Below, one piece after another: positions 1 to 64,000 of a stretch of DNA of 64,000 nt. Under the pieces are notes generated by a model. The model made no database searches, was not told the origin of the DNA, and was given only the letters and a program-made list of their open reading frames with translations. Position 1 is the first letter of the stretch, and the number at the start of each line of letters is the position of its first letter. This DNA is from Rhodothermales bacterium (GTDB taxonomy: Bacteria > Bacteroidota > Rhodothermia > Rhodothermales > JANQRZ01): NCBI GenBank assembly GCA_028284265.1, contig JANQRZ010000007.1:1-64000 (forward strand), given 5' to 3'. The position numbers were made by a program, and so were the translations under genes.

Positions 1-185
1 TGCTGGATGTACTGGTTGGGGTTGATGTAGGCGATTGGTCCGGGGTCTCCGGTTTCAAGCGAGTTGAGCAGGGCAACGACACGCTCTTTCTTCGTGGGCA
101 TGGGGCTGTTGGTTTGGGGAGCGGAGCAGCCGACGGACGTAGCGAGGGCTAGGCAGACGATCCCGATTCCTAGGTGTGTGCGCAT
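1..185 (-). CDS. SnoaL/NTF2-like lipoprotein, 3' part cut by window edge
   Basis: The ATG at 185 reads leftward into a lipoprotein signal peptide: a short charged start, a hydrophobic stretch and the lipobox-like SVGC near residue 20. The mature part begins with KKERVVALLNSLETGDPGPI followed by AYINPNQYIQ, a pattern I associate with SnoaL-like (nuclear transport factor 2 fold) proteins that often carry no assigned substrate. Only about 61 residues are in the window and no stop codon is reached, so the rest lies to the left. The lipobox predicts anchoring in the membrane facing the periplasm. Function beyond the fold is unknown. Confidence 0.65.
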   Translation of the reverse strand, partial: MRTHLGIGIVCLALATSVGCSAPQTNSPMPTKKERVVALLNSLETGDPGPIAYINPNQYIQ

Positions 186-292
186 GGGAGCAGGAAGATG
201 GATGATGCCACAGAGTAGCGCACCCAAGCACACCTAGAGGAGGTAGAACCCCGACAGTCGATGGTCGGAATCAGACAATCGGTGGCTTGGCC

Positions 293-1153
293 TCACTGCG
301 AGGCTTGCCGAAACGCCTCGGGCGTCGTGCCCGCGACGCGCTTGAAGAACTTCACGAAGTTGGTCGGCTCCGAGAACCCGAGCGTGTAGCCAATCGCTTC
401 GACTGTATCCACGGTGGTCACGAGACAGCGCTTGGCCTCCAAGGCCACATGCGAGTCGATCAGCCGCTTCGGGGAGAGGCCGCGCATCATGCGGCAGGCA
501 CGGGCCAGCGTGCGCGGCGTGGTTCGGAGTTCGGCAGCGTACCATGCCGCGCTCCGAGAGGTGGCATGGTGCTCGTCCAGCAGCGCCTCGAAGGCGAGCA
601 CGAGCGCTTCGTAGCGCTGCGCGGTAGGGGCCAAGCCGTCCTGCCGCGCACGAACCACCTCGGTGAGGCTGGCTAGGACTGTGCCCAGTAGATGCGGGCC
701 GACCACATCCGGTCGCAGTTCGTTCGCCTCGGTGTCGAGGGCCTGCTGAACCCGAAGTAGCTCCGTGAGGACGCCGAAGTCCTGCGGGGCTGGACGAAGT
801 ACGGTGCGCGTCTGCCACTGGGCGAGGTGAGGGATGTGGGCGCGTCGGAGCGTGCCTGCTGGAAACAGGAGCAGCAGCGCTTCGTGGTCCGACGCCATGT
901 CGAAGGCATGGATCTGCTCCGGGCGGATGTGCAACACGTCGCCCCGCTGAAGCGGGATGCGCTCGAAGTCGATCCAGTGGGCACCGTGGCCTGCCGTTAC
1001 AAACTGGAGGAGGTGGAAGGTGAGGCGGGTCGGGTCAAAGATCGAGTGGCCGACGTTCCGGGCGCGCAGGTCGGACAGGTAGACGACATCGACAGGACTC
1101 GGCTGCCCGGCAGAATGGTGGAACCCAAGCTGCTGGATGGCCTCATCGGACAT
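293..1153 (-). CDS. AraC family transcriptional regulator
   Basis: This 286-residue protein has the usual AraC layout. The N-terminal half (about 25-110) looks like a cupin-type ligand-binding arm, with HWIDFERIPLQRGDVLHIRP. The C-terminal 100 residues carry two helix-turn-helix units ending in the diagnostic pattern VEAIGYTLGFSEPTNFVKFF, then the FKRVAGTTPEAFR signature. It would bind DNA in the cytoplasm and control transcription in response to a small ligand that cannot be guessed. It lies between two lipoprotein genes on the same strand with gaps of about 100 bases, so it is probably transcribed alone. The family assignment is firm; the regulon is unknown. Confidence 0.9.
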   Translation of the reverse strand: MSDEAIQQLGFHHSAGQPSPVDVVYLSDLRARNVGHSIFDPTRLTFHLLQFVTAGHGAHWIDFERIPLQRGDVLHIRPEQIHAFDMASDHEALLLLFPAGTLRRAHIPHLAQWQTRTVLRPAPQDFGVLTELLRVQQALDTEANELRPDVVGPHLLGTVLASLTEVVRARQDGLAPTAQRYEALVLAFEALLDEHHATSRSAAWYAAELRTTPRTLARACRMMRGLSPKRLIDSHVALEAKRCLVTTVDTVEAIGYTLGFSEPTNFVKFFKRVAGTTPEAFRQASQ

Positions 1154-1248
1154 TTGAATTCACCGGTCTATGGCAGGCATGCTAACACGCCACCACCGTC
1201 CGCTTCTTCTTCCGCAAGGACGAGGTGTAGAGGAAAGGCGCTTCAGCA

Positions 1249-1986
1249 TCAAGGTTGCAACATAATGGGACGCATGGTGCCGAGATTGTCGGCGGCGTGG
1301 ATCGTCACAGCATCTTGGCGCGTGATTGAGAGCGTGTCCGCAACAAGCCAGCCTGAAGAACTGACCTGGCACCAGAACGGGAAGCCCAGCCCGTCGAAAG
1401 CTAGAAACGATACCTTTCCTCCCGGATTCGGGAAGTACCGAAGACGGCCGTTGAGTAGGGCGGCAACGAATTCGTCGGCTACTCCTGCCGAGTCCACAGG
1501 TACAGACGGGGGTACATCCGGCGCTTCGTAGGTGCCAAGGTCAGTTCCAGGCGGCGGAGGTGGGGGCGATGGCGGTAAAAACGAGCGATTATCGGAGAAC
1601 AATTCGACCGAGCTCGTGTCGCCGGGAGCCAATACGAGTACCGCTGTCTCTCCCGGCCCGTACCCGTGCATCACGAGTTGGGTGTCACCTACGACAAGGG
1701 CAAAACGGCCGAGTTCATCGGGATCTGGTGCAGTGATGATCCCATACACGGCTTTGCCACCGAGGTAGACGACGGCTGTGTCGGTCGAGGTATTCGTCAG
1801 GTGAGCCGAGATCCTCACATGCGGGAAGAGGGCATGGGGCATGGGAAACCGCTCGGGGTTGTCCACGAACACAACAGCTTCGTTCCACCACCCCGTTACT
1901 TCGCCGCTCATAGGGGGCGGGGGCTTTGAGAATTCGCACGCACCGATGATGCTCAAGATCAGTACCGAGATGGCTATGGCTCTCAT
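1249..1986 (-). CDS. hypothetical proline-rich lipoprotein
   Basis: I start this at the ATG at 1986, giving 245 residues. The upstream in-frame opening, which continues antisense through the next gene, is not coding. The N-terminus MRAIAISVLILSIIGACEFS is a lipoprotein signal peptide with lipobox IGAC. The mature part contains a beta-rich stretch (about 30-125) with repeated 'TxTDTAVVYL' and 'GETAVLVLAPGDTSSV' phrases, then a poly-proline linker (PPSPPPPPPG), then a C-terminal region of about 90 residues ending in DNLGTMRPIMLQP. I recognise no family. It is probably an envelope-anchored protein of unknown role. Confidence 0.7.
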   Translation of the reverse strand: MRAIAISVLILSIIGACEFSKPPPPMSGEVTGWWNEAVVFVDNPERFPMPHALFPHVRISAHLTNTSTDTAVVYLGGKAVYGIITAPDPDELGRFALVVGDTQLVMHGYGPGETAVLVLAPGDTSSVELFSDNRSFLPPSPPPPPPGTDLGTYEAPDVPPSVPVDSAGVADEFVAALLNGRLRYFPNPGGKVSFLAFDGLGFPFWCQVSSSGWLVADTLSITRQDAVTIHAADNLGTMRPIMLQP

Positions 1987-2030
1987 GTGGAGATGCTGTA
2001 TGACACTGATATAGGTGGACTCAAGACATA

Positions 2031-3269
2031 TCACGCTCCGGCGACGAAGGCGAGGAGCCACGAGCAGCCGAGCGCGGCGTAGATGCCGAGGATGTAGCCT
2101 GCCACTGCCATCAGCAACCCGACCGGGGCCATCGCCGGGTGGTACACGCCCGCCACAATCGGCGCACTCGCTGCGCCGCCGACGTTCGCCATCGAGCCGG
2201 TGGCGACGAAGAACAGCGGGGCCTTGAGGAGCTTCGCCGCGATGAAGAGGAGGGCGATGTGGATCGACAGCCAGACCACGCCCGTGAGGAGGTAGAGTGG
2301 CGCGTCGAGGACGGCAGTGAGGTCGCCCTGCGCGCCGATGGAGGTGAGCAGGAGGTAGAGTGCGACATAGCCGATTCGGCTCGCCCCGTCGGCCTCGAAC
2401 TTGCGCATCCGGGTAAACGAGAGCGCGAGGCCCGCCGTCACCGCGATCAGCACGGCCCACGTCCCGCTCGAGATGATCGTCGGGTCGCCAAGCTTCGGGA
2501 GCATCCCGCCGAGCACCCGCGCGAGCACCGCCGCGCCGATGCCCATCCCCAGGATGATGCCCGCTGTCTCCAGCGTGATCGGTCGCCGCGTCGTGTCGAT
2601 CTGGCGCAGCGTCTCGTCCACCCGGTCCATCGCCGACGTGTCGGCCCCGACCCAATCGTTGAACTTGGTCTGGTAGTTCGAGAGGAACAGCAGGATCGCC
2701 ATCCACCCGTAGCCGACGACCGTATCGACCACGATCACCGGCCCGAGGTCGCGCAGCCCGACCGACTCCTGCACGGCCACCATGTTGGCCGTACCGCCGA
2801 TCCAGCTTCCACTCAGCGCCGCGAGGCCTTTCCACGCCTCCGGGTCCTCGATCAGCCGCCCGACCACCATAAACGCAATCGGCCCGCCGATCACGATGCC
2901 GAACGTCCCGACGACCAGCATGATGAGCGCGAGGCGGCCCATGCTCAGGATCGCCCGGATGTCGATGGTGAGCATCAGCAGGAACAGCGCCATCGGCAGG
3001 AGGACGTAGCTGAACATGCTGTAGGCCGGGTTGATGTACGACGCGGTCGTTTCAGTCGCAGGTGTGTAGGGCGGCGTCACGCCGAACGTCGTCAAGAGCA
3101 TCGGCACGAAGTACGCCCACAGGACCGGCGGGATGATGTCGAAGACCTTCTTGAGCGCGGGCACCCGCGACAGGGCGAAGACGCCTGCGAGTACCGAGGC
3201 GAGGAGCGCGGCGACGTGGATCGGTTCGGTGACAAGGGCGTCGGGGACGAAGGCAGTCGGTTCCATCAT
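2031..3269 (-). CDS. DUF819 family membrane protein
   Basis: This 412-residue polytopic membrane protein matches the DUF819 (YjcL-like) family in length and in the repeated glycine-rich segments, for example GLAALSGSWIGGTANMVAVQE in the middle and ATGSMANVGGAASAPIVAGV near the C-terminus. About ten to eleven hydrophobic helices are visible. The two GG-A-N motifs sit at equivalent places in an apparent inverted repeat, as in secondary carriers, which suggests transport, but the family's substrate is not established. The adjacent gene on the right (hemF) is divergent, and the 123-base gap should hold both promoters. Confidence 0.85.
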   Translation of the reverse strand: MMEPTAFVPDALVTEPIHVAALLASVLAGVFALSRVPALKKVFDIIPPVLWAYFVPMLLTTFGVTPPYTPATETTASYINPAYSMFSYVLLPMALFLLMLTIDIRAILSMGRLALIMLVVGTFGIVIGGPIAFMVVGRLIEDPEAWKGLAALSGSWIGGTANMVAVQESVGLRDLGPVIVVDTVVGYGWMAILLFLSNYQTKFNDWVGADTSAMDRVDETLRQIDTTRRPITLETAGIILGMGIGAAVLARVLGGMLPKLGDPTIISSGTWAVLIAVTAGLALSFTRMRKFEADGASRIGYVALYLLLTSIGAQGDLTAVLDAPLYLLTGVVWLSIHIALLFIAAKLLKAPLFFVATGSMANVGGAASAPIVAGVYHPAMAPVGLLMAVAGYILGIYAALGCSWLLAFVAGA

Positions 3270-3392
3270 TCGGGGGCTAGGTGGAGGAGGCGAAGCTAAC
3301 CCCGGCGCGGCGAACGGTGCCTTTCAATCGGTTTTCAACCCCGCCGCTGCGCGCCGAGGGTATGCTCTCTGAGGACAAGAGACCCCCAAACC

Positions 3393-4376
3393 ATGCCCGA
3401 CGACCACCGCCGTGCCGAGCGACTTCGGCAAGCGCCGCGCACCGACCGCTCCCTCGGCGAGCGGATGCGGGCGTTCGTCGAGGCTTTGCAGACGCGCATC
3501 TGCAAGGCGTTCGAACGGCTCGACGGGGCAGCGACATTCAGCGCCGACCCGTGGGAGCGACGGGGCGGTGGCGGCGGACTAACCCGCGTCATCACCGGTG
3601 GCGACGTGTGGGAGAAAGGCGGCGTTAGCACCTCCGCCGTGCACGGCGAACTACCCGCTCGGATGGTCGAAGCGCTCGGCGTCGGCGCGGGCACTTTCTT
3701 CGCCACAGGGCTGTCGCTTGTGATGCATCCGCGCAGCCCCTACGTCCCGGCGGTCCACGCCAACTTCCGCTATTTCGCCCTCGGCGACGATGCGCTGAAT
3801 CCCGTCGATCATTGGTTCGGCGGTGGAGCGGATCTCACGCCGGTCTACCCTGAACGCGCCGACGCCGAGCACTTTCACGAGGTCTGGAAGCGGGTCTGTG
3901 ACGAGCATGAGGTGGCCGACTACCGCACCTTCAAGCAGCAGTGCGATGCCTATTTCTACCTCCCGCACCGCGAAGAGACACGCGGCGTCGGTGGCATCTT
4001 CTTCGACTATCTCCGCGACGATCCCGAAGGCACCTTTCTCTTCGTTCGGCAGGCCGGGCGGGCCTTTCTGTCGTCCTACGTCCCGCTCGTAGAACGGCAC
4101 AAAGACCGGGCGTGGGGCGAGCGTGAGCGGGCATTCCAGACCTACCGGCGCGGGCGCTACGCCGAGTTCAACCTCGCCTTCGACCGGGGGACGCGCTTTG
4201 GGCTGGAGACCGGCGGACGGACCGAAAGCGTGCTGATGAGCCTGCCGCCGGTCGTCCGCTGGGACTACGACTGGCACCCCAGCGCGGACACGCCCGAGGC
4301 CGAAGCGCTCGCCTTTTTCAGGCCGCATGACTGGCTCGGGATAGGCGATTCAAGCGAAGGTTCAAGGGAGATTTAA
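3393..4376 (+). CDS. hemF: oxygen-dependent coproporphyrinogen III oxidase
   Basis: HemF decarboxylates two propionates of coproporphyrinogen III to give protoporphyrinogen IX, using O2, in the cytoplasm. The 327-residue product shows the family blocks in order: EKGGVSTSAVHGELP, VHANFRYFAL, DHWFGGGADLTPVYP, FHEVWKRVCDEH, YFYLPHREETRGVGG, RRGRYAEFNLAFDRGTRFGL and GGRTESVLMSLPPVVRWDY. Length is normal for the family and no key block is disturbed, in contrast to the two enzymes downstream. It leads a plus-strand cluster with hemH, a methyltransferase and a HemL-like gene. Using HemF rather than HemN implies synthesis under oxygen. Confidence 0.95.
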   Translation: MPDDHRRAERLRQAPRTDRSLGERMRAFVEALQTRICKAFERLDGAATFSADPWERRGGGGGLTRVITGGDVWEKGGVSTSAVHGELPARMVEALGVGAGTFFATGLSLVMHPRSPYVPAVHANFRYFALGDDALNPVDHWFGGGADLTPVYPERADAEHFHEVWKRVCDEHEVADYRTFKQQCDAYFYLPHREETRGVGGIFFDYLRDDPEGTFLFVRQAGRAFLSSYVPLVERHKDRAWGERERAFQTYRRGRYAEFNLAFDRGTRFGLETGGRTESVLMSLPPVVRWDYDWHPSADTPEAEALAFFRPHDWLGIGDSSEGSREI

Positions 4377-4503
4377 AGCTCCTCCGACAACTCACCGAAA
4401 CTTCGAGTCCTCGATGGAACGGCAGCCTCAACGTGGTGCTTAATTATGCACACGCAGCACCTGCCGCTGCCTTCGTGCGGGAGAACTTTTCAATGATCGG
4501 TCG

Positions 4504-5787
4504 ATGACGGCACGCGAGTTTCTCAAGGCTTATCACTACGACGAGCGCCTGATCACAGGTGGCTACTACCTGCAAGAGCCGGTGGCTGTAGAGCCGGGCG
4601 ACCGTGTGGGTGTCGTGATGATGAACCTCGGCGGGCCGATGAAGGAGGAGGACGTCGAGCCGTTCCTCTACAACCAGTTCATGGACCCGGCGGCCAGCGA
4701 CCTGCCGGTTCCGAAGCGACCCCGGCACTGGCTCAGTCGGCTCATCGCAAAGAAGCGTGCGCAATCGGTCGGTGAGGATTACAAGATGATCGGGGGCAAC
4801 TCGCCGATCAACCAACTCACGCGTGAGCAGGCTGTCTCTCTCGAAACCCGGCTCAATGAGCGCTATGGTGCGCTCACCGGCGCACAGTTCCGCACCTACG
4901 TGGCGATGCGCTACTGGAAGCCTTCGAGCGAGAACTGTGCCCGGCAGATGGAGGCCGATGGCATCAACAAGGTCGTCTTGCTGCCGCTCTATCCGCAGTA
5001 CTCCAAGACCACGACTGGTGCGTCGCTCGTCTACTGGAAGGCGCTCGAAGAGGCCGGTGAACTCCAAGCCCGCCCCACCTCGCTCGTCTACGAATACGCG
5101 ACCCACCCGCTCTACGTGCAGGCCCTCAACGAGCGCATCTGCGAAGGCCTCCAGCGCTTCCCGCACAGCGTCCGCAACCGCGTCCACCTCGTCTTCTCCG
5201 CGCAGGGCACGCCGGCGAAAGAGATGAAGCAGCGCCGCGATCCGTACTGCTGCCTCGTTCACTCGACCGTGCAGGCGGTGATGGACTTGCGCGCCGAGAA
5301 AGACGATTTGCCCTTCCACGTTGCCTTCCAAGGCAAGATCGGCCCGGCGGAGTGGCTGACGCCCAGCACTCTGGACACGCTCAAAGCGTTGGCGGAGGAA
5401 GGAGGTAAGGCGGTTCTCATCATCCCCGTGGCCTTCGTCAGCGATCACATCGAGACGGCCTACGAACTCGATATCAAGGTGCGCGAGGAGGCCCAGCAGG
5501 CGGGCATCGAGCATTACGAGGTCACACGCGGTCTCAACAGCCACCCGCTCTTTATTGAGGCCCTTGCCGAAGCTGTCGCGGCTCAGGTGAGTGCGACCCG
5601 TCCCGGCGAAGGCGATGGAGCCGTCGCGGCCCTACCGCAGCCGATTCCGTCGCTGCCGCGCCGCAAGGCGAAGCACCGGAGCGTGCGGTGCCACCAGTGT
5701 CTCTGTATCACCGAGGCGCACTGCTGGGACCGGCAGCAGGCCATCGCCACGCCCGACGAGGTCCGCCGCGACCGGAATGCGGCATGA
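4504..5787 (+). CDS. hemH: ferrochelatase with a Gln at the catalytic His position and a Cys-rich tail
   Basis: HemH inserts Fe2+ into protoporphyrin IX. The 427-residue product has the ferrochelatase blocks: VMMNLGGP, IGGNSPINQL, AMRYWKP, LLPLYPQYS, and PVAFVSDHIETAYELD with the conserved Glu. In the block usually read as FSAHG(L/T)P the histidine, the catalytic base in studied enzymes, is Gln234 here (FSAQGTP; the codon is CAG). After the core, about 70 extra residues end with C396-x2-C399-x-C401-x5-C407, which resembles the C-terminal [2Fe-2S] cysteines of some bacterial and animal ferrochelatases. The stop overlaps the next start as ATGA, so the two are translationally coupled. Family membership is certain; activity is not. 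Confidence 0.9.
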   Translation: MTAREFLKAYHYDERLITGGYYLQEPVAVEPGDRVGVVMMNLGGPMKEEDVEPFLYNQFMDPAASDLPVPKRPRHWLSRLIAKKRAQSVGEDYKMIGGNSPINQLTREQAVSLETRLNERYGALTGAQFRTYVAMRYWKPSSENCARQMEADGINKVVLLPLYPQYSKTTTGASLVYWKALEEAGELQARPTSLVYEYATHPLYVQALNERICEGLQRFPHSVRNRVHLVFSAQGTPAKEMKQRRDPYCCLVHSTVQAVMDLRAEKDDLPFHVAFQGKIGPAEWLTPSTLDTLKALAEEGGKAVLIIPVAFVSDHIETAYELDIKVREEAQQAGIEHYEVTRGLNSHPLFIEALAEAVAAQVSATRPGEGDGAVAALPQPIPSLPRRKAKHRSVRCHQCLCITEAHCWDRQQAIATPDEVRRDRNAA

Positions 5788-6350
5788 GCACCACCTCAGA
5801 CGCATCGGCTGCCCAAGCGCCGCCGTCGGAGCATCTGCTGCGGACGATGGCAGCGGTCCCGGTTCAAAGCCGCGTCCTCGATTTGGGTTGCGCCACCGGT
5901 CGCCATACCGTACCTCTCGCCCAACTCGGCTTCGACCTGTGGGCGTGCGATGAAACAGACGAGGCCGTTGTTGCTGCCCGCATCCGACTTGCTGCTGTGC
6001 TCGGCGAGGACGAAGCGGCTCGCCGCGTGACCCCAGCCCGTGCCGCCGCGCTTGGCTATCCCGACGACCATTTTGACTGGGTCATCGCCCACGGGGTGTA
6101 CGACCGAGCCGCTTCCGCCGCCGAAATGAAAGAGATGCTGGCCGAGACGCGCCGCGTGATCAAAAACGGTGGCTGGATCATCGTCGGATTCCGCCGAGCG
6201 CTTGCTGGCTCGGACCTCACGCCAGAGACGCTTACCAAGCTGTTCGCCGAAGCGGGCCTCGCGCTCGCTGAAGAGCCGGTGGAGGAAATCGACAGCGAAC
6301 CGGTCCTCCGCGCCATCTTCCGCAAGGTGGACGCGACGACGCCCTTGTAA
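5784..6350 (+). CDS. class I SAM-dependent methyltransferase
   Basis: I start at the ATG at 5784, which overlaps the hemH stop as ATGA and gives 188 residues. Motif I, VLDLGCATGRHTVPLAQLG, lies near residue 32, followed by an acidic residue after motif II (WACDETDEAV) and the post-core HFDWVIAHGVYDR, all typical of Rossmann-fold SAM methyltransferases. After that comes VIKNGGWIIVGFR, the usual motif III. The substrate cannot be read from the sequence. Coupling to hemH and the following HemL-like gene suggests a role near tetrapyrrole metabolism, which is an inference from position only. Confidence 0.88.
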   Translation: MSTTSDASAAQAPPSEHLLRTMAAVPVQSRVLDLGCATGRHTVPLAQLGFDLWACDETDEAVVAARIRLAAVLGEDEAARRVTPARAAALGYPDDHFDWVIAHGVYDRAASAAEMKEMLAETRRVIKNGGWIIVGFRRALAGSDLTPETLTKLFAEAGLALAEEPVEEIDSEPVLRAIFRKVDATTPL

Positions 6351-6361
6351 CGCTGCCAGCC

Positions 6362-7591
6362 ATGTCTGACCGTCTTGCCCGGAGTCGCCGTCTCTTCGCT
6401 GAGGCGCAGGATGTGATTCCGGTTGACGTCAACGCGCCAGTGTTCCTCGAGCGAGCGGCAGGTGCCCACCTATTCGACGTTGACGGCAACCGCTACGTCG
6501 ACTACGTCGGGGGCGGGGGATCGATGCTGTTCGGGCACGCCCAGCCAGACATGGTCCGCGCTGTGCAGGAGGCGGCCACGCGCTCCACCGCGTTCGGGGC
6601 ACCGACGCAGGTCGAGGTTCGGCTGGCTGAACTCGTCGCCGAGTTGGTGCCGAGCGTCGAGAACCTGCGGTTCGTGAACTCGGAGATGGAGGCGATGATG
6701 AGTGCGGCGCGACTCGCCCGAGGGTTCACGGGGCGCGATAAGTCTATCACGTTCGAGGGACAATACCACGGTGACTACTTTACGCTGCTCGCTCGGTACA
6801 ACGACCTCACCAGCGTCCAGGCTATGCTGGAGGCCAACCGGGGTGAAGTGGCCTGCGTGATCGTCGAGCCAATCGCCGGGCCTATGGGCTGCATCCCGCC
6901 GGAGCCGGGGTTCCTCGAAGGACTGCGGGTGCTTTGCGATGAGCATGGTGCGCTCCTCATCTTCGACGAAGTGATGACGGGTTTCCGCGTCGCGCCGGGC
7001 GGGGCGCAGGAGCGCTACGGCGTCGCACCCGACCTCACGACGCTCGGCAAGATCATCGGTGGCGGGCTGCCGGTCGGGGCCTACGGTGGGCGCAAGGAGA
7101 TCATGGACTACGCTTCGTCTGTCGGGTCGGTCTACCAAGCGGACATGCTTTCCGCAAACCCGCTCGCCATGCACGCGGGCTATGCCGTCCTCCGCCGCAT
7201 CGCCGACGACCCCGCCGTCTACGACCGGCTCGAACGCTATGGTGAGGTACTCGAACAGGGCACCCAGCGCACCCTCGACGATCTTGGTCTCGACCTCTAC
7301 CAGACCCGTGTCGGGTCAATGGGGTGCCTCTTCTTTAGTGACAGGCCGGTGACGGACTCCGCTTCAGCGCAGCAGTGCGACGTGTCGCGTTATGGGCGCT
7401 ACGTCCATGCGATGCTTGAGCAGGGTATCTACCTCCCGCCGAGCCAGTTCGAGGCATGCTTCTTCTCCGACGCCCACGGTGCGGTAGACTTAGCCAGCAC
7501 GCTCAACGCCCAGCGCTGCGCCCTCGAACGGGCCTTCGATCCTGATTGGAATCCGGCAACAGTTTCGGGTAGGAGGTCTGCGGACAAGTAG
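6362..7591 (+). CDS. HemL-like (glutamate-1-semialdehyde aminomutase family) PLP protein with altered cofactor pocket
   Basis: The whole 409-residue chain aligns with HemL, which makes 5-aminolevulinate from glutamate-1-semialdehyde. Conserved blocks include FGAPTQVEV, IVEPIAGPMGC, FDEVMTGFRVA and LGKIIGGGLPVGAYGG, with the PLP lysine at K230. Three things differ from true HemL: the phosphate-cup pair NSGTEA reads NSEMEA (E108, M109), the second cup GTLSGNP reads DMLSANP (D261, M262, A265), and the active-site lid of about 30 residues after HGH is missing (HGDYFTLLARYND). The N-terminal NSPVR substrate-binding stretch is also absent. I therefore withhold the hemL symbol; it may be a neofunctionalised paralogue. 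It starts 11 bases after the methyltransferase gene. Confidence 0.85.
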   Translation: MSDRLARSRRLFAEAQDVIPVDVNAPVFLERAAGAHLFDVDGNRYVDYVGGGGSMLFGHAQPDMVRAVQEAATRSTAFGAPTQVEVRLAELVAELVPSVENLRFVNSEMEAMMSAARLARGFTGRDKSITFEGQYHGDYFTLLARYNDLTSVQAMLEANRGEVACVIVEPIAGPMGCIPPEPGFLEGLRVLCDEHGALLIFDEVMTGFRVAPGGAQERYGVAPDLTTLGKIIGGGLPVGAYGGRKEIMDYASSVGSVYQADMLSANPLAMHAGYAVLRRIADDPAVYDRLERYGEVLEQGTQRTLDDLGLDLYQTRVGSMGCLFFSDRPVTDSASAQQCDVSRYGRYVHAMLEQGIYLPPSQFEACFFSDAHGAVDLASTLNAQRCALERAFDPDWNPATVSGRRSADK

Positions 7592-7810
7592 GGCTAAGGT
7601 CACGACGGACTGCCTGTGGGCAATCAATCGGGACGAGTGTAGCAGGTAGGTTCCACCGTGGCCCATCAAGCAGCACAGGCGCAACGATAGGGCGACGCCA
7701 AGCCAAACGATAGGCGGAGTTGCATATCCGGGCATAGTGCGTGATCTTCCGGCTGCCTCTACCCGTGGCCTCGCTGGTAGGCACCCTCTCTCGTGCTATC
7801 CGATCAACGC

Positions 7811-9145
7811 ATGAACTGCTTTATTCTACATCGCCGCGCCTCTGCGCTCCTGCTTCTGCTGGGGATAGGCTTGCTCACGTCGAGCGCCTTGGCCCAGATA
7901 GACCCTCCGCAACGGCAGATTCGCACCTATATCCCGCCGGACCAACTCGTCTCGTTCTCGGCGGAGACGCCGTTCAACCAGTTCGTCGAATTCGTCAACC
8001 CGCTCTTTCAGCGCGTGACCGGCAAGGCCGTCGTAGACCTCACGGAGCGGACCGCGCCCATCGGCGTCAACGTGTCGGGTCTCCAGTTCCTCGATGCGTT
8101 TGAATTGGTCCTTGCCCAGGCGGGGCTAGTCTATCGGGAGACCGACCGGTACTTCTTGGTTGAGCCGTTCAATGCTGGCGATATAGGCGCGGTGGGACCA
8201 GCCAACCCGACGCCGGTTGCGCCCGTCGCCCGTGGGTCGCAGGTCACGGGCGATGACCGTGAGATCCGCATCGACGCGATCATCTTTGAGGCCAACGTAG
8301 ACCGTCTCCGCGAACTGGGGACGAACTGGACGCGGATCCTCGGCAGTCAGCAGCAAAACACCGGCGGCGGACCGACGACAGGCGATGATGGTGAACTGAG
8401 CACCGACCGGCTCCGGCTATTCCTTAACACGGAGTCACTCTTCGACAATATCTCGGACGTGCTCATCGGGCCGGACCAAGTTGATCTGGCCGAACTGAAT
8501 GCGTTCTTTCGTCTCTTGGAGTCGCGGGGCGTGGGCGAGACGATCTCCAGCCCGAGCATCGTCGTTCGCAGCGGGGAAGAGGGACGGATTCAGAGTGGAT
8601 CGGATATTCCGGTGACACTTCGGGATTTCGCAGGCAACACAGTCGTGCAGTACATCGCCACTGGCGTCATCGTCAACGTGCGCCCGGTGCTCATTCTCGA
8701 CGACGAGGACCCAGCCCGCGACCCGGTCGAGTTCATCCACCTCGTCATTGACGTGGAGAAAAGCTCGGGCCGACTGGGCGGCAACGGCCTTATCATCGAC
8801 AAGAATGAGGCGACGACGGACGTGCTGCTCCTCGACGGAGAGCAGACAGTCATCGGCGGATTGTACTCGACCGAAGAGTCGGTCTCCCGGAGTGGCGTTC
8901 CGATCCTCATGGACATCCCGCTGCTCGGGTACCTCTTCTCGACCAAGAACCGCTCGCTCATCGAGCGCGAACTCATCATCGTCCTGCAGACGCGGCTCGT
9001 GGATCCGCTGCGCGAGCGCGCCCGGCGAGCCTTCAAGACCGACCTCGTAGACGAGGAGCGCGAGGACGCCCGGCAGCGGTTGCTCCGAGCGAATCCCACC
9101 AGCGAACCGTATCTGGACGAGCTACCGGAGAACGACAACCAGTAG
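7811..9145 (+). CDS. short secretin family outer-membrane channel protein
   Basis: The ATG at 7811 gives 444 residues with a clear Sec signal peptide (LLLLLGIGLLTSSALAQ). Residues about 40-105 form one small STN/N0-like domain (FNQFVEFVNPLFQRVTGKAV). The C-terminal 230 residues are a secretin domain: SPSIVVRSGEEGRIQSGSDIP, an ATGVIVNVRPVL strand, LLLDGEQTVIGGLYS and the closing VPILMDIPLLGYLF, then ELIIVLQTRLV. It is much shorter than usual PilQ or GspD (about 600-750 residues) because most N-domains are missing. A secretin forms the outer-membrane ring for type IV pili or type II secretion. It lies 3 kb from, and opposite to, the pilus operon and is the only secretin in the window, so it is the likely partner. 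Confidence 0.85.
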   Translation: MNCFILHRRASALLLLLGIGLLTSSALAQIDPPQRQIRTYIPPDQLVSFSAETPFNQFVEFVNPLFQRVTGKAVVDLTERTAPIGVNVSGLQFLDAFELVLAQAGLVYRETDRYFLVEPFNAGDIGAVGPANPTPVAPVARGSQVTGDDREIRIDAIIFEANVDRLRELGTNWTRILGSQQQNTGGGPTTGDDGELSTDRLRLFLNTESLFDNISDVLIGPDQVDLAELNAFFRLLESRGVGETISSPSIVVRSGEEGRIQSGSDIPVTLRDFAGNTVVQYIATGVIVNVRPVLILDDEDPARDPVEFIHLVIDVEKSSGRLGGNGLIIDKNEATTDVLLLDGEQTVIGGLYSTEESVSRSGVPILMDIPLLGYLFSTKNRSLIERELIIVLQTRLVDPLRERARRAFKTDLVDEEREDARQRLLRANPTSEPYLDELPENDNQ

Positions 9146-9161
9146 ATCAACACAGCGTCAT

Positions 9162-9199
9162 GCAAGGCCCGGAGCGAATATCTTCACTTCGGGCCTTGC
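9162..9199. terminator. bidirectional hairpin between convergent genes
   Basis: A perfect 10-base inverted repeat, GCAAGGCCCG and CGGGCCTTGC, with an 18-base loop sits between the convergent secretin and M15 peptidase genes. There is no strong T-run, so it may be a weak or factor-aided terminator for both. Confidence 0.55.
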
Positions 9200-9205
9200 T
9201 ATAGA

Positions 9206-10369
9206 TTACAGGTTCGGTCGGAAGCCTGTCAGGCCATCGATGTTGGTGACGCCGGTTTCGGTTTCGCCGGTCTCCCGGTGGATGGCGTAGGCGACGTAGG
9301 TCCCGTCGCTTCGGTTCTGGCACCACGTCACGAGCGCGCCCAGACCGAGCGCCGCCACCTCGGGATCATTAGAGGCAATGTAGCGCACCGAAGCTTCGTC
9401 TTCTCGCAGATCGAGGACTATGGCACCAGCGGTTCCATCACGGCGAACCGTCTCCGCGATGGCAGCTTGGTGGCGTTGAAGTAGCGCCTCGGGGTCGAGC
9501 GCCACGGGGGCATGGAGGAGGGTGCTAGTAGAGTCGTCGGGTGTGGTCGCTTCCTCCAGCCAGAATGCTGCCGCTGCCGAAGCCAGCCACGAGGGGACCG
9601 GGCGCCCGCACTGGGTCAAGGCCCATGCGTCGAAGGCGGACTCTCGCATGGAAGCACCTTCATACGTCCACGTCGTGAGTGTGCCTCGGATGTCGATATG
9701 CAGGGTATGGACGCCGAGTCCGAGGCCGATGTCACAGCCCATTGTGAGCAAGGCCATGCGGGCAAGTTGGATCGGGCTGTGACCCGGTGCCCACACGTCA
9801 GCGGCGCCCCCCTCGGTGTGGTAACTGCCCGCGACGCCACCAACGTTGGCATTGTAGGCGGCATGCCGGTAACCCGAGACGATGGCGAGACGGTCGGTCT
9901 GCTCCCGGAGCCGCTCCAGCCCTTCGAGCAGCACAGGGTCGATCCGCACCATCGACGAACCGTCGCGCGGAGCGAAGTCTGTCAGCCGGAAGTTCGGCGA
10001 GATGAGTTGCTCCTCGCGCCCTCGTATCCACTGAAGCGGTACGCCGGACTCCGCCGGGCTGCCATAGTTCACGCCGTCGATGACGAGATCGGTGTCGGCT
10101 AGTCCAGCGATGCCGGGCAGGAGGGGAGCCTGGACACGAGCGACGTTGGAGGTGCCATAAGGCTGGAGGTGGCGGAGCGTTCGCGTGGCACTACCGGAGA
10201 AGGGAAAGTCGGAAGGGAGCGGGCGGTGAGAAACTGTCATGCTCTCGACCCCTGCACTGCCACCCAGCAGGTTGAGGTCGGGGTGGAAAAGGGCAAGCAG
10301 GGACACGCTGACGATCAGGACAACGGGCCAAAGCACGCGGCGATGCGGTTTTGTAGGCTGCGGCATCAT
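9206..10369 (-). CDS. M15-family (Peptidase_M15_3-like) zinc peptidase, membrane-anchored
   Basis: The 387-residue product begins with a cytoplasmic stub and one transmembrane segment (about 14-28), so the rest should face the periplasm. Residues about 125-235 match the M15_3/VanY-like fold: NFRLTDFAP, VSGYRHAAYNANVGG, then SYHTEGGAADVWAPG and HTLHIDIRG, which supply the His, Asp and His zinc ligands. This fold hydrolyses D-amino-acid bonds in peptidoglycan peptides. The C-terminal 100 residues are an extra domain of unknown type. Its start codon overlaps the stop of the upstream PKD/SPOR lipoprotein gene as ATGATG, and since SPOR domains bind peptidoglycan, the pair likely act together on the cell wall. 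Confidence 0.8.
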   Translation of the reverse strand: MMPQPTKPHRRVLWPVVLIVSVSLLALFHPDLNLLGGSAGVESMTVSHRPLPSDFPFSGSATRTLRHLQPYGTSNVARVQAPLLPGIAGLADTDLVIDGVNYGSPAESGVPLQWIRGREEQLISPNFRLTDFAPRDGSSMVRIDPVLLEGLERLREQTDRLAIVSGYRHAAYNANVGGVAGSYHTEGGAADVWAPGHSPIQLARMALLTMGCDIGLGLGVHTLHIDIRGTLTTWTYEGASMRESAFDAWALTQCGRPVPSWLASAAAAFWLEEATTPDDSTSTLLHAPVALDPEALLQRHQAAIAETVRRDGTAGAIVLDLREDEASVRYIASNDPEVAALGLGALVTWCQNRSDGTYVAYAIHRETGETETGVTNIDGLTGFRPNL

Positions 10370-11094
10370 GGCATCCTTGCTCCCTCGCTTTCTTCACCTG
10401 CCGTGAGCCGCATCAGCCAGAGGGGGCGGTCATCGACACGGAGGAGGTTTGCTCGGTCTCCAATGGCTTCGCGCTCCGTTCGGTACCCGCCGACGATGAC
10501 GTAATACTGCGTCGCGCCCGTTTTCGAGACGGACACGACCCCGGCCCGATATCCAGCGCCGGTGTAGGTGGCGGCGTCACGTTCTGCGACGGGTCCCGTG
10601 GCGTGGATGCCGGTCACCCACACGATCTGGCCTGCTTCAAAGGAGGATGGGGTAGCGACCGGTACGCTCGGCGTAGTCGGCAATAGGGAAGACCAGCCCG
10701 AGGGTACGGCGACAGCCAGTCGCGCGGTGTCGGCGTTGATCATGTTGCGGGCGACGACTGTGACGGTATAACGTCCGGGTCGGGTATAGCGGTGCACCAC
10801 GTTGTTGCCGACCGAGAGGGTGCCATCGCCGAAGTCCCACAGGTACTCGACGGGTTGGGCGAAGCCCGGAGAGAGCCGGAGTCGGAAGTTTTCCGCTTCG
10901 CCCACCTTGAGGGTCTCGCGCCCATACACCTGCACGATGCGCACCAGCCCCTGAACAGGAGCCTCGGCACCGGGGGCTTCGCCGGCAACGATCACGCGGT
11001 CCTGGTCCGGGAGCACCACCTCCTGCACAGAGGGCGTGCAGGCCGCACAGGCCAGCAGTAGCGCGAGGAGGGTATGGAGAAAGAAGCGGGGCAA
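10366..11094 (-). CDS. lipoprotein with PKD and SPOR domains
   Basis: The 242-residue product opens with a lipoprotein signal (LLALLLACAAC). Residues about 55-130 are a PKD domain, recognised by YLWDFGDGTLSVGNNVVHRY and the following RPGRYTVTVVARN. The last 80 residues look like a SPOR domain (IVWVTGIHA... TQYYVIVGGYRTEREAIGDRANL). SPOR domains bind denuded glycan strands at division or remodelling sites. The gene overlaps the M15 peptidase gene, so the lipoprotein probably recruits or assists it. The PKD call is clear; the SPOR call is slightly weaker. Confidence 0.78.
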   Translation of the reverse strand: MPRFFLHTLLALLLACAACTPSVQEVVLPDQDRVIVAGEAPGAEAPVQGLVRIVQVYGRETLKVGEAENFRLRLSPGFAQPVEYLWDFGDGTLSVGNNVVHRYTRPGRYTVTVVARNMINADTARLAVAVPSGWSSLLPTTPSVPVATPSSFEAGQIVWVTGIHATGPVAERDAATYTGAGYRAGVVSVSKTGATQYYVIVGGYRTEREAIGDRANLLRVDDRPLWLMRLTAGEESEGARMP

Positions 11095-11138
11095 CGCGGT
11101 CTGTCGGAAAGCGATGAGCAGACAGCGCGAAGCCTAGG

Positions 11139-12020
11139 CTATGCCGATGCGTTCCATAGCACCGGCGGCGGTCGGCGGGTGTCTGCCAGCGTAAACACTT
11201 CGTCGAATCGTCGGTGGAACATCGGCCACGCCAGCAGGAGGAAGCAAATCCCCACGAGGGCGAGGAGCGACGGGTCCGGCCCTGCAACCACCACCGGCAT
11301 CGGGTTGTTCACGAGGGCGTGCGCGGCGATGGCGACGAAGAGGTTGCCCGTGCGGAGATAGAGCGCCGTGAACAGGAAACCGACGAGGATGACGAGGAAG
11401 ATATAGGCCGCTACGTCACCGGACGACAGGCCCATGCGGAGTGCTGCCGGGATGTGGTTCAGACCGAAATAGAACTGGGGCAGGCCGAGGGCAATCACGG
11501 CTCGGTGCGTCCGGTTCGGTGTCCACGCTCGGGCGAGTAGGTAGAGTTGCGGGACGAGGAATCCCCGGTACATCACCTCCTCGATGAAGGCACTGCCGAA
11601 CGTCGCTTCGAGGAGCTTGCCGCTGAACCGCTCCGGTCCCAAAGCCAATTCGGGGTTCAGCGCAGGCTCGAACTGGGCGCTGACCGCCAAGCCACTCAGC
11701 ACGGCCTGAACCCCGCCCCAGATGAGGATCGTGACGATGACGGCGTTGGGGACGTGGCCCCACGTTAGCCCGAGATCGCAAAGGCGAAGCTTCCCGATCC
11801 ATAGCATCACGACGCCAACGAGAAGCACGACCTCGATCAGGCCCGCCAGCACCACGGGCGAGACGATGCCCGCGGTGGCGACCTCAACGGGGCGTGCCAC
11901 GTAAACGTAGAAGGGCACGCTGAAGAACACCGCCTTGAGGCCGAGGTGGAGCACCACGAACAAGGCCACCGAGACGGTGCGTGCAGACTTCGCGCTGTCA
12001 AAGAACGAGAGAGACGGCAT
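11139..12020 (-). CDS. CPBP family intramembrane glutamic endopeptidase-like protein
   Basis: This 293-residue membrane protein has about eight hydrophobic segments. The CPBP (Abi) motifs are present in order: FIEEVMYRGFLVPQ with the EE..R pair, FGLNHI, and AIAAHALVNNP with the last conserved His and Asn. Family members cleave transmembrane substrates (Rce1 type) or act in bacteriocin immunity; the substrate here is unknown. It stands alone on the minus strand. The 170 bases between its start and the end of the pilus operon should hold its promoter. Confidence 0.85.
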   Translation of the reverse strand: MPSLSFFDSAKSARTVSVALFVVLHLGLKAVFFSVPFYVYVARPVEVATAGIVSPVVLAGLIEVVLLVGVVMLWIGKLRLCDLGLTWGHVPNAVIVTILIWGGVQAVLSGLAVSAQFEPALNPELALGPERFSGKLLEATFGSAFIEEVMYRGFLVPQLYLLARAWTPNRTHRAVIALGLPQFYFGLNHIPAALRMGLSSGDVAAYIFLVILVGFLFTALYLRTGNLFVAIAAHALVNNPMPVVVAGPDPSLLALVGICFLLLAWPMFHRRFDEVFTLADTRRPPPVLWNASA

Positions 12021-12190
12021 CGAAGGCAGAGAGGCACGGCGTGTTCACACGCGCTTGTGGGACGTGCTCTCTGTATCGGTACCTCTTGCCAGACGTTAAC
12101 CCGACCTCGTTGAAGCGGGGCTATGTCGTAGCCTTTTCTTATTGATCTAGTGCAGGTACAAAGCTGTTCCTGAGGGGCTGACCCTCGCGG

Positions 12191-13153
12191 CTACTGGCCT
12201 TCGATGGGTTCAAGCTGGACGCCATCGCCGAGGGCCTGGCGGTATTCGTTCTGCCCGCTGCCACTGCCTACGCGGAGGTTGACGGTCTCAACGCGGTCGC
12301 CCTTGTTGAGCTGGACGCGGACGAAGCTGTTGATCGGGTCGATCATCAAAATCTCGCCCAGATAGATTCGGTCGCCCTCCAGCATGACGTGACGACCGTA
12401 GCGGTCCTCGAAGATAGCTTGGCTGCCCATAATAGCCACGAGGGAGGCACTCTCCACATCAAGGAGTTGCTCGTCGTTAGGCGGAAGATCAGTCCGCACG
12501 AGCGGCGTGAAGGAGGCGTCCGGGGGACGGTGGGACGGGAGGATAGAAAGCGGAATCGGGCGGAGTGAGTCCTCCGGGGCACTGATTTCCTCGCTGCCCG
12601 CGAAGTAGGCATCCAACTCAAACTCGAAAGCGACCATGTCGAGGCGGCGGTCCACGTCGGTCCGGCGGTTCTTCTTGAATACATTGACGTGTTTCGCCGT
12701 GAGGTTGCGGATGCGGTAGAACTCGCGGTTGTTTTCGAGGTGCCACAGGAGGTGGTAGAAGTCGCTGTAGTACGCGGTGCCGTTGACGTTCCAGGTGTAG
12801 GTGCTGAAGTCTGGCCCGGTCGTCTGCTCGCCCAAAGCGAGGTCGAACTGCTCGAATCCATTGCGGGTCAAGCCTTCGAGATACTCGACCATGTCGGCGG
12901 TGTTGAGCGTGCGCGGGATGAACTTGTAGCGGGACCCCCACCGGCGGAGCACGTCCTCTGCCGCCTCTGCCGCTGCGACTTCGCGGATCGCTAGGTCCGC
13001 CGCACGGGTGTGCTGCATTTCGGCCTGCTGGCGGCGTTGCTGGATCTGCTCGATCTGCTGCTCCTGCTGCACATCGGTGATGTAGTAGCTCGAAGCCCCC
13101 ACGCCGACGGTGGCGAGGAGAATGAGCGCGGTGAGGACGACAGGGTTTTTCAT
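12191..13153 (-). CDS. PilO-PilP-like fusion, pilus alignment-complex protein
   Basis: I use the ATG at 13153 (320 residues); an in-frame GTG lies three codons upstream. One transmembrane helix (about 6-25) is followed by a Gln-rich coiled coil (QQEQQIEQIQQRRQQAEMQH) and a PilO-like ferredoxin fold (about 75-175). The C-terminal 75 residues (LDVESASLVAIMGSQ, YGRHVMLEGDRIYLGEILMI, INSFVRVQLNKGDRVETVNL) look like the PilP beta-domain that contacts the secretin. PilO and PilP are usually separate proteins. It would link the inner-membrane platform to the outer-membrane secretin. It is the last gene of the operon and follows the PilM-PilN fusion gene by 48 bases. No family hit was computed; the assignment rests on position and pattern. 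Confidence 0.7.
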   Translation of the reverse strand: MKNPVVLTALILLATVGVGASSYYITDVQQEQQIEQIQQRRQQAEMQHTRAADLAIREVAAAEAAEDVLRRWGSRYKFIPRTLNTADMVEYLEGLTRNGFEQFDLALGEQTTGPDFSTYTWNVNGTAYYSDFYHLLWHLENNREFYRIRNLTAKHVNVFKKNRRTDVDRRLDMVAFEFELDAYFAGSEEISAPEDSLRPIPLSILPSHRPPDASFTPLVRTDLPPNDEQLLDVESASLVAIMGSQAIFEDRYGRHVMLEGDRIYLGEILMIDPINSFVRVQLNKGDRVETVNLRVGSGSGQNEYRQALGDGVQLEPIEGQ

Positions 13154-13201
13154 AGGAGACACGGCGGGAATAAACAGAGCGATTCGTTTGAGACAGAAAG
13201 A

Positions 13202-15013
13202 TCAGTGGTCGTGCTGGGCCGGGCGCACTTCCGCGGGGCCTTCGGGATTGGCCTCGCCGGGCTGGATGTTGCGGAGGTAGTTCGCGGCACTGGGTAGCTC
13301 TTCGGGTGCCGGGAAAACCATCTCGTAGCTATAGACCCGGCGCTCGCCCACGTCCTGATAGTTGAGCTGCTCGATGGCCCCGTCGAGACGGCGCGACAGG
13401 TCGACGATGGCGAGTCGGGAGAGGGCGTGCCCGTTGATTCGCATCGCCTGCGTCCCCTCGGGTTGAATCTCATCTACCCACGTCTGCGGCGTGGCAGCGG
13501 TAGCACGAGAGATGCGCTCTGCTGTTTGCACCCACTTGTCGCTGCCGATGAGGAGCGAATCGAGGATGTTCAGAGCGCGTGTGTAGGTAGCGTGTGCCTG
13601 CTCGAGGCTATCGACGCGGGATTGGAGGGCGTCGGGGTTCTGTGCGGGAGGCGCTACCGGGTTGCGGAGGAACTCCTGTCGTACCTCGTTGACCTCTGTT
13701 GCCTTCGCCTGATAGCGGACGATGCTGAGGCCCACCATGCCGAGCAGCAGGACGGCGGCGAGGATCGTGTGCCATGCCACCGTAAAGCCTTGTCGGCGAC
13801 GTTGAAGACCCTTCGGAAGCAGGTTGACCGTCGCCGTTTCCCAGCCTTCGAGGAAGCGGAGTGCTACGGTAAGGGCCGGGAGCGTCTGGGCTTTTGTGTA
13901 GGCCTCCTCTTCGTCCGGCAGCGCGAGGCCCGAATCCGCCAGCACCTGATGCATCGGCTCAATGGCTGCGTGCTCGTAGTACGACCGGAAGGCGTCGAGG
14001 AGCGGCTTGCTTTCTCCGGCTCCAGCGACGAAGACGTTGTGGAGCTTGCCGATGCGGTTTTCGTCTTGCTGCAAGAGCACCCGGCTGCACACCGTGTCGG
14101 GCGCGTCGAAGGCGGTGAGGGAGCGGAGCCGTTCAAGGTGCTGGAGTTGCGTGCCTTTGAAGAACAGCACGAGCGTGTCCTCGGTGCCGACGCGGACGAA
14201 GGCGCTTTGCTCGTCGGCTCCCGGTTTCAGGGTGTGGGCCAGCAGCGCCGCGTAGGCAGAAACCTCGGTGTCGAGGAAGCGAGGCTGCACGCCTACGTGC
14301 TGCTCGCGCAGCGCGGCAAGAGTCGTCGAGACCGGCTCCGCCGGGTTGGCGACCAGCGCGAGGGCACGCCGCTGGGCGCGCGTCTCGGCGAGCGGTAGGA
14401 AGGCGACACGGTTGTTGTCGATGACGCCGTTGTGGTGCTGAGGCAGGGTCTCCAGCAGTGCCTTCCGCTCGGCGGACGAAAACGCTGTCTGCTGCTCTTT
14501 GGCTTTGCCTTTTGGCTTGTCGGTGCTGGGAACAGGAAGCTGGATGTAGGCCACGTCGGGCGGGGCGACGCAGAAGGCGACCTGCGGGTTCTCGTAGCCG
14601 AGGGCGCGGCATTCTTGGAGAATGTCTTTGAGTTGAGAGGCAAAGGGCGGGCGCTTTGTTGCACCTCCTCGAACGATCCCGCCGCGTGGTATGCCTTGGA
14701 TGCCCGGTTGGCCTAGGTCATCCTTCTTCACGCCGAGCTGGTCCAGCTCGGACGGGAGTAGTGAGGCGCTGCCGCCGCCCATGCTGCCATCGCCGACTTC
14801 GAGGGTATAGTCTGCATCGTCGCTTCCCTTGAGGTCGGGCACCGCCATAGCAAGCTCCTGCGCCGAGGCGAATTCGCTCTGGGCGACGCGCTGCCGGGCA
14901 AACCGTCGCACGACTTCCGTGCGCTCGCCCGACCGTTGGAGGAGCACCGCCTCGATGGTTTCCGAAGCGACGTAGACGCCAAGGGCCGTAGAGTTATCCG
15001 TTTTCTTTAGCAT
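13202..15013 (-). CDS. PilM-PilN-like fusion protein
   Basis: This is a 603-residue protein. Residues 1-410 resemble the actin-like ATPase PilM (LGVYVASETIEAVLLQRSG at the start, DTEVSAYAALLAHTL in the middle). There follows a LLPKGLQRRR motif before a single transmembrane helix (WHTILAAVLLLGMVGLSIVRY, about 425-446). The remaining 150 residues resemble PilN, including a coiled coil and a ferredoxin-like fold. In most type IV pilus systems PilM is cytoplasmic and binds the N-terminal tail of PilN; here they are one chain. A low-complexity Gly-rich insert (about 75-115) interrupts the PilM part. Between the PilT-like and PilO-PilP genes it occupies the usual pilMNOP position. Confidence 0.75.
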   Translation of the reverse strand: MLKKTDNSTALGVYVASETIEAVLLQRSGERTEVVRRFARQRVAQSEFASAQELAMAVPDLKGSDDADYTLEVGDGSMGGGSASLLPSELDQLGVKKDDLGQPGIQGIPRGGIVRGGATKRPPFASQLKDILQECRALGYENPQVAFCVAPPDVAYIQLPVPSTDKPKGKAKEQQTAFSSAERKALLETLPQHHNGVIDNNRVAFLPLAETRAQRRALALVANPAEPVSTTLAALREQHVGVQPRFLDTEVSAYAALLAHTLKPGADEQSAFVRVGTEDTLVLFFKGTQLQHLERLRSLTAFDAPDTVCSRVLLQQDENRIGKLHNVFVAGAGESKPLLDAFRSYYEHAAIEPMHQVLADSGLALPDEEEAYTKAQTLPALTVALRFLEGWETATVNLLPKGLQRRRQGFTVAWHTILAAVLLLGMVGLSIVRYQAKATEVNEVRQEFLRNPVAPPAQNPDALQSRVDSLEQAHATYTRALNILDSLLIGSDKWVQTAERISRATAATPQTWVDEIQPEGTQAMRINGHALSRLAIVDLSRRLDGAIEQLNYQDVGERRVYSYEMVFPAPEELPSAANYLRNIQPGEANPEGPAEVRPAQHDH

Positions 15014-15056
15014 GATAAATAGGTAGGGGGCGCGACAAAGTAGGTACGTGAGCTGC

Positions 15057-16385
15057 TCAGTGCACGAGCGAGAGGAAACGGCGCTTGTTGTTGGCGTAGT
15101 TCATCGCAGTCTCCATCGTGATGTCCCCGATCTGGACGAGGCGAGCAAGGTCCTGTTCGAGCGTAATCATGCCCTGGTCGCCGCCCTGCCAGATCATCTG
15201 GTAGATTTCGTGGGTGTTGCCGTTCTTGATGGCAGCTTTGACGGCGGACGTCACCCACAGCACCTCTTTGGCGAGCACACGCCCGCCGCCGATAGCCGGG
15301 AGCAGCTTCTGCGAGACAACGCACCGAAGCACGTCGGCGAGGCGGTACCGGATGCGGTCCTGCTCTTCGGATGGGTACTCCGCCACAATCCGGTCGATAG
15401 ACTCTACCGCGCTGCCGGTGTGGAGCGTCGAGAACACCTTGTGCCCGGTGTCGGCGGTCTCGAGGGCCGTCGAGATCGTTTCGGGGTCGCGCATCTCGCC
15501 GACGATTACGATGTCGGGGTCCTGCCGCAACCCTTGGATCATCCCATCGGTGAAACTCTTGACGTCGGTCCCGACCTCGCGGTGGCGGACGATGCACTGC
15601 TTCGAGGTGTGGATGTATTCGAGCGGCTGGGCCACGACGAGGATGTGCCCCTCGAAGTCCTTGTTGTTGGCGTCGATGATGGCATCGAGCGTGGTGCTTT
15701 TGCCCGCGCCGGTGACGCCGGTGAACAGGGTGAGGCCGTCGCGGACGTGCCGGAACATGAACCCGCGCTCGATGATCGGGTGGAAGCCGAGGCTGCGCAG
15801 CGAGCGCGGCTGGTGGGCGAGGACGCGCTTGCTGAGAGCGAGGTGCTTGTTGTCGTAGTAGGTCGTGGTGCGGAAGCGGCGCAGGATGCCGCGGGCGCGT
15901 CCGGTGTGATCGGGGAGGGTATACCCGAAGTCTACGGCGAGGCGATCGAGGAGGCGCTGGTGCTGGGCCGGGGAGAGCAGGGTGAGGATGACGAGGTCGG
16001 CCTCGTCCATCGAGAACGTGCCCGCCGTCTCGTCCGCCCGCTTGCGCCCGTCGACCCGGTACCACACCGTGCCGTTAGCCGCCGGGCCGCCAAAGTCGAG
16101 GTCGGACGCATCGAGGTCGATCATGCGCTGCGCGAGTCCATCGTAGAGTGTCTGGACGGCATCGCGGTCGGCCTTGGGGACCTCGTCAAGTCGGTCGATG
16201 AACCACCGGATGCGGTCTTCGCCCTCTAGGTCTGGCGGCATCTCGTCCAGCACCTGATAGTACGAGGCGGGGAGAGGGCGCTCGGTCTCAATCACTGGTC
16301 CTCCATCGCCCGTACCGAGGTCAGGGGAGAGGCCGTTTCCGACAGATGCGCCGTCGCCGACAGGAAGATGCGGTGTGTGTTCCAC
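15057..16385 (-). CDS. PilT/PilU-like pilus ATPase with N-terminal extension
   Basis: The 442-residue product is a GspE/PilT superfamily ATPase about 100 residues longer at the N-terminus than PilT. Walker A is GVTGAGKSTT (about 223-232), Walker B RQDPDIVIVGEMRDPETI, then the His box ADTGHKVFSTLHTGSAVESIDRIV. PilT retracts pili by driving pilin disassembly. Two changes are visible: the Asp box (IEDPIEY) reads VAQPLEYIH, and the PilT C-terminal AIRNLIR reads AVKAAIK. Translation begins at GTG 16385, since no ATG fits the N-terminus. It lies between the third minor-pilin-like gene and pilMN. Confidence 0.85.
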   Translation of the reverse strand: MEHTPHLPVGDGASVGNGLSPDLGTGDGGPVIETERPLPASYYQVLDEMPPDLEGEDRIRWFIDRLDEVPKADRDAVQTLYDGLAQRMIDLDASDLDFGGPAANGTVWYRVDGRKRADETAGTFSMDEADLVILTLLSPAQHQRLLDRLAVDFGYTLPDHTGRARGILRRFRTTTYYDNKHLALSKRVLAHQPRSLRSLGFHPIIERGFMFRHVRDGLTLFTGVTGAGKSTTLDAIIDANNKDFEGHILVVAQPLEYIHTSKQCIVRHREVGTDVKSFTDGMIQGLRQDPDIVIVGEMRDPETISTALETADTGHKVFSTLHTGSAVESIDRIVAEYPSEEQDRIRYRLADVLRCVVSQKLLPAIGGGRVLAKEVLWVTSAVKAAIKNGNTHEIYQMIWQGGDQGMITLEQDLARLVQIGDITMETAMNYANNKRRFLSLVH

Positions 16386-16418
16386 GGAAAGATTAGGTGG
16401 TGTGGGAGGAATAAAGTA

Positions 16419-17747
16419 TTAGGGCCGCTCGGCCCATTCGCGGTAGGAGACGAGGCGGACACCCTCGGGGACGCGGTCAGGAATGCGGGGGTCGTAGACG
16501 CTGTCGGCTCCTTCTTTGTAGAAGACCTTCGCACTGCCGCCGATGCCCACCGGCTGGCGGGAGACGATCCCGCCGACGATCATCCTCGGTCCGGACCCGC
16601 TGTGGGTGATCGTGCCATTCGTGTAGAGCATGGCCGCGAGGAAGGATCGCTCGCCGATGCTGACGTTGCCGTTGACGTAGAGGCCAATCGTGACGCCATC
16701 GGGTAGGTTGGCGTCGACCCACGTCCCCGTATCACCAGCCGTGCCCGTCAGGCTCGGGCGCCCCGAGATCGTCGAAGAGAGGCCGGAGTCATTGCCGATC
16801 GAGAGGGTGCCGTTGACGTAGATACGGATGTGGCCGGGGAGGCGGACCGGGCCGCTGACGGAGAGATTGCCATTAACGAAAAGGACGTAGGGATCAGTTG
16901 CAGTGCCCTTGCCGATCACGTCTGCGCCCCCCGCATCCGTCAGCCACCCATGCGTGAGGCTGTCACCTAGAGGCAGTGTAGTCGTGGGATCATTCAAGGT
17001 ACTAAGCGCCCAGGATGGCCCCGGCAGCACCGGCTGTTCGCTATCCCACGACAGGGGGGGAGACGTGACAAGGGGAGCGACAATGGAGTCGCGCTCAGCC
17101 AGAGAAGGGGTGCCAGTGAAGCGATTGTCTTGGGCGCTCTCGGTGCCAGTGTAGGTCCCGGTCCCGTACACCTCAAAGGAGCCGCTGCTGGAGTTGAGGT
17201 TGCGGTTGGAGTGGACATCTCCGGCGACCCAGGCGGTACCGCTCAGGTCGATGTCGCCGTTCGACCAGACAGCCTGACGGAAGCCGCTGGGCACATGGAC
17301 ATTCACCCATCGGCGCTCGTAGACCGCATCGACAACGAACTCCGTCGGCTCGACGGACTGCGAGGCTTCGTTCCAACTGTCAAACGCGCCCTTGACTTTG
17401 AGCCGGACGCGGTCCGGGTCTGCCGCATTTGTGGAATCACCGAGGTACATCTCGATGACGCGGGCGGCATAGGTCACCGAGATACTGTTCTCCATCGCGT
17501 ACACGGTGGTATCGATGTTGAAGCGATTCTGGGCGGTGGCAAGGACGCTGGTCCAGGCGTCGGGGCGGTCGTTGAGCCGGTGGACGACCCCGCGGAGGGC
17601 AATCTGCGAGGCTTCGCGTGCGATACGATCGGTCTGGTAGGCACTCAGCTCGTCGTTCGCGCTGCGCGTTGAGGCACGCGCATTGTAGAGCAACACCCCC
17701 CCGAGGAGGATGGCGCTGATCGCGAGAATGACGGCGTACTGTCCCAT
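16419..17747 (-). CDS. pilin-like protein with a C-terminal beta-rich domain (PilX-position)
   Basis: This 442-residue protein starts MGQYAVILAISAILLGGVLL, a hydrophobic N-terminal helix like a pilin but without a prepilin leader or the Phe1/Glu5 pair. Helix continues with ARASTRSANDELSAYQTDRI. From about residue 150 it turns into a repetitive beta-structure with 'WSNGDIDLSGTAWVAGDVHS', 'VLFVNGNLSVSGPVRL', 'RIYVNGTLSIGN' and 'GLYVNGNVSIGE' phrases that recur every 20-40 residues, like a right-handed beta-helix. It occupies the place of a PilX-type minor pilin and could be a tip or adhesive subunit. Function is inferred from position and shape only. Confidence 0.65.
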   Translation of the reverse strand: MGQYAVILAISAILLGGVLLYNARASTRSANDELSAYQTDRIAREASQIALRGVVHRLNDRPDAWTSVLATAQNRFNIDTTVYAMENSISVTYAARVIEMYLGDSTNAADPDRVRLKVKGAFDSWNEASQSVEPTEFVVDAVYERRWVNVHVPSGFRQAVWSNGDIDLSGTAWVAGDVHSNRNLNSSSGSFEVYGTGTYTGTESAQDNRFTGTPSLAERDSIVAPLVTSPPLSWDSEQPVLPGPSWALSTLNDPTTTLPLGDSLTHGWLTDAGGADVIGKGTATDPYVLFVNGNLSVSGPVRLPGHIRIYVNGTLSIGNDSGLSSTISGRPSLTGTAGDTGTWVDANLPDGVTIGLYVNGNVSIGERSFLAAMLYTNGTITHSGSGPRMIVGGIVSRQPVGIGGSAKVFYKEGADSVYDPRIPDRVPEGVRLVSYREWAERP

Positions 17748-17765
17748 GAGAGGCTCTCCGTGCAG

Positions 17766-18503
17766 CTAGTTCGTGACACGGATCAGGTTGGGCGGCCGGA
17801 ACCGGCGCACCCATCGCGCTTGGTCGATATCCCCGCGCTGCGCGATGTCGCTGGCATCCACGAAGCCGGTACCGCCGCCGAGCGGGGAAGCAGCTGCGAG
17901 GGCCACCTCGATGGCGCGGACGCTGTGCAGTTCGGCGGTGGTAGCCGGAGCATTGATGTCTACCGCGATCCCGTCGATGTTGTAGAACCGGAAGACGATC
18001 TCCGTGAGCGTATCGATGCTGGAACCGGCGGGGTCTAGGCTTCCGCTCCCATCGTCCACGAAGCGGCGGATGATGAACGTCGGCTTGGCTACGAAGTCGC
18101 GGGTAGTATAGTCGAAGACTTGGGCGGTGCCGACCTCACTCCACTCATACCGGACGCGGCGGTTGTAGTCGACGCTCGGGTTGAGCGCCGCGTTGCTGAC
18201 CGAGGCGTTGCGGTCAGTCCAAGAATAGAACTCGAGGTAGCCGGGCGTAGCGGTCGAGTCGTAGCTGCTGAGACTCGTGAAGCCGCCGTAGTTGGCCCGC
18301 ATGAAGGCGTTGCTCTGCCCGGCTCCCATGTTGCCGAGGTCTTCTTCGATCACCTCGGCGAAGTCGAGGACGCCACTCTTCGCTGCCGAATACTGGACCG
18401 AACTCGTCGTGTGGTTCTGACCACGCCACGCGATCACGGCGAGCATGAGGATGATCGTCGCCCCGATGACGGTGGATGCAATGATGGCAATGAGTTCTTG
18501 CAT
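17766..18503 (-). CDS. pilin-like protein (PilW-position)
   Basis: The 245-residue product begins MQELIAIIASTVIGATIILM, a long hydrophobic helix directly at the N-terminus, as in a mature pilin, then a Ser/Asn-rich globular part with short beta-strand phrases (YLEFYSWTDRNASV, VRYEWSEVGTAQVFDYTT, TEIVFRFYNIDGI, HSVRAIEVALAAASPLGGG). The pattern EIVFRFYN..G..V...A..IRAIEV is reminiscent of PilW-type minor pseudopilins. No prepilin peptidase site is seen. It follows the preceding pilin-like gene by four bases and is clearly co-transcribed with it. Confidence 0.65.
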   Translation of the reverse strand: MQELIAIIASTVIGATIILMLAVIAWRGQNHTTSSVQYSAAKSGVLDFAEVIEEDLGNMGAGQSNAFMRANYGGFTSLSSYDSTATPGYLEFYSWTDRNASVSNAALNPSVDYNRRVRYEWSEVGTAQVFDYTTRDFVAKPTFIIRRFVDDGSGSLDPAGSSIDTLTEIVFRFYNIDGIAVDINAPATTAELHSVRAIEVALAAASPLGGGTGFVDASDIAQRGDIDQARWVRRFRPPNLIRVTN

Positions 18504-18507
18504 AGCG

Positions 18508-19161
18508 TTACCAGGCCCAGCGGGAACAGGGCGTTTCAGCGGGGACGCGGTCGGCGGGGCAGGTGGTGCGCTCGAACGGGATGTCGACGTAGCTCGTCGC
18601 GCAGCCGTAGGTGAAGACGCGCTCCAAGGTGAGACTGAACTGTGCGTCAGGGTTGCTGGGGTCGTCGCCGACGTAGAGGAAGGGGTTCGTTACCTCGATG
18701 ATGACCTTCTTGGCAAACGAGGTCGAGTCATCCGGCAGCACGCGGTCGAAGTCGTTCGGATCGACGTACTGCACGTCGAGGATTTCTACGTTGTAGTCGA
18801 TGCCGCCGCGCGTGACCGGCTCGCGGACGCCCTCGAATCCCTCGATGAACCGGCAGTCCAGTCCCCGGTCATCCGTCGCGCACGCGCCGAAGTTGACGCT
18901 GCCTTCCCGAGAAAGGCGGTACTGCTTCTCCTCTTCGGCGATGCGACCGCAGTAGGGCAGTTCGCGCTCGTTGTCGAGGGTGTACTTGTCGAAGTGGCGC
19001 GTGCCGATTTGCTCCAATACGCCGGTGCCCACGCCGGTAAGCTGCGTAGCAACCTCGTTGAGGGCTTGCTCCTGCTGGTCGCGCCCCACGTTGCGTTGCA
19101 TGTTCATCGAGAGGAACATGACCATCATGAGCGCGAGGATGGCGTAGATGAGTTGGGCCAC
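18508..19161 (-). CDS. pilin-like protein, family unknown
   Basis: Translation starts at GTG 19161, two bases after the pilB stop, giving 217 residues. The N-terminus MAQLIYAILALMMVMFLSMN is a single hydrophobic helix followed by a polar helical stretch (RDQQEQALNEVATQLTGVG), the usual pilin layout. The C-terminal domain has at least six Cys residues (YCGRIAEEEK, FGACATDD, LDCRFIEG, YGCATSYV, RTTCPAD, TPCSRW), which suggests disulfides outside the cytoplasm. There is no prepilin leader. It is the first of three consecutive pilin-like genes and probably builds a minor or pseudopilin complex. Confidence 0.62.
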   Translation of the reverse strand: MAQLIYAILALMMVMFLSMNMQRNVGRDQQEQALNEVATQLTGVGTGVLEQIGTRHFDKYTLDNERELPYCGRIAEEEKQYRLSREGSVNFGACATDDRGLDCRFIEGFEGVREPVTRGGIDYNVEILDVQYVDPNDFDRVLPDDSTSFAKKVIIEVTNPFLYVGDDPSNPDAQFSLTLERVFTYGCATSYVDIPFERTTCPADRVPAETPCSRWAW

Positions 19162-19163
19162 GG

Positions 19164-21158
19164 CTAGTCCTCCACAGCGGTGACACGGATGACTTCGTCG
19201 ATGCTCGTCAGGCCGCGCTTGACGATTTCGCGGGCCGAGGCGAGGAGTGTCAGCATCCCTTCTTCGACAGCGACTTTACGGATCGCGTCTTCGTCCACGT
19301 CGCCCTTCGCCTTGACGATCATGTGCCGGATAGCGCGCGTGAAGTAGAGCGCTTCGGAAATCGCCTGCCGCCCCTTGTAGCCGATGCCGTTGCAGTTCGG
19401 GCAGCCATCCCGGTGGCCGGCCGTGTAGAAGGTCCGCGTAGCGATCTCCTCCGGCGTGAATCCGACTTCTTCCAGCAGGACCGGATCGGGGTCGCGGTCG
19501 GGCACTTTGCACGTCGGGCAGAGGGTGCGGAGGAGTCGCTGCGCCACGACGAGGTTGATCGCGTAGGCGATGAGGAATGGCTCGACCCCCATCTTATAGA
19601 GGCGACTGACGGCGCTCGGGGCGTCGTTCGTGTGGAGCGTCGAAAACGTGAGGTGGCCCGTGTTGGCGAGCTTGACGGCGAGTTCGGCGGTTTGCTGGTC
19701 GCGCATCTCACCGACCATCACCACGTCGGGGTCGTGGCGGAGGACGGAGCGCAGGGCGCGCTCCATCGAGATACGAGGGCCGAGCTTGATCTGGCGGACG
19801 CCACGAATCACATACTCCACCGGGTCTTCGATGGAAAGGACGTTGATCTGCGGGCGAATCACCTGATGCAGCGCGGCGACGAGGGTCGTGCTCTTGCCCG
19901 AACCGGTCGGGCCGGTCATGATGACCATACCGTAGGGCTGGCGGATCGCTTTCTGGAAGCGTTCCAGCGCGCCCGGCAGCAGGCCAATCGCGCCGAGGTC
20001 GCTGAACACTTTACGGTCGTCGAGCACACGAATGACGATGCTCTCAGCTTTGATGCCGTGGTTGGCGCTGGCAATCGGGAGGACGCTGACGCGGTAGCGA
20101 ATGAGGGTGCCGTCCACGGTACGCTGGATGTAGCCGTCCTGAGCAGCCTCGCGCTCGAAGCGGTCCACGTTGCCCGCCCGGTCTTTGATGACCGAGAGCA
20201 GCGCCTCGGGCGCGACCTTGTCCTCGGTGTGCCAGTGCTGAAGCTCGCCGTCGATGCGGAGGTGGAACTCGGTCCGGCGCTCGGCATCGGGGAAGACGTG
20301 GATGTCGGACGCGCCGAGACGGACGGCTTCGACGAGGCACGCCTCGACGAGGTTGATGAGGCCGGAGCGGTTGATCTCGGCCTCGATGGCCTCCTCATCG
20401 ATGAGCTGCTGCTTGCCCTCCTCGAACGAAGCGCCCAGCTCGTAGGCCCACTTCTCCTCCTGCATCCGCTCCAGATACTCATTGCGCTGGGGGAAGAGGG
20501 TGCGCAGGAGGGGGATGATCTTGCTCTCGGGCGCGTAGCGAAGCTCGTAGTCTTCGAGGCCGAGGCGGTGGACGAGCCGGAGCACATCCGGGGCTGTCGG
20601 GTCTTGACTGACGATGATGAGGCGGAGCACGCCGCGCTCGGGGTCTACCTCGTAGCGGATCGGGAGGAGCTGGAGCGCGAGGAGTTCGTCGCGGTTCTCT
20701 GCCGAGAAGCCTTCGACGAGCCGCTTGACAAAGTCACCCTCGACGGAGTCTGCGCTGATGGCTTCTTCGCGGAAGGCGTAGATCTTGGCCGCTTCGGCGT
20801 AGATGGCCTCGCGATTGACCTTCGGGTGCTGGGCCACCCATCGCCAAAGCGTTTCCTGCTCACCCTTGCGCCGCCACTGGTTGAACGCCTCGCGGACGTG
20901 GGCGAGCGTGACGAGTTCGCGGTCTAGCAGGCGGGCCACCACACGGTCGCGCCGGGCGGCCTCTTCGGTCTCGCTGTAGGACGGGGCCGAGGTGCGCTGG
21001 ACAGCGCTGCTTCCACCGTTCGAGGCACCGGGTGTGCCCACGAGTGGATCATCCACGACCAACTCCGACGAGCCGCCTTCGGTGTCCTTCTCGATGAAGG
21101 CTACGCTTTCCTCAGGCTCGTCCGCTTTGCCGAACATCTTTCGGAGTTCGTAGGCCAT
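19164..21158 (-). CDS. pilB: PilB/GspE-family pilus extension ATPase
   Basis: The 664-residue product has an N-terminal GspE/MshEN-like region (about 70-200), then the hexameric ATPase core: Walker A TGPTGSGKSTTL (about 415), Asp box SIEDPVEYVI, Walker B RHDPDVVMVGEMRDQQT and His box TGHLTFSTLHTNDAPSAVSR. A zinc-binding four-Cys module (LCPTCKVP... DGCPNCNGIGY) follows, as in PilB and GspE. It powers pilus or pseudopilus assembly at the inner membrane. Length is near the 570-residue norm plus a Ser/Gly-rich N-terminal extension. It is followed directly by pilin-like genes and preceded by pilC. Confidence 0.93.
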   Translation of the reverse strand: MAYELRKMFGKADEPEESVAFIEKDTEGGSSELVVDDPLVGTPGASNGGSSAVQRTSAPSYSETEEAARRDRVVARLLDRELVTLAHVREAFNQWRRKGEQETLWRWVAQHPKVNREAIYAEAAKIYAFREEAISADSVEGDFVKRLVEGFSAENRDELLALQLLPIRYEVDPERGVLRLIIVSQDPTAPDVLRLVHRLGLEDYELRYAPESKIIPLLRTLFPQRNEYLERMQEEKWAYELGASFEEGKQQLIDEEAIEAEINRSGLINLVEACLVEAVRLGASDIHVFPDAERRTEFHLRIDGELQHWHTEDKVAPEALLSVIKDRAGNVDRFEREAAQDGYIQRTVDGTLIRYRVSVLPIASANHGIKAESIVIRVLDDRKVFSDLGAIGLLPGALERFQKAIRQPYGMVIMTGPTGSGKSTTLVAALHQVIRPQINVLSIEDPVEYVIRGVRQIKLGPRISMERALRSVLRHDPDVVMVGEMRDQQTAELAVKLANTGHLTFSTLHTNDAPSAVSRLYKMGVEPFLIAYAINLVVAQRLLRTLCPTCKVPDRDPDPVLLEEVGFTPEEIATRTFYTAGHRDGCPNCNGIGYKGRQAISEALYFTRAIRHMIVKAKGDVDEDAIRKVAVEEGMLTLLASAREIVKRGLTSIDEVIRVTAVED

Positions 21159-21204
21159 AGGAAGGGGAGACGGTAGGTGGAACGACTAGAGGAGGCGTGG
21201 CGCG

Positions 21205-22560
21205 TTACTGCGCCTCAAACATAATGTCGGAACTGGTCGGCGAGATGAAGGCGCTCTCGGCGGATAGGATCGTGAGGAGGGCGACGAGGAGCGAGATGAA
21301 GATGGCTGTTGCTGTCTTGATCGTCTCGACGGCCGTTTCGAGCTTCAGGTCTACCTCTTTCTGGTAGAAGTCCGCCATCTCCTCGGCAGCTTCTTTCACA
21401 GCTCCGGTCTCGGCACCGGAGCGGAAGCGGGCGAGGGTCATCGGGAGGAAGACGCCGCTGGCCTGCATGCTCTCGACGAGGTCGCTCCCGGCGGCGGTAA
21501 GCAGAGGGATGGTGATCGTCTTGACTTGGTGCTCGACGAACGTGTTGCCCGTGGCTTCGGCAGAGATTCGCATCACCTCCTCACCCTCGCCGGACCCGCT
21601 ATAGAGCACGCCGAAGACGCGGCAGAAAATCTCCAAGTTGAGCTTGTGCAGGAGGTCGCCGAGCATCGGTAGCCGGATCATCCGCTTGTGGAGAATGAAC
21701 CGCCCCCGCGTGGTGCGCGCCCAGATGATGAAGCCGACAATGAGAAGGATCGTTATGAGAATGACGATCCACCCATTGGCATCCATCCACGTAGCGAAGC
21801 TCAAGGAGGCGGTCGTGAGCGGAGGGAGGTCCACGTTGTAGCGCGAGAAGAGGCGGGCGTAGGACGGGACGATGTACCAGACGTACCAGATGAACGCCGC
21901 GATGGCCGCCAGCAGCGTGATCATCGGTGTGATCATGGCGCTGCGGATGCTCTTCTTGAACTTGTCCTTCCGCTCCAGATAGAGCGCCGTCGCCTCGAAC
22001 ATTTCGGCCATGTTGCCGCTGACCGTGGCGAGGCCGAGCATATAGGACGTGAACTTGCCGAGCGTGTGCTGGTGCTTGAGGAAGGCATGGCGGGCGTCCA
22101 TCCCGCTCTTGAGGTCGCTCGACAGGTCGCGGATCGTCTGGCGGAGCGAGCCGTTGCTGGTGTCGGTTGCCAGCAGGTTCAGAATCTCATCGAAGGAGAG
22201 CCTGCGCCGGAGCATGTTGGATGCAAGCCGGACGAACATCACGATGTCCCCGCTCGGCGGCTTGAGTTGGAAGTCCAGCAGCTTCTTCTCGACCTTGACC
22301 ACGTCGAGGCCGACGCGCTCCAAAGCGGCACGAACTTCCTCGGCGGAGTAGGCCTTCTGCTCGCCCTTGACGATCTGACCGCCTGCGTGGCGGACCCGGT
22401 ACTGGAACGTAGCCCTCGGCGCGACCTCCTGCGTCTGGAAGTTGTGCTGGTCGGCCAGGGTACCGATCCGCTTTCTCGCTTGACGCGGGTTGGGTGCGAA
22501 GACGGTGCCGCGCACGGCCTCGCCTGACACATTCACCCCGATGAAGCGGTACTCGCGCAT
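21205..22560 (-). CDS. pilC: PilC/GspF-family inner-membrane platform protein
   Basis: I start at the ATG at 22560 (451 residues); the 24-codon upstream extension has no family likeness. The opening REYRFIGVNVSGEAVRGTVF is the usual N-terminus of PilC. Two T2SSF repeats follow, each with hydrophobic helices: FVRLASNMLRRRLSFDEIL first, and RTTRGRFILHKRMIRLPMLGDLLHKLN introducing the second. The end has SLLVALLTILSAES, the last membrane segment. PilC is the platform turned by PilB to add pilins. It is the second gene of the operon, after the pilin-like gene 22660-23142. Confidence 0.92.
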   Translation of the reverse strand: MREYRFIGVNVSGEAVRGTVFAPNPRQARKRIGTLADQHNFQTQEVAPRATFQYRVRHAGGQIVKGEQKAYSAEEVRAALERVGLDVVKVEKKLLDFQLKPPSGDIVMFVRLASNMLRRRLSFDEILNLLATDTSNGSLRQTIRDLSSDLKSGMDARHAFLKHQHTLGKFTSYMLGLATVSGNMAEMFEATALYLERKDKFKKSIRSAMITPMITLLAAIAAFIWYVWYIVPSYARLFSRYNVDLPPLTTASLSFATWMDANGWIVILITILLIVGFIIWARTTRGRFILHKRMIRLPMLGDLLHKLNLEIFCRVFGVLYSGSGEGEEVMRISAEATGNTFVEHQVKTITIPLLTAAGSDLVESMQASGVFLPMTLARFRSGAETGAVKEAAEEMADFYQKEVDLKLETAVETIKTATAIFISLLVALLTILSAESAFISPTSSDIMFEAQ

Positions 22561-22659
22561 GGCAATGAGAAAGAGAGCGTAGGAGCAGCGGCGACGCCCC
22601 GGTGAGCAGAGCCGGGACGCCGCCTCATCCACTCAAGACGGTAGAAAGGCTCCTAAGAC

Positions 22660-23142
22660 CTACGGGCAGGCAGCGGTTTGTAGACCTGTCGAGACACCAG
22701 CAATCTGTACGATCCTAGAGATAATGTCTCCGTCGGTCAGTCCGCAGACGGCGAGGCTGACAATGGTACTGTCGCCGGTGGCATTCGGGTCGTTGGTGGC
22801 CTGCAGGAAAAAGCCCGCCGAGCTAGCGCCGACGACTTCAAAGTTGCCGTTCAGGTTGGAATAGGTGTCTTCGCCCGGATAGCCGAGTGCGCCCAGCGTT
22901 GCACCGGTATAGTCTCTCGGGTCGTTGACGACGCTCGCGTCTTCCGACGAGGCTTGGCCACCGAACGGGGCGGGCTTGCGCTTCCACGACTGGGCGTCGT
23001 TGGCGATACGGACGGCGTCCTGCACGATGGCGTCGGCGTTGGCCTTGGCGCTGTTCTCACTGAACGCGGCGATACCCACCACGATGGCGGTGCCGACGAT
23101 GACCGTCGCAAGGACGAGAAGGATGAGCTGTTGCTGGCCCAT
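22660..23142 (-). CDS. probable major pilin-like protein
   Basis: The ATG at 23142 is preceded by an AAGAGG ribosome-binding site nine bases away, one of few clear ones in the window. The 160-residue product begins MGQQQLILLVLATVIVGTAI, a hydrophobic N-terminal helix running into a polar helix (NSAKANADAIVQDAVRIAND). The small C-terminal domain has two Cys residues (VCGLTDGD and TAACP at the extreme end), like the disulfide loop of type IV pilins. No charged leader or G|FxxxE cleavage site exists. First position, strong ribosome-binding site and small size suggest it is the most abundant subunit. Confidence 0.7.
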   Translation of the reverse strand: MGQQQLILLVLATVIVGTAIVVGIAAFSENSAKANADAIVQDAVRIANDAQSWKRKPAPFGGQASSEDASVVNDPRDYTGATLGALGYPGEDTYSNLNGNFEVVGASSAGFFLQATNDPNATGDSTIVSLAVCGLTDGDIISRIVQIAGVSTGLQTAACP

Positions 23143-23328
23143 GATTACTACCTCTTGTGTGTTGTGATGCTGGGTAAAGGGATGCGCCACCGACGCAGAC
23201 TAAGGGTGCGCCAAGGACGAGGCCTCCGGGTGCGATCTCACACTCACTCCAAGAAGGAGGGAAGCCGGAGCCGATCATTGGAGGGGCGGCAGGGTAAAGA
23301 GGACGTTCCCTACGCACTACTCCAAAGC

Positions 23329-23380
23329 GCTCATCCTCCGTTGCTTATGCGGGATGAGCTATCTGCGGCATCGGATGAGC
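23329..23380. repeat. inverted and direct GGATGAGC repeats upstream of the pilus operon
   Basis: GCTCATCC at 23329-23336 is followed by its inverse GGATGAGC at 23352-23359 and again at 23373-23380. The two direct copies are exactly 21 bases apart, two helical turns, which fits a regulator-binding site. They lie about 190-240 bases upstream of the pilin-like start and also just beyond the stop of nothing else. Role is inference. Confidence 0.35.
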
Positions 23381-23435
23381 GATGTGTGGCACAGCTAAAG
23401 GTTCTAAACAAACAGGAGATTGGGCGAAGTGATCG

Positions 23436-24746
23436 TTACTCGCCGCGCGTGTACTCCACATTCTCCTCACGTTGCTGTCGCACGAGGTCGACGAGGGCCA
23501 CGTAGCCGGGGATATCGCGGATGGGGTCGGCCCGGTACTCAGGGTCAAGGGCTACGATGGCGAGTACGGCCTGACGCGCCTCGGCGAGGTTGCTCTGGCG
23601 GAGATGCGACAGGGCGATCAGGCGGTACGACCAGATAGCCTCGGCGTCAAGGCGGTCGGGCTTGTCGAGACAGACGCGGAGCACTTGGATGGCCCGGTCG
23701 AAGGTAGCCGTGACGTAGAAACCGTGCGCTTCGGATAGCTCCCAGTCACACTGGAACCCCGATGACGACAGTCCTAAGTCTTGCCGGACCGAGGAGACGA
23801 GCGCCACATAGTGGAGCGGGTCGTAGGGGCGATTGGGTTCGTAGGTCGGGTCAGCCGCGAGGAGGCGGAGCAGCGCCTGCTCGGCTTCGGCTTCCTCGTT
23901 GGTGTCGGCATAAACCAGTGACAGCAGGCGGTATGCCGGAACGGTCTCTTCGGGCGTCGGACTGCCTTGGGTGAGGCAGTCCGATACGAGGTCGAGCGTC
24001 ATCTCGAAGTCGCGGTCCCGGTAGTGCTGTTGAGCCTCTTCCAGTTGCGTCGGACAGAGCCGCGGAGCCTGTTCGATGACGGCAGGTGGTGCCGGACGGA
24101 CGTTCGTCAGGAGGTCGGTCGCTATTGCATCGTCTGGCTCTTCGATTTCGCTCGTTTCTGCGCTTTCAGCGATGCTCGGGTCTGGCTCTTCCGTCTCCGT
24201 GACGTCGAGGGCGTTCTCGGAAGGCGTTCGAATCGGAAGTGTGGCTACGGGGTCTGTCCGGCGGTTGGGTGCGGTCGCAGGAGGCGTCTCGGCCTCGGTT
24301 ATCCCAGCGTCCGGTATCGTCTGGTCATTGGGTTCGTCCGCTTCGATGTCGTCGCGGAACTCGTCGGGAGCGGGTTGCCCGGCGAGCGGCGTCAGGGAGA
24401 GGGTCTGTTCAACCTCGGCAGGAGGTGAGTCTTCGTGGGCAGGATCGGACGAGCGGTCGGTTAGTTCGGCGTCCACCGTTTGCGGATTCAGGGGCTGTCG
24501 GCGGAAGGTCAGATGCCGCTCGGGGACATAGCCCTGCACGCCCACGTACCGGACTTCGCACCACCCATTCTCGCAGAGACCGAGTTGGACGGGGTAGCCC
24601 TCGGGCACGGAACTGACGTGGTGCGCCGAGGAAGAAGGCGCGCCTCGGAGGCGAAGGTTTTGCGCGGCGGACGCATAGCCGGGGGCCAGCGGCTGGGCCG
24701 CGGCACCAACGGTTGAGAGGAGTAGGAAGAAGAGAAAAACCCGCAT
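23436..24746 (-). CDS. exported SH3-domain and TPR protein
   Basis: I use ATG 24746 (436 residues); an in-frame GTG precedes it by one codon. A signal peptide (RVFLFFLLLSTVGAAAQ) leads to a bacterial SH3 domain (about 25-85) with ASAAQNLRLRGAPS and GWCEVRYVGVQGYVPERHL. Residues about 90-225 are an acidic, Pro/Thr/Glu-rich linker of low complexity. The C-terminal 200 residues hold helical repeats: two related units beginning CPTQLEEAQQHYRDRDFEMT and CDWELSEAHGFYVTATFDRA, each of about 100 residues, TPR-like. It probably works in the periplasm or at the cell surface as a scaffold. It sits between the pilus operon and the hybrid regulator gene on the same strand. Confidence 0.75.
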   Translation of the reverse strand: MRVFLFFLLLSTVGAAAQPLAPGYASAAQNLRLRGAPSSSAHHVSSVPEGYPVQLGLCENGWCEVRYVGVQGYVPERHLTFRRQPLNPQTVDAELTDRSSDPAHEDSPPAEVEQTLSLTPLAGQPAPDEFRDDIEADEPNDQTIPDAGITEAETPPATAPNRRTDPVATLPIRTPSENALDVTETEEPDPSIAESAETSEIEEPDDAIATDLLTNVRPAPPAVIEQAPRLCPTQLEEAQQHYRDRDFEMTLDLVSDCLTQGSPTPEETVPAYRLLSLVYADTNEEAEAEQALLRLLAADPTYEPNRPYDPLHYVALVSSVRQDLGLSSSGFQCDWELSEAHGFYVTATFDRAIQVLRVCLDKPDRLDAEAIWSYRLIALSHLRQSNLAEARQAVLAIVALDPEYRADPIRDIPGYVALVDLVRQQREENVEYTRGE

Positions 24747-24873
24747 CACGCCAGCGTGTCTGCTATCGACGAGGTCTTGAGAAAGCGTCCAATACGTTGC
24801 AAGAGGACACAGTATAGCCTAATAGTGCAGGGCGACGGGAGGCTGCATCCAGTCTATACGGAAAAAGCGCAGA

Positions 24874-27336
24874 TCAGCCTCGCGGGCTGGGTTCTGCCAG
24901 CGCCTCGGGCGGTTCGGTCACGGATTCCTCTACTGTGGCCAGGACTTCAGAGGGGAGCTTGCCGGTGAGTTCGCGGAACACTTTGGCGAAGTAGGAGACA
25001 CTGTTGAAGCCGACATCGTAGGCGATCTGGCTGACGGTGCCTGCCCGTCCCCGCAGAAGTTTCTCGGCTCGCCTCAGCCGGTACGTCCGAATGAGTTCGA
25101 CCGGCGTCTGATCCGCGATGGCGCGGAGCTTCCGCTTGAGTTGGGCCGGGCTAATGGCGGCTTCTTCCGCAAGCTGAACCACCGTGAAGTCGGCATCGTC
25201 GATGTGCGATTCTACGATAGCATAGAGGCTCTCCAGAAACGCAGCGTCCGCCGACTGCACCGGGCGGTCGAGCGGTTCGAGGACGACCTCTTGGCTGAAG
25301 CGCTCCCGCATCGTCCGCCGCCGCCGGATGAGGTTGGCGGCGCGGGCCAGCAACTCTTCCCCGATGAACGGTTTCGTGAGGTAGGCGTCGGCCCCCGTGT
25401 CGAAGCCCGCGATGCGGGTCTCGTCGCCGCCCCGGGCTGTGAGCAGGATGACGGGCGTACTGGCGAGCGCCTCGTCGTCGCGGATGCGCTGGCAGAGTTC
25501 CAGCCCATCCATGACTGGCATCAGGATGTCGCTCACGACGAGGTCAGGGCGACGCTCTCGGGCGAGGCGGAGGGCCGCTTCACCGTTCTCGGCTTCGATG
25601 AGGCGGTAGTGCGGCTCAAAGTGGCGGCGGACCATCTCGCGGAGATCGCCGTGGTCGTCCACGATGAGGACGAGGGGCGGCGGTGTGCCGTTCGAGTCGG
25701 GGAGAACAGGTACGACAGGTGGCGGCGCAGCGGTTGAATGCGGCGAGTCGGGGATGCTCCGGGTGGCGAGGAGCGATTCTTCGGGCGGCAGGCTCGGTGC
25801 CGGGAAGGCTTCCTTCTCCGGCGCATCGTCCACGCACTCATGCGGGGCGAGGTGGTACTGCCCGAGTTGGAGTCGGACCGTGAACGTGCTGCCGAACCCG
25901 AGTCGGCTCTCAGCCCGGACCTCGCCTCGGTGCAACTCCACCAACTCCTTCACAATCGACAGCCCGATGCCCGTGCCTTGGTTGGACGGCGAGGCGTTGG
26001 CCTGATAGAACCGGTCGAAGATGTGCGGGAGCTTGTCGCTGGAGATACCCACGCCGGTGTCCTCTATGGCGATCTCCGCATAGTCGGGCAGGGGGGCGAC
26101 CTCGCTATCTGCTTGTGTGGTAGAGCGCACGGAGACGAGCACCTTGCCTCCCTGCGGCATCGCTTTGAGGGCATTGGCGAGGAGGTTGAAGACAATCTTC
26201 TCCAGCTTCTCCGAGTCGAAGTAGACCGGAAGGCGGTCGGTCTCGGTCTGGAACAGGAGGCGAATGCCGAGGCGTTCGGCTTCGGAGCCGAAGAGGTCCA
26301 CGGCGCGCTGGAGGAACGCAATGAGGTCGCCCTTCTGTGCGCGAAGCTCCATTCCTCCGGCTTCCAGCTTGGAGAGGTCGAGCAGTTGATTCACGAGACG
26401 CAGGAGGCGCAGTGCGTTGAGGCGGGCCACGTCGAGACTGTGGCGGGCGTAGTCGTCGAGGTCGCCCAGCTCGCCTCGGGTGACGCGCTCTAGTGGATCG
26501 AGGATGAGGGTGAGCGGCGTGCGGAACTCGTGGCTGAGGTTGGCGAAGAGCCGGCTCTTGAGATGCTCCATGCGGAGCAACTGGAGCGCCTGCTGCTCGA
26601 CCGTTGCTAGGGCTTCTTGCGCCTCAGCCTGGGCAGCTTGTGCCTCGGCCTGTGCTGTCTCGGCTTCAGTCCGGGCCTCTTCGGCTTGTGACCGTTCCTG
26701 TCGAGCTATGGCGAGTGCTTCCTCGGCCCGCTCCTTCTCTTGCTGGAGGGCTTGCGTCCGCTCGGCCACGAGGTGCGTGAGTTGCCGCGACTGTGCCCGG
26801 ACCTGCCGGGTCTGATACCAGAAGAGGAGAGTACCCAGCGCTACGATGCCTCCGAAGACCAGCAGGAAGAACCACCGCGTCTCGTAGAAGTACGGCTCGA
26901 TAAATACGGGGATCGCATGGGTGCGCGTCCAGTCGCCGCTCGTTGCTCGGGCCTCGACGCGGAAGGTGTACGAGCCGGGGTCGAGATCGCGGTAGTAAGC
27001 GAAGTTGCGACCCTCGGCTTCGACCCAGTCGGCGTCCAGCCCCTCCATCTGAAACCGGAACCGCACCGAGTCGGCGGCGACGGCTCCATAGCGGAACTCG
27101 ACGTTCCGGCGACCCAGCGGTGGGGCTACCGGCTCGCCCTCGCGGACGGGCAGCGGGAAGTCGTCCACGAACACCCGGTATATCTCGAACCACACCTCTT
27201 GCGTCTCCTGCGTGGCGGCAGCCTGCGACGCTGTCTCTGCATCGGCAGTTTGCGCGACGGCATGAGGCGCAGCGAGCCAGACCGCCATAGCGAGGCTGGC
27301 CGCGTAGAGGAGCCGAGATCGTAGGAGAGCCTTCAA
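24874..27336 (-). CDS. hybrid two-component sensor kinase/response regulator (AraC output)
   Basis: The 820-residue chain begins at TTG 27336, chosen because it gives a complete signal peptide (to about residue 29). Order of domains: periplasmic Y_Y_Y beta-sandwich (about 70-150, FRFQMEGLDADWVEAEG), one transmembrane helix (155-174), Ala/Glu/Gln-rich coiled coil (180-255), HisKA with H269 (LFANLSHEFRTPL), HATPase with DTGVG and GTGIGLSIVKE, receiver domain with phospho-acceptor D603 (VVSDILMPVMDG) and an AraC-type DNA-binding domain at 700-800. It is a one-protein sensing and transcription unit, but the beta-propeller common in Bacteroidota carbohydrate sensors is missing, so the signal is unknown. 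Confidence 0.93.
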   Translation of the reverse strand: MKALLRSRLLYAASLAMAVWLAAPHAVAQTADAETASQAAATQETQEVWFEIYRVFVDDFPLPVREGEPVAPPLGRRNVEFRYGAVAADSVRFRFQMEGLDADWVEAEGRNFAYYRDLDPGSYTFRVEARATSGDWTRTHAIPVFIEPYFYETRWFFLLVFGGIVALGTLLFWYQTRQVRAQSRQLTHLVAERTQALQQEKERAEEALAIARQERSQAEEARTEAETAQAEAQAAQAEAQEALATVEQQALQLLRMEHLKSRLFANLSHEFRTPLTLILDPLERVTRGELGDLDDYARHSLDVARLNALRLLRLVNQLLDLSKLEAGGMELRAQKGDLIAFLQRAVDLFGSEAERLGIRLLFQTETDRLPVYFDSEKLEKIVFNLLANALKAMPQGGKVLVSVRSTTQADSEVAPLPDYAEIAIEDTGVGISSDKLPHIFDRFYQANASPSNQGTGIGLSIVKELVELHRGEVRAESRLGFGSTFTVRLQLGQYHLAPHECVDDAPEKEAFPAPSLPPEESLLATRSIPDSPHSTAAPPPVVPVLPDSNGTPPPLVLIVDDHGDLREMVRRHFEPHYRLIEAENGEAALRLARERRPDLVVSDILMPVMDGLELCQRIRDDEALASTPVILLTARGGDETRIAGFDTGADAYLTKPFIGEELLARAANLIRRRRTMRERFSQEVVLEPLDRPVQSADAAFLESLYAIVESHIDDADFTVVQLAEEAAISPAQLKRKLRAIADQTPVELIRTYRLRRAEKLLRGRAGTVSQIAYDVGFNSVSYFAKVFRELTGKLPSEVLATVEESVTEPPEALAEPSPRG

Positions 27337-27588
27337 GCGCTCGGGGGCGTTTGCTCTGTACAGTGTGGATCTAAAAGGGAGAGTAGGGTAGCATCAGGAC
27401 AATCACTATACCAGCGGCGCAAACCTCTTTCAATCGCCCCTGAGACCACCAAAATATAGACGGATGACTAGAGTATAGGTCATGGGCGCTCTGATTAGCA
27501 ATACGAGCCAAGCGGTCTCCGACGGGTGCAAGCGCGGTGGACTTAGAGACATGCGCCGAATGCAGGCGTGAGGGTCCAACGTTCTACG

Positions 27589-29316
27589 CTACGATGTGCT
27601 GGGGAAGCGCTGGCTCTGGCGGTAGGGGAAGAGGTCCACCGGCTCGTCGGTGCGGTGCCACGCTTGCATCGAGCGCCAGAACGCCGGGTTCAGGAGGTTG
27701 TCGTGGTGGCGAAGGAAGACCGGGCGGAGGCGGGCCGGCAGACCGAGGAACTTCCCAATCTCGGCAGGAAAGACATCGTTCGGTGCGACGTGGAACCACG
27801 CCTCGGCGCTCATCTGCTCGAACTCGTCGCGGGCTTCAGGGAGGGCGCGGAAGGTGAAGGCGGAGAGGAGGTCAAGCTCGTCGTAGTCGTAGAAGATCAC
27901 CCGGCCCTGACGGGTCACGCCGAAGTTCTTGACGAGCATATCGCCAGGGAAGATGTTGGCCGCCGCGAGGTCTTTGATCGTGATCCCAAGATCGATTACC
28001 GCCTCACGCGCTGCGTCGTCATCCATCTCGCCGAGGTAGAGGTTGAGCGGTGTCACACGCCGCTCGGTGTAGAGGTGCTCGATCACCACGCTCTCGCCGT
28101 CCAGCCGGACCGTCTGCCCAGCGACGTTCAGCAGTTCCTCGAGGAGGTTAGGATCGAAGCGGTTGCGGGGAAACTCTAGGTGCTCGTATTCCTGCACGTC
28201 GGCGAGGCGACCGACGCGGTCGTGGAGCATCACGAAGCGGTACTTCTTCATCACCTCGGCCCGCGTGGTCTGCTTCGGCGGGTCGAAGCGGTCCTTGATG
28301 ATCTTGAACACCACATCGAAGCCGGGCAGCGTGAAGACGCGCATCACCATCCCCGGCGTGCCGCGTGCCGCCTCGAAGCGCTCGTCGGTTCGGGCGAGGT
28401 GGGCGCAGAGGTCGCGGTAGAGTTCGGTCTTGCCGTGCTTCGTGAAGCCGAGCGAGATGTAGAGTTCTGCGACGCGCTTCCTCGGCATCAGCGTCTTGAG
28501 GAAGCGGACGACGCCCCACGGCTGCGGGCAGACGACGTGGAAGTAGGACCTAGTGAACGAGAACACCATCGAGAGCGCGTTCGAGGTCAGCAGCACGGTG
28601 TCCACGCGGAGCACGTCGTCCTCGCCATCGGTGTGAAGGACCGGCAGGGCAAACGGGATGATCGTCCCGCTCGCTACGATCCGCCCGATGAGGTACGCGC
28701 CTTTGTTGCGGTAGAACACGGCCTCCAGCATCTCTACGTGGTCGATGCCATCAGCCCCGATCTCGCCTAGGTGGGATTCAATACGTTCGGCGACGAGGTG
28801 GGCGTCGCGCCCGATGTCCTCGAATGGTACGCCGAGGTCGTAGGCCTGGAGCACCGACTCGACGGTGTCGGCGGTGGTCGGGCCGAGCGTCACGAGGCTG
28901 GAGCACAGCGCGGCGTGGATCGACTCCGGGGCCGTCAGTCCGTCGGCGACAAACTCGATGAGCGGGTCCACACCGACGGTCGAGAAGACACGGCGGGTGA
29001 TCGAGTTGTAGAACGTCTCGGCGAGTTCGGCTTTGGGGTGGCCGATGAGGCGCTCGGCATAAGCGGTGCGCACCTCGGCCCACCGGTCGCGATTCTCCAC
29101 GTTAGACTCGAAGATGCGGCGCACGCGGCGGAGCGTCTGCTGGACGTGCTTCTCGTAGAGTGCCAGTCGCTCGCGGTCGTCCTGCGTGCCCTCGGCCCAT
29201 GCCTGCTGGGCGAAGCGCTGCGCGGCCCGCCGGGTGATTTCCTGAAAGCGGGCGTGGTAGGTCTCGAAGCCCTCTTCGATGTGGCGGGCTGCGTCGGCAG
29301 CGGGGGAGTCGGTCAC
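27589..29316 (-). CDS. aceK: isocitrate dehydrogenase kinase/phosphatase
   Basis: AceK phosphorylates and dephosphorylates isocitrate dehydrogenase and so sets the split between the TCA cycle and the glyoxylate shunt. Length is 575 residues from GTG 29316, close to the 578 of E. coli. The regulatory half (1-310) is followed by the kinase-like half: TPGMVMRVFTLPGFDVVFKI with the ATP lysine, DRFDPPKQTTRAEVMKKY, VIEHLYTERRVTPLNLYL, NIFPGDMLVKNFGVTRQG and VIFYDYDEL with the metal-binding Asp residues. The GTG overlaps the stop of the ion-channel gene (GTGA), so both are translated together. No icd, aceA or aceB gene is in the window. Confidence 0.93.
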   Translation of the reverse strand: MTDSPAADAARHIEEGFETYHARFQEITRRAAQRFAQQAWAEGTQDDRERLALYEKHVQQTLRRVRRIFESNVENRDRWAEVRTAYAERLIGHPKAELAETFYNSITRRVFSTVGVDPLIEFVADGLTAPESIHAALCSSLVTLGPTTADTVESVLQAYDLGVPFEDIGRDAHLVAERIESHLGEIGADGIDHVEMLEAVFYRNKGAYLIGRIVASGTIIPFALPVLHTDGEDDVLRVDTVLLTSNALSMVFSFTRSYFHVVCPQPWGVVRFLKTLMPRKRVAELYISLGFTKHGKTELYRDLCAHLARTDERFEAARGTPGMVMRVFTLPGFDVVFKIIKDRFDPPKQTTRAEVMKKYRFVMLHDRVGRLADVQEYEHLEFPRNRFDPNLLEELLNVAGQTVRLDGESVVIEHLYTERRVTPLNLYLGEMDDDAAREAVIDLGITIKDLAAANIFPGDMLVKNFGVTRQGRVIFYDYDELDLLSAFTFRALPEARDEFEQMSAEAWFHVAPNDVFPAEIGKFLGLPARLRPVFLRHHDNLLNPAFWRSMQAWHRTDEPVDLFPYRQSQRFPSTS

Positions 29317-30218
29317 GAGGGGCGGTCGGGAAGTGGGGGCGGCGGTGGGGCCGGATCGACGAGCGGGAGGCGCGTGCCGCAGATACGGCAGAAGACCGCA
29401 TCCAGCGGGTGCTCTTCGGTTCGGCACGCGACGCAGCGACGGGTCTCGAAGCGTGCGCGCGTGCTCGCAAGCTCCGCCGTCACAATGCCGGTCGGGACCG
29501 CGATGATGGCATAGCCCATAATCATGATGAACGCGGCGATGGCTTGCCCGAGGTTCGTCCCCGGCGAGATGTCGCCGTAACCGACGGTCGTGAGCGTGAC
29601 GATCGACCAGTAGATCGAGCGCGGGATGTTGTCGAATCCATTCTGGCCGCCCTCGACGACGTACATCAGCGAGCCGAAGATGACGTCGAGCGTGACGACG
29701 GCGAGGAGGAAAACCATGATCTTCCGGCGGCTCGCCCAGAGGGCCTGCCCGAGGAGGTTGGCTTCGGAGAGGTACTGGACCAGCTTGAGGATGCGAAAGA
29801 CGCGCAGGAAGCGCAGCATCCGAATCACCGTCAGCGCCTGCGCGCCGGGGAAGAACACGCTGAGGTAGGTCGGCAGGATCGCCAGCAGATCGATCACCCC
29901 GAAGAAGCTCCGGGCGTAGCGGCTCGGTCGCTTGACGCACACGAGCCGGAGCACGTACTCAATCGAGAAGAGGATCGTGAAGGTCCACTCAGCGATGCGA
30001 AGCTCGTCGCCGAAGACGGTACGGATGGAGACGACGCTTTCCAGCATCACCGCCAGCACCGAGAGGCCGATCACAATGATGAGGGCGAGGTCGAACCACC
30101 GGCCCGTCGCGGTCTGGTGGCCGAAGATGACTCCATAGAGTCTCGCCTGCCACGGTCTCGGCCCCGGCTCGATCTGGCGCGGGTAGACGTTGTCAGGAGT
30201 CGGTTGAAGCGCGGGCAT
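29313..30218 (-). CDS. voltage-gated potassium channel with C-terminal zinc ribbon
   Basis: The 301-residue product has six transmembrane helices of the Kv type. The S4 segment carries regularly spaced Arg residues (VIRMLRFLRVFRILKLVQY) and the pore loop holds the selectivity filter TLTTVGYGDISPG. The fold starts after a cytoplasmic N-terminal tail of about 40 residues. After S6 comes RARFETRRCVACRTEEH then VFCRICGTRL, a CxxC...CxxC zinc ribbon, and a proline-rich end. A cytosolic ribbon on such a channel is unusual and may sense or scaffold. Its stop overlaps the aceK start. Confidence 0.9.
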   Translation of the reverse strand: MPALQPTPDNVYPRQIEPGPRPWQARLYGVIFGHQTATGRWFDLALIIVIGLSVLAVMLESVVSIRTVFGDELRIAEWTFTILFSIEYVLRLVCVKRPSRYARSFFGVIDLLAILPTYLSVFFPGAQALTVIRMLRFLRVFRILKLVQYLSEANLLGQALWASRRKIMVFLLAVVTLDVIFGSLMYVVEGGQNGFDNIPRSIYWSIVTLTTVGYGDISPGTNLGQAIAAFIMIMGYAIIAVPTGIVTAELASTRARFETRRCVACRTEEHPLDAVFCRICGTRLPLVDPAPPPPPLPDRPS

Positions 30219-30333
30219 GAGGGGAGAAAGCTGCGGCGGCTCCGAAGATAGCCGAGTTGACTGATAACGGCGTAGCCGCTAAACTCAGAGATGCCAACTA
30301 TACGTCAACGTTTCGCGGCACCCCAGCGTTGCC

Positions 30334-30681
30334 ATGAGTGAAACCAAGCTCTCATTCGACGGCGATCAGATAAGGGTCGGTGCTCATCGTTGGAAGGCTC
30401 TTGCCCAAGTTCTCGACGCAGCTCAGATCGGGGATCTTGTCGTCCTCGTGCTCGACTGGACGCTGCTTTCGAAGGAGCGCTTCGGCCAAGTGCAAAATCT
30501 TCGAGCTTATACGTTCGACGGGCAGGAGGTGTGGACGGCAGAGCACCCGACGAATATGCGAATTGACTGTTACACAAACATCATCGAACGCGAGCCGCTC
30601 GTGGTTAACAACTTCTCCGGGTGCAGTTGTCTGATCGACCCAAGCAGTGGACACTTACTAGAGAGCACGTTCACGAAGTAA
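30334..30681 (+). CDS. hypothetical protein
   Basis: This is a 115-residue protein with no recognised family. Visible features are a central hydrophobic strand pair (LVVLVLDWTLL), an aromatic-rich segment (LRAYTFDGQEVWTAEHPT) and Cys residues at NFSGCSCLIDP. It has no signal peptide. The WxxEHP and CSC phrases give the look of a small beta-barrel, perhaps a toxin/immunity-type or phage-like small protein, but that is only an impression. It stands alone, with the inverted-repeat cassette starting 17 bases after its stop. Codon use is less G+C-biased than its neighbours. Confidence 0.55.
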   Translation: MSETKLSFDGDQIRVGAHRWKALAQVLDAAQIGDLVVLVLDWTLLSKERFGQVQNLRAYTFDGQEVWTAEHPTNMRIDCYTNIIEREPLVVNNFSGCSCLIDPSSGHLLESTFTK

Positions 30682-30697
30682 GTACGGTTGAGTATGC

Positions 30698-30738
30698 GTC
30701 CCCCCTCCTAGCAGGAGGGGGGACAGGGGGAGGTCGAG
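30698..30738. repeat. left terminal inverted repeat of the DUF559 cassette
   Basis: Positions 30698-30738 form the left border. The inner palindrome CCTCCTAGCAGGAGG could form a hairpin by itself. It pairs with 31131-31170 over nearly its full length with a few mismatches. Confidence 0.6.
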
Positions 30739-30752
30739 TGCCACGCAAATCC

Positions 30753-31124
30753 ATGAGCCGAGACGACCACAACCTCAAGCGGCTCAAACGCATTCGCCGC
30801 GACCTGCGCCGTCGGACTACCCCAGCCGAGCGAACGCTGTGGCAGATGCTGAAGCGCCGCCAACTCGACGGTCTCAAGTTCCGTCGCCAGTACAGCGTCG
30901 GCAGGTACGTCGTGGACTTTTTCTGTCCTGAAGCGCGGCTTGCCGTAGAACTCGACGGGGCGGTGCATGACGACCCACTCCGGTCAGAGTCTGATAGGGA
31001 GCGCGAGGTGTTCCTGCGAGCGGAAGGGATCAGGGTACTTCGGTTCGAGAACCGCCTAGTGTTTGAGCAGGGCGATCTTGTCGCGGAAGCGATTCGCGCG
31101 GCGGCGAGACAGGGGCAGGAATAG
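30753..31124 (+). CDS. DUF559 (Vsr-like endonuclease fold) protein
   Basis: I start at ATG 30753 (123 residues), 15 bases inside the left repeat. The opening KRLKRIRRDLRRRTTPAERT is followed by LWQMLKRRQLDGLKFRRQY, VVDFFCPEARLAVELDGAVH and RVLRFENRLVFEQ. These are the DUF559 signatures: D...E.DG.xH resembles the PD-(D/E)xK-like metal site of the Vsr endonuclease fold, with D and E available (VDFFC, AVELDG). A nuclease that moves or mobilises the cassette is possible. No biochemistry is known to me for this member. The reading frame ends seven bases before the right repeat. Confidence 0.8.
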   Translation: MSRDDHNLKRLKRIRRDLRRRTTPAERTLWQMLKRRQLDGLKFRRQYSVGRYVVDFFCPEARLAVELDGAVHDDPLRSESDREREVFLRAEGIRVLRFENRLVFEQGDLVAEAIRAAARQGQE

Positions 31125-31130
31125 CTCTGA

Positions 31131-31170
31131 CTCGACTCCCTCCTGTCCTCCCCCTGCTAGGGGGAGGGAC
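31131..31170. repeat. right terminal inverted repeat of the DUF559 cassette
   Basis: Positions 31131-31170 form the right border. Reverse-complemented it matches the left border (30698-30738). It contains CCCCCTGCTAGGGGG, the counterpart of the left palindrome. Confidence 0.6.
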
Positions 31171-31203
31171 TTGGATTCAGCGCGAGCGCTCGGCTTGAAC
31201 GAC

Positions 31204-31236
31204 GCGAGCCTGCTCGGAAAGACCGAACAGGCTCGC
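31204..31236 (-). terminator. hairpin after tRNA-Met
   Basis: A 9-base stem GCGAGCCTG / CAGGCTCGC encloses a second stem TCGG / CCGA with loop AAAGA. It begins seven bases beyond the CCA end of the tRNA gene. No T-run follows on the minus strand, so it may be a processing or termination hairpin. Confidence 0.45.
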
Positions 31237-31243
31237 GGAAACG

Positions 31244-31320
31244 TGGTGGCGTGGGGGAGACTTGAACTCCCGACCTCCGGGTTATGAATCCGACGCTCTA
31301 ACCAGCTGAGCTACCACGCC
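31244..31320 (-). tRNA. tRNA-Met (anticodon CAT)
   Basis: The minus strand folds as a full cloverleaf: acceptor GGCGTGG/CCACGCC, D arm GCTC...GAGC, anticodon loop TTCATAA (anticodon CAU), and T arm GGGAG-TTCAAGT-CTCCC. A discriminator A and the CCA end are encoded (31247 and 31246-31244). The acceptor start G1-C72 is paired, so this is not an initiator. It could also be tRNA-Ile2 with a modified C34; no evidence decides that here. Confidence 0.92.
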
Positions 31321-31332
31321 AGTGGAACACCC

Positions 31333-31361
31333 AAGATAGCGCGTCGCCAGCCCTTCGTCCA
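31333..31361 (-). promoter_or_regulatory. putative promoter of tRNA-Met
   Basis: On the minus strand a TGGACG box (31361-31356) and a TATCTT box (31338-31333) are 17 bases apart, with 12 bases to the first tRNA base. Both boxes match four of six bases of the sigma-70 consensus. Confidence 0.4.
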
Positions 31362-31437
31362 GCGCTCCGACGGTGAAGCCACTCCGAAAACGTCGGGCCG
31401 GGCGGCAGTATATTTCGGGCGGTCAAATCGAGTCGGC

Positions 31438-32610
31438 ATGGGGTGGGAACAGGTCATCGGACAGGCGCGAGCGGTGGAGACGCTGCGGCGGGCGCTCGAA
31501 GGCGAGCGGGTCGCCCATGCATATCTCTTTCATGGGCCAGACGGCGTCGGTAAGCGGGCGACGGCGCTGGCGCTAGCTCAGGCGCTCGAATGTCAGCAGC
31601 GCGGCCCCGGTGGTACCGATCCGTGCGGGACGTGCCCGGCTTGCCACAAGGCGGAGCGGATGCTCCACCCCGATATCCACATCTACCTCCCGCAGCCCAA
31701 AGACGCCTCGGCGGACGACGTGGCGGCCCGCTTCCAGCGCCTCGGCGAGAACCCCTACGCCGAGATCGACTACCGCCGCCGCCCGACGCTCGACGACCCG
31801 ACGAAGACCTCGACCAAGCAGGCGATCTACAACGTGGACCGCGTCCGCGAGATCACCCGCGACCTTCGCTACCGCCCCGCCGAGGGCCACGTCAACTTTG
31901 CTCTGCTGACCGACGCCGACCAGATGAACGAGTCGTCGGCGAACGCCTTCTTGAAGGGATTGGAGGAGCCGGGCGAGCAGACCGTCGTCGTCCTCACCGC
32001 AAGCCGCCCTGATCGGCTGCTGCCGACGATCCTCTCGCGCTGCCAGCGCCTCCGGTTCGACGTACTACCGCCCGAGGCTATCGAAGCAGCGCTCGTCGAG
32101 CGCGAAGGCATCGAGGCGGACCGCGCCGCGCTGCTGGCCCGCATGGCGGACGGGTCGTACACGCGGGCGCTGACGCTGGCCGATAGCGAGGAGCTAGCCC
32201 GGCAGCGTGCTCGCGTCCTCGCGTTCTTCCGTGCCGCGTTCTCCAGTGCAAGCGGTACGCTCGACGACCTCATCACCGACCTCACGGGCCTTGGGCGCGA
32301 AGGGTTGAAGGGCGTGCTCCACCTCATGCTCGGCTGGGTGCGCGACCTGCTGCTCGCCCGTCACGCCGGGGCCGAGGCGGCACTCGTCAACGTGGACCAG
32401 CGCGTCGCCGTCGAGGGTTTCGTCACCAACCTTCCGGCGGCGCAACTCGATGCAATGGTCAGCCTCGTCGAGCACGCACTCGACCTCGTGGAGCGCAACG
32501 CGAATCAGACGCTCGTATTGACCGTCCTCGCCGACGCATTGCGGGCGGCGATGCACGGGCAGGAACGTCGTCGCCTCTTCGCGCCACTCGCTGAGCCGAT
32601 GCCGGTGTAG
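31438..32610 (+). CDS. holB: DNA polymerase III delta-prime subunit
   Basis: The 390-residue product is a clamp-loader ATPase-like protein of the AAA+ family. MGWEQVIGQARAVETL opens it, Walker A-like GPDGVGKRATALALAQ lies near residue 34, a zinc module with C-x9-C-x2-C-x2-C (LECQQ...CGTCPACHK) follows, then the DADQMNESSANAFLKGLEEP region and sensor-1 ILSRCQRL. HolB is the stator that helps open the sliding clamp. A 65-residue insert after the zinc module, including QPKDASADDVAARF, makes it longer than E. coli HolB. The C-terminal collar domain is present. It stands alone between tRNA-Met and convergent lipoprotein gene. Confidence 0.92.
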   Translation: MGWEQVIGQARAVETLRRALEGERVAHAYLFHGPDGVGKRATALALAQALECQQRGPGGTDPCGTCPACHKAERMLHPDIHIYLPQPKDASADDVAARFQRLGENPYAEIDYRRRPTLDDPTKTSTKQAIYNVDRVREITRDLRYRPAEGHVNFALLTDADQMNESSANAFLKGLEEPGEQTVVVLTASRPDRLLPTILSRCQRLRFDVLPPEAIEAALVEREGIEADRAALLARMADGSYTRALTLADSEELARQRARVLAFFRAAFSSASGTLDDLITDLTGLGREGLKGVLHLMLGWVRDLLLARHAGAEAALVNVDQRVAVEGFVTNLPAAQLDAMVSLVEHALDLVERNANQTLVLTVLADALRAAMHGQERRRLFAPLAEPMPV

Positions 32611-32617
32611 GCTCGGG

Positions 32618-33007
32618 CTACGAGTTCGCGCCCTCTTCGGCGCACTCGCGCGCGACGTTGACCATAAACATCCCCGCTTGCGCGATCTCCTCGAAAGGCA
32701 TCTGCTCGCGGAGCCGTTTCGTCTCAGCTTCGTCCTCGCGGAGAGCGGCGATCTGGAAGGCGTAGCCGTCCTCGGATAGTTGTTCTTTGGCCTTCGCATC
32801 CGCGCACTCGCAGAGGGGGCGCTCCCAGTTCAGCTTCGCTAGACACGCCTCGACGAATTCGTCCTCGTCCATGCTGGCCGTGGTGGCCGCAGGTGTCTCT
32901 GTCATCTCGGCATCTGTGTCGCCCTCTGCGTTCATGTCACGCTCCGAGGGTGATTGGTTGCAGGCTGTCAGGAGGAGGAGGGGAAGGAGGAAGAGGGCGT
33001 ATTTCAT
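32618..33007 (-). CDS. small hypothetical lipoprotein
   Basis: The 129-residue product begins with MKYALFLLPLLLLTACNQSP, a lipoprotein signal peptide with lipobox LTAC. The mature part is acidic (EGDTDAEMTETPAATT) and then helical with three Cys residues (EACLAKLNWERPLCECADAK) and one near the end (ARECAEEG), suggesting disulfides. No family is recognised. It lies downstream of the CphA-like Mur ligase gene on the same strand with a 95-base gap, and converges on holB with seven bases between stops. Confidence 0.7.
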   Translation of the reverse strand: MKYALFLLPLLLLTACNQSPSERDMNAEGDTDAEMTETPAATTASMDEDEFVEACLAKLNWERPLCECADAKAKEQLSEDGYAFQIAALREDEAETKRLREQMPFEEIAQAGMFMVNVARECAEEGANS

Positions 33008-33102
33008 AGCTAAGGAAGATGGTAGTGGTTGATAGCAGGCCAGTGTACCTATCCGTGGGATTACGTGTCAAGTCTATGCACGAAAGCCTTTGTGTGGTTC
33101 CG

Positions 33103-34806
33103 TTACCCGAGGGCATTCGCGTGCTCTTGGGCCTCGCGAAGAATGGCGAAGGCTTCGTCGCGGCGGGTGAGGACGAAGAGGAGGAGCAGGTCGCCGGGCT
33201 GCATCCAGTCGAGTGCGGCGCGGACGCCCTCGATGGGGTCGGGGACGTGCGTGATGTGCTCGCTCGTCGCGCCGAGTTTGTGGAACTCGTCGTCAAGGAG
33301 CGCGGGGACCTCACCGGTTTCGCGGCCCCGGCGATAGTCAGCGAGGGCGGCGATGAGGACGTGGTCGGGGTTGGCGCGCCACGCGGCACGAGCGAGGCCG
33401 CGAATCTCTCGGTCGGTGCGGTCGCCTGCCTGACCGAGGAGAACGAGGCGGCGCTCGGCGGGAAGGGCACGCGCCGTATCGGCAATCGCCCCGACGCCGT
33501 GCGGATTGTGGGCGAAGTCGACGAGCACGCGGGCACCGCCGATCTCGAAGTAGTTGCCCCGGCCGGGGTTGTCCTGCGCGTCGCCCCGGAAGGCTTGCAG
33601 CCCCTCGCGGATCGCGTCGCTCGGCAGGCCGAGTTCTTTTGCGAGGGCGACGGCAGCGAGTGCGTTCGCCACGTTGTGCCGCGCCGCGCCGCCGAGCGTG
33701 ATCGGGATCTCTTCGATGGATTGCACTACCTCATGAGCATCGCCCCACGTCCAGACGATCGCGCCGTCTTCGACGGAGCACGTCCGCCCGCCTGCCTGCC
33801 GGTGCGCGGCAAGCACGGCGTTGTCCGGGTCGAGGCTGAACCAGCAGACCTCGCCCTCGTAGTCGCGGGTGTGCCGGACGAGGCCCTCGTCGTCGGCGTT
33901 GAGGATGAGCACGCCGTCGGCTTCGACGGCGCGGCGGATGGTCAGCTTGACTTCGATCAGGTCATCGAGCGACTGGATGCCGTAGTCGCCCATGTGATCC
34001 TCGCCGACGTTTGTGATGAGCGCGACATCGGCGCGGCGCAGGGCGAGGCCGCGACGGAGCATCCCGCCGCGTGCCGTCTCTAGGATAGCCAGCTCGGTGC
34101 CTTCGTGACGGAGCACCGCCCGTGCGCCGCCGGGACCCGACCAGTCGCCGCGCTCGACGATCTCATCGCCGACGCGGACGTAGTCGGTCGAGCACCGACC
34201 GGCGGGGCGCGCTGCCGCCTTCGCCATCGCTGCCGTGAGGCGCACCGTCGTCGATTTACCATTCGTCCCGGTGATGAGCGCGACGGGTACATCGTGGACC
34301 TGAGACCAATCGACCGTGTCGGGATCGGGGAGTGCATCAACCGGCCATGTCTGGCTGCCAGACCCGAGGCCCACTGAGGCGAAGTCGTCGTCTGGCAAGA
34401 AGGCCACGCCGTGCGCATGGGCGGCATCGCGGAGCGCGAGGAGTGCCGGGTTGCGCTCGTCGTCGATCTCTGCTTGGATGCGCTTGATGGAGCTGGCTTC
34501 GTCTGGTGCTTCGTCGCCCGATAGCTCTGCTGCCGCTGCCTCCCATGCTGCCTCGTTGAGTTCAGTCGCGGCGTAGAGTGCGTCCTCGGGAGCCGAGAAG
34601 CCGAGGCTCGCCCCGCCACCGAACCGGCGTGTGTAAAGCTCCGACTCGTTCCAGCCGATAGCATCGAGCAGCCGCCGCGCGTGGTGCTTCCACACAGCGA
34701 CGGCGTCTTCGACGGATACCTCCTCCACGTAGGCATCAAGCACGGCACCCGGTTCGGGGCCAAAGAGGTTGGGTCCGGTGAGGCGTCGGCTGTCGTCGAA
34801 GGTCAT
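33103..34806 (-). CDS. CphA-like Mur ligase family protein without ATP-grasp domain
   Basis: Counted from ATG 34806 this has 567 residues. Residues 1-165 are a unique region (TGPNLFGPEPGAVLDAYVE) that lacks the ATP-grasp domain of CphA. From about 175 it is a Mur ligase: P-loop ITGTNGKSTTVRL, AILETARGGMLRRGL, ITNVGEDHMGDYG, VDFAHNPHGVGAIADTARAL and VLLGQAGDRTDREI. The block ETARGGMLRRGL...HMGDYG is close to the matching region of CphA (ETARGGLVRSGL...HLGMKG). It may join beta-Asp and Arg units or act as an accessory ligase in cyanophycin metabolism. It is separated from cphA by two intervening genes. Reaction unproven. Confidence 0.8.
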   Translation of the reverse strand: MTFDDSRRLTGPNLFGPEPGAVLDAYVEEVSVEDAVAVWKHHARRLLDAIGWNESELYTRRFGGGASLGFSAPEDALYAATELNEAAWEAAAAELSGDEAPDEASSIKRIQAEIDDERNPALLALRDAAHAHGVAFLPDDDFASVGLGSGSQTWPVDALPDPDTVDWSQVHDVPVALITGTNGKSTTVRLTAAMAKAAARPAGRCSTDYVRVGDEIVERGDWSGPGGARAVLRHEGTELAILETARGGMLRRGLALRRADVALITNVGEDHMGDYGIQSLDDLIEVKLTIRRAVEADGVLILNADDEGLVRHTRDYEGEVCWFSLDPDNAVLAAHRQAGGRTCSVEDGAIVWTWGDAHEVVQSIEEIPITLGGAARHNVANALAAVALAKELGLPSDAIREGLQAFRGDAQDNPGRGNYFEIGGARVLVDFAHNPHGVGAIADTARALPAERRLVLLGQAGDRTDREIRGLARAAWRANPDHVLIAALADYRRGRETGEVPALLDDEFHKLGATSEHITHVPDPIEGVRAALDWMQPGDLLLLFVLTRRDEAFAILREAQEHANALG

Positions 34807-34904
34807 GGGTTTAGGCGTCGTGCAATTCAATTGGATTGCGTATGTTGTATAAGCGGTTGTTGACCGCCACCCCTCACGTTCGTCTCACCCAGCAAACTAC
34901 CACC

Positions 34905-35240
34905 ATGGCGACCTTCGAAATCTACAAGAGCAAGGGCAAAAGCCAGAAGTACTTCTTCCGCCTCCGGGCCAACAACGGCCAGATCACTCTCAAGTCACAA
35001 GGCTACGCGCAGAAGTCCGGCGCGAAGAACGGCATCGAGTCGGTGCGTAAGAACATCGCTCGTGAGGGCGGCGTCGAGCGGTTCGAGGGAAAGAACGGCA
35101 AACACTACTTCCGTGTCATTGCGAAGAACAAGCAGATCGTTGGAAGTTCGGAAGGCTATGAGACGGCCCGCGGCGCAGCGGGCGGGATCACATCGGTCAA
35201 GAAGACCGCCGGTTCAGCCAACGTCGAAGACTTGGCGTAA
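34905..35240 (+). CDS. YegP-like DUF1508 tandem-repeat protein
   Basis: Starting at ATG 34905 there are 111 residues. Two DUF1508 repeats are obvious: FEIYKSKGKSQKYFFRLRAN...SQGYAQKSGAKNGIESVRKN and FEGKNGKHYFRVIAKNKQIV...SEGYETARGAAGGITSVKK. The family is a small alpha/beta fold, common in many bacteria and of unknown function. It is basic in charge. It is the only plus-strand gene within the cyanophycin region and is closed by a terminator at 35263-35292. Confidence 0.9.
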   Translation: MATFEIYKSKGKSQKYFFRLRANNGQITLKSQGYAQKSGAKNGIESVRKNIAREGGVERFEGKNGKHYFRVIAKNKQIVGSSEGYETARGAAGGITSVKKTAGSANVEDLA

Positions 35241-35262
35241 CCGGATCAACCGGTTCGGCAGG

Positions 35263-35292
35263 CGAGGGCACTCCGGCTTCGGGGTGCCCTCG
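35263..35292. terminator. hairpin between yegP-like gene and its convergent neighbour
   Basis: CGAGGGCAC and GTGCCCTCG form a 9-base perfect stem with a 12-base loop between the convergent yegP-like and 35298-35936 genes. It could end transcription from both sides. Confidence 0.6.
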
Positions 35293-35297
35293 TCGTA

Positions 35298-35936
35298 TTA
35301 CAGGGAGTCCGTCGGCGTACTACCGAGCAGGGAATCGAGGTGAGCGAGCACGGAGCCGCCGAGCGATTCGATCGCACGAAAGTTAGAGCGCTGCTGCCGA
35401 AGTGCATGGGGGTACCACCCATACTCCGGGCGAAGCACGCCTGTACTCGTGTCGTAGAACTCGCCTGGCCCGCGCCCGAGATTCGGATAGAGATAGGCGT
35501 GGCTCTGGGACCGCATCTCATCAATCGATTCGGCTGCATAAGCCAGCGCGCCAAAGTAGGTGTGCATGAGTTCGATCGTCGAAGCGTCTAGGACGTCGAG
35601 GCCGCCGGACTGAAGCGTAGCCTCCCACAGCCCAGTGCCGACTTCGCCTGTTGTCATGCTGAGCGGTCGGAGTTCTGGCATCTCGCCTGCTTCTAGTTGC
35701 TCAAAGAAGGGCGTGAAGACCGTCGAGTCCATTCGCGGCCCTGCTATCTGGACACCCCGGTCCACCTCCGCCACATGCGAGCGGAGCGTCTGAAGGATTT
35801 GCTGCTGCCGGGCTTGGTCGCGTTGATTCTCTTGCCACGTACTCAGCGCGAACGCAGCATAGACACCAACGAACACGACAAGCAGTTCGAGCAGCAGGCG
35901 ACCGGCCTGCTGCCATAGCGATGGACGCCGTGGCAT
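35298..35936 (-). CDS. hypothetical membrane-anchored protein
   Basis: The 212-residue product has a basic N-terminus (PRRPSLWQQAGR) and one transmembrane helix at about 14-31 (LLELLVVFVGVYAAFALS), then a polar helical region (TWQENQRDQARQQQILQTLR) and a soluble remainder. This layout resembles the single-pass DUF6090-like proteins common in Bacteroidota, whose function is unknown. Three bases separate it from the cphA stop, so it is co-transcribed with cphA. Its role in cyanophycin storage is an inference from position. Confidence 0.65.
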   Translation of the reverse strand: MPRRPSLWQQAGRLLLELLVVFVGVYAAFALSTWQENQRDQARQQQILQTLRSHVAEVDRGVQIAGPRMDSTVFTPFFEQLEAGEMPELRPLSMTTGEVGTGLWEATLQSGGLDVLDASTIELMHTYFGALAYAAESIDEMRSQSHAYLYPNLGRGPGEFYDTSTGVLRPEYGWYPHALRQQRSNFRAIESLGGSVLAHLDSLLGSTPTDSL

Positions 35937-35939
35937 CGC

Positions 35940-38741
35940 TTAGTCCGCCTCTTCGTCGCGGACGAGGCGGACACCGCGCTCGTCGCGGACAAGTTGTTGG
36001 CCTTCCGCGAGGGCGAAGTGCTCCGGCTCGTCGTCACGCGCTGCGGTGGCCGAGGACGGGGCCGAGGTCGGGGCGCCGTCGCCAGTGGCGGGGTTGAAGT
36101 GGATGATCTGCTTCCAGCAGCGAGCGATGTTGTCGCCGAAGACCACCAGCAGGTCGCCGGGGCGAGCGAGCGCGAGGCCGCGCAGCACGGCTTCCTGCTC
36201 ATCGGGGACGACCTCAATCTGCTCATGGTCAACGCCGTGCTGGAGGAGCGTGTCTTGGAGCATCAGCGGCACCTCGCGCTCGTCGCGGCCGCGCGGGTTG
36301 TCATCGCGCTTGCAGACGAAGTGGTCGAAGTACGGCGCTGCGATCTCGGCGATCTCGCGGATGTCTTCGTCGCGCCGATCGCCGGGGGCGGAGAGGACGC
36401 AGATGCGACGGCCCGCTGTGTCCATGCGGTTCGCCGTCTGACACATCACGCGGATGGCTGCCGGGTTGTGGGCATAGTCGAGGATGACCTTGAAGGGGTG
36501 CTCGTCGAAGATGTTGAGGCGTCCGGGTGCTTCGTAGTAGCTCGTCGAGAAGGTGCGGAGGCCGTGGCGGATCTGGTCGAGCGTCTGGCCCATCGCATAG
36601 GCCATCGCGGCGGCGAACATCGCGTTCTGGACATTATGGACAGCCTTGCCTTCGAGTGTCGCCGGGATGAGGTGGGTCCAGACGAGGGGCAGGTGTGCGC
36701 CCTTCTCGAAGAGCGTGATCATCTCGCCATTGATGCCTTTCTCCAGCACGACTGCGTAGCCGCCCGAGCGGATGTGCTCGCGGACCAGTTCGTGGCTTGA
36801 GTCCATCGTGACGTAGCAGATCTGCTCGGCCTCGGTATAGTTCGCCATCTCTAAGCAGCGCGGATCGTCGGCGTTGAGCACCGCGCAGTCAGTGGCGACC
36901 TCCACGACGATCCGTTTGACCTCGGCGAGGTCGTCGAGGGTGTCGATGCCCTTCATACCGAGATGGTCAGCGGCGATGTTGAGGACCGCGCCGACGTTGC
37001 ACCGTGAGAGGCCGAGACCGCTGCGGACGAGGCCGCCGCGTGCCGTCTCCAACACGGCCGTGTCGATGGTCGGATCGCGGAGCACCATCCGGGTCGAGGC
37101 CGGGCCGGTCATGTCGCCCTTGACGCTCAGGTTGCCGTCGATGTAGACGCCGTCGGACGAGGTCATCCCGACGCGCGCGCCGGTGGACTTGAGGATGTGG
37201 GCGAGCATCCGAGTGGTCGTCGTCTTGCCGTTGGTGCCGGTGACACAGGCGACGGGGACGCGGCTCGGGGTGCCGGGGGGGAAGAGCATGTCCATCACCG
37301 GTCCAGCCACATCACGCGGCGTGCCCTCGCTCGGCGCGACGTGCATGCGAAAGCCCGGTGCGGCGTTGACTTCAACGATCGCGCCGCCGATCTCGCGCCA
37401 CGACTGCGTGATGTCGTCCGAGAGGAAGTCCACGCCACCCACGTCGAGGCCGACGGCTTGGACGGCGCGTACCGCCATCTCGCGGTTGTCTGGATGGACT
37501 ACATCGGTCAGGTCAATGGCCGTGCCGCCGGTCGAGAGGTTGGCGGTGGAGCGGAGGTAGAAAATCTCATCGGCAGGGAGGACGGTGTCTTTGGTGTGCC
37601 CTGCCTTCTCCATCAGGCGTTCGGCCTGCTCGTCGAACTGGAGCTTGGTCAGCACTTTCTCGTGCCCAACGCCCCGACGCGGGTCTTCGTTGACGATCTC
37701 GACGAGCTGCTCAATCGTGTGCTCGCCGTCGCCGACGACGTGGCCGGGGACGCGCTTCGCCACGGCGACGAGTTCGCCATCGACAACGAGCATCCGGTGG
37801 TCGAACCCAGTGACGAAGCTCTCGACGAGGACGCCCCGGCTGCTGGCTGCCTCGCGGGCCGTGTTGAAGCCGGTTGCTACTTGATCGGGCGTCGTGAGGT
37901 TGATCGAGACGCCGCGCCCGTGGTTGGCGTTGAGTGGTTTGACCACGACCGGCGGGCCGATCCGCCGCGCTGCCCGGACGGCCTCGCGCTCGCTGTAGAC
38001 GAGGTGCTGCTCTGGTACCGGCAGGCCGAGGTCGGAGAGGATGTTGCGCGTGTCCTCTTTGTCGGAGGAGACTTCGACGGCGATGTGCCGGGTCTCGCTG
38101 GTGATGGTCGCTTGGATACGCTTCTGGTGCTTGCCGTGGCCGAGCTGAACGAGGCTGTACTTGTTGAGTCGGATCCACGGAATGTCCCGCGCCTCGGCAG
38201 CATCGACGAGCGACTGCGTGCTCGGCCCGAACTCGCGGCGCTGCGCGTAGCGGATGAAGTTGTCTCGTTCCTCCTCCCAGTCGAACTCGTCTTCGATCTC
38301 TTCGCTAAAGTGCTGCTTTAGGTCGTCGGGGAGGAGGTGAAACAGCAACTGCCGCCCCAGCCGCGCCGCCTCCAGCCCAACTTCGCGCTGCTTGTACTCG
38401 AACACCATCGTGTACTCGCCCGGCGTGTCCGTCGAGCGAGTCCGCCCGAAGGTCACGTCGCTGCCTGCGATGTTCTGTAGCTCGATCACGACGTGTTCCA
38501 AGACGTGTCCGAGCCACGTCCCCTCGTCTTCGCTCATGCGCCGGATAAAGCCGCCGGGGACGCCGTAGGAGCAGCCGTGCTCCTGCAAACCGGGAAGCGC
38601 CTCAACAAGCCGCTCGTGGAAGTCGCCGAGCTTGAGAGTCGGGTACTCCTCCAGCGGCCCGAGGTCGATGATCTGCCGGATGACCGGGAAGTTGGCGTAG
38701 ACGTTGGGGCCGACGTAGACGTTGGTCGAGAGGACGTTCAT
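35940..38741 (-). CDS. cphA: cyanophycin synthetase
   Basis: CphA polymerises L-Asp and L-Arg into cyanophycin with two ATP per unit. The 933-residue product shows all three parts: an N-terminal domain (1-210, RMSEDEGTWLGHVLEHVVIELQ), an ATP-grasp domain (about 215-475, VVKPLNANHGRGVSINL and GGAIVEVNAAPGFRMH) and a Mur ligase domain (about 490-880, P-loop VTGTNGKTTTTRM, ETARGGLVRSGLGLS, LDYAHNPAAIRVM). A 50-residue Ala/Asp/Glu-rich tail follows the usual end. The start is preceded by a heptad repeat tract, and cphB lies just upstream on the same strand. Confidence 0.95.
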   Translation of the reverse strand: MNVLSTNVYVGPNVYANFPVIRQIIDLGPLEEYPTLKLGDFHERLVEALPGLQEHGCSYGVPGGFIRRMSEDEGTWLGHVLEHVVIELQNIAGSDVTFGRTRSTDTPGEYTMVFEYKQREVGLEAARLGRQLLFHLLPDDLKQHFSEEIEDEFDWEEERDNFIRYAQRREFGPSTQSLVDAAEARDIPWIRLNKYSLVQLGHGKHQKRIQATITSETRHIAVEVSSDKEDTRNILSDLGLPVPEQHLVYSEREAVRAARRIGPPVVVKPLNANHGRGVSINLTTPDQVATGFNTAREAASSRGVLVESFVTGFDHRMLVVDGELVAVAKRVPGHVVGDGEHTIEQLVEIVNEDPRRGVGHEKVLTKLQFDEQAERLMEKAGHTKDTVLPADEIFYLRSTANLSTGGTAIDLTDVVHPDNREMAVRAVQAVGLDVGGVDFLSDDITQSWREIGGAIVEVNAAPGFRMHVAPSEGTPRDVAGPVMDMLFPPGTPSRVPVACVTGTNGKTTTTRMLAHILKSTGARVGMTSSDGVYIDGNLSVKGDMTGPASTRMVLRDPTIDTAVLETARGGLVRSGLGLSRCNVGAVLNIAADHLGMKGIDTLDDLAEVKRIVVEVATDCAVLNADDPRCLEMANYTEAEQICYVTMDSSHELVREHIRSGGYAVVLEKGINGEMITLFEKGAHLPLVWTHLIPATLEGKAVHNVQNAMFAAAMAYAMGQTLDQIRHGLRTFSTSYYEAPGRLNIFDEHPFKVILDYAHNPAAIRVMCQTANRMDTAGRRICVLSAPGDRRDEDIREIAEIAAPYFDHFVCKRDDNPRGRDEREVPLMLQDTLLQHGVDHEQIEVVPDEQEAVLRGLALARPGDLLVVFGDNIARCWKQIIHFNPATGDGAPTSAPSSATAARDDEPEHFALAEGQQLVRDERGVRLVRDEEAD

Positions 38742-38743
38742 GG

Positions 38744-38776
38744 GATCAGGGGACAGTGAACAGAGGACAGTGGACG
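38744..38776 (-). repeat. heptad-period tract abutting the cphA start
   Basis: Read on the minus strand, CGTCC ACTGTCC TCTGTTC ACTGTCC CCTGATC runs almost to the ATG of cphA. ACTGTCC recurs exactly 14 bases apart. It is pyrimidine-rich on the message strand and holds no Shine-Dalgarno. Confidence 0.6.
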
Positions 38777-38793
38777 GTTTCCCATGGGCACCC

Positions 38794-38822
38794 GTAGGGG
38801 CAGACCTCTGTGTCTGCCCGAT
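38794..38822. repeat. REP-like hairpin between cphB and cphA
   Basis: GGGCAGAC (38798-38805) and GTCTGCCC (38812-38819) form an 8-base stem with a 6-base loop, within GTAGGGGCAGAC...GTCTGCCCGAT. Similar sequences are dispersed in many high-G+C genomes, as I recall. It could end the cphB transcript or merely separate the genes. Confidence 0.5.
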
Positions 38823-38843
38823 TCGAGTCTGGCAAGCCGATAC

Positions 38844-39665
38844 CTACGATCCTGCCGTCGCTTTGCGCGAGACGGTATCGTAGCGGTCGCCGTGGGTCAA
38901 AATATGCAACCGAAGCCCAATAAGCGATACCGGCTCGCCCCGCATCGCTTGGCCCATCGAGGAATACTCCAGTTTACTCGGGTCTACGACCGTTACCGCG
39001 CCGCTGCCGACGACCTCGAACACGCCGTCGGGACCGATGAATGCTGCCGTGTCCTCGTCCAGACCGATGCCGGTCATGAACGGGTTGTAGGACAGCGCAG
39101 CGAGGAGGCGACCGAGGCGGTCGCGTTGCCGGAAGTGCTGGTCGATTACGAGCGCGTTGGTCAGGCCGAGGCCGGGCGCGAGCGTGACCTTATTGGGTGT
39201 GGGCGTGGCCCCCGGTGTGCCTCCGGCGATCATGTGCTCCGGCATGATGGCGGCCCCGGCAGAGGTTCCGGCGATGGTCACCCCTTCAGCGCTGCGATGC
39301 CGGATCGTCTTCGCCACGGCGGTGCCGCCGAGGATGGTCGAGAGGCGAAGCTGGTTGCCGCCGGTCATAAAGATGCCCGTCGCCTCTTCGAGTTCGGCGA
39401 TCAGCCCCTCGTCTTCCGCCTCGGCGCGCTGGTTGATCGGGAGCGAGACCGCCGAGCCAATGCCGAGGTCCTCAAACAGCTCGACGTAGCGCGGGCCGGT
39501 GTCGTCCATCTCGGAAGCCGTTGGCAAGATGGCGATGCGCCCATCGTTGCCGCCTGCGAGGGCGACGAAGCGCTCCAAGATGAGCGGGTTGCGTTTCTTG
39601 CGTTCGGCCCCGCCAATCGGGACAACGAAGCCGCGGGCGACGTTCGGTCGGGTGGGAGAAGGCAT
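38844..39665 (-). CDS. cphB: cyanophycinase
   Basis: CphB is a serine peptidase (S51 family) that cuts cyanophycin into beta-Asp-Arg dipeptides. The 273-residue product has the family's GTSAGAAIMPEHM with nucleophile Ser near residue 134, GGNQLRLSTIL before it, and LTNALVIDQHFRQRDRLGRLL after it, which supplies the catalytic His region. GIGLDEDTAAFI follows. No signal peptide is seen, so it is cytoplasmic as expected for use of an internal granule. It follows iadA by about 80 bases in the same operon. Confidence 0.93.
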   Translation of the reverse strand: MPSPTRPNVARGFVVPIGGAERKKRNPLILERFVALAGGNDGRIAILPTASEMDDTGPRYVELFEDLGIGSAVSLPINQRAEAEDEGLIAELEEATGIFMTGGNQLRLSTILGGTAVAKTIRHRSAEGVTIAGTSAGAAIMPEHMIAGGTPGATPTPNKVTLAPGLGLTNALVIDQHFRQRDRLGRLLAALSYNPFMTGIGLDEDTAAFIGPDGVFEVVGSGAVTVVDPSKLEYSSMGQAMRGEPVSLIGLRLHILTHGDRYDTVSRKATAGS

Positions 39666-39745
39666 GCAGGAAAGATCGAACTACGGGTGTTGAGGTCGAG
39701 CGGGAAGGAACCAACTATTTACCGCTTGAGCCTCACTGCTCGGCA

Positions 39746-40900
39746 CTATTCAAACGTTCCTCGCACGACCGCCTGTCCGTCGCGGACGTGCCACTGGCCT
39801 CGCGCCATCACGTCATTCGCCCCGTCGTTTTCGTTGAGCACGATCAGATCGGCGTCGGCCCCTTCGGCGATGCGACCTTTGGTGGGCAGGCGTAGGAGAC
39901 GGGCGGGGTTCGTCGTGAACGGCGGGAGGATGGTGTCGAGCGAGCGCCCGGCGCGGAGGAGTTCGCGGATCGTGTCCATCAATTCGTGCGGATGCCCTAC
40001 ATCCATCGAAGCGACTTGTCCTTCGGCGTCAAAGGTGGGAAGGCAGCCGCCGCCGTCAGAGGAGACCGTGAGGCGTCCGTCCGGCAAGCCGAGGTCTTGG
40101 TAGCGGCGAATCGCTTCGGCGGCGCTCCACTCGTCGTCGCTCTGCTTGGGGAAGGCCGTCACGTCGATGGTGCAGCCGCGCTTAACGAGGTCGCAGGCTT
40201 CCTTGAACAGCGCCTTGCGGCGGTTGACGTGTGTCGGGTTGAAGACCCGCGCCGGAATCTCGGTCTCGTCGAGGCATTGGTTAATGAGGTCGAGGCCGCG
40301 CGGCCCATCACCGAGGTGAAAGTGGACAATGCCTGCCTTGCCGGTCATCAGTCCAGCGACGTGCGCTTCGCTGGCTAGCCGGGCGATCTCCTGAAATGTC
40401 GGCTGGCTGGAGCGGTGATCCGAGAGCGCGATCTCGCCGACGCCGAGGACGCAGTCGAGGTAGACGATGTCGCCACGCACCGAGCCGGTGAGCGTGGTCG
40501 GCGGGAGGTGGTAGCCGCCGGTGTGGCAGTAGGCTGACAGACCCTCGTTGCGAAGCGCCCGCACCTGCGTGACGAGTTCTGCCGTCGTCCGCGTCAGGTC
40601 ATCGGTACCGAGGACGCCGATGACCGTCGTGACGCCGGAGAGAGTGTAGCTGCTGAGTACCGGCGGGGGCACCTTCGTCTGCGGCCCGGCCTCGCCGCCG
40701 CCGCCCGTGAGGTGGGCGTGCCCGTCGATCAGGCCCGGCATCACGCGCCGCCCGTTGAGGTCGGTCACGCGAACCTCTGGCCCTCGAATCTCCGGCTGGT
40801 CTTTCCCGACGTAGAGGATGGTCCCGCCGCCCACGACGAGGTGGCGACGGCCGAGTGCGGCAGGGGCGTATACGTCGGCGTTGAGGAGGAGGTCGAGCAT
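39746..40900 (-). CDS. iadA: isoaspartyl dipeptidase
   Basis: IadA splits beta-Asp dipeptides, here expected to release Asp and Arg from the cyanophycinase product. The 384-residue amidohydrolase shows GLIDGHAHLTGGGGEAGP (two His metal ligands and the Glu before it), GKAGIVHFHLGDGPRGL, NPTHVNRRKALF and VSSDGGGCLPTFD with the last metal ligand. Length equals the family norm. Its start overlaps the glycosyltransferase stop by one base (TGATG), showing coupling. cphB lies after it. Confidence 0.93.
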   Translation of the reverse strand: MLDLLLNADVYAPAALGRRHLVVGGGTILYVGKDQPEIRGPEVRVTDLNGRRVMPGLIDGHAHLTGGGGEAGPQTKVPPPVLSSYTLSGVTTVIGVLGTDDLTRTTAELVTQVRALRNEGLSAYCHTGGYHLPPTTLTGSVRGDIVYLDCVLGVGEIALSDHRSSQPTFQEIARLASEAHVAGLMTGKAGIVHFHLGDGPRGLDLINQCLDETEIPARVFNPTHVNRRKALFKEACDLVKRGCTIDVTAFPKQSDDEWSAAEAIRRYQDLGLPDGRLTVSSDGGGCLPTFDAEGQVASMDVGHPHELMDTIRELLRAGRSLDTILPPFTTNPARLLRLPTKGRIAEGADADLIVLNENDGANDVMARGQWHVRDGQAVVRGTFE

Positions 40901-42102
40901 CAGGACGTGGTGGAGACGGGAGCGGGGGAACCAGTGAGGATGGCCTCGAAGCGGTCGGCGATAGGCTCGATGCCGAAGTGCTGCTCGGCGTAGGCGCGGG
41001 CGTTCGTGCCCATCGTCTCGCGGAGCGCGGCGTCGCTCGCCAACCGTGCACCGGCTTCGAGAAATCCTCGATTGTTGCTCGGTTTCACCACGAGGCCTGC
41101 TTCATGCTCCCGGACGATCTGTGCGGCCTGATTCGAGGGTGGCACGGCGAGGAGGAGCGGGCGGCCCGCGCAGAGATAGGTTAGCACCTTCGAGGGGACG
41201 GAGAATACCCCGGCCTCTGGCGTGAGGATGGCGACGAGCACATCCGCCGAGCCGAGTACATCGGGGAGGTCCTCGAACGGTTGGAACGGGAGGAACCGGA
41301 GGTTCTTGGCGTTCTCGATCTTTTTCTGCTCGCGCAGCCACTCGACCCCCGCGCCCTGCGAGATCACGATGATCTCATGCGGAATCCGGTGGGCGAGGTT
41401 CAGGAGGAGCTTGGGGTTGTGCTTAAGCCCCAGCGTGCCTGCATAGATGAACCGAAGGCTGTCTTTACGGATGTCCTGCTTCTGAATCCACGTATTGTCG
41501 CGGGGCCGGACGGAGACGGCGTCGAGCGGTGCCCAGATCGGGATGACGTGCGCCGAGGGGTGCTGGCGAATCTCTGGAATGGCCTCGTAGAAGGCATCGG
41601 AGACGAGCACGAGGGCGTCGCTCTGGGCGAGGAGTGCCTGCTCCATCTTCGCGTAGTACGACCCGACCGCTCCACCGACGACGGGGACTTTCTCTTTCAG
41701 TAATCGCTCTGCCGCCCATCCGATTAGGTCCTGCACCCAGTAGACGAACCGGACACCGACCGCTCGGCTTGCATCGAGGAGGGTGCGCTGCGCGTCGAGC
41801 GGTGTGTTCGCCGAGAGCACTACGTCGGGCCGGAAGTCGCGGAGGGCGGCGGCGGCGAGGTGGCCGTAGGCGCGCTCCTGCCGCCACCGCGTGACGAACG
41901 CCTGCTTGTTGATCGGCTTGTCCAGCGCGATGCCCCTGATCTCGAACGTGTCCGGGTCGTCCGCGTGGGTCTCCATTGCCTGCGGCGTGGAGGAGAGCGA
42001 GGCGCAGTAGGCGTGGAGGACGGTGTGCCCGCGCCGGGCGAGGGTGCGACTGAGTTGAACCTGAAACGGATGCCCGGCGAAGTCGTGGACGAGGATGCGC
42101 AT
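40900..42102 (-). CDS. glycosyltransferase family 4-like protein
   Basis: The 400-residue product has two Rossmann-like halves of a GT-B fold: DFAGHPFQVQLSRTLARRGH at the N-terminus (acceptor side) and, in the second half, FIYAGTLGLKHNPKLLLNLA and AILTPEAGVFSVPSKVLTYLCAGRPLL, a donor-nucleotide site with the E...PSK pattern. It resembles WcaI-type transferases that add sugars to cell-surface polysaccharides. The sugar cannot be read. Position before iadA in one transcript is unexpected for the cyanophycin theme and may be a chance association. Confidence 0.85.
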   Translation of the reverse strand: MRILVHDFAGHPFQVQLSRTLARRGHTVLHAYCASLSSTPQAMETHADDPDTFEIRGIALDKPINKQAFVTRWRQERAYGHLAAAALRDFRPDVVLSANTPLDAQRTLLDASRAVGVRFVYWVQDLIGWAAERLLKEKVPVVGGAVGSYYAKMEQALLAQSDALVLVSDAFYEAIPEIRQHPSAHVIPIWAPLDAVSVRPRDNTWIQKQDIRKDSLRFIYAGTLGLKHNPKLLLNLAHRIPHEIIVISQGAGVEWLREQKKIENAKNLRFLPFQPFEDLPDVLGSADVLVAILTPEAGVFSVPSKVLTYLCAGRPLLLAVPPSNQAAQIVREHEAGLVVKPSNNRGFLEAGARLASDAALRETMGTNARAYAEQHFGIEPIADRFEAILTGSPAPVSTTS

Positions 42103-42137
42103 GGGAGTGGTGGTAGACGCGGGGCCGAAGATAAGCT

Positions 42138-43946
42138 CTACGCCAGGGTCCCTGACTCACGCCGGGCAAGGTCGCGCAGCAGCCATCCCAGCGCGAGCGC
42201 AGCGGCGAGCAGAAACGCTGCGCCGGTACCCAGCCGCCCGAGGATCAGGTGGCCGGTCCCGAACAGCGAGCCATAGACAATCGCGCTACCGACGATCCAG
42301 TAGGTCCCGAGTCGTGCCAGTCCTGTGTCGGGTTCCACGTCGGCGTTGCGTTTCGCCACGGGCGACCAGCCCGGTCCACCTGGTCGGATGCGCCGGTAGA
42401 AGGTGTCGAGCCGCGCTGCGTCGGTGGGGCGGGTGAGAAACGTTGCGGCGAGCCAGACGGTGGTGGTGATCGCCGAGATGCCGAAGAGGTTGGTCGGGAA
42501 CGCTTCGGTCAGAAACGGCACCGGCACACCGAGGAGTTGGAGGGCGACGAGGGCGAGCGGCGTGAGCGTGGCGGCGAGTTCACTCCAGGCGTTGATGCGC
42601 CACCAGTACCACCGCAGGATGAGTACGAGGCCCAGCCCCGCTGAGGCGCTGAGGACGAGACCCCACGCGCCGCTAATCGAGTCGAGTTGGGTGGCAACAA
42701 GAAACCCAGCGACAGCGAGAGCGAAGGTCGTCCACCGCGCTGCCGCGACGTAGTGCTTCTCCACTCGGTCTTTGACGAGAAACCGGCGGTAGAGGTCGTG
42801 GACCAGATAGGACGTGCCCCAGTTGAGCTGCGTCGAGATGGTGCTCATGAACGCAGCGAGGAACGCAGCAAACAACAGCCCGAGCAGGCCTGGCGGTAGG
42901 GTCTCGCGCATCACAAGAACGTAGCCCTCGCGCGGATCGTCGAGACCGGGGTAGAGGACGAGGGCGACGAGGGCAACGATGATCCACGGCCACGGACGCA
43001 GGCAGTAGTGCGCGACCGCAAACCACAGGGTCGCCAAGAGGGAGTCGCGTTCGCTCCGGGCACTCAGCATACGCTGCGCTACGTACCCGCCACCGCCCGG
43101 CTCGGCTCCCGGATACCAACTCGCCCACCACTGCACGCCCATGTACGCTGCGAACGCCGCCGCCGAGAGCGTTAGCACGCCTGCACTCTCCAGCGCTCCG
43201 ACACCGACCTCGGGCAAGAACCGAAACGTCGAGGCAGGCAGCTTGTCCACGAGGCCCGCGATGCCGCCGACTTCGGGCAGGTCGAGCGCGAAGAACGCGA
43301 GGGCGAGCGACCCCACCATCGCCATCACAAACTGAAACACATCGGTGACGGCGATACCCCAAAGCCCGGCGATCAGCGAGTACGCCGCGACGATCAGCAT
43401 GAGTAATCCCACCGTCGCCATCGGCGCGCCGATCTCTATGCCCACGAATGCAAATGAGGTCTGTCCTAACAGTGTCAGGTCGGGGAAGAGAACGCGGACA
43501 ACGGTTTCCATCGCCAGCACCACCCAGCCGATGATGATGCCGTTCATGAAGAGGCCGAAGTAGACGGCCTTGATTCCGCGTAGCGCAGCGGCGGGTGGCC
43601 CGGTGTAGCGAAGCTCGACGAATTCCACGTCGGTTAGCACGCCGCTGCGCCGCCACAACCGGGCGAAGAAGAACACGGTCAGGAGCGCACCGAGTGCGGC
43701 GTACCACCACAGCCAGTTGCCCGCGATGCCTTCGTTCGCCACTAACTCTGTCACGGCGAGGGGTGTGTCGGCGGCAAAGGTCGTGGCGACCATGCTCGTC
43801 CCGGCGATCCACCACGGGAGGTTGCGCCCGCTCAGGAAAAAGGCGTCCGTGTTGCGCCCGGCGCGCCGGTAGAAATAGAGCGCCAGCCCGAGCGAGAAGA
43901 CGAGATAGCCGCCGACGATCAGCCAGTCGAGCGAGGTGAGAGCCAT
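42138..43946 (-). CDS. sodium:solute symporter family transporter
   Basis: The 602-residue protein has about 14 transmembrane helices of the SSS (LeuT-fold) family: the opening GYLVFSLGLALYFYRRAGRN, then SGRNLPWWIAGTSMVATTFAADTP with the family's sodium-site Ser/Thr pattern, and AAFLAAFMSTISTQLNWGTSYLVHDLYRRF. An inner-membrane Na+-driven uptake system is expected; substrate unknown, with amino acids or sugars possible. It lies 35 bases before the glycosyltransferase gene, so it may supply the downstream cyanophycin operon. A heptad tract and a terminator for the gene upstream precede it. Confidence 0.9.
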   Translation of the reverse strand: MALTSLDWLIVGGYLVFSLGLALYFYRRAGRNTDAFFLSGRNLPWWIAGTSMVATTFAADTPLAVTELVANEGIAGNWLWWYAALGALLTVFFFARLWRRSGVLTDVEFVELRYTGPPAAALRGIKAVYFGLFMNGIIIGWVVLAMETVVRVLFPDLTLLGQTSFAFVGIEIGAPMATVGLLMLIVAAYSLIAGLWGIAVTDVFQFVMAMVGSLALAFFALDLPEVGGIAGLVDKLPASTFRFLPEVGVGALESAGVLTLSAAAFAAYMGVQWWASWYPGAEPGGGGYVAQRMLSARSERDSLLATLWFAVAHYCLRPWPWIIVALVALVLYPGLDDPREGYVLVMRETLPPGLLGLLFAAFLAAFMSTISTQLNWGTSYLVHDLYRRFLVKDRVEKHYVAAARWTTFALAVAGFLVATQLDSISGAWGLVLSASAGLGLVLILRWYWWRINAWSELAATLTPLALVALQLLGVPVPFLTEAFPTNLFGISAITTTVWLAATFLTRPTDAARLDTFYRRIRPGGPGWSPVAKRNADVEPDTGLARLGTYWIVGSAIVYGSLFGTGHLILGRLGTGAAFLLAAALALGWLLRDLARRESGTLA

Positions 43947-43976
43947 GTCAGGGGGCAGAAGGCAGAAAGCAGATGA
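43947..43976 (-). repeat. heptad-period tract abutting the symporter start
   Basis: On the minus strand ATCTGCT TTCTGCC TTCTGCC CCCTGAC is directly followed by the ATG. Three to four heptads of near-identical sequence are visible. Confidence 0.6.
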
Positions 43977-44021
43977 TACTGCTCCGGCTGATAGTGCTCT
44001 GTCCTATTCCCGACTCGCAAT

Positions 44022-44064
44022 AAAAAAACAGCGGCGCGCCCGAGATCATTTCGAGCGCGCCGCC
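44022..44064 (-). terminator. rho-independent terminator of the 30-residue peptide gene
   Basis: On the minus strand CGGCGCGCTCG...CGGGCGCGCCG forms a strong G+C stem followed by a run of seven T (44028-44022). It ends the transcript of the small gene at 44095-44187, before the symporter gene. Confidence 0.85.
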
Positions 44065-44094
44065 GGTGGTGGGAGTACGGTTCGGGTCTGTGGG

Positions 44095-44187
44095 TCAGGG
44101 GGCCGTTTGGAACACCCACAGGACGGCGAGACTGACAAGCCCGACGCCGGTATACACGGTTGCTAGGAATCGTCCGTAGTAGCGCAT
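44095..44187 (-). CDS. 30-residue single-pass membrane peptide
   Basis: The minus strand reads ATG at 44187 to TGA at 44095. The peptide has a basic start (MRYYGRFLAT) and one hydrophobic helix (TGVGLVSLAVLWVF), ending QTAP. It is followed after 30 bases by a strong terminator, which indicates that a dedicated short transcript is made. It is too short for most gene finders. I see no homologue by eye. It may be a small regulatory or membrane-complex peptide; no function is claimed. Confidence 0.55.
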   Translation of the reverse strand: MRYYGRFLATVYTGVGLVSLAVLWVFQTAP

Positions 44188-44451
44188 GGTATCGGGAGGT
44201 GTGGTGGATAAAATCTTGTCGGTCTCGTCGTGCGACCGTTGTGGTGGGTGTCATAACAAGGATGTTGCCGTGAGACCGGAAATGAGACTCGGATCGAGTC
44301 AGGGTTCGTTCACTTCTACATTCCGGGGGAAAGATGTGACGGCGATACCGACGTATTCAATCAGACCGCATCGCTGTCGCATGGTCTCCCCGTTGCCGTT
44401 CTCCGCCGCCGCCGGTAGTTTCGATCCCACCTCGTTCAGACTTACCCCACC

Positions 44452-46251
44452 GTGACCGTTCGCACCATTTATATACTCCTCCTCGCTGTTCCGTTTTGGA
44501 CCGGGTGCTTCCTGTCCGCCTCGGACGCCCAGGCCCCGGCGCAAGAGGGACCAAGCGTGTCTAGCGTCGTCCACGCGGATACGACGGAGGGCCTCGTCGC
44601 CGCGCAGGGTCTCGTCGTGTCGGGGCACCCGGAGGCGTCACGGGTGGGGTTGGAGGTACTGAAGAACGGCGGCAACGCCGTCGATGCCGCCGTGGCTGCG
44701 GGCTTCACGCTCGCGGTGACGTTGCCGAAGGCGGGCAACATCGGCGGCGGTGGGTTTATGGTGATTCGCCTCGCCGACGGCACGGCGACCACGCTCGACT
44801 TCCGCGAGATGGCTCCCGCCGGGGCCACGCGGGACATGTACCTCGATGGCGACGGTGAGCCGGACCGCGATAGGAGCCGCGTCGGGCACCTCGCTGTCGG
44901 GGTGCCGGGGACGGTGGCCGGATTCCTCATGGCGCTGGAGCGATACGGGAGCTTGGATCGTGCCGCCGTGCTTGACTCGGCCATTGCCCTTGCCGAGAAT
45001 GGCTTCCGGCTGACGGAACTTCAGAGCCGCCACTTCAACCAGTACCGCGACACGTTTCTGCCTTTTCCGAGCACGGTCAAGCTGTTTGTCAAGCCTGATG
45101 GTGCGAACGGAGAGCCGACCTACTTTGTCCCTGATGAGACTTTCGTGCAGACGGATCTCGCCGCCACGCTCCGCCGCATCCGCGACGACGGGCGCGACGG
45201 CTTCTACCGAGGCCGCACCGCCGACCTGATCGTCGCCGAGATGGAGCGCGATGGGGGACTCATCACGCACGGTGATCTTGCCAACTATGAGCCGGTTGAG
45301 CGCGCGCCGATCAGGGGCACATACCGAGACTACCGCGTGATCTCCATGCCGCCGCCCTCGTCGGGCGGGATCGCGCTCGTTCAACTCCTCAACGCGATGG
45401 AGCCGGTGAACCTCGGCGCACTCGGGTTCCACTCGGCGGCCTCGATGCACCGCATGGCCGAAGCCGAGCGCCGCGTCTTCGCCGACCGCGCCCACTGGCT
45501 CGGCGACCCCGCGTTCGTGGATGTGCCCGTCGAAGGGCTGCTCTCGAAAGCCTATATGCGGAGCCGGATGGTAGACTTCAACCCGTCGCGGGCGACGGGC
45601 AGCGCCAACGTCACCGAAGGCACGCCGCCCGGTGTGCCCCACGAGTCGACGCAAACGACCCACCTCTCGGTCGTCGATGCCGAGGGCAACGCGGTCAGCT
45701 TGACGCTCACCATCAACGACTGGTACGGCTCGAAGGTGGTCGTGGACGGGGCCGGGTTTTTCCTGAACGACGAGATGGACGACTTCACCGCGAAGCCCGG
45801 TGCGCCCAACCTGTGGGGGAGCGTAACGAATGAGAACAACGCCATCGCCCCCGGCAAGCGGATGGTCTCGTCGATGACGCCGACGATCCTCGAAGACCCG
45901 GAGGGTGACCTCTTCATGGTCGTCGGCACTCCCGGCGGACCGCGCATCATTACGACCGTCTTCCAGGTCGTCACGGGCGTCCTCGACTTCGGGCTGACGC
46001 TCCCCGAGGCCATCGCAGCCAAGCGGTTCCATCACCAGTGGAATCCCGATACGTTCGGCTACGAGACGGCGGTGGAGACATGGCCCGGCGGCGACTTCCG
46101 CGAGACGGCGCTCGACAGCCTCCGGGCGATGGGATGGGACCTCGACGCCTTCGGCAACACGGGGGCGGTGTCGGCCATTCTTGTGCAGGAGGACGGGACG
46201 CTGCTTAGCGCCTTCGACACGCGGCGCGACGTGACGCCAGTCGGCTACTGA
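44452..46251 (+). CDS. ggt: gamma-glutamyltransferase
   Basis: Ggt transfers or hydrolyses the gamma-glutamyl group of glutathione and related peptides outside the cytoplasm. Translation starts at GTG 44452 (599 residues). The N-terminus is hydrophobic with WTGC at the lipobox place, so it could be a lipoprotein. Family blocks are GLEVLKNGGNAVDAAVAAGF, GNIGGGGFMVI, the self-cleavage site TQTTHLSVVDAEGNAVS with nucleophile Thr near 403, and GSSTPT-like region as SSMTPTILE followed by VVGTPGGPRI. The single chain is expected to split into large and small subunits. It leads a plus-strand run with the HAD and MutS-like genes. Confidence 0.93.
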   Translation: MTVRTIYILLLAVPFWTGCFLSASDAQAPAQEGPSVSSVVHADTTEGLVAAQGLVVSGHPEASRVGLEVLKNGGNAVDAAVAAGFTLAVTLPKAGNIGGGGFMVIRLADGTATTLDFREMAPAGATRDMYLDGDGEPDRDRSRVGHLAVGVPGTVAGFLMALERYGSLDRAAVLDSAIALAENGFRLTELQSRHFNQYRDTFLPFPSTVKLFVKPDGANGEPTYFVPDETFVQTDLAATLRRIRDDGRDGFYRGRTADLIVAEMERDGGLITHGDLANYEPVERAPIRGTYRDYRVISMPPPSSGGIALVQLLNAMEPVNLGALGFHSAASMHRMAEAERRVFADRAHWLGDPAFVDVPVEGLLSKAYMRSRMVDFNPSRATGSANVTEGTPPGVPHESTQTTHLSVVDAEGNAVSLTLTINDWYGSKVVVDGAGFFLNDEMDDFTAKPGAPNLWGSVTNENNAIAPGKRMVSSMTPTILEDPEGDLFMVVGTPGGPRIITTVFQVVTGVLDFGLTLPEAIAAKRFHHQWNPDTFGYETAVETWPGGDFRETALDSLRAMGWDLDAFGNTGAVSAILVQEDGTLLSAFDTRRDVTPVGY

Positions 46252-46263
46252 GCCGTTATTGCA

Positions 46264-46965
46264 ATGTCGATTGACGCCACCCGCATCCGTGCCCTCTGCT
46301 TCGACGTAGACGGCACGCTCTCCGACACCGACGACCAACTCGTTGAGCAAATCGCCGCCCTACTGACCAAGCTACCCTTTCTCGGCGAGCATACCCACGA
46401 GCGCCTCGCGCGCCGGATTGTCCTCGACGCCGAGACGCCGGTCAACACACTCTATGGCCTCGCGGACCGCTTCGGGATCGACGACGAGTTGAAGCGTGTA
46501 CGCGATTTCATCAGCGAGAGGCGAGGCAAGGAGGAGGCCGAGCCGGAGCACCTCATCGTGCCCGAGATCGACGTGATGCTGGAGACGCTCGCGCCGCACT
46601 ACCCGATGTGCGCGATCTCGACGGGCGGAGCCGAGCGGGTGGCCCACTTCTTCGACACGTTCGACTTACGCAAGCACTTCACGGCCCTCATCACCGCGCA
46701 GACCACAGAGCGCATGAAGCCGTACCCCGACCCCGTCGAGTACGCTGCCGCGCAGATGGGCGTCCGCCCCGACGAGTGCGTGATGATCGGCGACACGACG
46801 GTCGATATGCTCGCCGGAAAATCCGCTGGGGCGCAGACCATCGGCGTGCTGTGCGGCTTCGGAACGGAAAACGAGCTACGCCGCGAGGGAGCCGACGAGA
46901 TCGTAGATGTAACCCCGGACGTGGTCGATCTCCTTCTCACCGCCGAGGGCATGCCACACACCTGA
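46264..46965 (+). CDS. HAD family hydrolase, phosphatase-like
   Basis: The 233-residue product has the four HAD motifs: FDVDGTLSDTDD (nucleophile Asp), AISTGG, the Lys in MKPYPDPVEY, and MIGDTTVDMLAGKSAG with the acidic pair. A C1 cap is visible between motifs I and II. It fits the phosphoglycolate phosphatase or pyrophosphatase branch; the substrate is not certain. It starts 12 bases after the ggt stop and one base before the MutS-like gene, so the three may be co-transcribed. Confidence 0.9.
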   Translation: MSIDATRIRALCFDVDGTLSDTDDQLVEQIAALLTKLPFLGEHTHERLARRIVLDAETPVNTLYGLADRFGIDDELKRVRDFISERRGKEEAEPEHLIVPEIDVMLETLAPHYPMCAISTGGAERVAHFFDTFDLRKHFTALITAQTTERMKPYPDPVEYAAAQMGVRPDECVMIGDTTVDMLAGKSAGAQTIGVLCGFGTENELRREGADEIVDVTPDVVDLLLTAEGMPHT

Positions 46966-46966
46966 T

Positions 46967-48790
46967 ATGGCTGTCGCTGCCGAAAGGCTTTCCCCATTGC
47001 TCACGAAGCTGGATGCCTACCTCGACCGGCTGGCAGCCCGGAGCCGCCGCCTGTCGCGCTGGCGCATTGCACTTTTCCTCACAGGCATCGTTGCGGCACT
47101 CGCGACGGGGCAGGCCGCCGGGATCGTAGCGGGCTGGACCGTCGCCGCCGTCGCGGCCTTTGCGTTCTATGCTCTTGCGAAACTGCACGAGCGCGTGGAG
47201 CAAGGTCGCGCGCGGGCGCAGCTCTGGCGAGCGCTTCAGGCACGGCACGGTGCCCGGCTGAACCTCGCTTGGGACGACCTCGGGCCAGCGCCCCATGCCG
47301 CCGACCCTACGCATCCGTTTGCTGCTGACCTCGACCTCGTCGGGCCGCGCTCGCTGCTGCATCTCCTGGACACGACCGGCACGGAGGTGGGACACGAGCG
47401 CCTTCGGTCGTGGCTACTGGCCGAGGTGCCCGATGTAGACACAGCTCGGATGCGGCAGGCGCGGGTGTGTGCGCTCATCGGTCGGCGAAGGCTTCGGGAC
47501 CGGTTGGCATTGCTCGCCCACGAGGCGGCGGGCGACCTCGATCGGTGGTGGTTAGATGCACCCGTCCGAACGTGGCTGCACGCTCCGGTACCACCGTTCA
47601 ACCTGCGGTTGTGGGCAGCGATTCTGAGCGCCCTCGCCCTCGTGACCTTCGTTCTCGTCGGTGTCGCGATGGCCGGTGGGCCGATGTGGTGGTGGGTGTA
47701 TTCGCTCGTGGTCTACGGCGTGCTCTACCTGTCGCGCATCGGGGCGGTGCAGCGGGTGTTCGATCAGGCCTACGACCTCCAGCAAGCGCTCCGTCGGCTG
47801 ATGCCTGCGCTGGCGTTTCTGGAGCGGCAGGGCGCGCGCGACGCGGTACTCGACCCGCTCTGGCAAGCGTTCGAGGGTGACCGAAGCCCGAGCGACTTCG
47901 AGCGCCGCTTGCGGTGGATCATCACGGCGGCAGAGCTGACGCGCAACGATGTCGGGGGGCTGGTCCTCAACACGCTGCTGCCCTACAACCTCCTCCTCGC
48001 CGTTCGGCTGGATCGCCTGCGCGGGGCCTTCGAGGAGCGGCTCGTCCCGTGGCTCGATGCCCTCGCCGAGATCGAGGCGTTGAGCGCCCTCGCAACGTGG
48101 GCGGACTTCCGCCCGGCCTCTGTCTGTTTCCCCGATTTGCTCAACCCCGCATCGGAAGCTTCGCTGTTCGAGGCGACCGATCTGCGGCATCCGCTACTGC
48201 CGCTCGGCGAGGCGGTGGGGAACGCCATCGTACTCGATGGTAGTCGCGTCGCGATTGTGACCGGCTCGAATATGTCGGGCAAGAGCACCTTCCTCCGGTC
48301 GATTGGCGTGGCGACCGTGCTAGCGTGGGCAGGTGGGCCGGTGACAGCGGGTGCCCTCGCGATGCAGCCGCTGCGCCCGTTCACGTCGATGCGGATCGGG
48401 GACGTACTGCAAGACGGTATCTCGACCTTCTACGGCGAGGTGCGTCGGCTTCGGGCCTTGCTCGATGGCGTCGAGGCCGATGGCCCGCCCGTGCTGGTGC
48501 TGATCGACGAGATGCTACGTGGGACAAACAACCGCGAGCGCCTCGCGGGGGCCGAGGCCGTCGTGCGTGCCCTCGCCGAAGCGCGTGCGACTTCGCTTGT
48601 CGCCACGCACGACCTCGCCCTCGCCAACCTCGCCGACGAACGGCCCGACATCCGCAATCTGCACTTCCGCGAGGAGACGGAGGGCGACCGGCTCGTGTTC
48701 GACTATCGCCTCCGCGAAGGGCCGTGTCCGACTACGAATGCGCTCGTCATCATGCACCGCGCCGGGCTGCCCGTCACACCGCCGAGCTAG
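46967..48790 (+). CDS. membrane-anchored MutS-like ATPase
   Basis: The 607-residue protein ends with a MutS-type ATPase: Walker A VTGSNMSGKSTFLRSIG (about 433), MRIGDVLQDGISTFYGEVRRL, Walker B VLVLIDEMLRGTNNRER and the His motif LVATHDLALANL. The lever/core domain lies before it. Unusually, residues 30-75 and 210-265 hold four hydrophobic stretches, so the protein is probably membrane-bound, and the mismatch-recognition domain is missing. Similar 'MutS family DNA mismatch repair' annotations exist in Bacteroidota, but repair function is unproven. It ends in a four-base overlap with the convergent EEP gene. Confidence 0.85.
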   Translation: MAVAAERLSPLLTKLDAYLDRLAARSRRLSRWRIALFLTGIVAALATGQAAGIVAGWTVAAVAAFAFYALAKLHERVEQGRARAQLWRALQARHGARLNLAWDDLGPAPHAADPTHPFAADLDLVGPRSLLHLLDTTGTEVGHERLRSWLLAEVPDVDTARMRQARVCALIGRRRLRDRLALLAHEAAGDLDRWWLDAPVRTWLHAPVPPFNLRLWAAILSALALVTFVLVGVAMAGGPMWWWVYSLVVYGVLYLSRIGAVQRVFDQAYDLQQALRRLMPALAFLERQGARDAVLDPLWQAFEGDRSPSDFERRLRWIITAAELTRNDVGGLVLNTLLPYNLLLAVRLDRLRGAFEERLVPWLDALAEIEALSALATWADFRPASVCFPDLLNPASEASLFEATDLRHPLLPLGEAVGNAIVLDGSRVAIVTGSNMSGKSTFLRSIGVATVLAWAGGPVTAGALAMQPLRPFTSMRIGDVLQDGISTFYGEVRRLRALLDGVEADGPPVLVLIDEMLRGTNNRERLAGAEAVVRALAEARATSLVATHDLALANLADERPDIRNLHFREETEGDRLVFDYRLREGPCPTTNALVIMHRAGLPVTPPS

Positions 48791-49593
48791 ACCGCGTCCG
48801 CCGCATCGCTCGTTCCGTTCAGCACGACGGTGCCGACCACGGGCAGGTGGTCCGACGCGAGGCGGCTGGCGGGCGTGTCGTGGGCATGGAGGTTCTCGAT
48901 GCGTGCGCCGCGTGCGTAGGCCCGGTCGAGTGCCATCACGGGGCGCGGGCTGGGGTAGGAGGCGGGCCACGACTGGTTGTGGTGCCGCTCGGCGAAGCTG
49001 TCGAGATTGCGCGAGGCGGGGGTCTTGCGCCAGGCGTTCATGTCGCCCATCAGCACCGCCGGGCCACCGTCGAAGTGCGGGTGGTTAAGCAGGGCCTCGA
49101 CCTGCCGTGTCCGGGTCCGGTCCACGATGGCGAGGTGCGTCGAGGCGACCGTCAGTGGCGGCTCGCCATCGCCGTCGGTGAGGCGGACGGCGAGCGCGGC
49201 CCGCCGCTCCAGCCGGTTGAACGACAGGTCGATGGCCTCGGCCCCGGCCAGTGGCCAGCGCGACAGGATGGCGTTGCCGAGTTCGCCGCGTTTGTGGATG
49301 CGGGTGACGACGAACGCGAGGTGGAACCCGAGCATCCGCGACGCCTCGCGCAGCGGGTCGCCGTTGCCGAACGGGTGGAGTACCTCTTGGAGGGCCAGCA
49401 CGTCGGCGTCGAGTTCGTCGAGCACGGCGAGGACGCGGTCGGGGTCGTACTGCTTGCCGCCGCGGACGCCCGCCCAGCGGTGGACGTTGTATGTCGCCAC
49501 CCGGAGGCGCGGGCCGAGGGGCGGCGGCGCAGCGTCGCTCAGCGGGGAGACGAGTTGGGCGAGGTAGGGGGCGGGACGGCGGGCGCGGGGCAT
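48787..49593 (-). CDS. endonuclease/exonuclease/phosphatase (EEP) family protein
   Basis: The 268-residue protein has the EEP fold blocks in order: VATYNVHRWAGVRG, LDADVLALQEVLHP with the metal-binding Glu, TVASTHLAIVDRTRTRQVEAL, VLMGDMNAWRKTP with Asp and Asn, and SDHLPVVGTVVL with the catalytic Asp-His. It is a phosphodiesterase acting on nucleic acid, lipid or sugar phosphates. No signal peptide is apparent. Its stop overlaps that of the MutS-like gene as the palindrome CTAG. A gap of 32 bases separates it from the A+T-rich SIR2 gene. Confidence 0.9.
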   Translation of the reverse strand: MPRARRPAPYLAQLVSPLSDAAPPPLGPRLRVATYNVHRWAGVRGGKQYDPDRVLAVLDELDADVLALQEVLHPFGNGDPLREASRMLGFHLAFVVTRIHKRGELGNAILSRWPLAGAEAIDLSFNRLERRAALAVRLTDGDGEPPLTVASTHLAIVDRTRTRQVEALLNHPHFDGGPAVLMGDMNAWRKTPASRNLDSFAERHHNQSWPASYPSPRPVMALDRAYARGARIENLHAHDTPASRLASDHLPVVGTVVLNGTSDAADAV

Positions 49594-49625
49594 GCGCTGT
49601 TTGTGCCTATAGTGTTTTGATAATC

Positions 49626-51326
49626 CTAGCTTTCGGCATGTATGCCATTTTTTGGCATCTCAGGTAGAAGCCTGAAAATTGGCCATGACTTGAGAAATTC
49701 TTTTAGGTCATCACCGTTCGGGTCTTTTAGCTTTTTGTCTATTAAAATTTGGGCTTCCTTGGCCTTTCCTAATACGATTAACGCTCCAATCTTAGCGTAA
49801 TCATCTTCTGAATTAGCAGATATGTATTCGAGGTCAGATGCTTCTTCATCATTAAGTTCCAGTTCTTTATGTCGTTTTATCTGAGCCTTGTTGATCTTGA
49901 AATATTCAGTGTCAAATGCTTTCTTGTTAGCTTGGCGACGATATACGTCGTAGCCTATATCTAAGACTTGATCAGCGTAATCATAGAGCTTAGCATCTAT
50001 CAGACTGAGAGCAAAATTGAAAGTATTGGAAGGTTGATCGTCAAGAATTGACTTAGACTGTCTAAGGCTTTCGACTAGGTATGCTGCTAGTTCTTTGTCT
50101 CTTTCCTTGTTTAACAGCTCAAAAGCCAGGCCGTATGCATCTAGAGTAGGCCTTGATTTAATCTGCTCTAGTATCGATTGCATGGCACTAGAAAAATCTC
50201 CCATCCTCTGCTGAACCTGAGCCAACAACCTGAAAGGAAGTTCAATGTAATTATTTGAGGAGGATGCGTCACCAGTTTCTCCGTCATTGTCAATTTCTCT
50301 TTCCTTATCAGACAGCCGACCATCTGCTAATCTGTTTATTTCTCTGCCAAGGTTTCTGATGTCACGCTCAATAACTTTGTGTGTTTGTGCAGATTTTGGA
50401 AGCCGAACTCTGTCTAATAGGGAATTAAGCTTAGTTGCAAGGGCTCCATACGGATCTATCATCTCAGGTTGTAGGTCCAGATCTAGATCGTCGTGTATCT
50501 CGGCAAAGAATTCGTCGAATCCTTCGATTTCAACTAAGTTGAAGCGTGGAAATCTCTTAAGTGCCAGAACATTATCGGTGATTTCAGAACCCTTGCGAAC
50601 GCACCAGTACACTCCATGAGGAAAATTGTGATCAAATCGAAGCAAAGAGTCAAGATTGTCCATAACCGACCTGTCCTGCCCAGAGTATCCTAAAACAATT
50701 AAGCCGAATTCTGTTGCATATTGCTTGAATTTGTCTCTCATATTTTCTTCTAGTGATTCTAGTTCTCTCTCGGTGTTCTTAATGTTATCAAACAGAAAGT
50801 CACCGTGTAGCTTTATTATTTTTGGTCTTTTAGAGGTGAGGCGAAGAGTCCTGATACTTGAGTCGTGAGCGCACACTATTGGTCTTACGTCACTGCTAAA
50901 CTGGTAACACGCCTCATTCAGGAGATCATCAAAGTTAGTTGTAAATACAGTATTAAATACGTTATTTCTTATGAGACTTACTAGGTAGATGTAGCCCCAA
51001 GATGGGAATGCTTCATATATGCATTTTTCAATAAACTCTCTTCTTTGGCTAGGTTGGTCAAATAGGGCTTCAAATAAAAACGAATACTCATTCGGATTGC
51101 CATGCCAAGGCTGTTGTTGCACGAAATAATCATACTCTGTATCACCGCCGTATATTGAGTGGTATTTAACTCTCCAGCTTTTTATCATTGCTGAGGCTGT
51201 CATTACGCCGCTAGTGGCACTTGCTCCAGCTCCAAGCAATAGAGCAAAATTAGGGTGATGCTCTCTGGTTTCACAGATGATATTGCAAATATGTTGTTGC
51301 GGCTTGAGTGGCGAGCGTGTATCCAT
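49626..51326 (-). CDS. SIR2-domain protein, probable phage-defence effector
   Basis: This 566-residue protein has a SIR2 NAD-binding domain at the N-terminus: FALLLGAGASATSGV (about 28-42), TTNFDDLL (N131, D133) and KLHGDF (H174). The last 240 residues are alpha-helical repeats of TPR type (FRLLAQVQQRMGDFSSAMQ, LAFELLNKERDKELAAYLVE). In known defence systems such SIR2 proteins deplete NAD+ after infection. The gene is far richer in A+T (near 40% G+C by eye against over 60% around) and uses A- and T-ending codons, so it is probably transferred. The translation start is ATG 51326. Partner genes are not visible, so it would act alone. Confidence 0.8.
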   Translation of the reverse strand: MDTRSPLKPQQHICNIICETREHHPNFALLLGAGASATSGVMTASAMIKSWRVKYHSIYGGDTEYDYFVQQQPWHGNPNEYSFLFEALFDQPSQRREFIEKCIYEAFPSWGYIYLVSLIRNNVFNTVFTTNFDDLLNEACYQFSSDVRPIVCAHDSSIRTLRLTSKRPKIIKLHGDFLFDNIKNTERELESLEENMRDKFKQYATEFGLIVLGYSGQDRSVMDNLDSLLRFDHNFPHGVYWCVRKGSEITDNVLALKRFPRFNLVEIEGFDEFFAEIHDDLDLDLQPEMIDPYGALATKLNSLLDRVRLPKSAQTHKVIERDIRNLGREINRLADGRLSDKEREIDNDGETGDASSSNNYIELPFRLLAQVQQRMGDFSSAMQSILEQIKSRPTLDAYGLAFELLNKERDKELAAYLVESLRQSKSILDDQPSNTFNFALSLIDAKLYDYADQVLDIGYDVYRRQANKKAFDTEYFKINKAQIKRHKELELNDEEASDLEYISANSEDDYAKIGALIVLGKAKEAQILIDKKLKDPNGDDLKEFLKSWPIFRLLPEMPKNGIHAES

Positions 51327-51385
51327 AATTCTACTGGTTCAAGAAGGAGCCGGGAGTGCAGTGGCTTGTAGGTACGAGGAAAATG

Positions 51386-54300
51386 TCACTGATCACCTTC
51401 TAACATAACCATCTCGCGCCCAAAGAGGCGGTAGATGCCCTGCATCAGCTCAGGCGTTGGCTCCACCATGCCCTTCCGCGCGCGGAGGCGGACGGGCTTC
51501 GGGATGGCGCTCGTCTCCACGTCGAACATCAGTTGGGCCGGCCCCCGGTTGCGCTCGCACAGCGCCCACAGTTCGTCCATCGCCTCCACCGGCGTCTCGT
51601 CGGCGTCGAGGCGGAGGATGATCTTCTTGACGTACTGCTCGCGGACCTTCCACATCGGGTCGAGGGCGGTCGCCTTGATCTTGACGCCGCCGCGCACCTC
51701 GGCCTGCCCGCGCACCATCACCACCTCGTCGGGGCGGAGAAGGTGCTGGTGCCGCTCGAAGACCTTGGTGAACAGGACCACCTCGCCCTGGCCGGTCTGG
51801 TCTTCGAGCGTCAGGAACGCCATCGGCTTGCCGGACTTGGTGGTGATCTGCTTGACCTCGGTGATGATCCCGCACACCTTCTGCTCGCGCTCCAGGTCGA
51901 TGTCGTCGGCCCGTCCGAGGAAGGCCGAGACGAAGGCGTTGACCTCGGCCTCGTAGGCGTCGAGCGGGTGGCCGGAGACGTAGAACCCGACGAGGTCCTT
52001 CTCGTGGCGAAGCTGCTCGCCGCGCGTCCACGGCTCGACGTGCGGGAGGCTTGGCTCGAAGTCGTCCTGCGTCGCCCCGTCGCCGCCGAAGAGCGAGTTC
52101 TGGCCGAGCGCCTTGTTGACCTGATGCTGCTGCCCGAACTTGTGCGCGTCCTCGACGGCCTGCGCGAGCTGCGCCCGGTGCGCCTCCGAGAAGTCGAACG
52201 CCCCCGCCTTCGCCAGCGCCTCCAGCGCGGCCTTGTTGACCGAATGGAGATCGACCCGCTTGCAGAAGTCGAACAGGCTCTGGTACGGCCCGTTCTCGTC
52301 GCGCTCGGTGACGATCGCCTCGATGGCCCCGGCCCCGACGCCCCGGACGGCGTACAGCCCGAACCGGACCTGTCGCCCGGTGTCGGTCGCCTCGACGTTG
52401 AAGTGGTGCTGAGAACTGTTCACGCACGGCGGAAGCAGCGACAGCCCCATCCGCCGCGCCTCGTCGAGCGCGACCGCGAGCTTCTTCGAGTCGCCCGACT
52501 CGTTCGTCAGCACCGCCGCCATGAACTCGGCGGGGTAGTGCGCCTTGAGGTAGGCCGTGTGGTAGGCGACGAGGCTGTAGGCCGCGCTGTGTGATTTGTT
52601 GAACCCGTAGCCCGCAAACTTGGCCATCATGTCGAAGACCTCGTTGGCCTTCGCCGCATCGACCTCCTTCTGTGCCGCGCCGTCGACGAAGACGACGCGC
52701 TGCTTGTCCATCTCCTCTTGCTTCTTCTTGCCCATCGCCCGCCGCAGCAGGTCGGCCCCGCCGAGGGTGTAGCCGCCCATCACCTGCGCCATCTGCATCA
52801 CCTGCTCCTGATAGACCGGAATCCCGTAGGTCGGCTCCAGAATCTCGGCGAGCATCGGGTGCGGGTACGACACCTCTTCCTTGCCGTGCTTGCGGTCGAT
52901 GTAGGTCGGGATGAGGTCCATCGGGCCGGGCCGGTAGAGCGCGTTCATCGCGATCAGGTCGTTGATCCCGGTCGGCTTCAGCTTCCGCATCCACTCGCGC
53001 ATTCCTTCCGACTCGAACTGGAAGATGCCGACCGTCTCGCCGCGCTGGAAAAGCTTGTAGGTGTCGGGGTCGTCGAGTGCGAGCGCGTCGAGGTCGATCT
53101 CGACGCCGTGACCGTCTTTGATGAGGGCGAGGGCATCGTCGAGGACTGTCAGCGTTTTGAGGCCGAGGAAGTCCATCTTGAGGAGGCCAAACTCCTCGAT
53201 CCACTTGCCGTCGTACTGCGTGACGACCGCGTCGCCCGCCCCGCCCTTGCCTTTCTGAATCGAGACCGGGACGTACTGGCTCACGTCGCCGGGGGCGATG
53301 ATGACGCCCGCCGCGTGGACCCCGGTGTGCCGCGCGCTGCCTTCGAGGACCGAGGCGTAGTGCATCAGTTTCCGCACCTGCGGGTCGGGGCTTTTGTAGA
53401 GGTCGGCGAACTCTTTGACCTGACTCTTGGCGTCGTCGAGCGAGACTTTCACGCCATCGGGGATGAGCTTGGCGATGCGGTCGGCCTCGGGCAGCGGAAT
53501 GTCGAGCACGCGCGCCACGTCGCGGATGACCGACTTGGAGCCCATCGTCCCGAACGTCACGATCTGGCAGACCGACTCGCGCCCGTACTTCTCGACGACG
53601 TAGTCGATGACCTTGCCGCGCCCCCGGTCGTCGAAGTCGATGTCGATGTCCGGCATCGAGACGCGCTCGGGGTTGAGGAAGCGCTCGAAGAGGAGGTCGT
53701 AGGCCAGTGGGTCGATGTTCGTGATCCCGAGGCAGTAGGCCACGCAGCTTCCGGCGGCTGACCCGCGCCCCGGCCCGACCGACACGCCGAGGTCGCGTGC
53801 CGCCGTGGTGAAGTCCTGCACGATGAGGAAGTAGCCGTCGTACCCCATCTCGGCGATCACCTTCAACTCGTAGTCGAGCCGCTCGCGGATCGGCTCGGCG
53901 ACGACCCCACTATAGCGCATCTTCGCGCCCTCAAAGACGAGGTGTCGGAGGTAGCCCGACGGGTCGGCGAACGACTCGGGGATCGGGAAGTGCGGCATGA
54001 GGAGCGTCCCCATGTCGAGGTCGAGTTTGCACTTGTCCGCCACCTCCCGCGTCGCATCCAGCGCCCGGTCAATCACGATGGTGTCGCCCACGGCCTCGGC
54101 AAACGCGACCTGCATCTCCGGCATCGACTTCAGGAAGAACTGGTCGTTCTCGAAGCGCATCCGGTTCGGGTCGTTGTACGCCCGTCCAGTCTGGAGGCAG
54201 AGCAGCACGTCCTGCGCCGCTGCATCGTCTTGGTGGACGTAGTGTACGTCGTTCGTCGCCACCACCTTCACCCCGTACTGCTCGGCCCACTTCAGCAACA

Positions 54301-54853
54301 CCGCGTTGCAGGTTTGCTGGTCGGGGATGCCGTGATCCTGTATCTCGATGTAGTAGTCCTCGCCGAAGATGTCGAGGTACTCCTTGAAGACGGCCAGCCC
54401 TTCGTCCTCGCCCTTGTCGAGGATCGTCCGCAGCACCTCGCCCTGGAGGCAGCAGGTCGTCGCCACGAGTCCTTCGCTGTGTTCTCGGAGCGTGTCGCGG
54501 TCGATGCGCGGCTTGTAGTAGAACCCGTCGGTGTAACTCATCGACGAGAGCTTGATGAGGTTCCGGTAGCCCGCCTCGTTCTTGGCGAGGAGCACTTGGT
54601 GGTAGCGCGTCCGGTCGCTCGTGTCGCCCATGCCCGAAGGGGTGACATAGAACTCGCACCCGATGATCGGCTGGACCCCGGCGTTCCGGGCGTAGGTATA
54701 GAACTCCGGGACGCCGAACAGATTCCCGTGGTCGGTGATGGCGAGGGCGGGAATCTCCAACTCCGCCGCGCGCCCGACCAGGTTCTTGATGCGGGCGGCC
54801 CCGTCGAGGAGGGAATACTGGGTGTGGCAGTGGAGGTGGCAGAACTCGGGCAA
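51386..54853 (-). CDS. dnaE: DNA polymerase III alpha subunit
   Basis: DnaE is the replicative polymerase. I start at TTG 54853, because PEFCHLHCHTQYSLLDGAAR is the usual N-terminus. An ATG at 54940 would add 29 residues that look like intergenic sequence. The 1155-residue product has the PHP domain (ITDHGNLFGVPEFYTYA), the polymerase core with catalytic Asp residues in PDIDIDFDDRGRGK, KMDFLGLKTLTV, IPVYQEQVMQMAQ and FNKSHSAAYSLVAYHTAYLK, and an OB fold at the end (KPMAFLTLEDQTGQGEVVLF). Length and motifs fit the DnaE1 type. A heptad tract abuts the TTG start. Confidence 0.93.
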   Translation of the reverse strand: MPEFCHLHCHTQYSLLDGAARIKNLVGRAAELEIPALAITDHGNLFGVPEFYTYARNAGVQPIIGCEFYVTPSGMGDTSDRTRYHQVLLAKNEAGYRNLIKLSSMSYTDGFYYKPRIDRDTLREHSEGLVATTCCLQGEVLRTILDKGEDEGLAVFKEYLDIFGEDYYIEIQDHGIPDQQTCNAVLLKWAEQYGVKVVATNDVHYVHQDDAAAQDVLLCLQTGRAYNDPNRMRFENDQFFLKSMPEMQVAFAEAVGDTIVIDRALDATREVADKCKLDLDMGTLLMPHFPIPESFADPSGYLRHLVFEGAKMRYSGVVAEPIRERLDYELKVIAEMGYDGYFLIVQDFTTAARDLGVSVGPGRGSAAGSCVAYCLGITNIDPLAYDLLFERFLNPERVSMPDIDIDFDDRGRGKVIDYVVEKYGRESVCQIVTFGTMGSKSVIRDVARVLDIPLPEADRIAKLIPDGVKVSLDDAKSQVKEFADLYKSPDPQVRKLMHYASVLEGSARHTGVHAAGVIIAPGDVSQYVPVSIQKGKGGAGDAVVTQYDGKWIEEFGLLKMDFLGLKTLTVLDDALALIKDGHGVEIDLDALALDDPDTYKLFQRGETVGIFQFESEGMREWMRKLKPTGINDLIAMNALYRPGPMDLIPTYIDRKHGKEEVSYPHPMLAEILEPTYGIPVYQEQVMQMAQVMGGYTLGGADLLRRAMGKKKQEEMDKQRVVFVDGAAQKEVDAAKANEVFDMMAKFAGYGFNKSHSAAYSLVAYHTAYLKAHYPAEFMAAVLTNESGDSKKLAVALDEARRMGLSLLPPCVNSSQHHFNVEATDTGRQVRFGLYAVRGVGAGAIEAIVTERDENGPYQSLFDFCKRVDLHSVNKAALEALAKAGAFDFSEAHRAQLAQAVEDAHKFGQQHQVNKALGQNSLFGGDGATQDDFEPSLPHVEPWTRGEQLRHEKDLVGFYVSGHPLDAYEAEVNAFVSAFLGRADDIDLEREQKVCGIITEVKQITTKSGKPMAFLTLEDQTGQGEVVLFTKVFERHQHLLRPDEVVMVRGQAEVRGGVKIKATALDPMWKVREQYVKKIILRLDADETPVEAMDELWALCERNRGPAQLMFDVETSAIPKPVRLRARKGMVEPTPELMQGIYRLFGREMVMLEGDQ

Positions 54854-54855
54854 GG

Positions 54856-54900
54856 GATATCGGAGGATTGAGTGATCGGAGGAGCGGGGGAGTGAGTACC
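54856..54900 (-). repeat. heptad-period tract abutting the dnaE start
   Basis: On the minus strand ACTCACT CCCCCGC TCCTCCG ATCACTC AATCCTC CGATATC precedes TTG 54853. Each unit ends in YC or similar, with a 7-base period. Confidence 0.5.
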
Positions 54901-55009
54901 ACCGAGACCATCGCAAGAAAACAGGATCACGTCTCTGCATCAAGCGATGTGGATAACTCGCACCGTCAGCAGATCCACTGGATCATACCTCGCCGGTTGA
55001 GTATTCTCA

Positions 55010-55041
55010 ATCCCCTGATCTCTCAGTCCCTCATTCTCCCG
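55010..55041 (+). repeat. heptad-period tract abutting the 55042 start
   Basis: TCAATCC CCTGATC TCTCAGT CCCTCAT TCTCCCG runs directly into ATG 55042. It is on the message strand of the plus-strand gene and forms the right half of the dnaE intergenic region. Confidence 0.5.
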
Positions 55042-55767
55042 ATGATCTACGTCCTCTACCTCGACCGCTATCATCTCGGCGACCCGCTCTTCTTGAACGG
55101 CTTCGCCCGCGACGTGCAGGCACTCGGCGCGCCGTGCCTCATCGTTCACGGGGCGGGTGAGGCAGCGGAGCGAATGCTCGAAGCGCGGGGGCAGATCGCC
55201 CGGTGGGAGGACGGTGTGCTCGTCGCCGAGACGCCGGAGGACCGGGCACTCGTGGCGCGGGCGGCGCGCGACCTGAACCGGCAGGTCGCCCACACGCTCA
55301 ACGACGCAGGCGTGGCGGCGATTCCGCTCGAAGCCGGAGGACGGGGGCTGGTCCGGCAGGATGAATCGGGTGTACGAGCCGAAAACGCGGGCTGGTTGGG
55401 CGACCTTGTGGCCCAGCGTGCTGTGCCCGTGATTGCAACGCTTGTTGCTGCTGACGAGGGGGGCGTGCGTGAGGCGAACGGTGGAGGCGTTGCGGGCGCA
55501 ATAGCGAAAGAGCTAGCCGCAAACGGAACGGAGGCGGTCGTTATGTTTCTGAGTACTAAGCCGCTTGATGACTCAAAAGGGGGCGTTTCGGTGGAAAGGG
55601 AGCTGGTTCTGGCTGATCTTACACCCGGCGCGTTGCCGGAGCCGGAGGCGCTGCATGCGGCGCTGGCAGTGGGGGCTGACGTGCGCGTAGTTCAGCGGTC
55701 GGGCTTGCGGAAATCGCCCCTTCGCGGGGTGCGTGTCGTGGGGCAGGGTGCCGAAAAATCGCCTTAA
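55042..55767 (+). CDS. degenerate amino-acid-kinase-fold protein
   Basis: Beginning at ATG 55042 there are 241 residues. The layout resembles the acetylglutamate/aspartate kinase fold: LDRYHLGDPLFLNGFARDVQ, LIVHGAGEAAERMLEARG (compare VHGGGP), VAHTLNDAGVAAIPLEAGG, then AVPVIATLVAADEGG and ANGGGVAGAIAKELAANGTEAVVMFLS. The N-terminal K-[YF]-GG-N phosphate loop typical of acetylglutamate kinase is missing (YHLGDP instead). It may be a regulatory or scaffolding relative, or act on another substrate. It is divergent from dnaE. Assignment is by eye and moderate. Confidence 0.6.
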   Translation: MIYVLYLDRYHLGDPLFLNGFARDVQALGAPCLIVHGAGEAAERMLEARGQIARWEDGVLVAETPEDRALVARAARDLNRQVAHTLNDAGVAAIPLEAGGRGLVRQDESGVRAENAGWLGDLVAQRAVPVIATLVAADEGGVREANGGGVAGAIAKELAANGTEAVVMFLSTKPLDDSKGGVSVERELVLADLTPGALPEPEALHAALAVGADVRVVQRSGLRKSPLRGVRVVGQGAEKSP

Positions 55768-55792
55768 ATCGTCCAGAAAGGCCGGATCCGGC

Positions 55793-55821
55793 TTGACACA
55801 TTGCGTCGGGAGTGCTATTCT
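55793..55821 (+). promoter_or_regulatory. sigma-70-type promoter of the Hc1 gene
   Basis: TTGACA (55793-55798) and TATTCT (55816-55821) are separated by 17 bases, about 80 bases before the Hc1 start. This is the best classical promoter match in the window. Confidence 0.65.
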
Positions 55822-55901
55822 TTCGGTGTACTCACATTCCTAGGGGGCAGTCGCTGCTTCGTCTGCCGTTCCCTTCACCCCAACTTAGGAGGATTCAACT
55901 C

Positions 55902-56078
55902 ATGGCTCGTTTCGACGATCTCAAGGAATACGTGGACTCGATGGAGCGCGACTTCAGCCAGTTCTACGACAAGGGTAACAAGGCTGCTGGCACGCGCGTC
56001 CGCAAGGGCATGCAGGAGCTGAAGAAGATGGCCCAAGACATCCGCGTCGAGATTCAGGACAAGAAGAACGATATGTAA
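55902..56078 (+). CDS. Hc1-like histone-like DNA-binding protein
   Basis: The 58-residue product reads MARFDDLKEYVDSMERDFSQ, then FYDKGNKAAGTRVRKGMQEL and a helix with alternating charges. This is the Hc1 (chlamydial histone H1-like) family as it occurs in Bacteroidota, where it is a small nucleoid-binding protein without the Lys-rich chlamydial tail. The start is preceded by TTAGGAGG, one of the clearest ribosome-binding sites here. With a sigma-70-like promoter and a terminator it forms a single-gene unit that should be strongly expressed. Confidence 0.9.
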   Translation: MARFDDLKEYVDSMERDFSQFYDKGNKAAGTRVRKGMQELKKMAQDIRVEIQDKKNDM

Positions 56079-56103
56079 TGCCGTCCTGGCTTTTGATTGC
56101 CGA

Positions 56104-56135
56104 GGGCTGCGCCGATCCCGGCGCGGCCCTTCTTT
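56104..56135 (+). terminator. rho-independent terminator after Hc1
   Basis: GGGCTGCGCCG (56104-56114) and CGGCGCGGCCC (56119-56129) form an 11-base stem with loop ATCC, followed by TTCTTT. Confidence 0.85.
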
Positions 56136-56174
56136 ATACCACCCCATTGCCCACCTCGCTAAGCCCCATCCACC

Positions 56175-57080
56175 ATGCCCCGCTTTACGCCACTCCTGCT
56201 CCTCCTGAGCCTCGCCCTAATCTCTAGTCCCGCTCTCGCCCAAGATGAGGAGGAACCGCTCACCGAAGCCGACGGCTGGCGCTCCAGCCTCACCGGCCAA
56301 CTCGCCTTCAGCCAAGCCGCCTACAGCAACTGGCAGGAGGGGGGCCTCGATGCGCTCTCCTTCACGGCTGGGACGAACGGCATCTTCGAGCGCCTCACCG
56401 GACGTTTCAAGCAGACCCACAACGCCCGCCTTGCCTTTGGTCTCGTCAAGCAGGACACACTCCAGTTCCGCAAGTCCGACGATGTGATCCGCTACGGCTT
56501 CGAGCTTCAATACACCGGCACCGGTGTGTTTCAGCCGACCTTCGCCACGAACATCCGCACGCAGTTCGCACCGGGCTATGACTACGACCCCAACCCGGAA
56601 ACTACCCCGTCGCTCGCGGCCTTCATCGTGCCCGGCGAACGGCTCAAGGTGTCGGACTTCTTCGCGCCAGCCATCTGGACGCAGTCGCTCGGTATCACCT
56701 ACGACCCAGATCGGTGGTACATCGCCCGGCTCGGCTTCGCCACGAAGGAAACCATCGTCCTCATCGACCGGCTGCGGCCCGTCTACGGCAACGCGCTCGA
56801 CGAGTCGATTCGCGTCGAGGCTGGACTAGAGTTTATCGCCGAAGCCCAGCGAGAGCTTTTCACGAACGTGTTCTTGCAATCTCGCTTTGGGCTGTTCCAG
56901 GCCTTCAACCAAGTGGGGGATACGGCTCCGGACCTTACGTTCGAGAACCTCCTCACGCTGAAAGTCAACGACTGGCTGAACACCAACCTAGAGTTTGTCA
57001 CCCTCTACGACCGGGACACCATCGACGAGGTCCAACTCAAGGAGGTGCTCTCGATCGGAATCGGGATCACACTGCTGTAG
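56175..57080 (+). CDS. DUF3078 family outer-membrane protein
   Basis: The 301-residue product has a signal peptide (LLLLLSLALISSPALAQ) and a beta-barrel-like remainder. The motif GQLAFSQAAYSNWQEGG after the signal, then GLVKQDTLQFRKSDDVIRYG and the closing KEVLSIGIGITLL with a terminal hydrophobic strand, match the DUF3078 proteins of Bacteroidota, which are thought to be outer-membrane barrels. The function is not known. It follows Hc1 by 96 bases past the terminator and precedes the 750-residue gene by 12 bases, so it may share its transcript. Confidence 0.85.
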   Translation: MPRFTPLLLLLSLALISSPALAQDEEEPLTEADGWRSSLTGQLAFSQAAYSNWQEGGLDALSFTAGTNGIFERLTGRFKQTHNARLAFGLVKQDTLQFRKSDDVIRYGFELQYTGTGVFQPTFATNIRTQFAPGYDYDPNPETTPSLAAFIVPGERLKVSDFFAPAIWTQSLGITYDPDRWYIARLGFATKETIVLIDRLRPVYGNALDESIRVEAGLEFIAEAQRELFTNVFLQSRFGLFQAFNQVGDTAPDLTFENLLTLKVNDWLNTNLEFVTLYDRDTIDEVQLKEVLSIGIGITLL

Positions 57081-57092
57081 CATGGTGACGGG

Positions 57093-59345
57093 ATGAGTTC
57101 AGCGGGGAAGAAGCCTTACGTCGCGGTCGCCGTCGTCTATGCGGTGGTGTGCGTGGCTCTCTGGCCGGTGCCGCTGCTCGGCTTGCTTCACGCCGAGTCG
57201 AGCGCGGTCATCGCGGGCGTTGGGTTCTTCGCGTCGGGACTGGCGGCGCTGGCGCTGTTCCGGCGCGGAGGCGGGCTGTCGGCGGTGCTGCTTCGGCTGG
57301 AGACCCTGCTCATCGTGCCGTGGGCGCTCCTGACGGTATCGCTCCTGTGGCGAGCCAACTGCGGCTACGTCCAAGGGCTGATGCTCTTTCTACTCTTCGC
57401 CGTGCCGAGTGTGGCGCTGGCCGTCGCGCTAGCGTGGGCGCTGGATGCGACAGGGTGGAAGCGGCGAGGATTGTGGTTTGTCGTCATCGGTCTCGGTGCG
57501 GGCCTGCTGCCGGTGGCGTGGGATCTCGGGCTGCACCCGCAGTTCTACACCTACAACCACGTCTGGGGCGGCGTCCTAGGCCCGATCTACGACGAGGAAC
57601 TCGCGATCCGGCCGGGCTTGTTCTGGTTTCGGGGCTTGACGCTGCTCTGGATGGTGGCCTTGGTGATGCTCGGGCGAAGGGTGAGGCGGAGAAGAGAACG
57701 GAGAGAGGAGATAGAAGAGAATGAAGAGAGAACGTCTTTATCCTCTTCGGAAGCATGGGCGCTACTGCTCGTCGCCGCGCTCATCGGCCTCGCCTACCTC
57801 TTCGCACCGCGCCTCGGGTTCAATACGACGGGCGAGGTGATCCGCGAGCGGCTCGGCAGTCACCTCGCAACGGACCGGTTCGATATCTACTACGACTCCA
57901 CCGCCGTATCGCCCGGTGAGCTTCGGGTGATCGCCGACGCGCACGCCTACCGCTACCACCAGCTACGTCAGGCGCTCGGGGTGGAGGTGAGCGAGCGCGT
58001 CGCCACTTACCTCTATCCCGATGCGAAGACGAAGGCCGCCCTGACGGGCGCAGCACAGACGAGCGTGGCCCCGGTCTGGCTCCCGCGCCCGCAGATGCAC
58101 CTGCTGGCCAGCCGCTTCGAGTCGTCGTTCGGGCACGAGCTGGTGCACGTCTTCTCGCGCGAGTTCGGGGGTATCCTGCGTGCCTCGCCCGCAGTTGGAT
58201 TGGTCGAAGGGTTGGCCGTCGCGTTTGAGCCGCCGGACGGGTTGCCGCCGCCGGATCAGCAGGTGAGCGCAGCGGCCCGCTACGGCGCGGGACTCGGCAC
58301 CGAGCCGCTCGGGTCTGCTCTTGCATCGCGGCTCTCGCCGCTTGGGTTCTGGACCGGGCGCGGGGCCGTCTCGTATACCACGACCGGCTCCTTCGTCGCC
58401 GACCTCTACCGGCGCTACGGAGCCGAGCCGCTCCGGCAGGTCTACGCCTCGGGCGACTTCGAGAGCGTCTATGGGTTGCCGCTCGATACGCTTGCCGCAC
58501 AGTGGGCCGCTCGGCTCGACTCGCTACCCGACGACCCCGAAGCCGTCGCCCTCGTCGAGCGGCGCTTCACCCGGCCCTCGCTGTTTGAGCGCCGGTGCCC
58601 GCACTACGTCGAGCCGTGGCTACGGGCCTACCGGACGGGTAATACCGCTCTCGCAGCAGGCGATGCCGATGAGGCGCTGCAACACTTCGGGCGTTCTATC
58701 GAAGCCGACGCGACCAAGCCGTGGCCCCTCGCCGCGTGGGGCCGCCTGATGCTTGCGCGTGATGAAACCGACCATGTCATCGAACGTCTCGAAGCTGCCG
58801 TTGCTGCTGCCGACACCCTCGCTGATCCCGTCTTGCTGTCGCGTCTCGGCGATGCGTATCAACTCGCTGGAGATTTTACTGAAGCCGATGCAGTCTATCA
58901 GCGAGCTTGGGACGAGACACCGAGTTACCGGCGTGAGGCGCGGGCGATGCTGCGACTGCGTCGAGATCTATCCGCCGACGCACTCAGGATTCTGCTCGCT
59001 TCCGATCCGCCGGGTGTTCGCGCTGCCCGGCTTGCCGAGACCTCCACAGCGGCAGCGAAAATGCTGGCTGGGTTACTCTGGGCCGAGGCGGGTGACTATG
59101 CGGCGGCACAAGCAATCCTTGAAGAGGCATCGGTGCCGGGGGGGCAACCTGAGCGGTTGGCATGGACGGCCCGCTTCGCCCACGCGGCAGGCGACCGTCT
59201 CGCGGCAGCGGCGGCGGCTGAGTGGGCAGCGATGGAGTACGATGAGCGCGGAGCCATCCACGCCGCCGCCCAGCAGCGCGACTACGCCGAGGCGCTGTGG
59301 TGGCTGATCCTGCGCGAAGACCCGGTACTGGGGTCGCCGGAGTAA
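57093..59345 (+). CDS. membrane protein with HExxH peptidase-like domain and TPR-like repeats
   Basis: The 750-residue protein has six or seven hydrophobic helices in residues 10-250, then a soluble domain with SSFGHELVHVFSREFGGIL, a HExxH zinc motif like that of the gluzincin/peptidase MA superfamily. A Glu downstream (VGLVEGLAVAFEPP) fits the third ligand. From about 505 on there are helical TPR-like repeats (GNTALAAGDADEALQHFGRS, LGDAYQLAGDFTEADAVYQR). A charged cytoplasmic loop at about 197-215 (RRRRERREEIEENEERTS) is encoded by a heptad-period purine tract. Substrate unknown; membrane-tethered protease is a reasonable guess. Confidence 0.75.
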   Translation: MSSAGKKPYVAVAVVYAVVCVALWPVPLLGLLHAESSAVIAGVGFFASGLAALALFRRGGGLSAVLLRLETLLIVPWALLTVSLLWRANCGYVQGLMLFLLFAVPSVALAVALAWALDATGWKRRGLWFVVIGLGAGLLPVAWDLGLHPQFYTYNHVWGGVLGPIYDEELAIRPGLFWFRGLTLLWMVALVMLGRRVRRRRERREEIEENEERTSLSSSEAWALLLVAALIGLAYLFAPRLGFNTTGEVIRERLGSHLATDRFDIYYDSTAVSPGELRVIADAHAYRYHQLRQALGVEVSERVATYLYPDAKTKAALTGAAQTSVAPVWLPRPQMHLLASRFESSFGHELVHVFSREFGGILRASPAVGLVEGLAVAFEPPDGLPPPDQQVSAAARYGAGLGTEPLGSALASRLSPLGFWTGRGAVSYTTTGSFVADLYRRYGAEPLRQVYASGDFESVYGLPLDTLAAQWAARLDSLPDDPEAVALVERRFTRPSLFERRCPHYVEPWLRAYRTGNTALAAGDADEALQHFGRSIEADATKPWPLAAWGRLMLARDETDHVIERLEAAVAAADTLADPVLLSRLGDAYQLAGDFTEADAVYQRAWDETPSYRREARAMLRLRRDLSADALRILLASDPPGVRAARLAETSTAAAKMLAGLLWAEAGDYAAAQAILEEASVPGGQPERLAWTARFAHAAGDRLAAAAAAEWAAMEYDERGAIHAAAQQRDYAEALWWLILREDPVLGSPE
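57682..57732 (+). repeat. heptad-period purine tract inside a reading frame
   Basis: GAAGAGA ACGGAGA GAGGAGA TAGAAGA GAATGAA GAGAGAA is a 7-base periodic tract that encodes a charged loop of the 57093-59345 protein without breaking frame. It is of the same kind as the intergenic tracts. Confidence 0.5.
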
Positions 59346-59458
59346 GCCGTTCGTAGGGCGATGCGGAAAAGGCTTGCCTTCTGCGCGGCGGCGCGCCATA
59401 TTGCGGCCTTCCGCCCGCCGCCCCGGCCTTCCGCCAGTTCTTCTTGCTCCCGCCTGCG

Positions 59459-60760
59459 ATGCCTCGATTCAAGTCTGCCTGTTCGGCCCTGCTGGGTCTT
59501 CTTCTGCTCGCCGGGTGCGCCACGATAGAAGAGGGGCGCGAGGATAGGGGGAGCACCTCCGCCGCGGGCGGCTCCGGCTACGCGACGCCGCGCACCGATG
59601 CCACGATTGGCACCGTCCAACTCTACCGGACGGGAAATGAAAGCGCACTGCCGGTCCTGTCCATTGGGTCGGGTGAGACGCTGACGCTGGAGTTCGATCT
59701 CCTCTCGGAGTACGGCGAGCCGCTGACGATCTACTTCTACCACGCCGACCGCAACTGGCGGCGCGACCTGCTCCCGGTTGAGTACCTCCGCACGTTCCAG
59801 AGCGACGACCTCCGCGACTACGAGCCGTCGCTCGGCACGGAGATCCGCTACACGCACTACGAATACCAATTCCCGAACGCCAACATCGGGTTCCTCCGCA
59901 GCGGCAACTACATCCTTCGCGTGACTGAGTCGGGGCGCGAACGGGAGGTGCTGTTCGAGCGGGCGTTCTTCATCACCGAGCAGGCCGCCGAAGTCGAGTT
60001 TGCGATTCGGGATGGGTTGGCCGGGGGCGTCGGTGGAGCGTTCCTGCAACCCGTCGCCCGCATTCGCCCGCCCTCGGCGTTCGACAGTCCGATCTATGAC
60101 TACAACGTGTGTTTCGCTCGCAACGGGCGGTTCGCGCTCACGCGCTGCTCGGCGGAACCGACGCTCATCGGTGGGTCGCTCTTCCAGTTCTTTCTTCCGC
60201 GCGAGACCGCCTTCGCGCCCGAGGAGCCGCTCTACGACCTTGACCTGTCGGTGCTCCAGACCGGCCCGCAGGTGGCCCGTGTAGACTTCGAGACCTCGCC
60301 CTATACCGTGACGGTTGATCTCGATTATGCCCGCTTCGGGAGCGATTTGTTCGAGCGCGACCTGTCGGGACAGAGCCTCGTCTCGTCGGTCGTGCAGGAC
60401 GCGGCGGGGCCGGCGGACACCGGGGCCGAGTATGTCGAAGCGCTGTTCCGGTACGTTCCGCAGGACGAGCAGCAACTGGCCGGGCCGGTGATCCTGTCGG
60501 GCAGCTTCAACAACTGGGCGATTGACCCGGCGAATGAGCTTACGTGGAACGCGACCGAGCGGCGGTACGAGGGGAGCCTCCTCGTCAAGCAAGGGCAACA
60601 CATCTACAAATACGTTGCTGACGACCCCGCCGAGCGCGAGCGCATCCGGCGGACCGTCGGCATCGGGCAACCGAACTTGTACACGGCGTTCGTCTATCTC
60701 TACGATCCGTCGTTCGACACGGATCGGCTGCTCGCGGTGAGCAATGTGCTCGGTCAATGA
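59459..60760 (+). CDS. DUF5103 / type IX secretion plug-type lipoprotein
   Basis: I start at ATG 59459 (433 residues); a TTG 15 bases upstream gives no better N-terminus. A lipoprotein signal ends in LLLLAGC. The body has beta-sandwich units with DATIGTVQLYRTGNESALPV, TIYFYHADRNWRRDL, YEYQFPNANIGFLRSGNYIL and PVILSGSFNNWAIDPANELT, the DUF5103 pattern. In Flavobacteria this family is linked to the plug of the type IX secretion translocon. The protein's presence suggests a type IX system elsewhere, which I cannot see here. It is 113 bases after the previous gene. Confidence 0.85.
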   Translation: MPRFKSACSALLGLLLLAGCATIEEGREDRGSTSAAGGSGYATPRTDATIGTVQLYRTGNESALPVLSIGSGETLTLEFDLLSEYGEPLTIYFYHADRNWRRDLLPVEYLRTFQSDDLRDYEPSLGTEIRYTHYEYQFPNANIGFLRSGNYILRVTESGREREVLFERAFFITEQAAEVEFAIRDGLAGGVGGAFLQPVARIRPPSAFDSPIYDYNVCFARNGRFALTRCSAEPTLIGGSLFQFFLPRETAFAPEEPLYDLDLSVLQTGPQVARVDFETSPYTVTVDLDYARFGSDLFERDLSGQSLVSSVVQDAAGPADTGAEYVEALFRYVPQDEQQLAGPVILSGSFNNWAIDPANELTWNATERRYEGSLLVKQGQHIYKYVADDPAERERIRRTVGIGQPNLYTAFVYLYDPSFDTDRLLAVSNVLGQ

Positions 60761-60763
60761 CGC

Positions 60764-60831
60764 TGTTGGCTTTTGGCTGTTAGTTTTGGTCTCCCGGTAG
60801 CGAACGAACAGCTAAGAGCCAATAGCCTCTC
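60764..60831 (+). repeat. heptad-period inverted tract abutting the flavodoxin start
   Basis: GTTGGCT TTTGGCT GTTAGTT and, further on, GAACAGC TAAGAGC CAATAGC end at ATG 60832. The two halves are also roughly inverted copies (TTTGGCTGTTAG against the complement of CTAAGAGCCAA). Confidence 0.6.
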
Positions 60832-61308
60832 ATGCCCGACCCTATTCTCATTCTGATCGGAACACAGACCGGGAACTCCGAGCGCGTCGCGGACGACGTG
60901 GCCGATGCGCTCGCCGAGGTGGGTCACACGTCGCTGCTTGTCGATATGGCGGACGCGGTGCCGGAGATGCTGGAAGAGACCGACCGACTGATCACGGTCC
61001 TCTGCACATGGGCCGAGGGGACGTTCCCCGACAACGCGGTCGAGTTCTACGACTCGCTCGTCGCACTCGCGCCGGACCTATCGCACCTCGCCTACGGGAC
61101 TATCGGGTTGGGAGATCACCTCTACGATCCGTACTTCCTCACCGCCGCCTACCGGCTCGAAGACCGGCTCGACACGCTCGGGGCGACGCGGGCATTGCCG
61201 ATCTTCGAGATCGACAAGGGGCCATCGGCAGAAGACTTGGACGGCGCGCAGGCATGGGCGCTGCGTTGCGCGGAGGCCTTCGAGCGGGTGCGCACCAAGA
61301 TGGGCTGA
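60832..61308 (+). CDS. flavodoxin-like protein
   Basis: The 158-residue product has the FMN phosphate loop GTQTGNSERVADDVA and the second site CTWAEGTFPDNAVEFYDSL, with YGTIGLGDHLYDP for the isoalloxazine. It looks like the flavodoxin/MioC type with a size close to the norm. It would carry single electrons in the cytoplasm, but the partner is unknown. It stands alone in orientation between the DUF5103 gene and the M14 gene. The start is fixed by the heptad tract that abuts it. Confidence 0.9.
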   Translation: MPDPILILIGTQTGNSERVADDVADALAEVGHTSLLVDMADAVPEMLEETDRLITVLCTWAEGTFPDNAVEFYDSLVALAPDLSHLAYGTIGLGDHLYDPYFLTAAYRLEDRLDTLGATRALPIFEIDKGPSAEDLDGAQAWALRCAEAFERVRTKMG

Positions 61309-61416
61309 TCTTGTCGGTCGAGCGAGATCGGAACAGGAGGAAATGAGGTATGGTCTAAGGGAGGCACGTCTTGATCCTCTCTGCTTCTTTGCGGGCTTGG
61401 CTGCGCGCGCCTCGCT

Positions 61417-62514
61417 ATGCGTCTCACGGACCTTGATCTCACCGATATTCGGTTCCGCACCGATGCCGAAGCGCAGGCTGTGCTCCGCCACGCCTGCGCC
61501 ACGAATGCTGACCTTGCGCAGTTTCACGATCTCGGTACGAGCGAGGAGGGGCGGCCCATCGCGGGCATAACCCTCGGAAACGGACCGAAGTTGGTCACGC
61601 TCATCGCTGGGGCACACGCCGATGAGCCGGTCGGGCCGGAGACGCTGCGGACGTTTGTCCTCGGTACGCTCGCTCACCGCGATTGGCTCGCCGAGGAGGG
61701 CGGCTTCGCCGACCTGTTCGAGCGCTTCATCTTCCGCATCATCCCACAGATCAACCCCGACGCTGAAGCGCGCAACCAGCTTTGGATTGAGGCGTGGCCC
61801 GAGGTCGAGTCGTATCTCCAGCACCGCGTCCGCGAGCAGCCGGGAGACGATATCGAGTTCGGTTACCCGGTGATGCGTGCAGAGAACCGCCTCGCCTCCC
61901 GCTTCCTGTTCGACTATACGCCGATCTGCCTCCACATGAGCCTCCACGGGATGGGGTTCTCCGAGGGCGCGATGCTGCTCATCGAACGGGACTGGGTACA
62001 CCGAACAGAGGCACTCCGCGAGGCATTCGCTCAGGCGGCGAGCGAGGCGGGTCTGAAGCTGCACGACCACGACCGAGGGGGAGACAAAGGCTTCGACTAC
62101 GTCGATCCTGGCTTCTGGACGACCCCTGAGGGTACGGCGATGCGGGAGCACTTCCAGCGGCAGGGCGATTTCGAGACGGCGCGCAAGTTCTTCTACTCGT
62201 CGATGGAGCTAGCCAAGATCACCGGCTACGACGCCGAGCGTCAGCAGCACCCACTCTGCCTCGTCACCGAGTTGCCGCTCTTCGTGATCGAGCGCGAGTA
62301 CGAGCGCGAGCCGGGGCTGCCTTCCGCCTACCTTGCCTTCCTCGATCAACTTCCCGAGCTGCCACTCCGGCTACGGCAGGGCGAGTCCATCAACGATGTG
62401 CTTGAGGTCTACCAACTCCGCCCGCTTGATCTCGAAACCGCCGTCCGTCTGCAACTCCGCTGTATCGAACTCGGTTTGGAGTGCGTGCAGCGTGAGGCAA
62501 GGCTGGTCTCTTAG
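61417..62514 (+). CDS. M14 family zinc carboxypeptidase-like protein
   Basis: The 365-residue protein has TLIAGAHADEPVGPETLRTF with the HxxE zinc ligands, IIPQINPDAEARN (substrate-binding Arg/Asn), and SLHGMGFSEGAMLL with the third His. The fold is that of M14 carboxypeptidases or the related succinylglutamate desuccinylase branch. No signal peptide is present, so it is probably cytoplasmic. The catalytic Glu may be in TELPLFVIERE. It converges on spmB with a four-base overlap of the stops (62511-62514). Confidence 0.85.
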   Translation: MRLTDLDLTDIRFRTDAEAQAVLRHACATNADLAQFHDLGTSEEGRPIAGITLGNGPKLVTLIAGAHADEPVGPETLRTFVLGTLAHRDWLAEEGGFADLFERFIFRIIPQINPDAEARNQLWIEAWPEVESYLQHRVREQPGDDIEFGYPVMRAENRLASRFLFDYTPICLHMSLHGMGFSEGAMLLIERDWVHRTEALREAFAQAASEAGLKLHDHDRGGDKGFDYVDPGFWTTPEGTAMREHFQRQGDFETARKFFYSSMELAKITGYDAERQQHPLCLVTELPLFVIEREYEREPGLPSAYLAFLDQLPELPLRLRQGESINDVLEVYQLRPLDLETAVRLQLRCIELGLECVQREARLVS

Positions 62515-63053
62515 GCGAACAGCAGACGGACGACCCACACGGCGACGAGCATCGCGGCGAAGTCGGCGATCAGACCGGCGGGGACGGCGTGGCGCGTCTT
62601 CTTGATGTTGACCGCGCCGAAGTAGACGGCAATCACGTAGAACGTCGTCTCGGTCGAGCCGAACATCGTCGCAGCCATCTTGACGAAGAGCGAGTCCTCG
62701 CCAAACGTGTTGATCATGTCCACCACGATCCCCGCCGAGCCGGAGCCGGTGAGGGGTCGGACAATCGCCATCGGTAGCACCTCCGCCGGGAAGCCGATGA
62801 GCGCGAGCACCGGGCGGAGCGCATCAGTCAGGAAGTCCATAGCCCCGCTCGCCCGGAACATCCCGATGGCGAACAGAATGGCGACGAGATAGGGAATGAT
62901 ACGCACGGCGACCTCGAATCCTTCCTTCGCCCCCTCGACGAAGCTCTCGTAGACCGGCACCTTTTTGTACAGTCCGTAGAGCGGGAAGCCGACAAGGATG
63001 AGCGGCAGGACGAAGTAAGAGAGGAGGCTGATAATCTCGCGGAGCGTTTCCAT
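62511..63053 (-). CDS. spmB: spore maturation protein B-like membrane protein
   Basis: The 180-residue product has five or so transmembrane helices with LILVGFPLYGLYKKVPVYES, VEGAKEGFEVAVRIIPYLVA, MAIVRPLTGSGSAGIVVDMI and FGSTETTFYVIAVYFGAVNI, matching SpmB of the nucleoside-recognition (Gate) family. Non-sporulating Bacteroidota carry these pairs, so the spore name is historical. The substrate is unknown. It lies after spmA on the same strand with a heptad tract between them. Confidence 0.92.
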   Translation of the reverse strand: METLREIISLLSYFVLPLILVGFPLYGLYKKVPVYESFVEGAKEGFEVAVRIIPYLVAILFAIGMFRASGAMDFLTDALRPVLALIGFPAEVLPMAIVRPLTGSGSAGIVVDMINTFGEDSLFVKMAATMFGSTETTFYVIAVYFGAVNIKKTRHAVPAGLIADFAAMLVAVWVVRLLFA

Positions 63054-63056
63054 GGT

Positions 63057-63098
63057 TCAGGGAGCAGAAGGCAGAGGGCAGTAAGCGGAAAGGGAAAT
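63057..63098 (-). repeat. heptad-period tract abutting the spmB start
   Basis: On the minus strand TTTCCCT TTCCGCT TACTGCC CTCTGCC TTCTGCT CCCTGAA ends two bases before ATG 63053. CTCTGCC/TTCTGCT units are the clearest of the set. Confidence 0.6.
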
Positions 63099-63100
63099 GG

Positions 63101-64000
63101 TCAGGAAGGCAGTGCCTCCGTTCCTCCGTTCTTCCGCTCTTCCGTTCCTCCGCTCCTGTTCGGGTCCGAGGCGCGGGACTTAGGGAGCCGTCCGAGCAGC
63201 TTGGCGGCGGTGATGGCGACGACGAGCGAGATGCCGGTCGTGATGATGATGGCGAAGATGAGCTGGTTGATTTGGAGGCCCATCAGCGCGAGCAGCAGCA
63301 CCGGCGGGACGAGTTGGACGCTCGCCGTGTTGATGGCGAGGAGCATCACCATCGGGTTCGTCGCCGTGTCGTCCGTCGGGTTGAGGGTTTGCAGTTCTTC
63401 CATCGCCTTGATGCCGAACGGTGTGGCGGCATTGCCAAGGCCGAACACGTTGGCCGCCATGTTGAGGGCGATCATGCCAAGCGCCGGGTGGTCGTCGGGC
63501 ACCTCGGGGAAGAGTGGCTTGAGGATGGGGCGAACGAGTTTGACGAGAGCGTAGATGATGCCTGCTTCCTCGGCGATTTTGAGGAGGCCGAGGAAGAGGG
63601 CGAGCACGCCGATCAGGCTAAGGGCGATGCTCGCCGCCGTCTCCGCGAAATCGAGCGCGGCCCCCGCCATCGCGTTCATCTTGACGAACCGCACCGGCTC
63701 GAACGCAACCGTCGCCTCGACTAGCGCAGCACCGACCGGCTCCTCAAACGCGATGCGGCCTTGGAGTTGTTCGGTTCGGGAGTTGGTCACGTCGCGGATC
63801 GTGGCGAGCGGCTCGGGGAGGCTCGCGTCGGCGTCGAAGCGAAGCTGCGTGCCCTCGTTCGTGCGGATCAGCGTCGCGTCATAGGTGACCTCGGGCCGCG
63901 CGTCGGTGGCGTAGAGATCACCGTATTTGTCTGGGTCGATGCGGACCTCAACCGGCGTGCGCCGAGCCTCGGCGTCGTAGACGTCGAGGAAGGCGACGGT
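63101..64000 (-). CDS. spmA: spore maturation protein A-like (nucleoside recognition) protein, 5' end beyond window
   Basis: The frame stays open to the window edge, so the first residues are missing; 299 residues are seen. The visible N-terminal 90 residues (VEVRIDPDKYGDLYATD, TLIRTNEGTQLRFDADASL) look like a soluble insert before the membrane part. From about 110 on come helices with GVLALFLGLLKIAEEAGII, NMAANVFGLGNAATPFGIKA and NPMVMLLAINTASVQLVP, the SpmA signature. The last 17 codons carry an 8-base period tract encoding RSGGTEERKNGGTEA. A GTG that could mark a start at 63790 is an internal valine. Confidence 0.88.
   Translation of the reverse strand, partial: TVAFLDVYDAEARRTPVEVRIDPDKYGDLYATDARPEVTYDATLIRTNEGTQLRFDADASLPEPLATIRDVTNSRTEQLQGRIAFEEPVGAALVEATVAFEPVRFVKMNAMAGAALDFAETAASIALSLIGVLALFLGLLKIAEEAGIIYALVKLVRPILKPLFPEVPDDHPALGMIALNMAANVFGLGNAATPFGIKAMEELQTLNPTDDTATNPMVMLLAINTASVQLVPPVLLLALMGLQINQLIFAIIITTGISLVVAITAAKLLGRLPKSRASDPNRSGGTEERKNGGTEALPS
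63115..63161 (-). repeat. octad-period tract within the spmA 3' end
   Basis: On the plus strand CCTCCGTT CCTCCGTT CTTCCGCT CTTCCGTT CCTCCGCT is a clear 8-base repeat. Three units make 24 bases, so frame is preserved. It encodes a charged, Gly-rich tail that other SpmA proteins would not share. Confidence 0.6.

Follow-up and report, generated by a model that had tools for sequence, protein, structure and literature searches.

The window (the whole stretch of DNA that was analysed, 64,000 nt) contains four pilin genes, all located on the minus strand. Pilin 1, the putative major subunit of 160 aa (22660..23142), starts with MGQQQLILL and is composed of a helix (residues 2-55) followed by a beta domain. 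Pilin 2 (18508..19161), a leaderless minor pilin, starts with MAQLIYAI from a GTG codon. Pilin 3 (17766..18503), starting with MQELIAII, is a leaderless minor pilin of the GspJ/PilW type according to the comparison of its AlphaFold model with GspJ-type entries. Pilin 4 (16419..17747), a long minor pilin that is leaderless and contains a repeat-rich domain, starts with MGQYAVIL, and a PilX/GspK-like role is inferred for it. None of the four was recognised by Pfam and NCBIfam. At the C-terminus of pilin 1 (22660-22760) there are two cysteines (SLAVCG ... TAACP) that are not conserved across the family; by analogy with type IVa pilins, they might possibly close a disulfide loop.

The genes of a pilus machine were found among and beyond the pilin genes. 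Between the pilin genes are located a PilC/GspF-like inner-membrane platform (21205..22563, minus strand; T2SSF E=1.3e-25; NCBIfam PilC models at E ~1e-48, under the curated cut-offs) and a PilB/GspE-like extension ATPase (19164..21158, minus strand; T2SSE E=5e-96), which scored 387 bits with GspE and 383 bits with PilB, both under the curated cut-offs. Beyond the pilin genes, the minus strand encodes a PilT-like retraction ATPase (15057..16385; TIGR01420 E=2e-92, 310 bits, slightly under the cut-off of 319), a PilM-like protein that is possibly a PilM-PilN fusion (13202..15013) and a GspM/PilO-like protein (12191..13162). The last two showed weak matches (Amuc_1101-family PilM-like, E=9e-5; GspM, E=0.0024), and both are kept in the operon. 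An outer-membrane secretin of the PilQ type is encoded on the plus strand (7793..9145), with PF00263 at 8516-9001 (E=1.8e-32).

In many genomes of relatives the operon order, over regions of ~19-20 kb, is pilin1-PilC-PilB-minor pilins-PilT-PilM-GspM, and in 34 of the 41 relative loci a secretin-containing cluster has been retained where the operon ends. Since the PilC, PilB, PilT, PilM-like, GspM-like and secretin genes are all present, the genes at this locus amount to those of a diderm type IV pilus or a close relative of it, not to stray membrane proteins, and a complete type IV pilus-like machine is encoded here. Contig C14 of the same genome carries another leaderless-pilin operon (~265-279 kb), which encodes two MGQQQ pilins together with a full machine, and a secretin lies on this contig as well (C14:278506-278988). 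Two leaderless-pilin operons were also observed in another genome (G032), from which the prepilin peptidase (A24) is absent.

Subunit folds and relation to known systems

The AlphaFold model of pilin 1 reached a pLDDT of 94. Through structural alignment (VIA-align), nine of its ten best rows were type IV pilins or pseudopilins, with Z from 8.0 to 4.3. These values are within a possibly unspecific range even at the maximum, and the argument rests on pilins making up almost the whole top ten. Foldseek alone gave no significant match of pilin 1 in the PDB (best E 1.4), and a profile of 93 pilin 1 homologues weakly matched the Streptococcus sanguinis pilin PilE1 (E=0.024). The pilin 3 model matched ten GspJ-type or pilin-like entries with Z of 9.8-11.3, the next row being 3.3. 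According to the predicted structures, pilin 1 adopts a pilin fold, and pilin 3 that of a GspJ-type minor pilin.

By sequence and by structure, residue n of pilin 1 corresponds to about residue n-3 of mature pilins, and residue n of pilin 3 equals entry residue n-1 in several matched structures. From these registers, the genes begin one to three residues from the prepilin cut point, and the Asp or Glu frequent at residue 6 of the pilin 3 family falls at mature position +5.

The locus has three of the features of the type IV filament superfamily (T2SSE-family ATPase, PilC/GspF platform and pilin-fold subunits, pilins 1 and 3 having been modelled) but lacks its class III signal peptide and, in most pilin-positive genomes, its A24 peptidase. 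Of the type IVa pilus it has the PilT/PilU retraction ATPase and the outer-membrane secretin, but not Glu5 in the major pilin. Regarding type II secretion, the GspJ-type minor pseudopilin is met by the pilin 3 model, and the absence of a retraction ATPase is not met. With type IVa pili (PilA/PilB/PilC/PilT/PilM-O/PilQ) the window system shares the extension and retraction ATPases, the platform, the PilM-like protein, the secretin, helix-plus-beta-domain subunits and a GspJ/PilW-type minor pilin. It differs in that no class III signal peptide exists on any of the four subunits, Glu5 is missing from the major pilin, PilD is usually missing from the genome, and the genes lie in one operon. With type II secretion (GspE/F/G/I/J/K/M/O) it shares a PilB that is equally GspE-like, the GspM-like protein and the GspJ-like pilin 3 model; however, the window locus has a PilT-like ATPase and neither GspO nor a class III leader, and a separate ordinary T2SS-like locus is present in the same genome.

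It might be argued that these proteins are membrane-anchored relatives of pilins without long surface fibres, and that the machine serves secretion or sensing and is not a pilus. In the literature found, no filament is reported for these taxa, and the GspE- and GspM-like scores together with the GspJ-like pilin 3 would also fit a T2SS-like pseudopilus. Against this, a dedicated PilT-like ATPase gene is found in almost every operon, and there are several tandem copies of the major pilin. We consider this explanation unlikely.

Conservation of the pilin starts

Prepilins are described in a review as invariably carrying a class III signal peptide, while Glu5 is frequent and not universal (PMC10191384). 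The class III signal peptide, a hydrophilic leader ending in Gly or Ala, was found neither in the window pilins nor in their relatives. Basic leader, G|F site and Glu5 are absent from pilins 1 to 4 of the window; in pilin 1, the position of Glu5 is occupied by Q5 by direct count and by L8 by structural register.

Through full-protein search, pilin 1 was found in 103 of the 146 genomes of the class, the listed matches aligning from residue 1. Residue 1 is the initiator codon in 188/188 distinct homologues (185 ATG, 2 GTG and 1 TTG). The start MGQQQ occurs in 182 of them and VGQQQ or LGQQQ in three more; 184 of the 188 have a start of these types or one that is one or two residues off. Part of this set was retrieved by an MGQQQ-seeded scan, but the 107 homologues not so selected comprised 102 MGQQQ, two VGQQQ (GTG), one LGQQQ (TTG) and two MGSQQ. 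An in-frame stop lies upstream of the start within one codon in 24 of the 188 homologues, within four in 108 and within nine in 149.

These counts bear on the possibility of mis-called starts, namely that the proteins are ordinary prepilins whose leader lies upstream or begins at a non-standard start codon. In its favour, an in-frame GTG 16 codons upstream of window pilin 1 offers an alternative start, which is not conserved. A conserved leader is ruled out because position 1 holds a start codon in every homologue, alternating between ATG, GTG and TTG, and because of the close upstream stops in 149 homologues. As a general explanation, mis-called starts are refuted, and hardly any room is left for them: the pilin genes of the window are leaderless and their starts are real.

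The relatives' pilins 2, 3 and 4 likewise open directly with the helix, starting with MQQT, MAQ, MNTGE or MGSRE in pilin 2, MxxLLD/E in pilin 3 and MG[K/R/Q] in pilin 4. A simple script based on hydrophobicity picked these minor-pilin starts, of which some are perhaps a few residues off. A scan of named genomes found the MGQQQ pilin in Rhodothermales (including Salinivenus and Roseithermus), Balneolaceae, KSB1 and bacterium SM23_31. In the phylum sample, the pilin was present in 130 of 394 genomes, also in families outside the class, and 15 pilin regions from such families had mostly the same operon and starts. In Rhodothermales, Balneolaceae and other families of the phylum, and in KSB1 as well, the major pilin starts almost without exception with MGQQQL.

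The initial annotation had claimed that four proteins start directly with the hydrophobic helix, with no basic leader, no G|F site and no Glu5, unlike standard type IV pili. The starts and the lack of leader and G|F site held for all four proteins at the positions given above. The lack of Glu5 also held for these four but fails family-wide, since most pilin 3 relatives keep the acidic residue at mature +5. The contrast to standard type IV pili is supported, and the pattern is far broader than the window alone. Upstream in-frame leaders in relatives, which would have refuted the claim, were looked for and are absent.

Distribution of the prepilin peptidase

No prepilin peptidase was found within the 64,000-nt window, as the initial annotation had noted. 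The genome-wide search revealed one A24 peptidase on contig C20 (C20:105399-105716), inside the separate T2SS-like locus. This locus (L061:8371-14898) contains ordinary prepilins (GFTLPELL, GFTLVEVV, GYTVAESA and GSAIVMVL) together with the only A24 of the genome, and it serves as an internal control for the leaderless system. The long PilX-like protein encoded there has a repeat-rich domain, too. Direct BLAST between pilin 4 and the long class III protein of this locus was not significant, and hhalign of pilin 3 with its GspJ-like protein gave nothing.

PF01478 matched in 13 of the 146 class genomes, eleven of which are pilin-positive. The peptidase is thus absent from most pilin-positive genomes (92 of 103 in the class; ~11%, including the genome studied, have it). 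In the phylum sample it was absent over the family cut-off from 115 of 130 pilin-positive genomes; the two samples overlap, and the counts are not independent. Six single-contig genomes are among the pilin-positive genomes without the peptidase. A clade-specific profile, built from A24 proteins of the class and phylum, matched 12 class genomes at E <1e-35, all within the 13 of PF01478. It revealed no weaker matches, and therefore diverged A24 copies are unlikely. The ordinary class III prepilin motif co-occurs with A24 in 12 of the 13 class genomes, and a secretin co-occurs with the leaderless pilin in 98 of 103. In one genome (G056, 98% complete), two class III prepilin motifs were observed at C4:443400-443818 without an A24 match.

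Another explanation would be processing by an A24 peptidase encoded elsewhere in the genome. The one A24 of the own genome speaks for it, as do the MSH pilus loci, which according to a 2019 survey lack a local peptidase in genomes that have one (PMC6668835). The MSH genomes, however, possess the peptidase of another system, whereas here most genomes have none by either profile, and the subunits carry no cleavable leader. For the family this explanation is refuted, and it is very improbable in general.

A further explanation is an ultrashort leader of at most three residues, in which an unknown non-A24 endopeptidase cuts off MG or MGQ, and in pilin 3 only M. Pilin 1 does extend three residues beyond the canonical mature N-terminus, MG[Q/K/R] is common to pilins 1 and 4, and the near-invariant G2 could be a recognition mark. 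Against it, the canonical -1 residue is Gln or Met instead of Gly or Ala, pilins 2 and 3 start differently (MQQT, MPQT, MNTGE, MxxLLD), and the leaderless-pilin operon has no conserved peptidase family among the relative loci compared. We regard it as unlikely, but since an overhang of one to three residues (M, or MGQ) remains, cleavage by an unknown enzyme is not strictly excluded. Between the two possibilities raised by the initial annotation, very short cleavage or use without processing, the data favour the latter.

The gene of a CPBP-type intramembrane protease, identified by motifs, adjoins the pilus operon (11139-12020). This protease was examined as a possible substitute for the prepilin peptidase; with homologues near only two relative loci, it does not qualify as a general partner.

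Proposed assembly of born-mature pilins

The best explanation, and a likely one, is a diderm type IV pilus-like machine that is dynamic and has 'born mature' pilins, though no biochemistry is available, and filament assembly, retraction and the lack of processing are inferred. According to this proposal, translation would start one to three residues ahead of the usual cut point of the prepilin peptidase, and the peptidase would not be needed because the subunits would be born mature. The N-terminal helix would act as membrane anchor from the outset and carry the subunits into the inner membrane, where PilB and PilC would polymerise them without class III signal peptide, A24 peptidase or N-methylation, the N-terminal chemistry being inferred. 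PilT would retract the fibre, and the secretin would let it out. Methionine aminopeptidase removes Met1 before Gly; at most, this enzyme would trim Met1 where residue 2 is small, leaving GQQQL as the end of the major pilin. We might suggest that the nearly invariant GQQQ replaces the packing role of the Phe1/Glu5 pair of ordinary pili, although its place in the filament core is inferred, as is the absence of any trimming of the first residues.

A bolder reading is that a filament lineage across the phylum and KSB1 has dropped prepilin processing entirely, with every pilin encoded in mature form, without class III signal peptide, peptidase and N-methylation, and with the MGQQQ end in place of the Phe1/Glu5 chemistry. 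We lean toward this reading. In the open-licence literature searched (no preprints), we found no description of leaderless, MGQQQ or peptidase-independent pilins.

Type IV filaments are regarded as universally dependent on prepilin processing, which counts as one of their defining steps, and pilin searches rely on the signature of this processing. A processing-free machine would explain why the genomes of this group seem pilus-less or incomplete to standard tools, and it predicts that signature-based pilin counts in these phyla are far too low. An incomplete type IV pilus set was described for Melioribacter roseus (PMC3534657), whose membership in the leaderless group is inferred. The leaderless system would provide a natural experiment on the purpose of leader cleavage and N-methylation, and a simple processing-free subject for structural work.

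Elsewhere in the window, a SIR2-like gene (by its N-terminal motif) was found at 49626-51326 in a stretch of low G+C content (0.566 vs ~0.64); it may possibly be an acquired defence gene.
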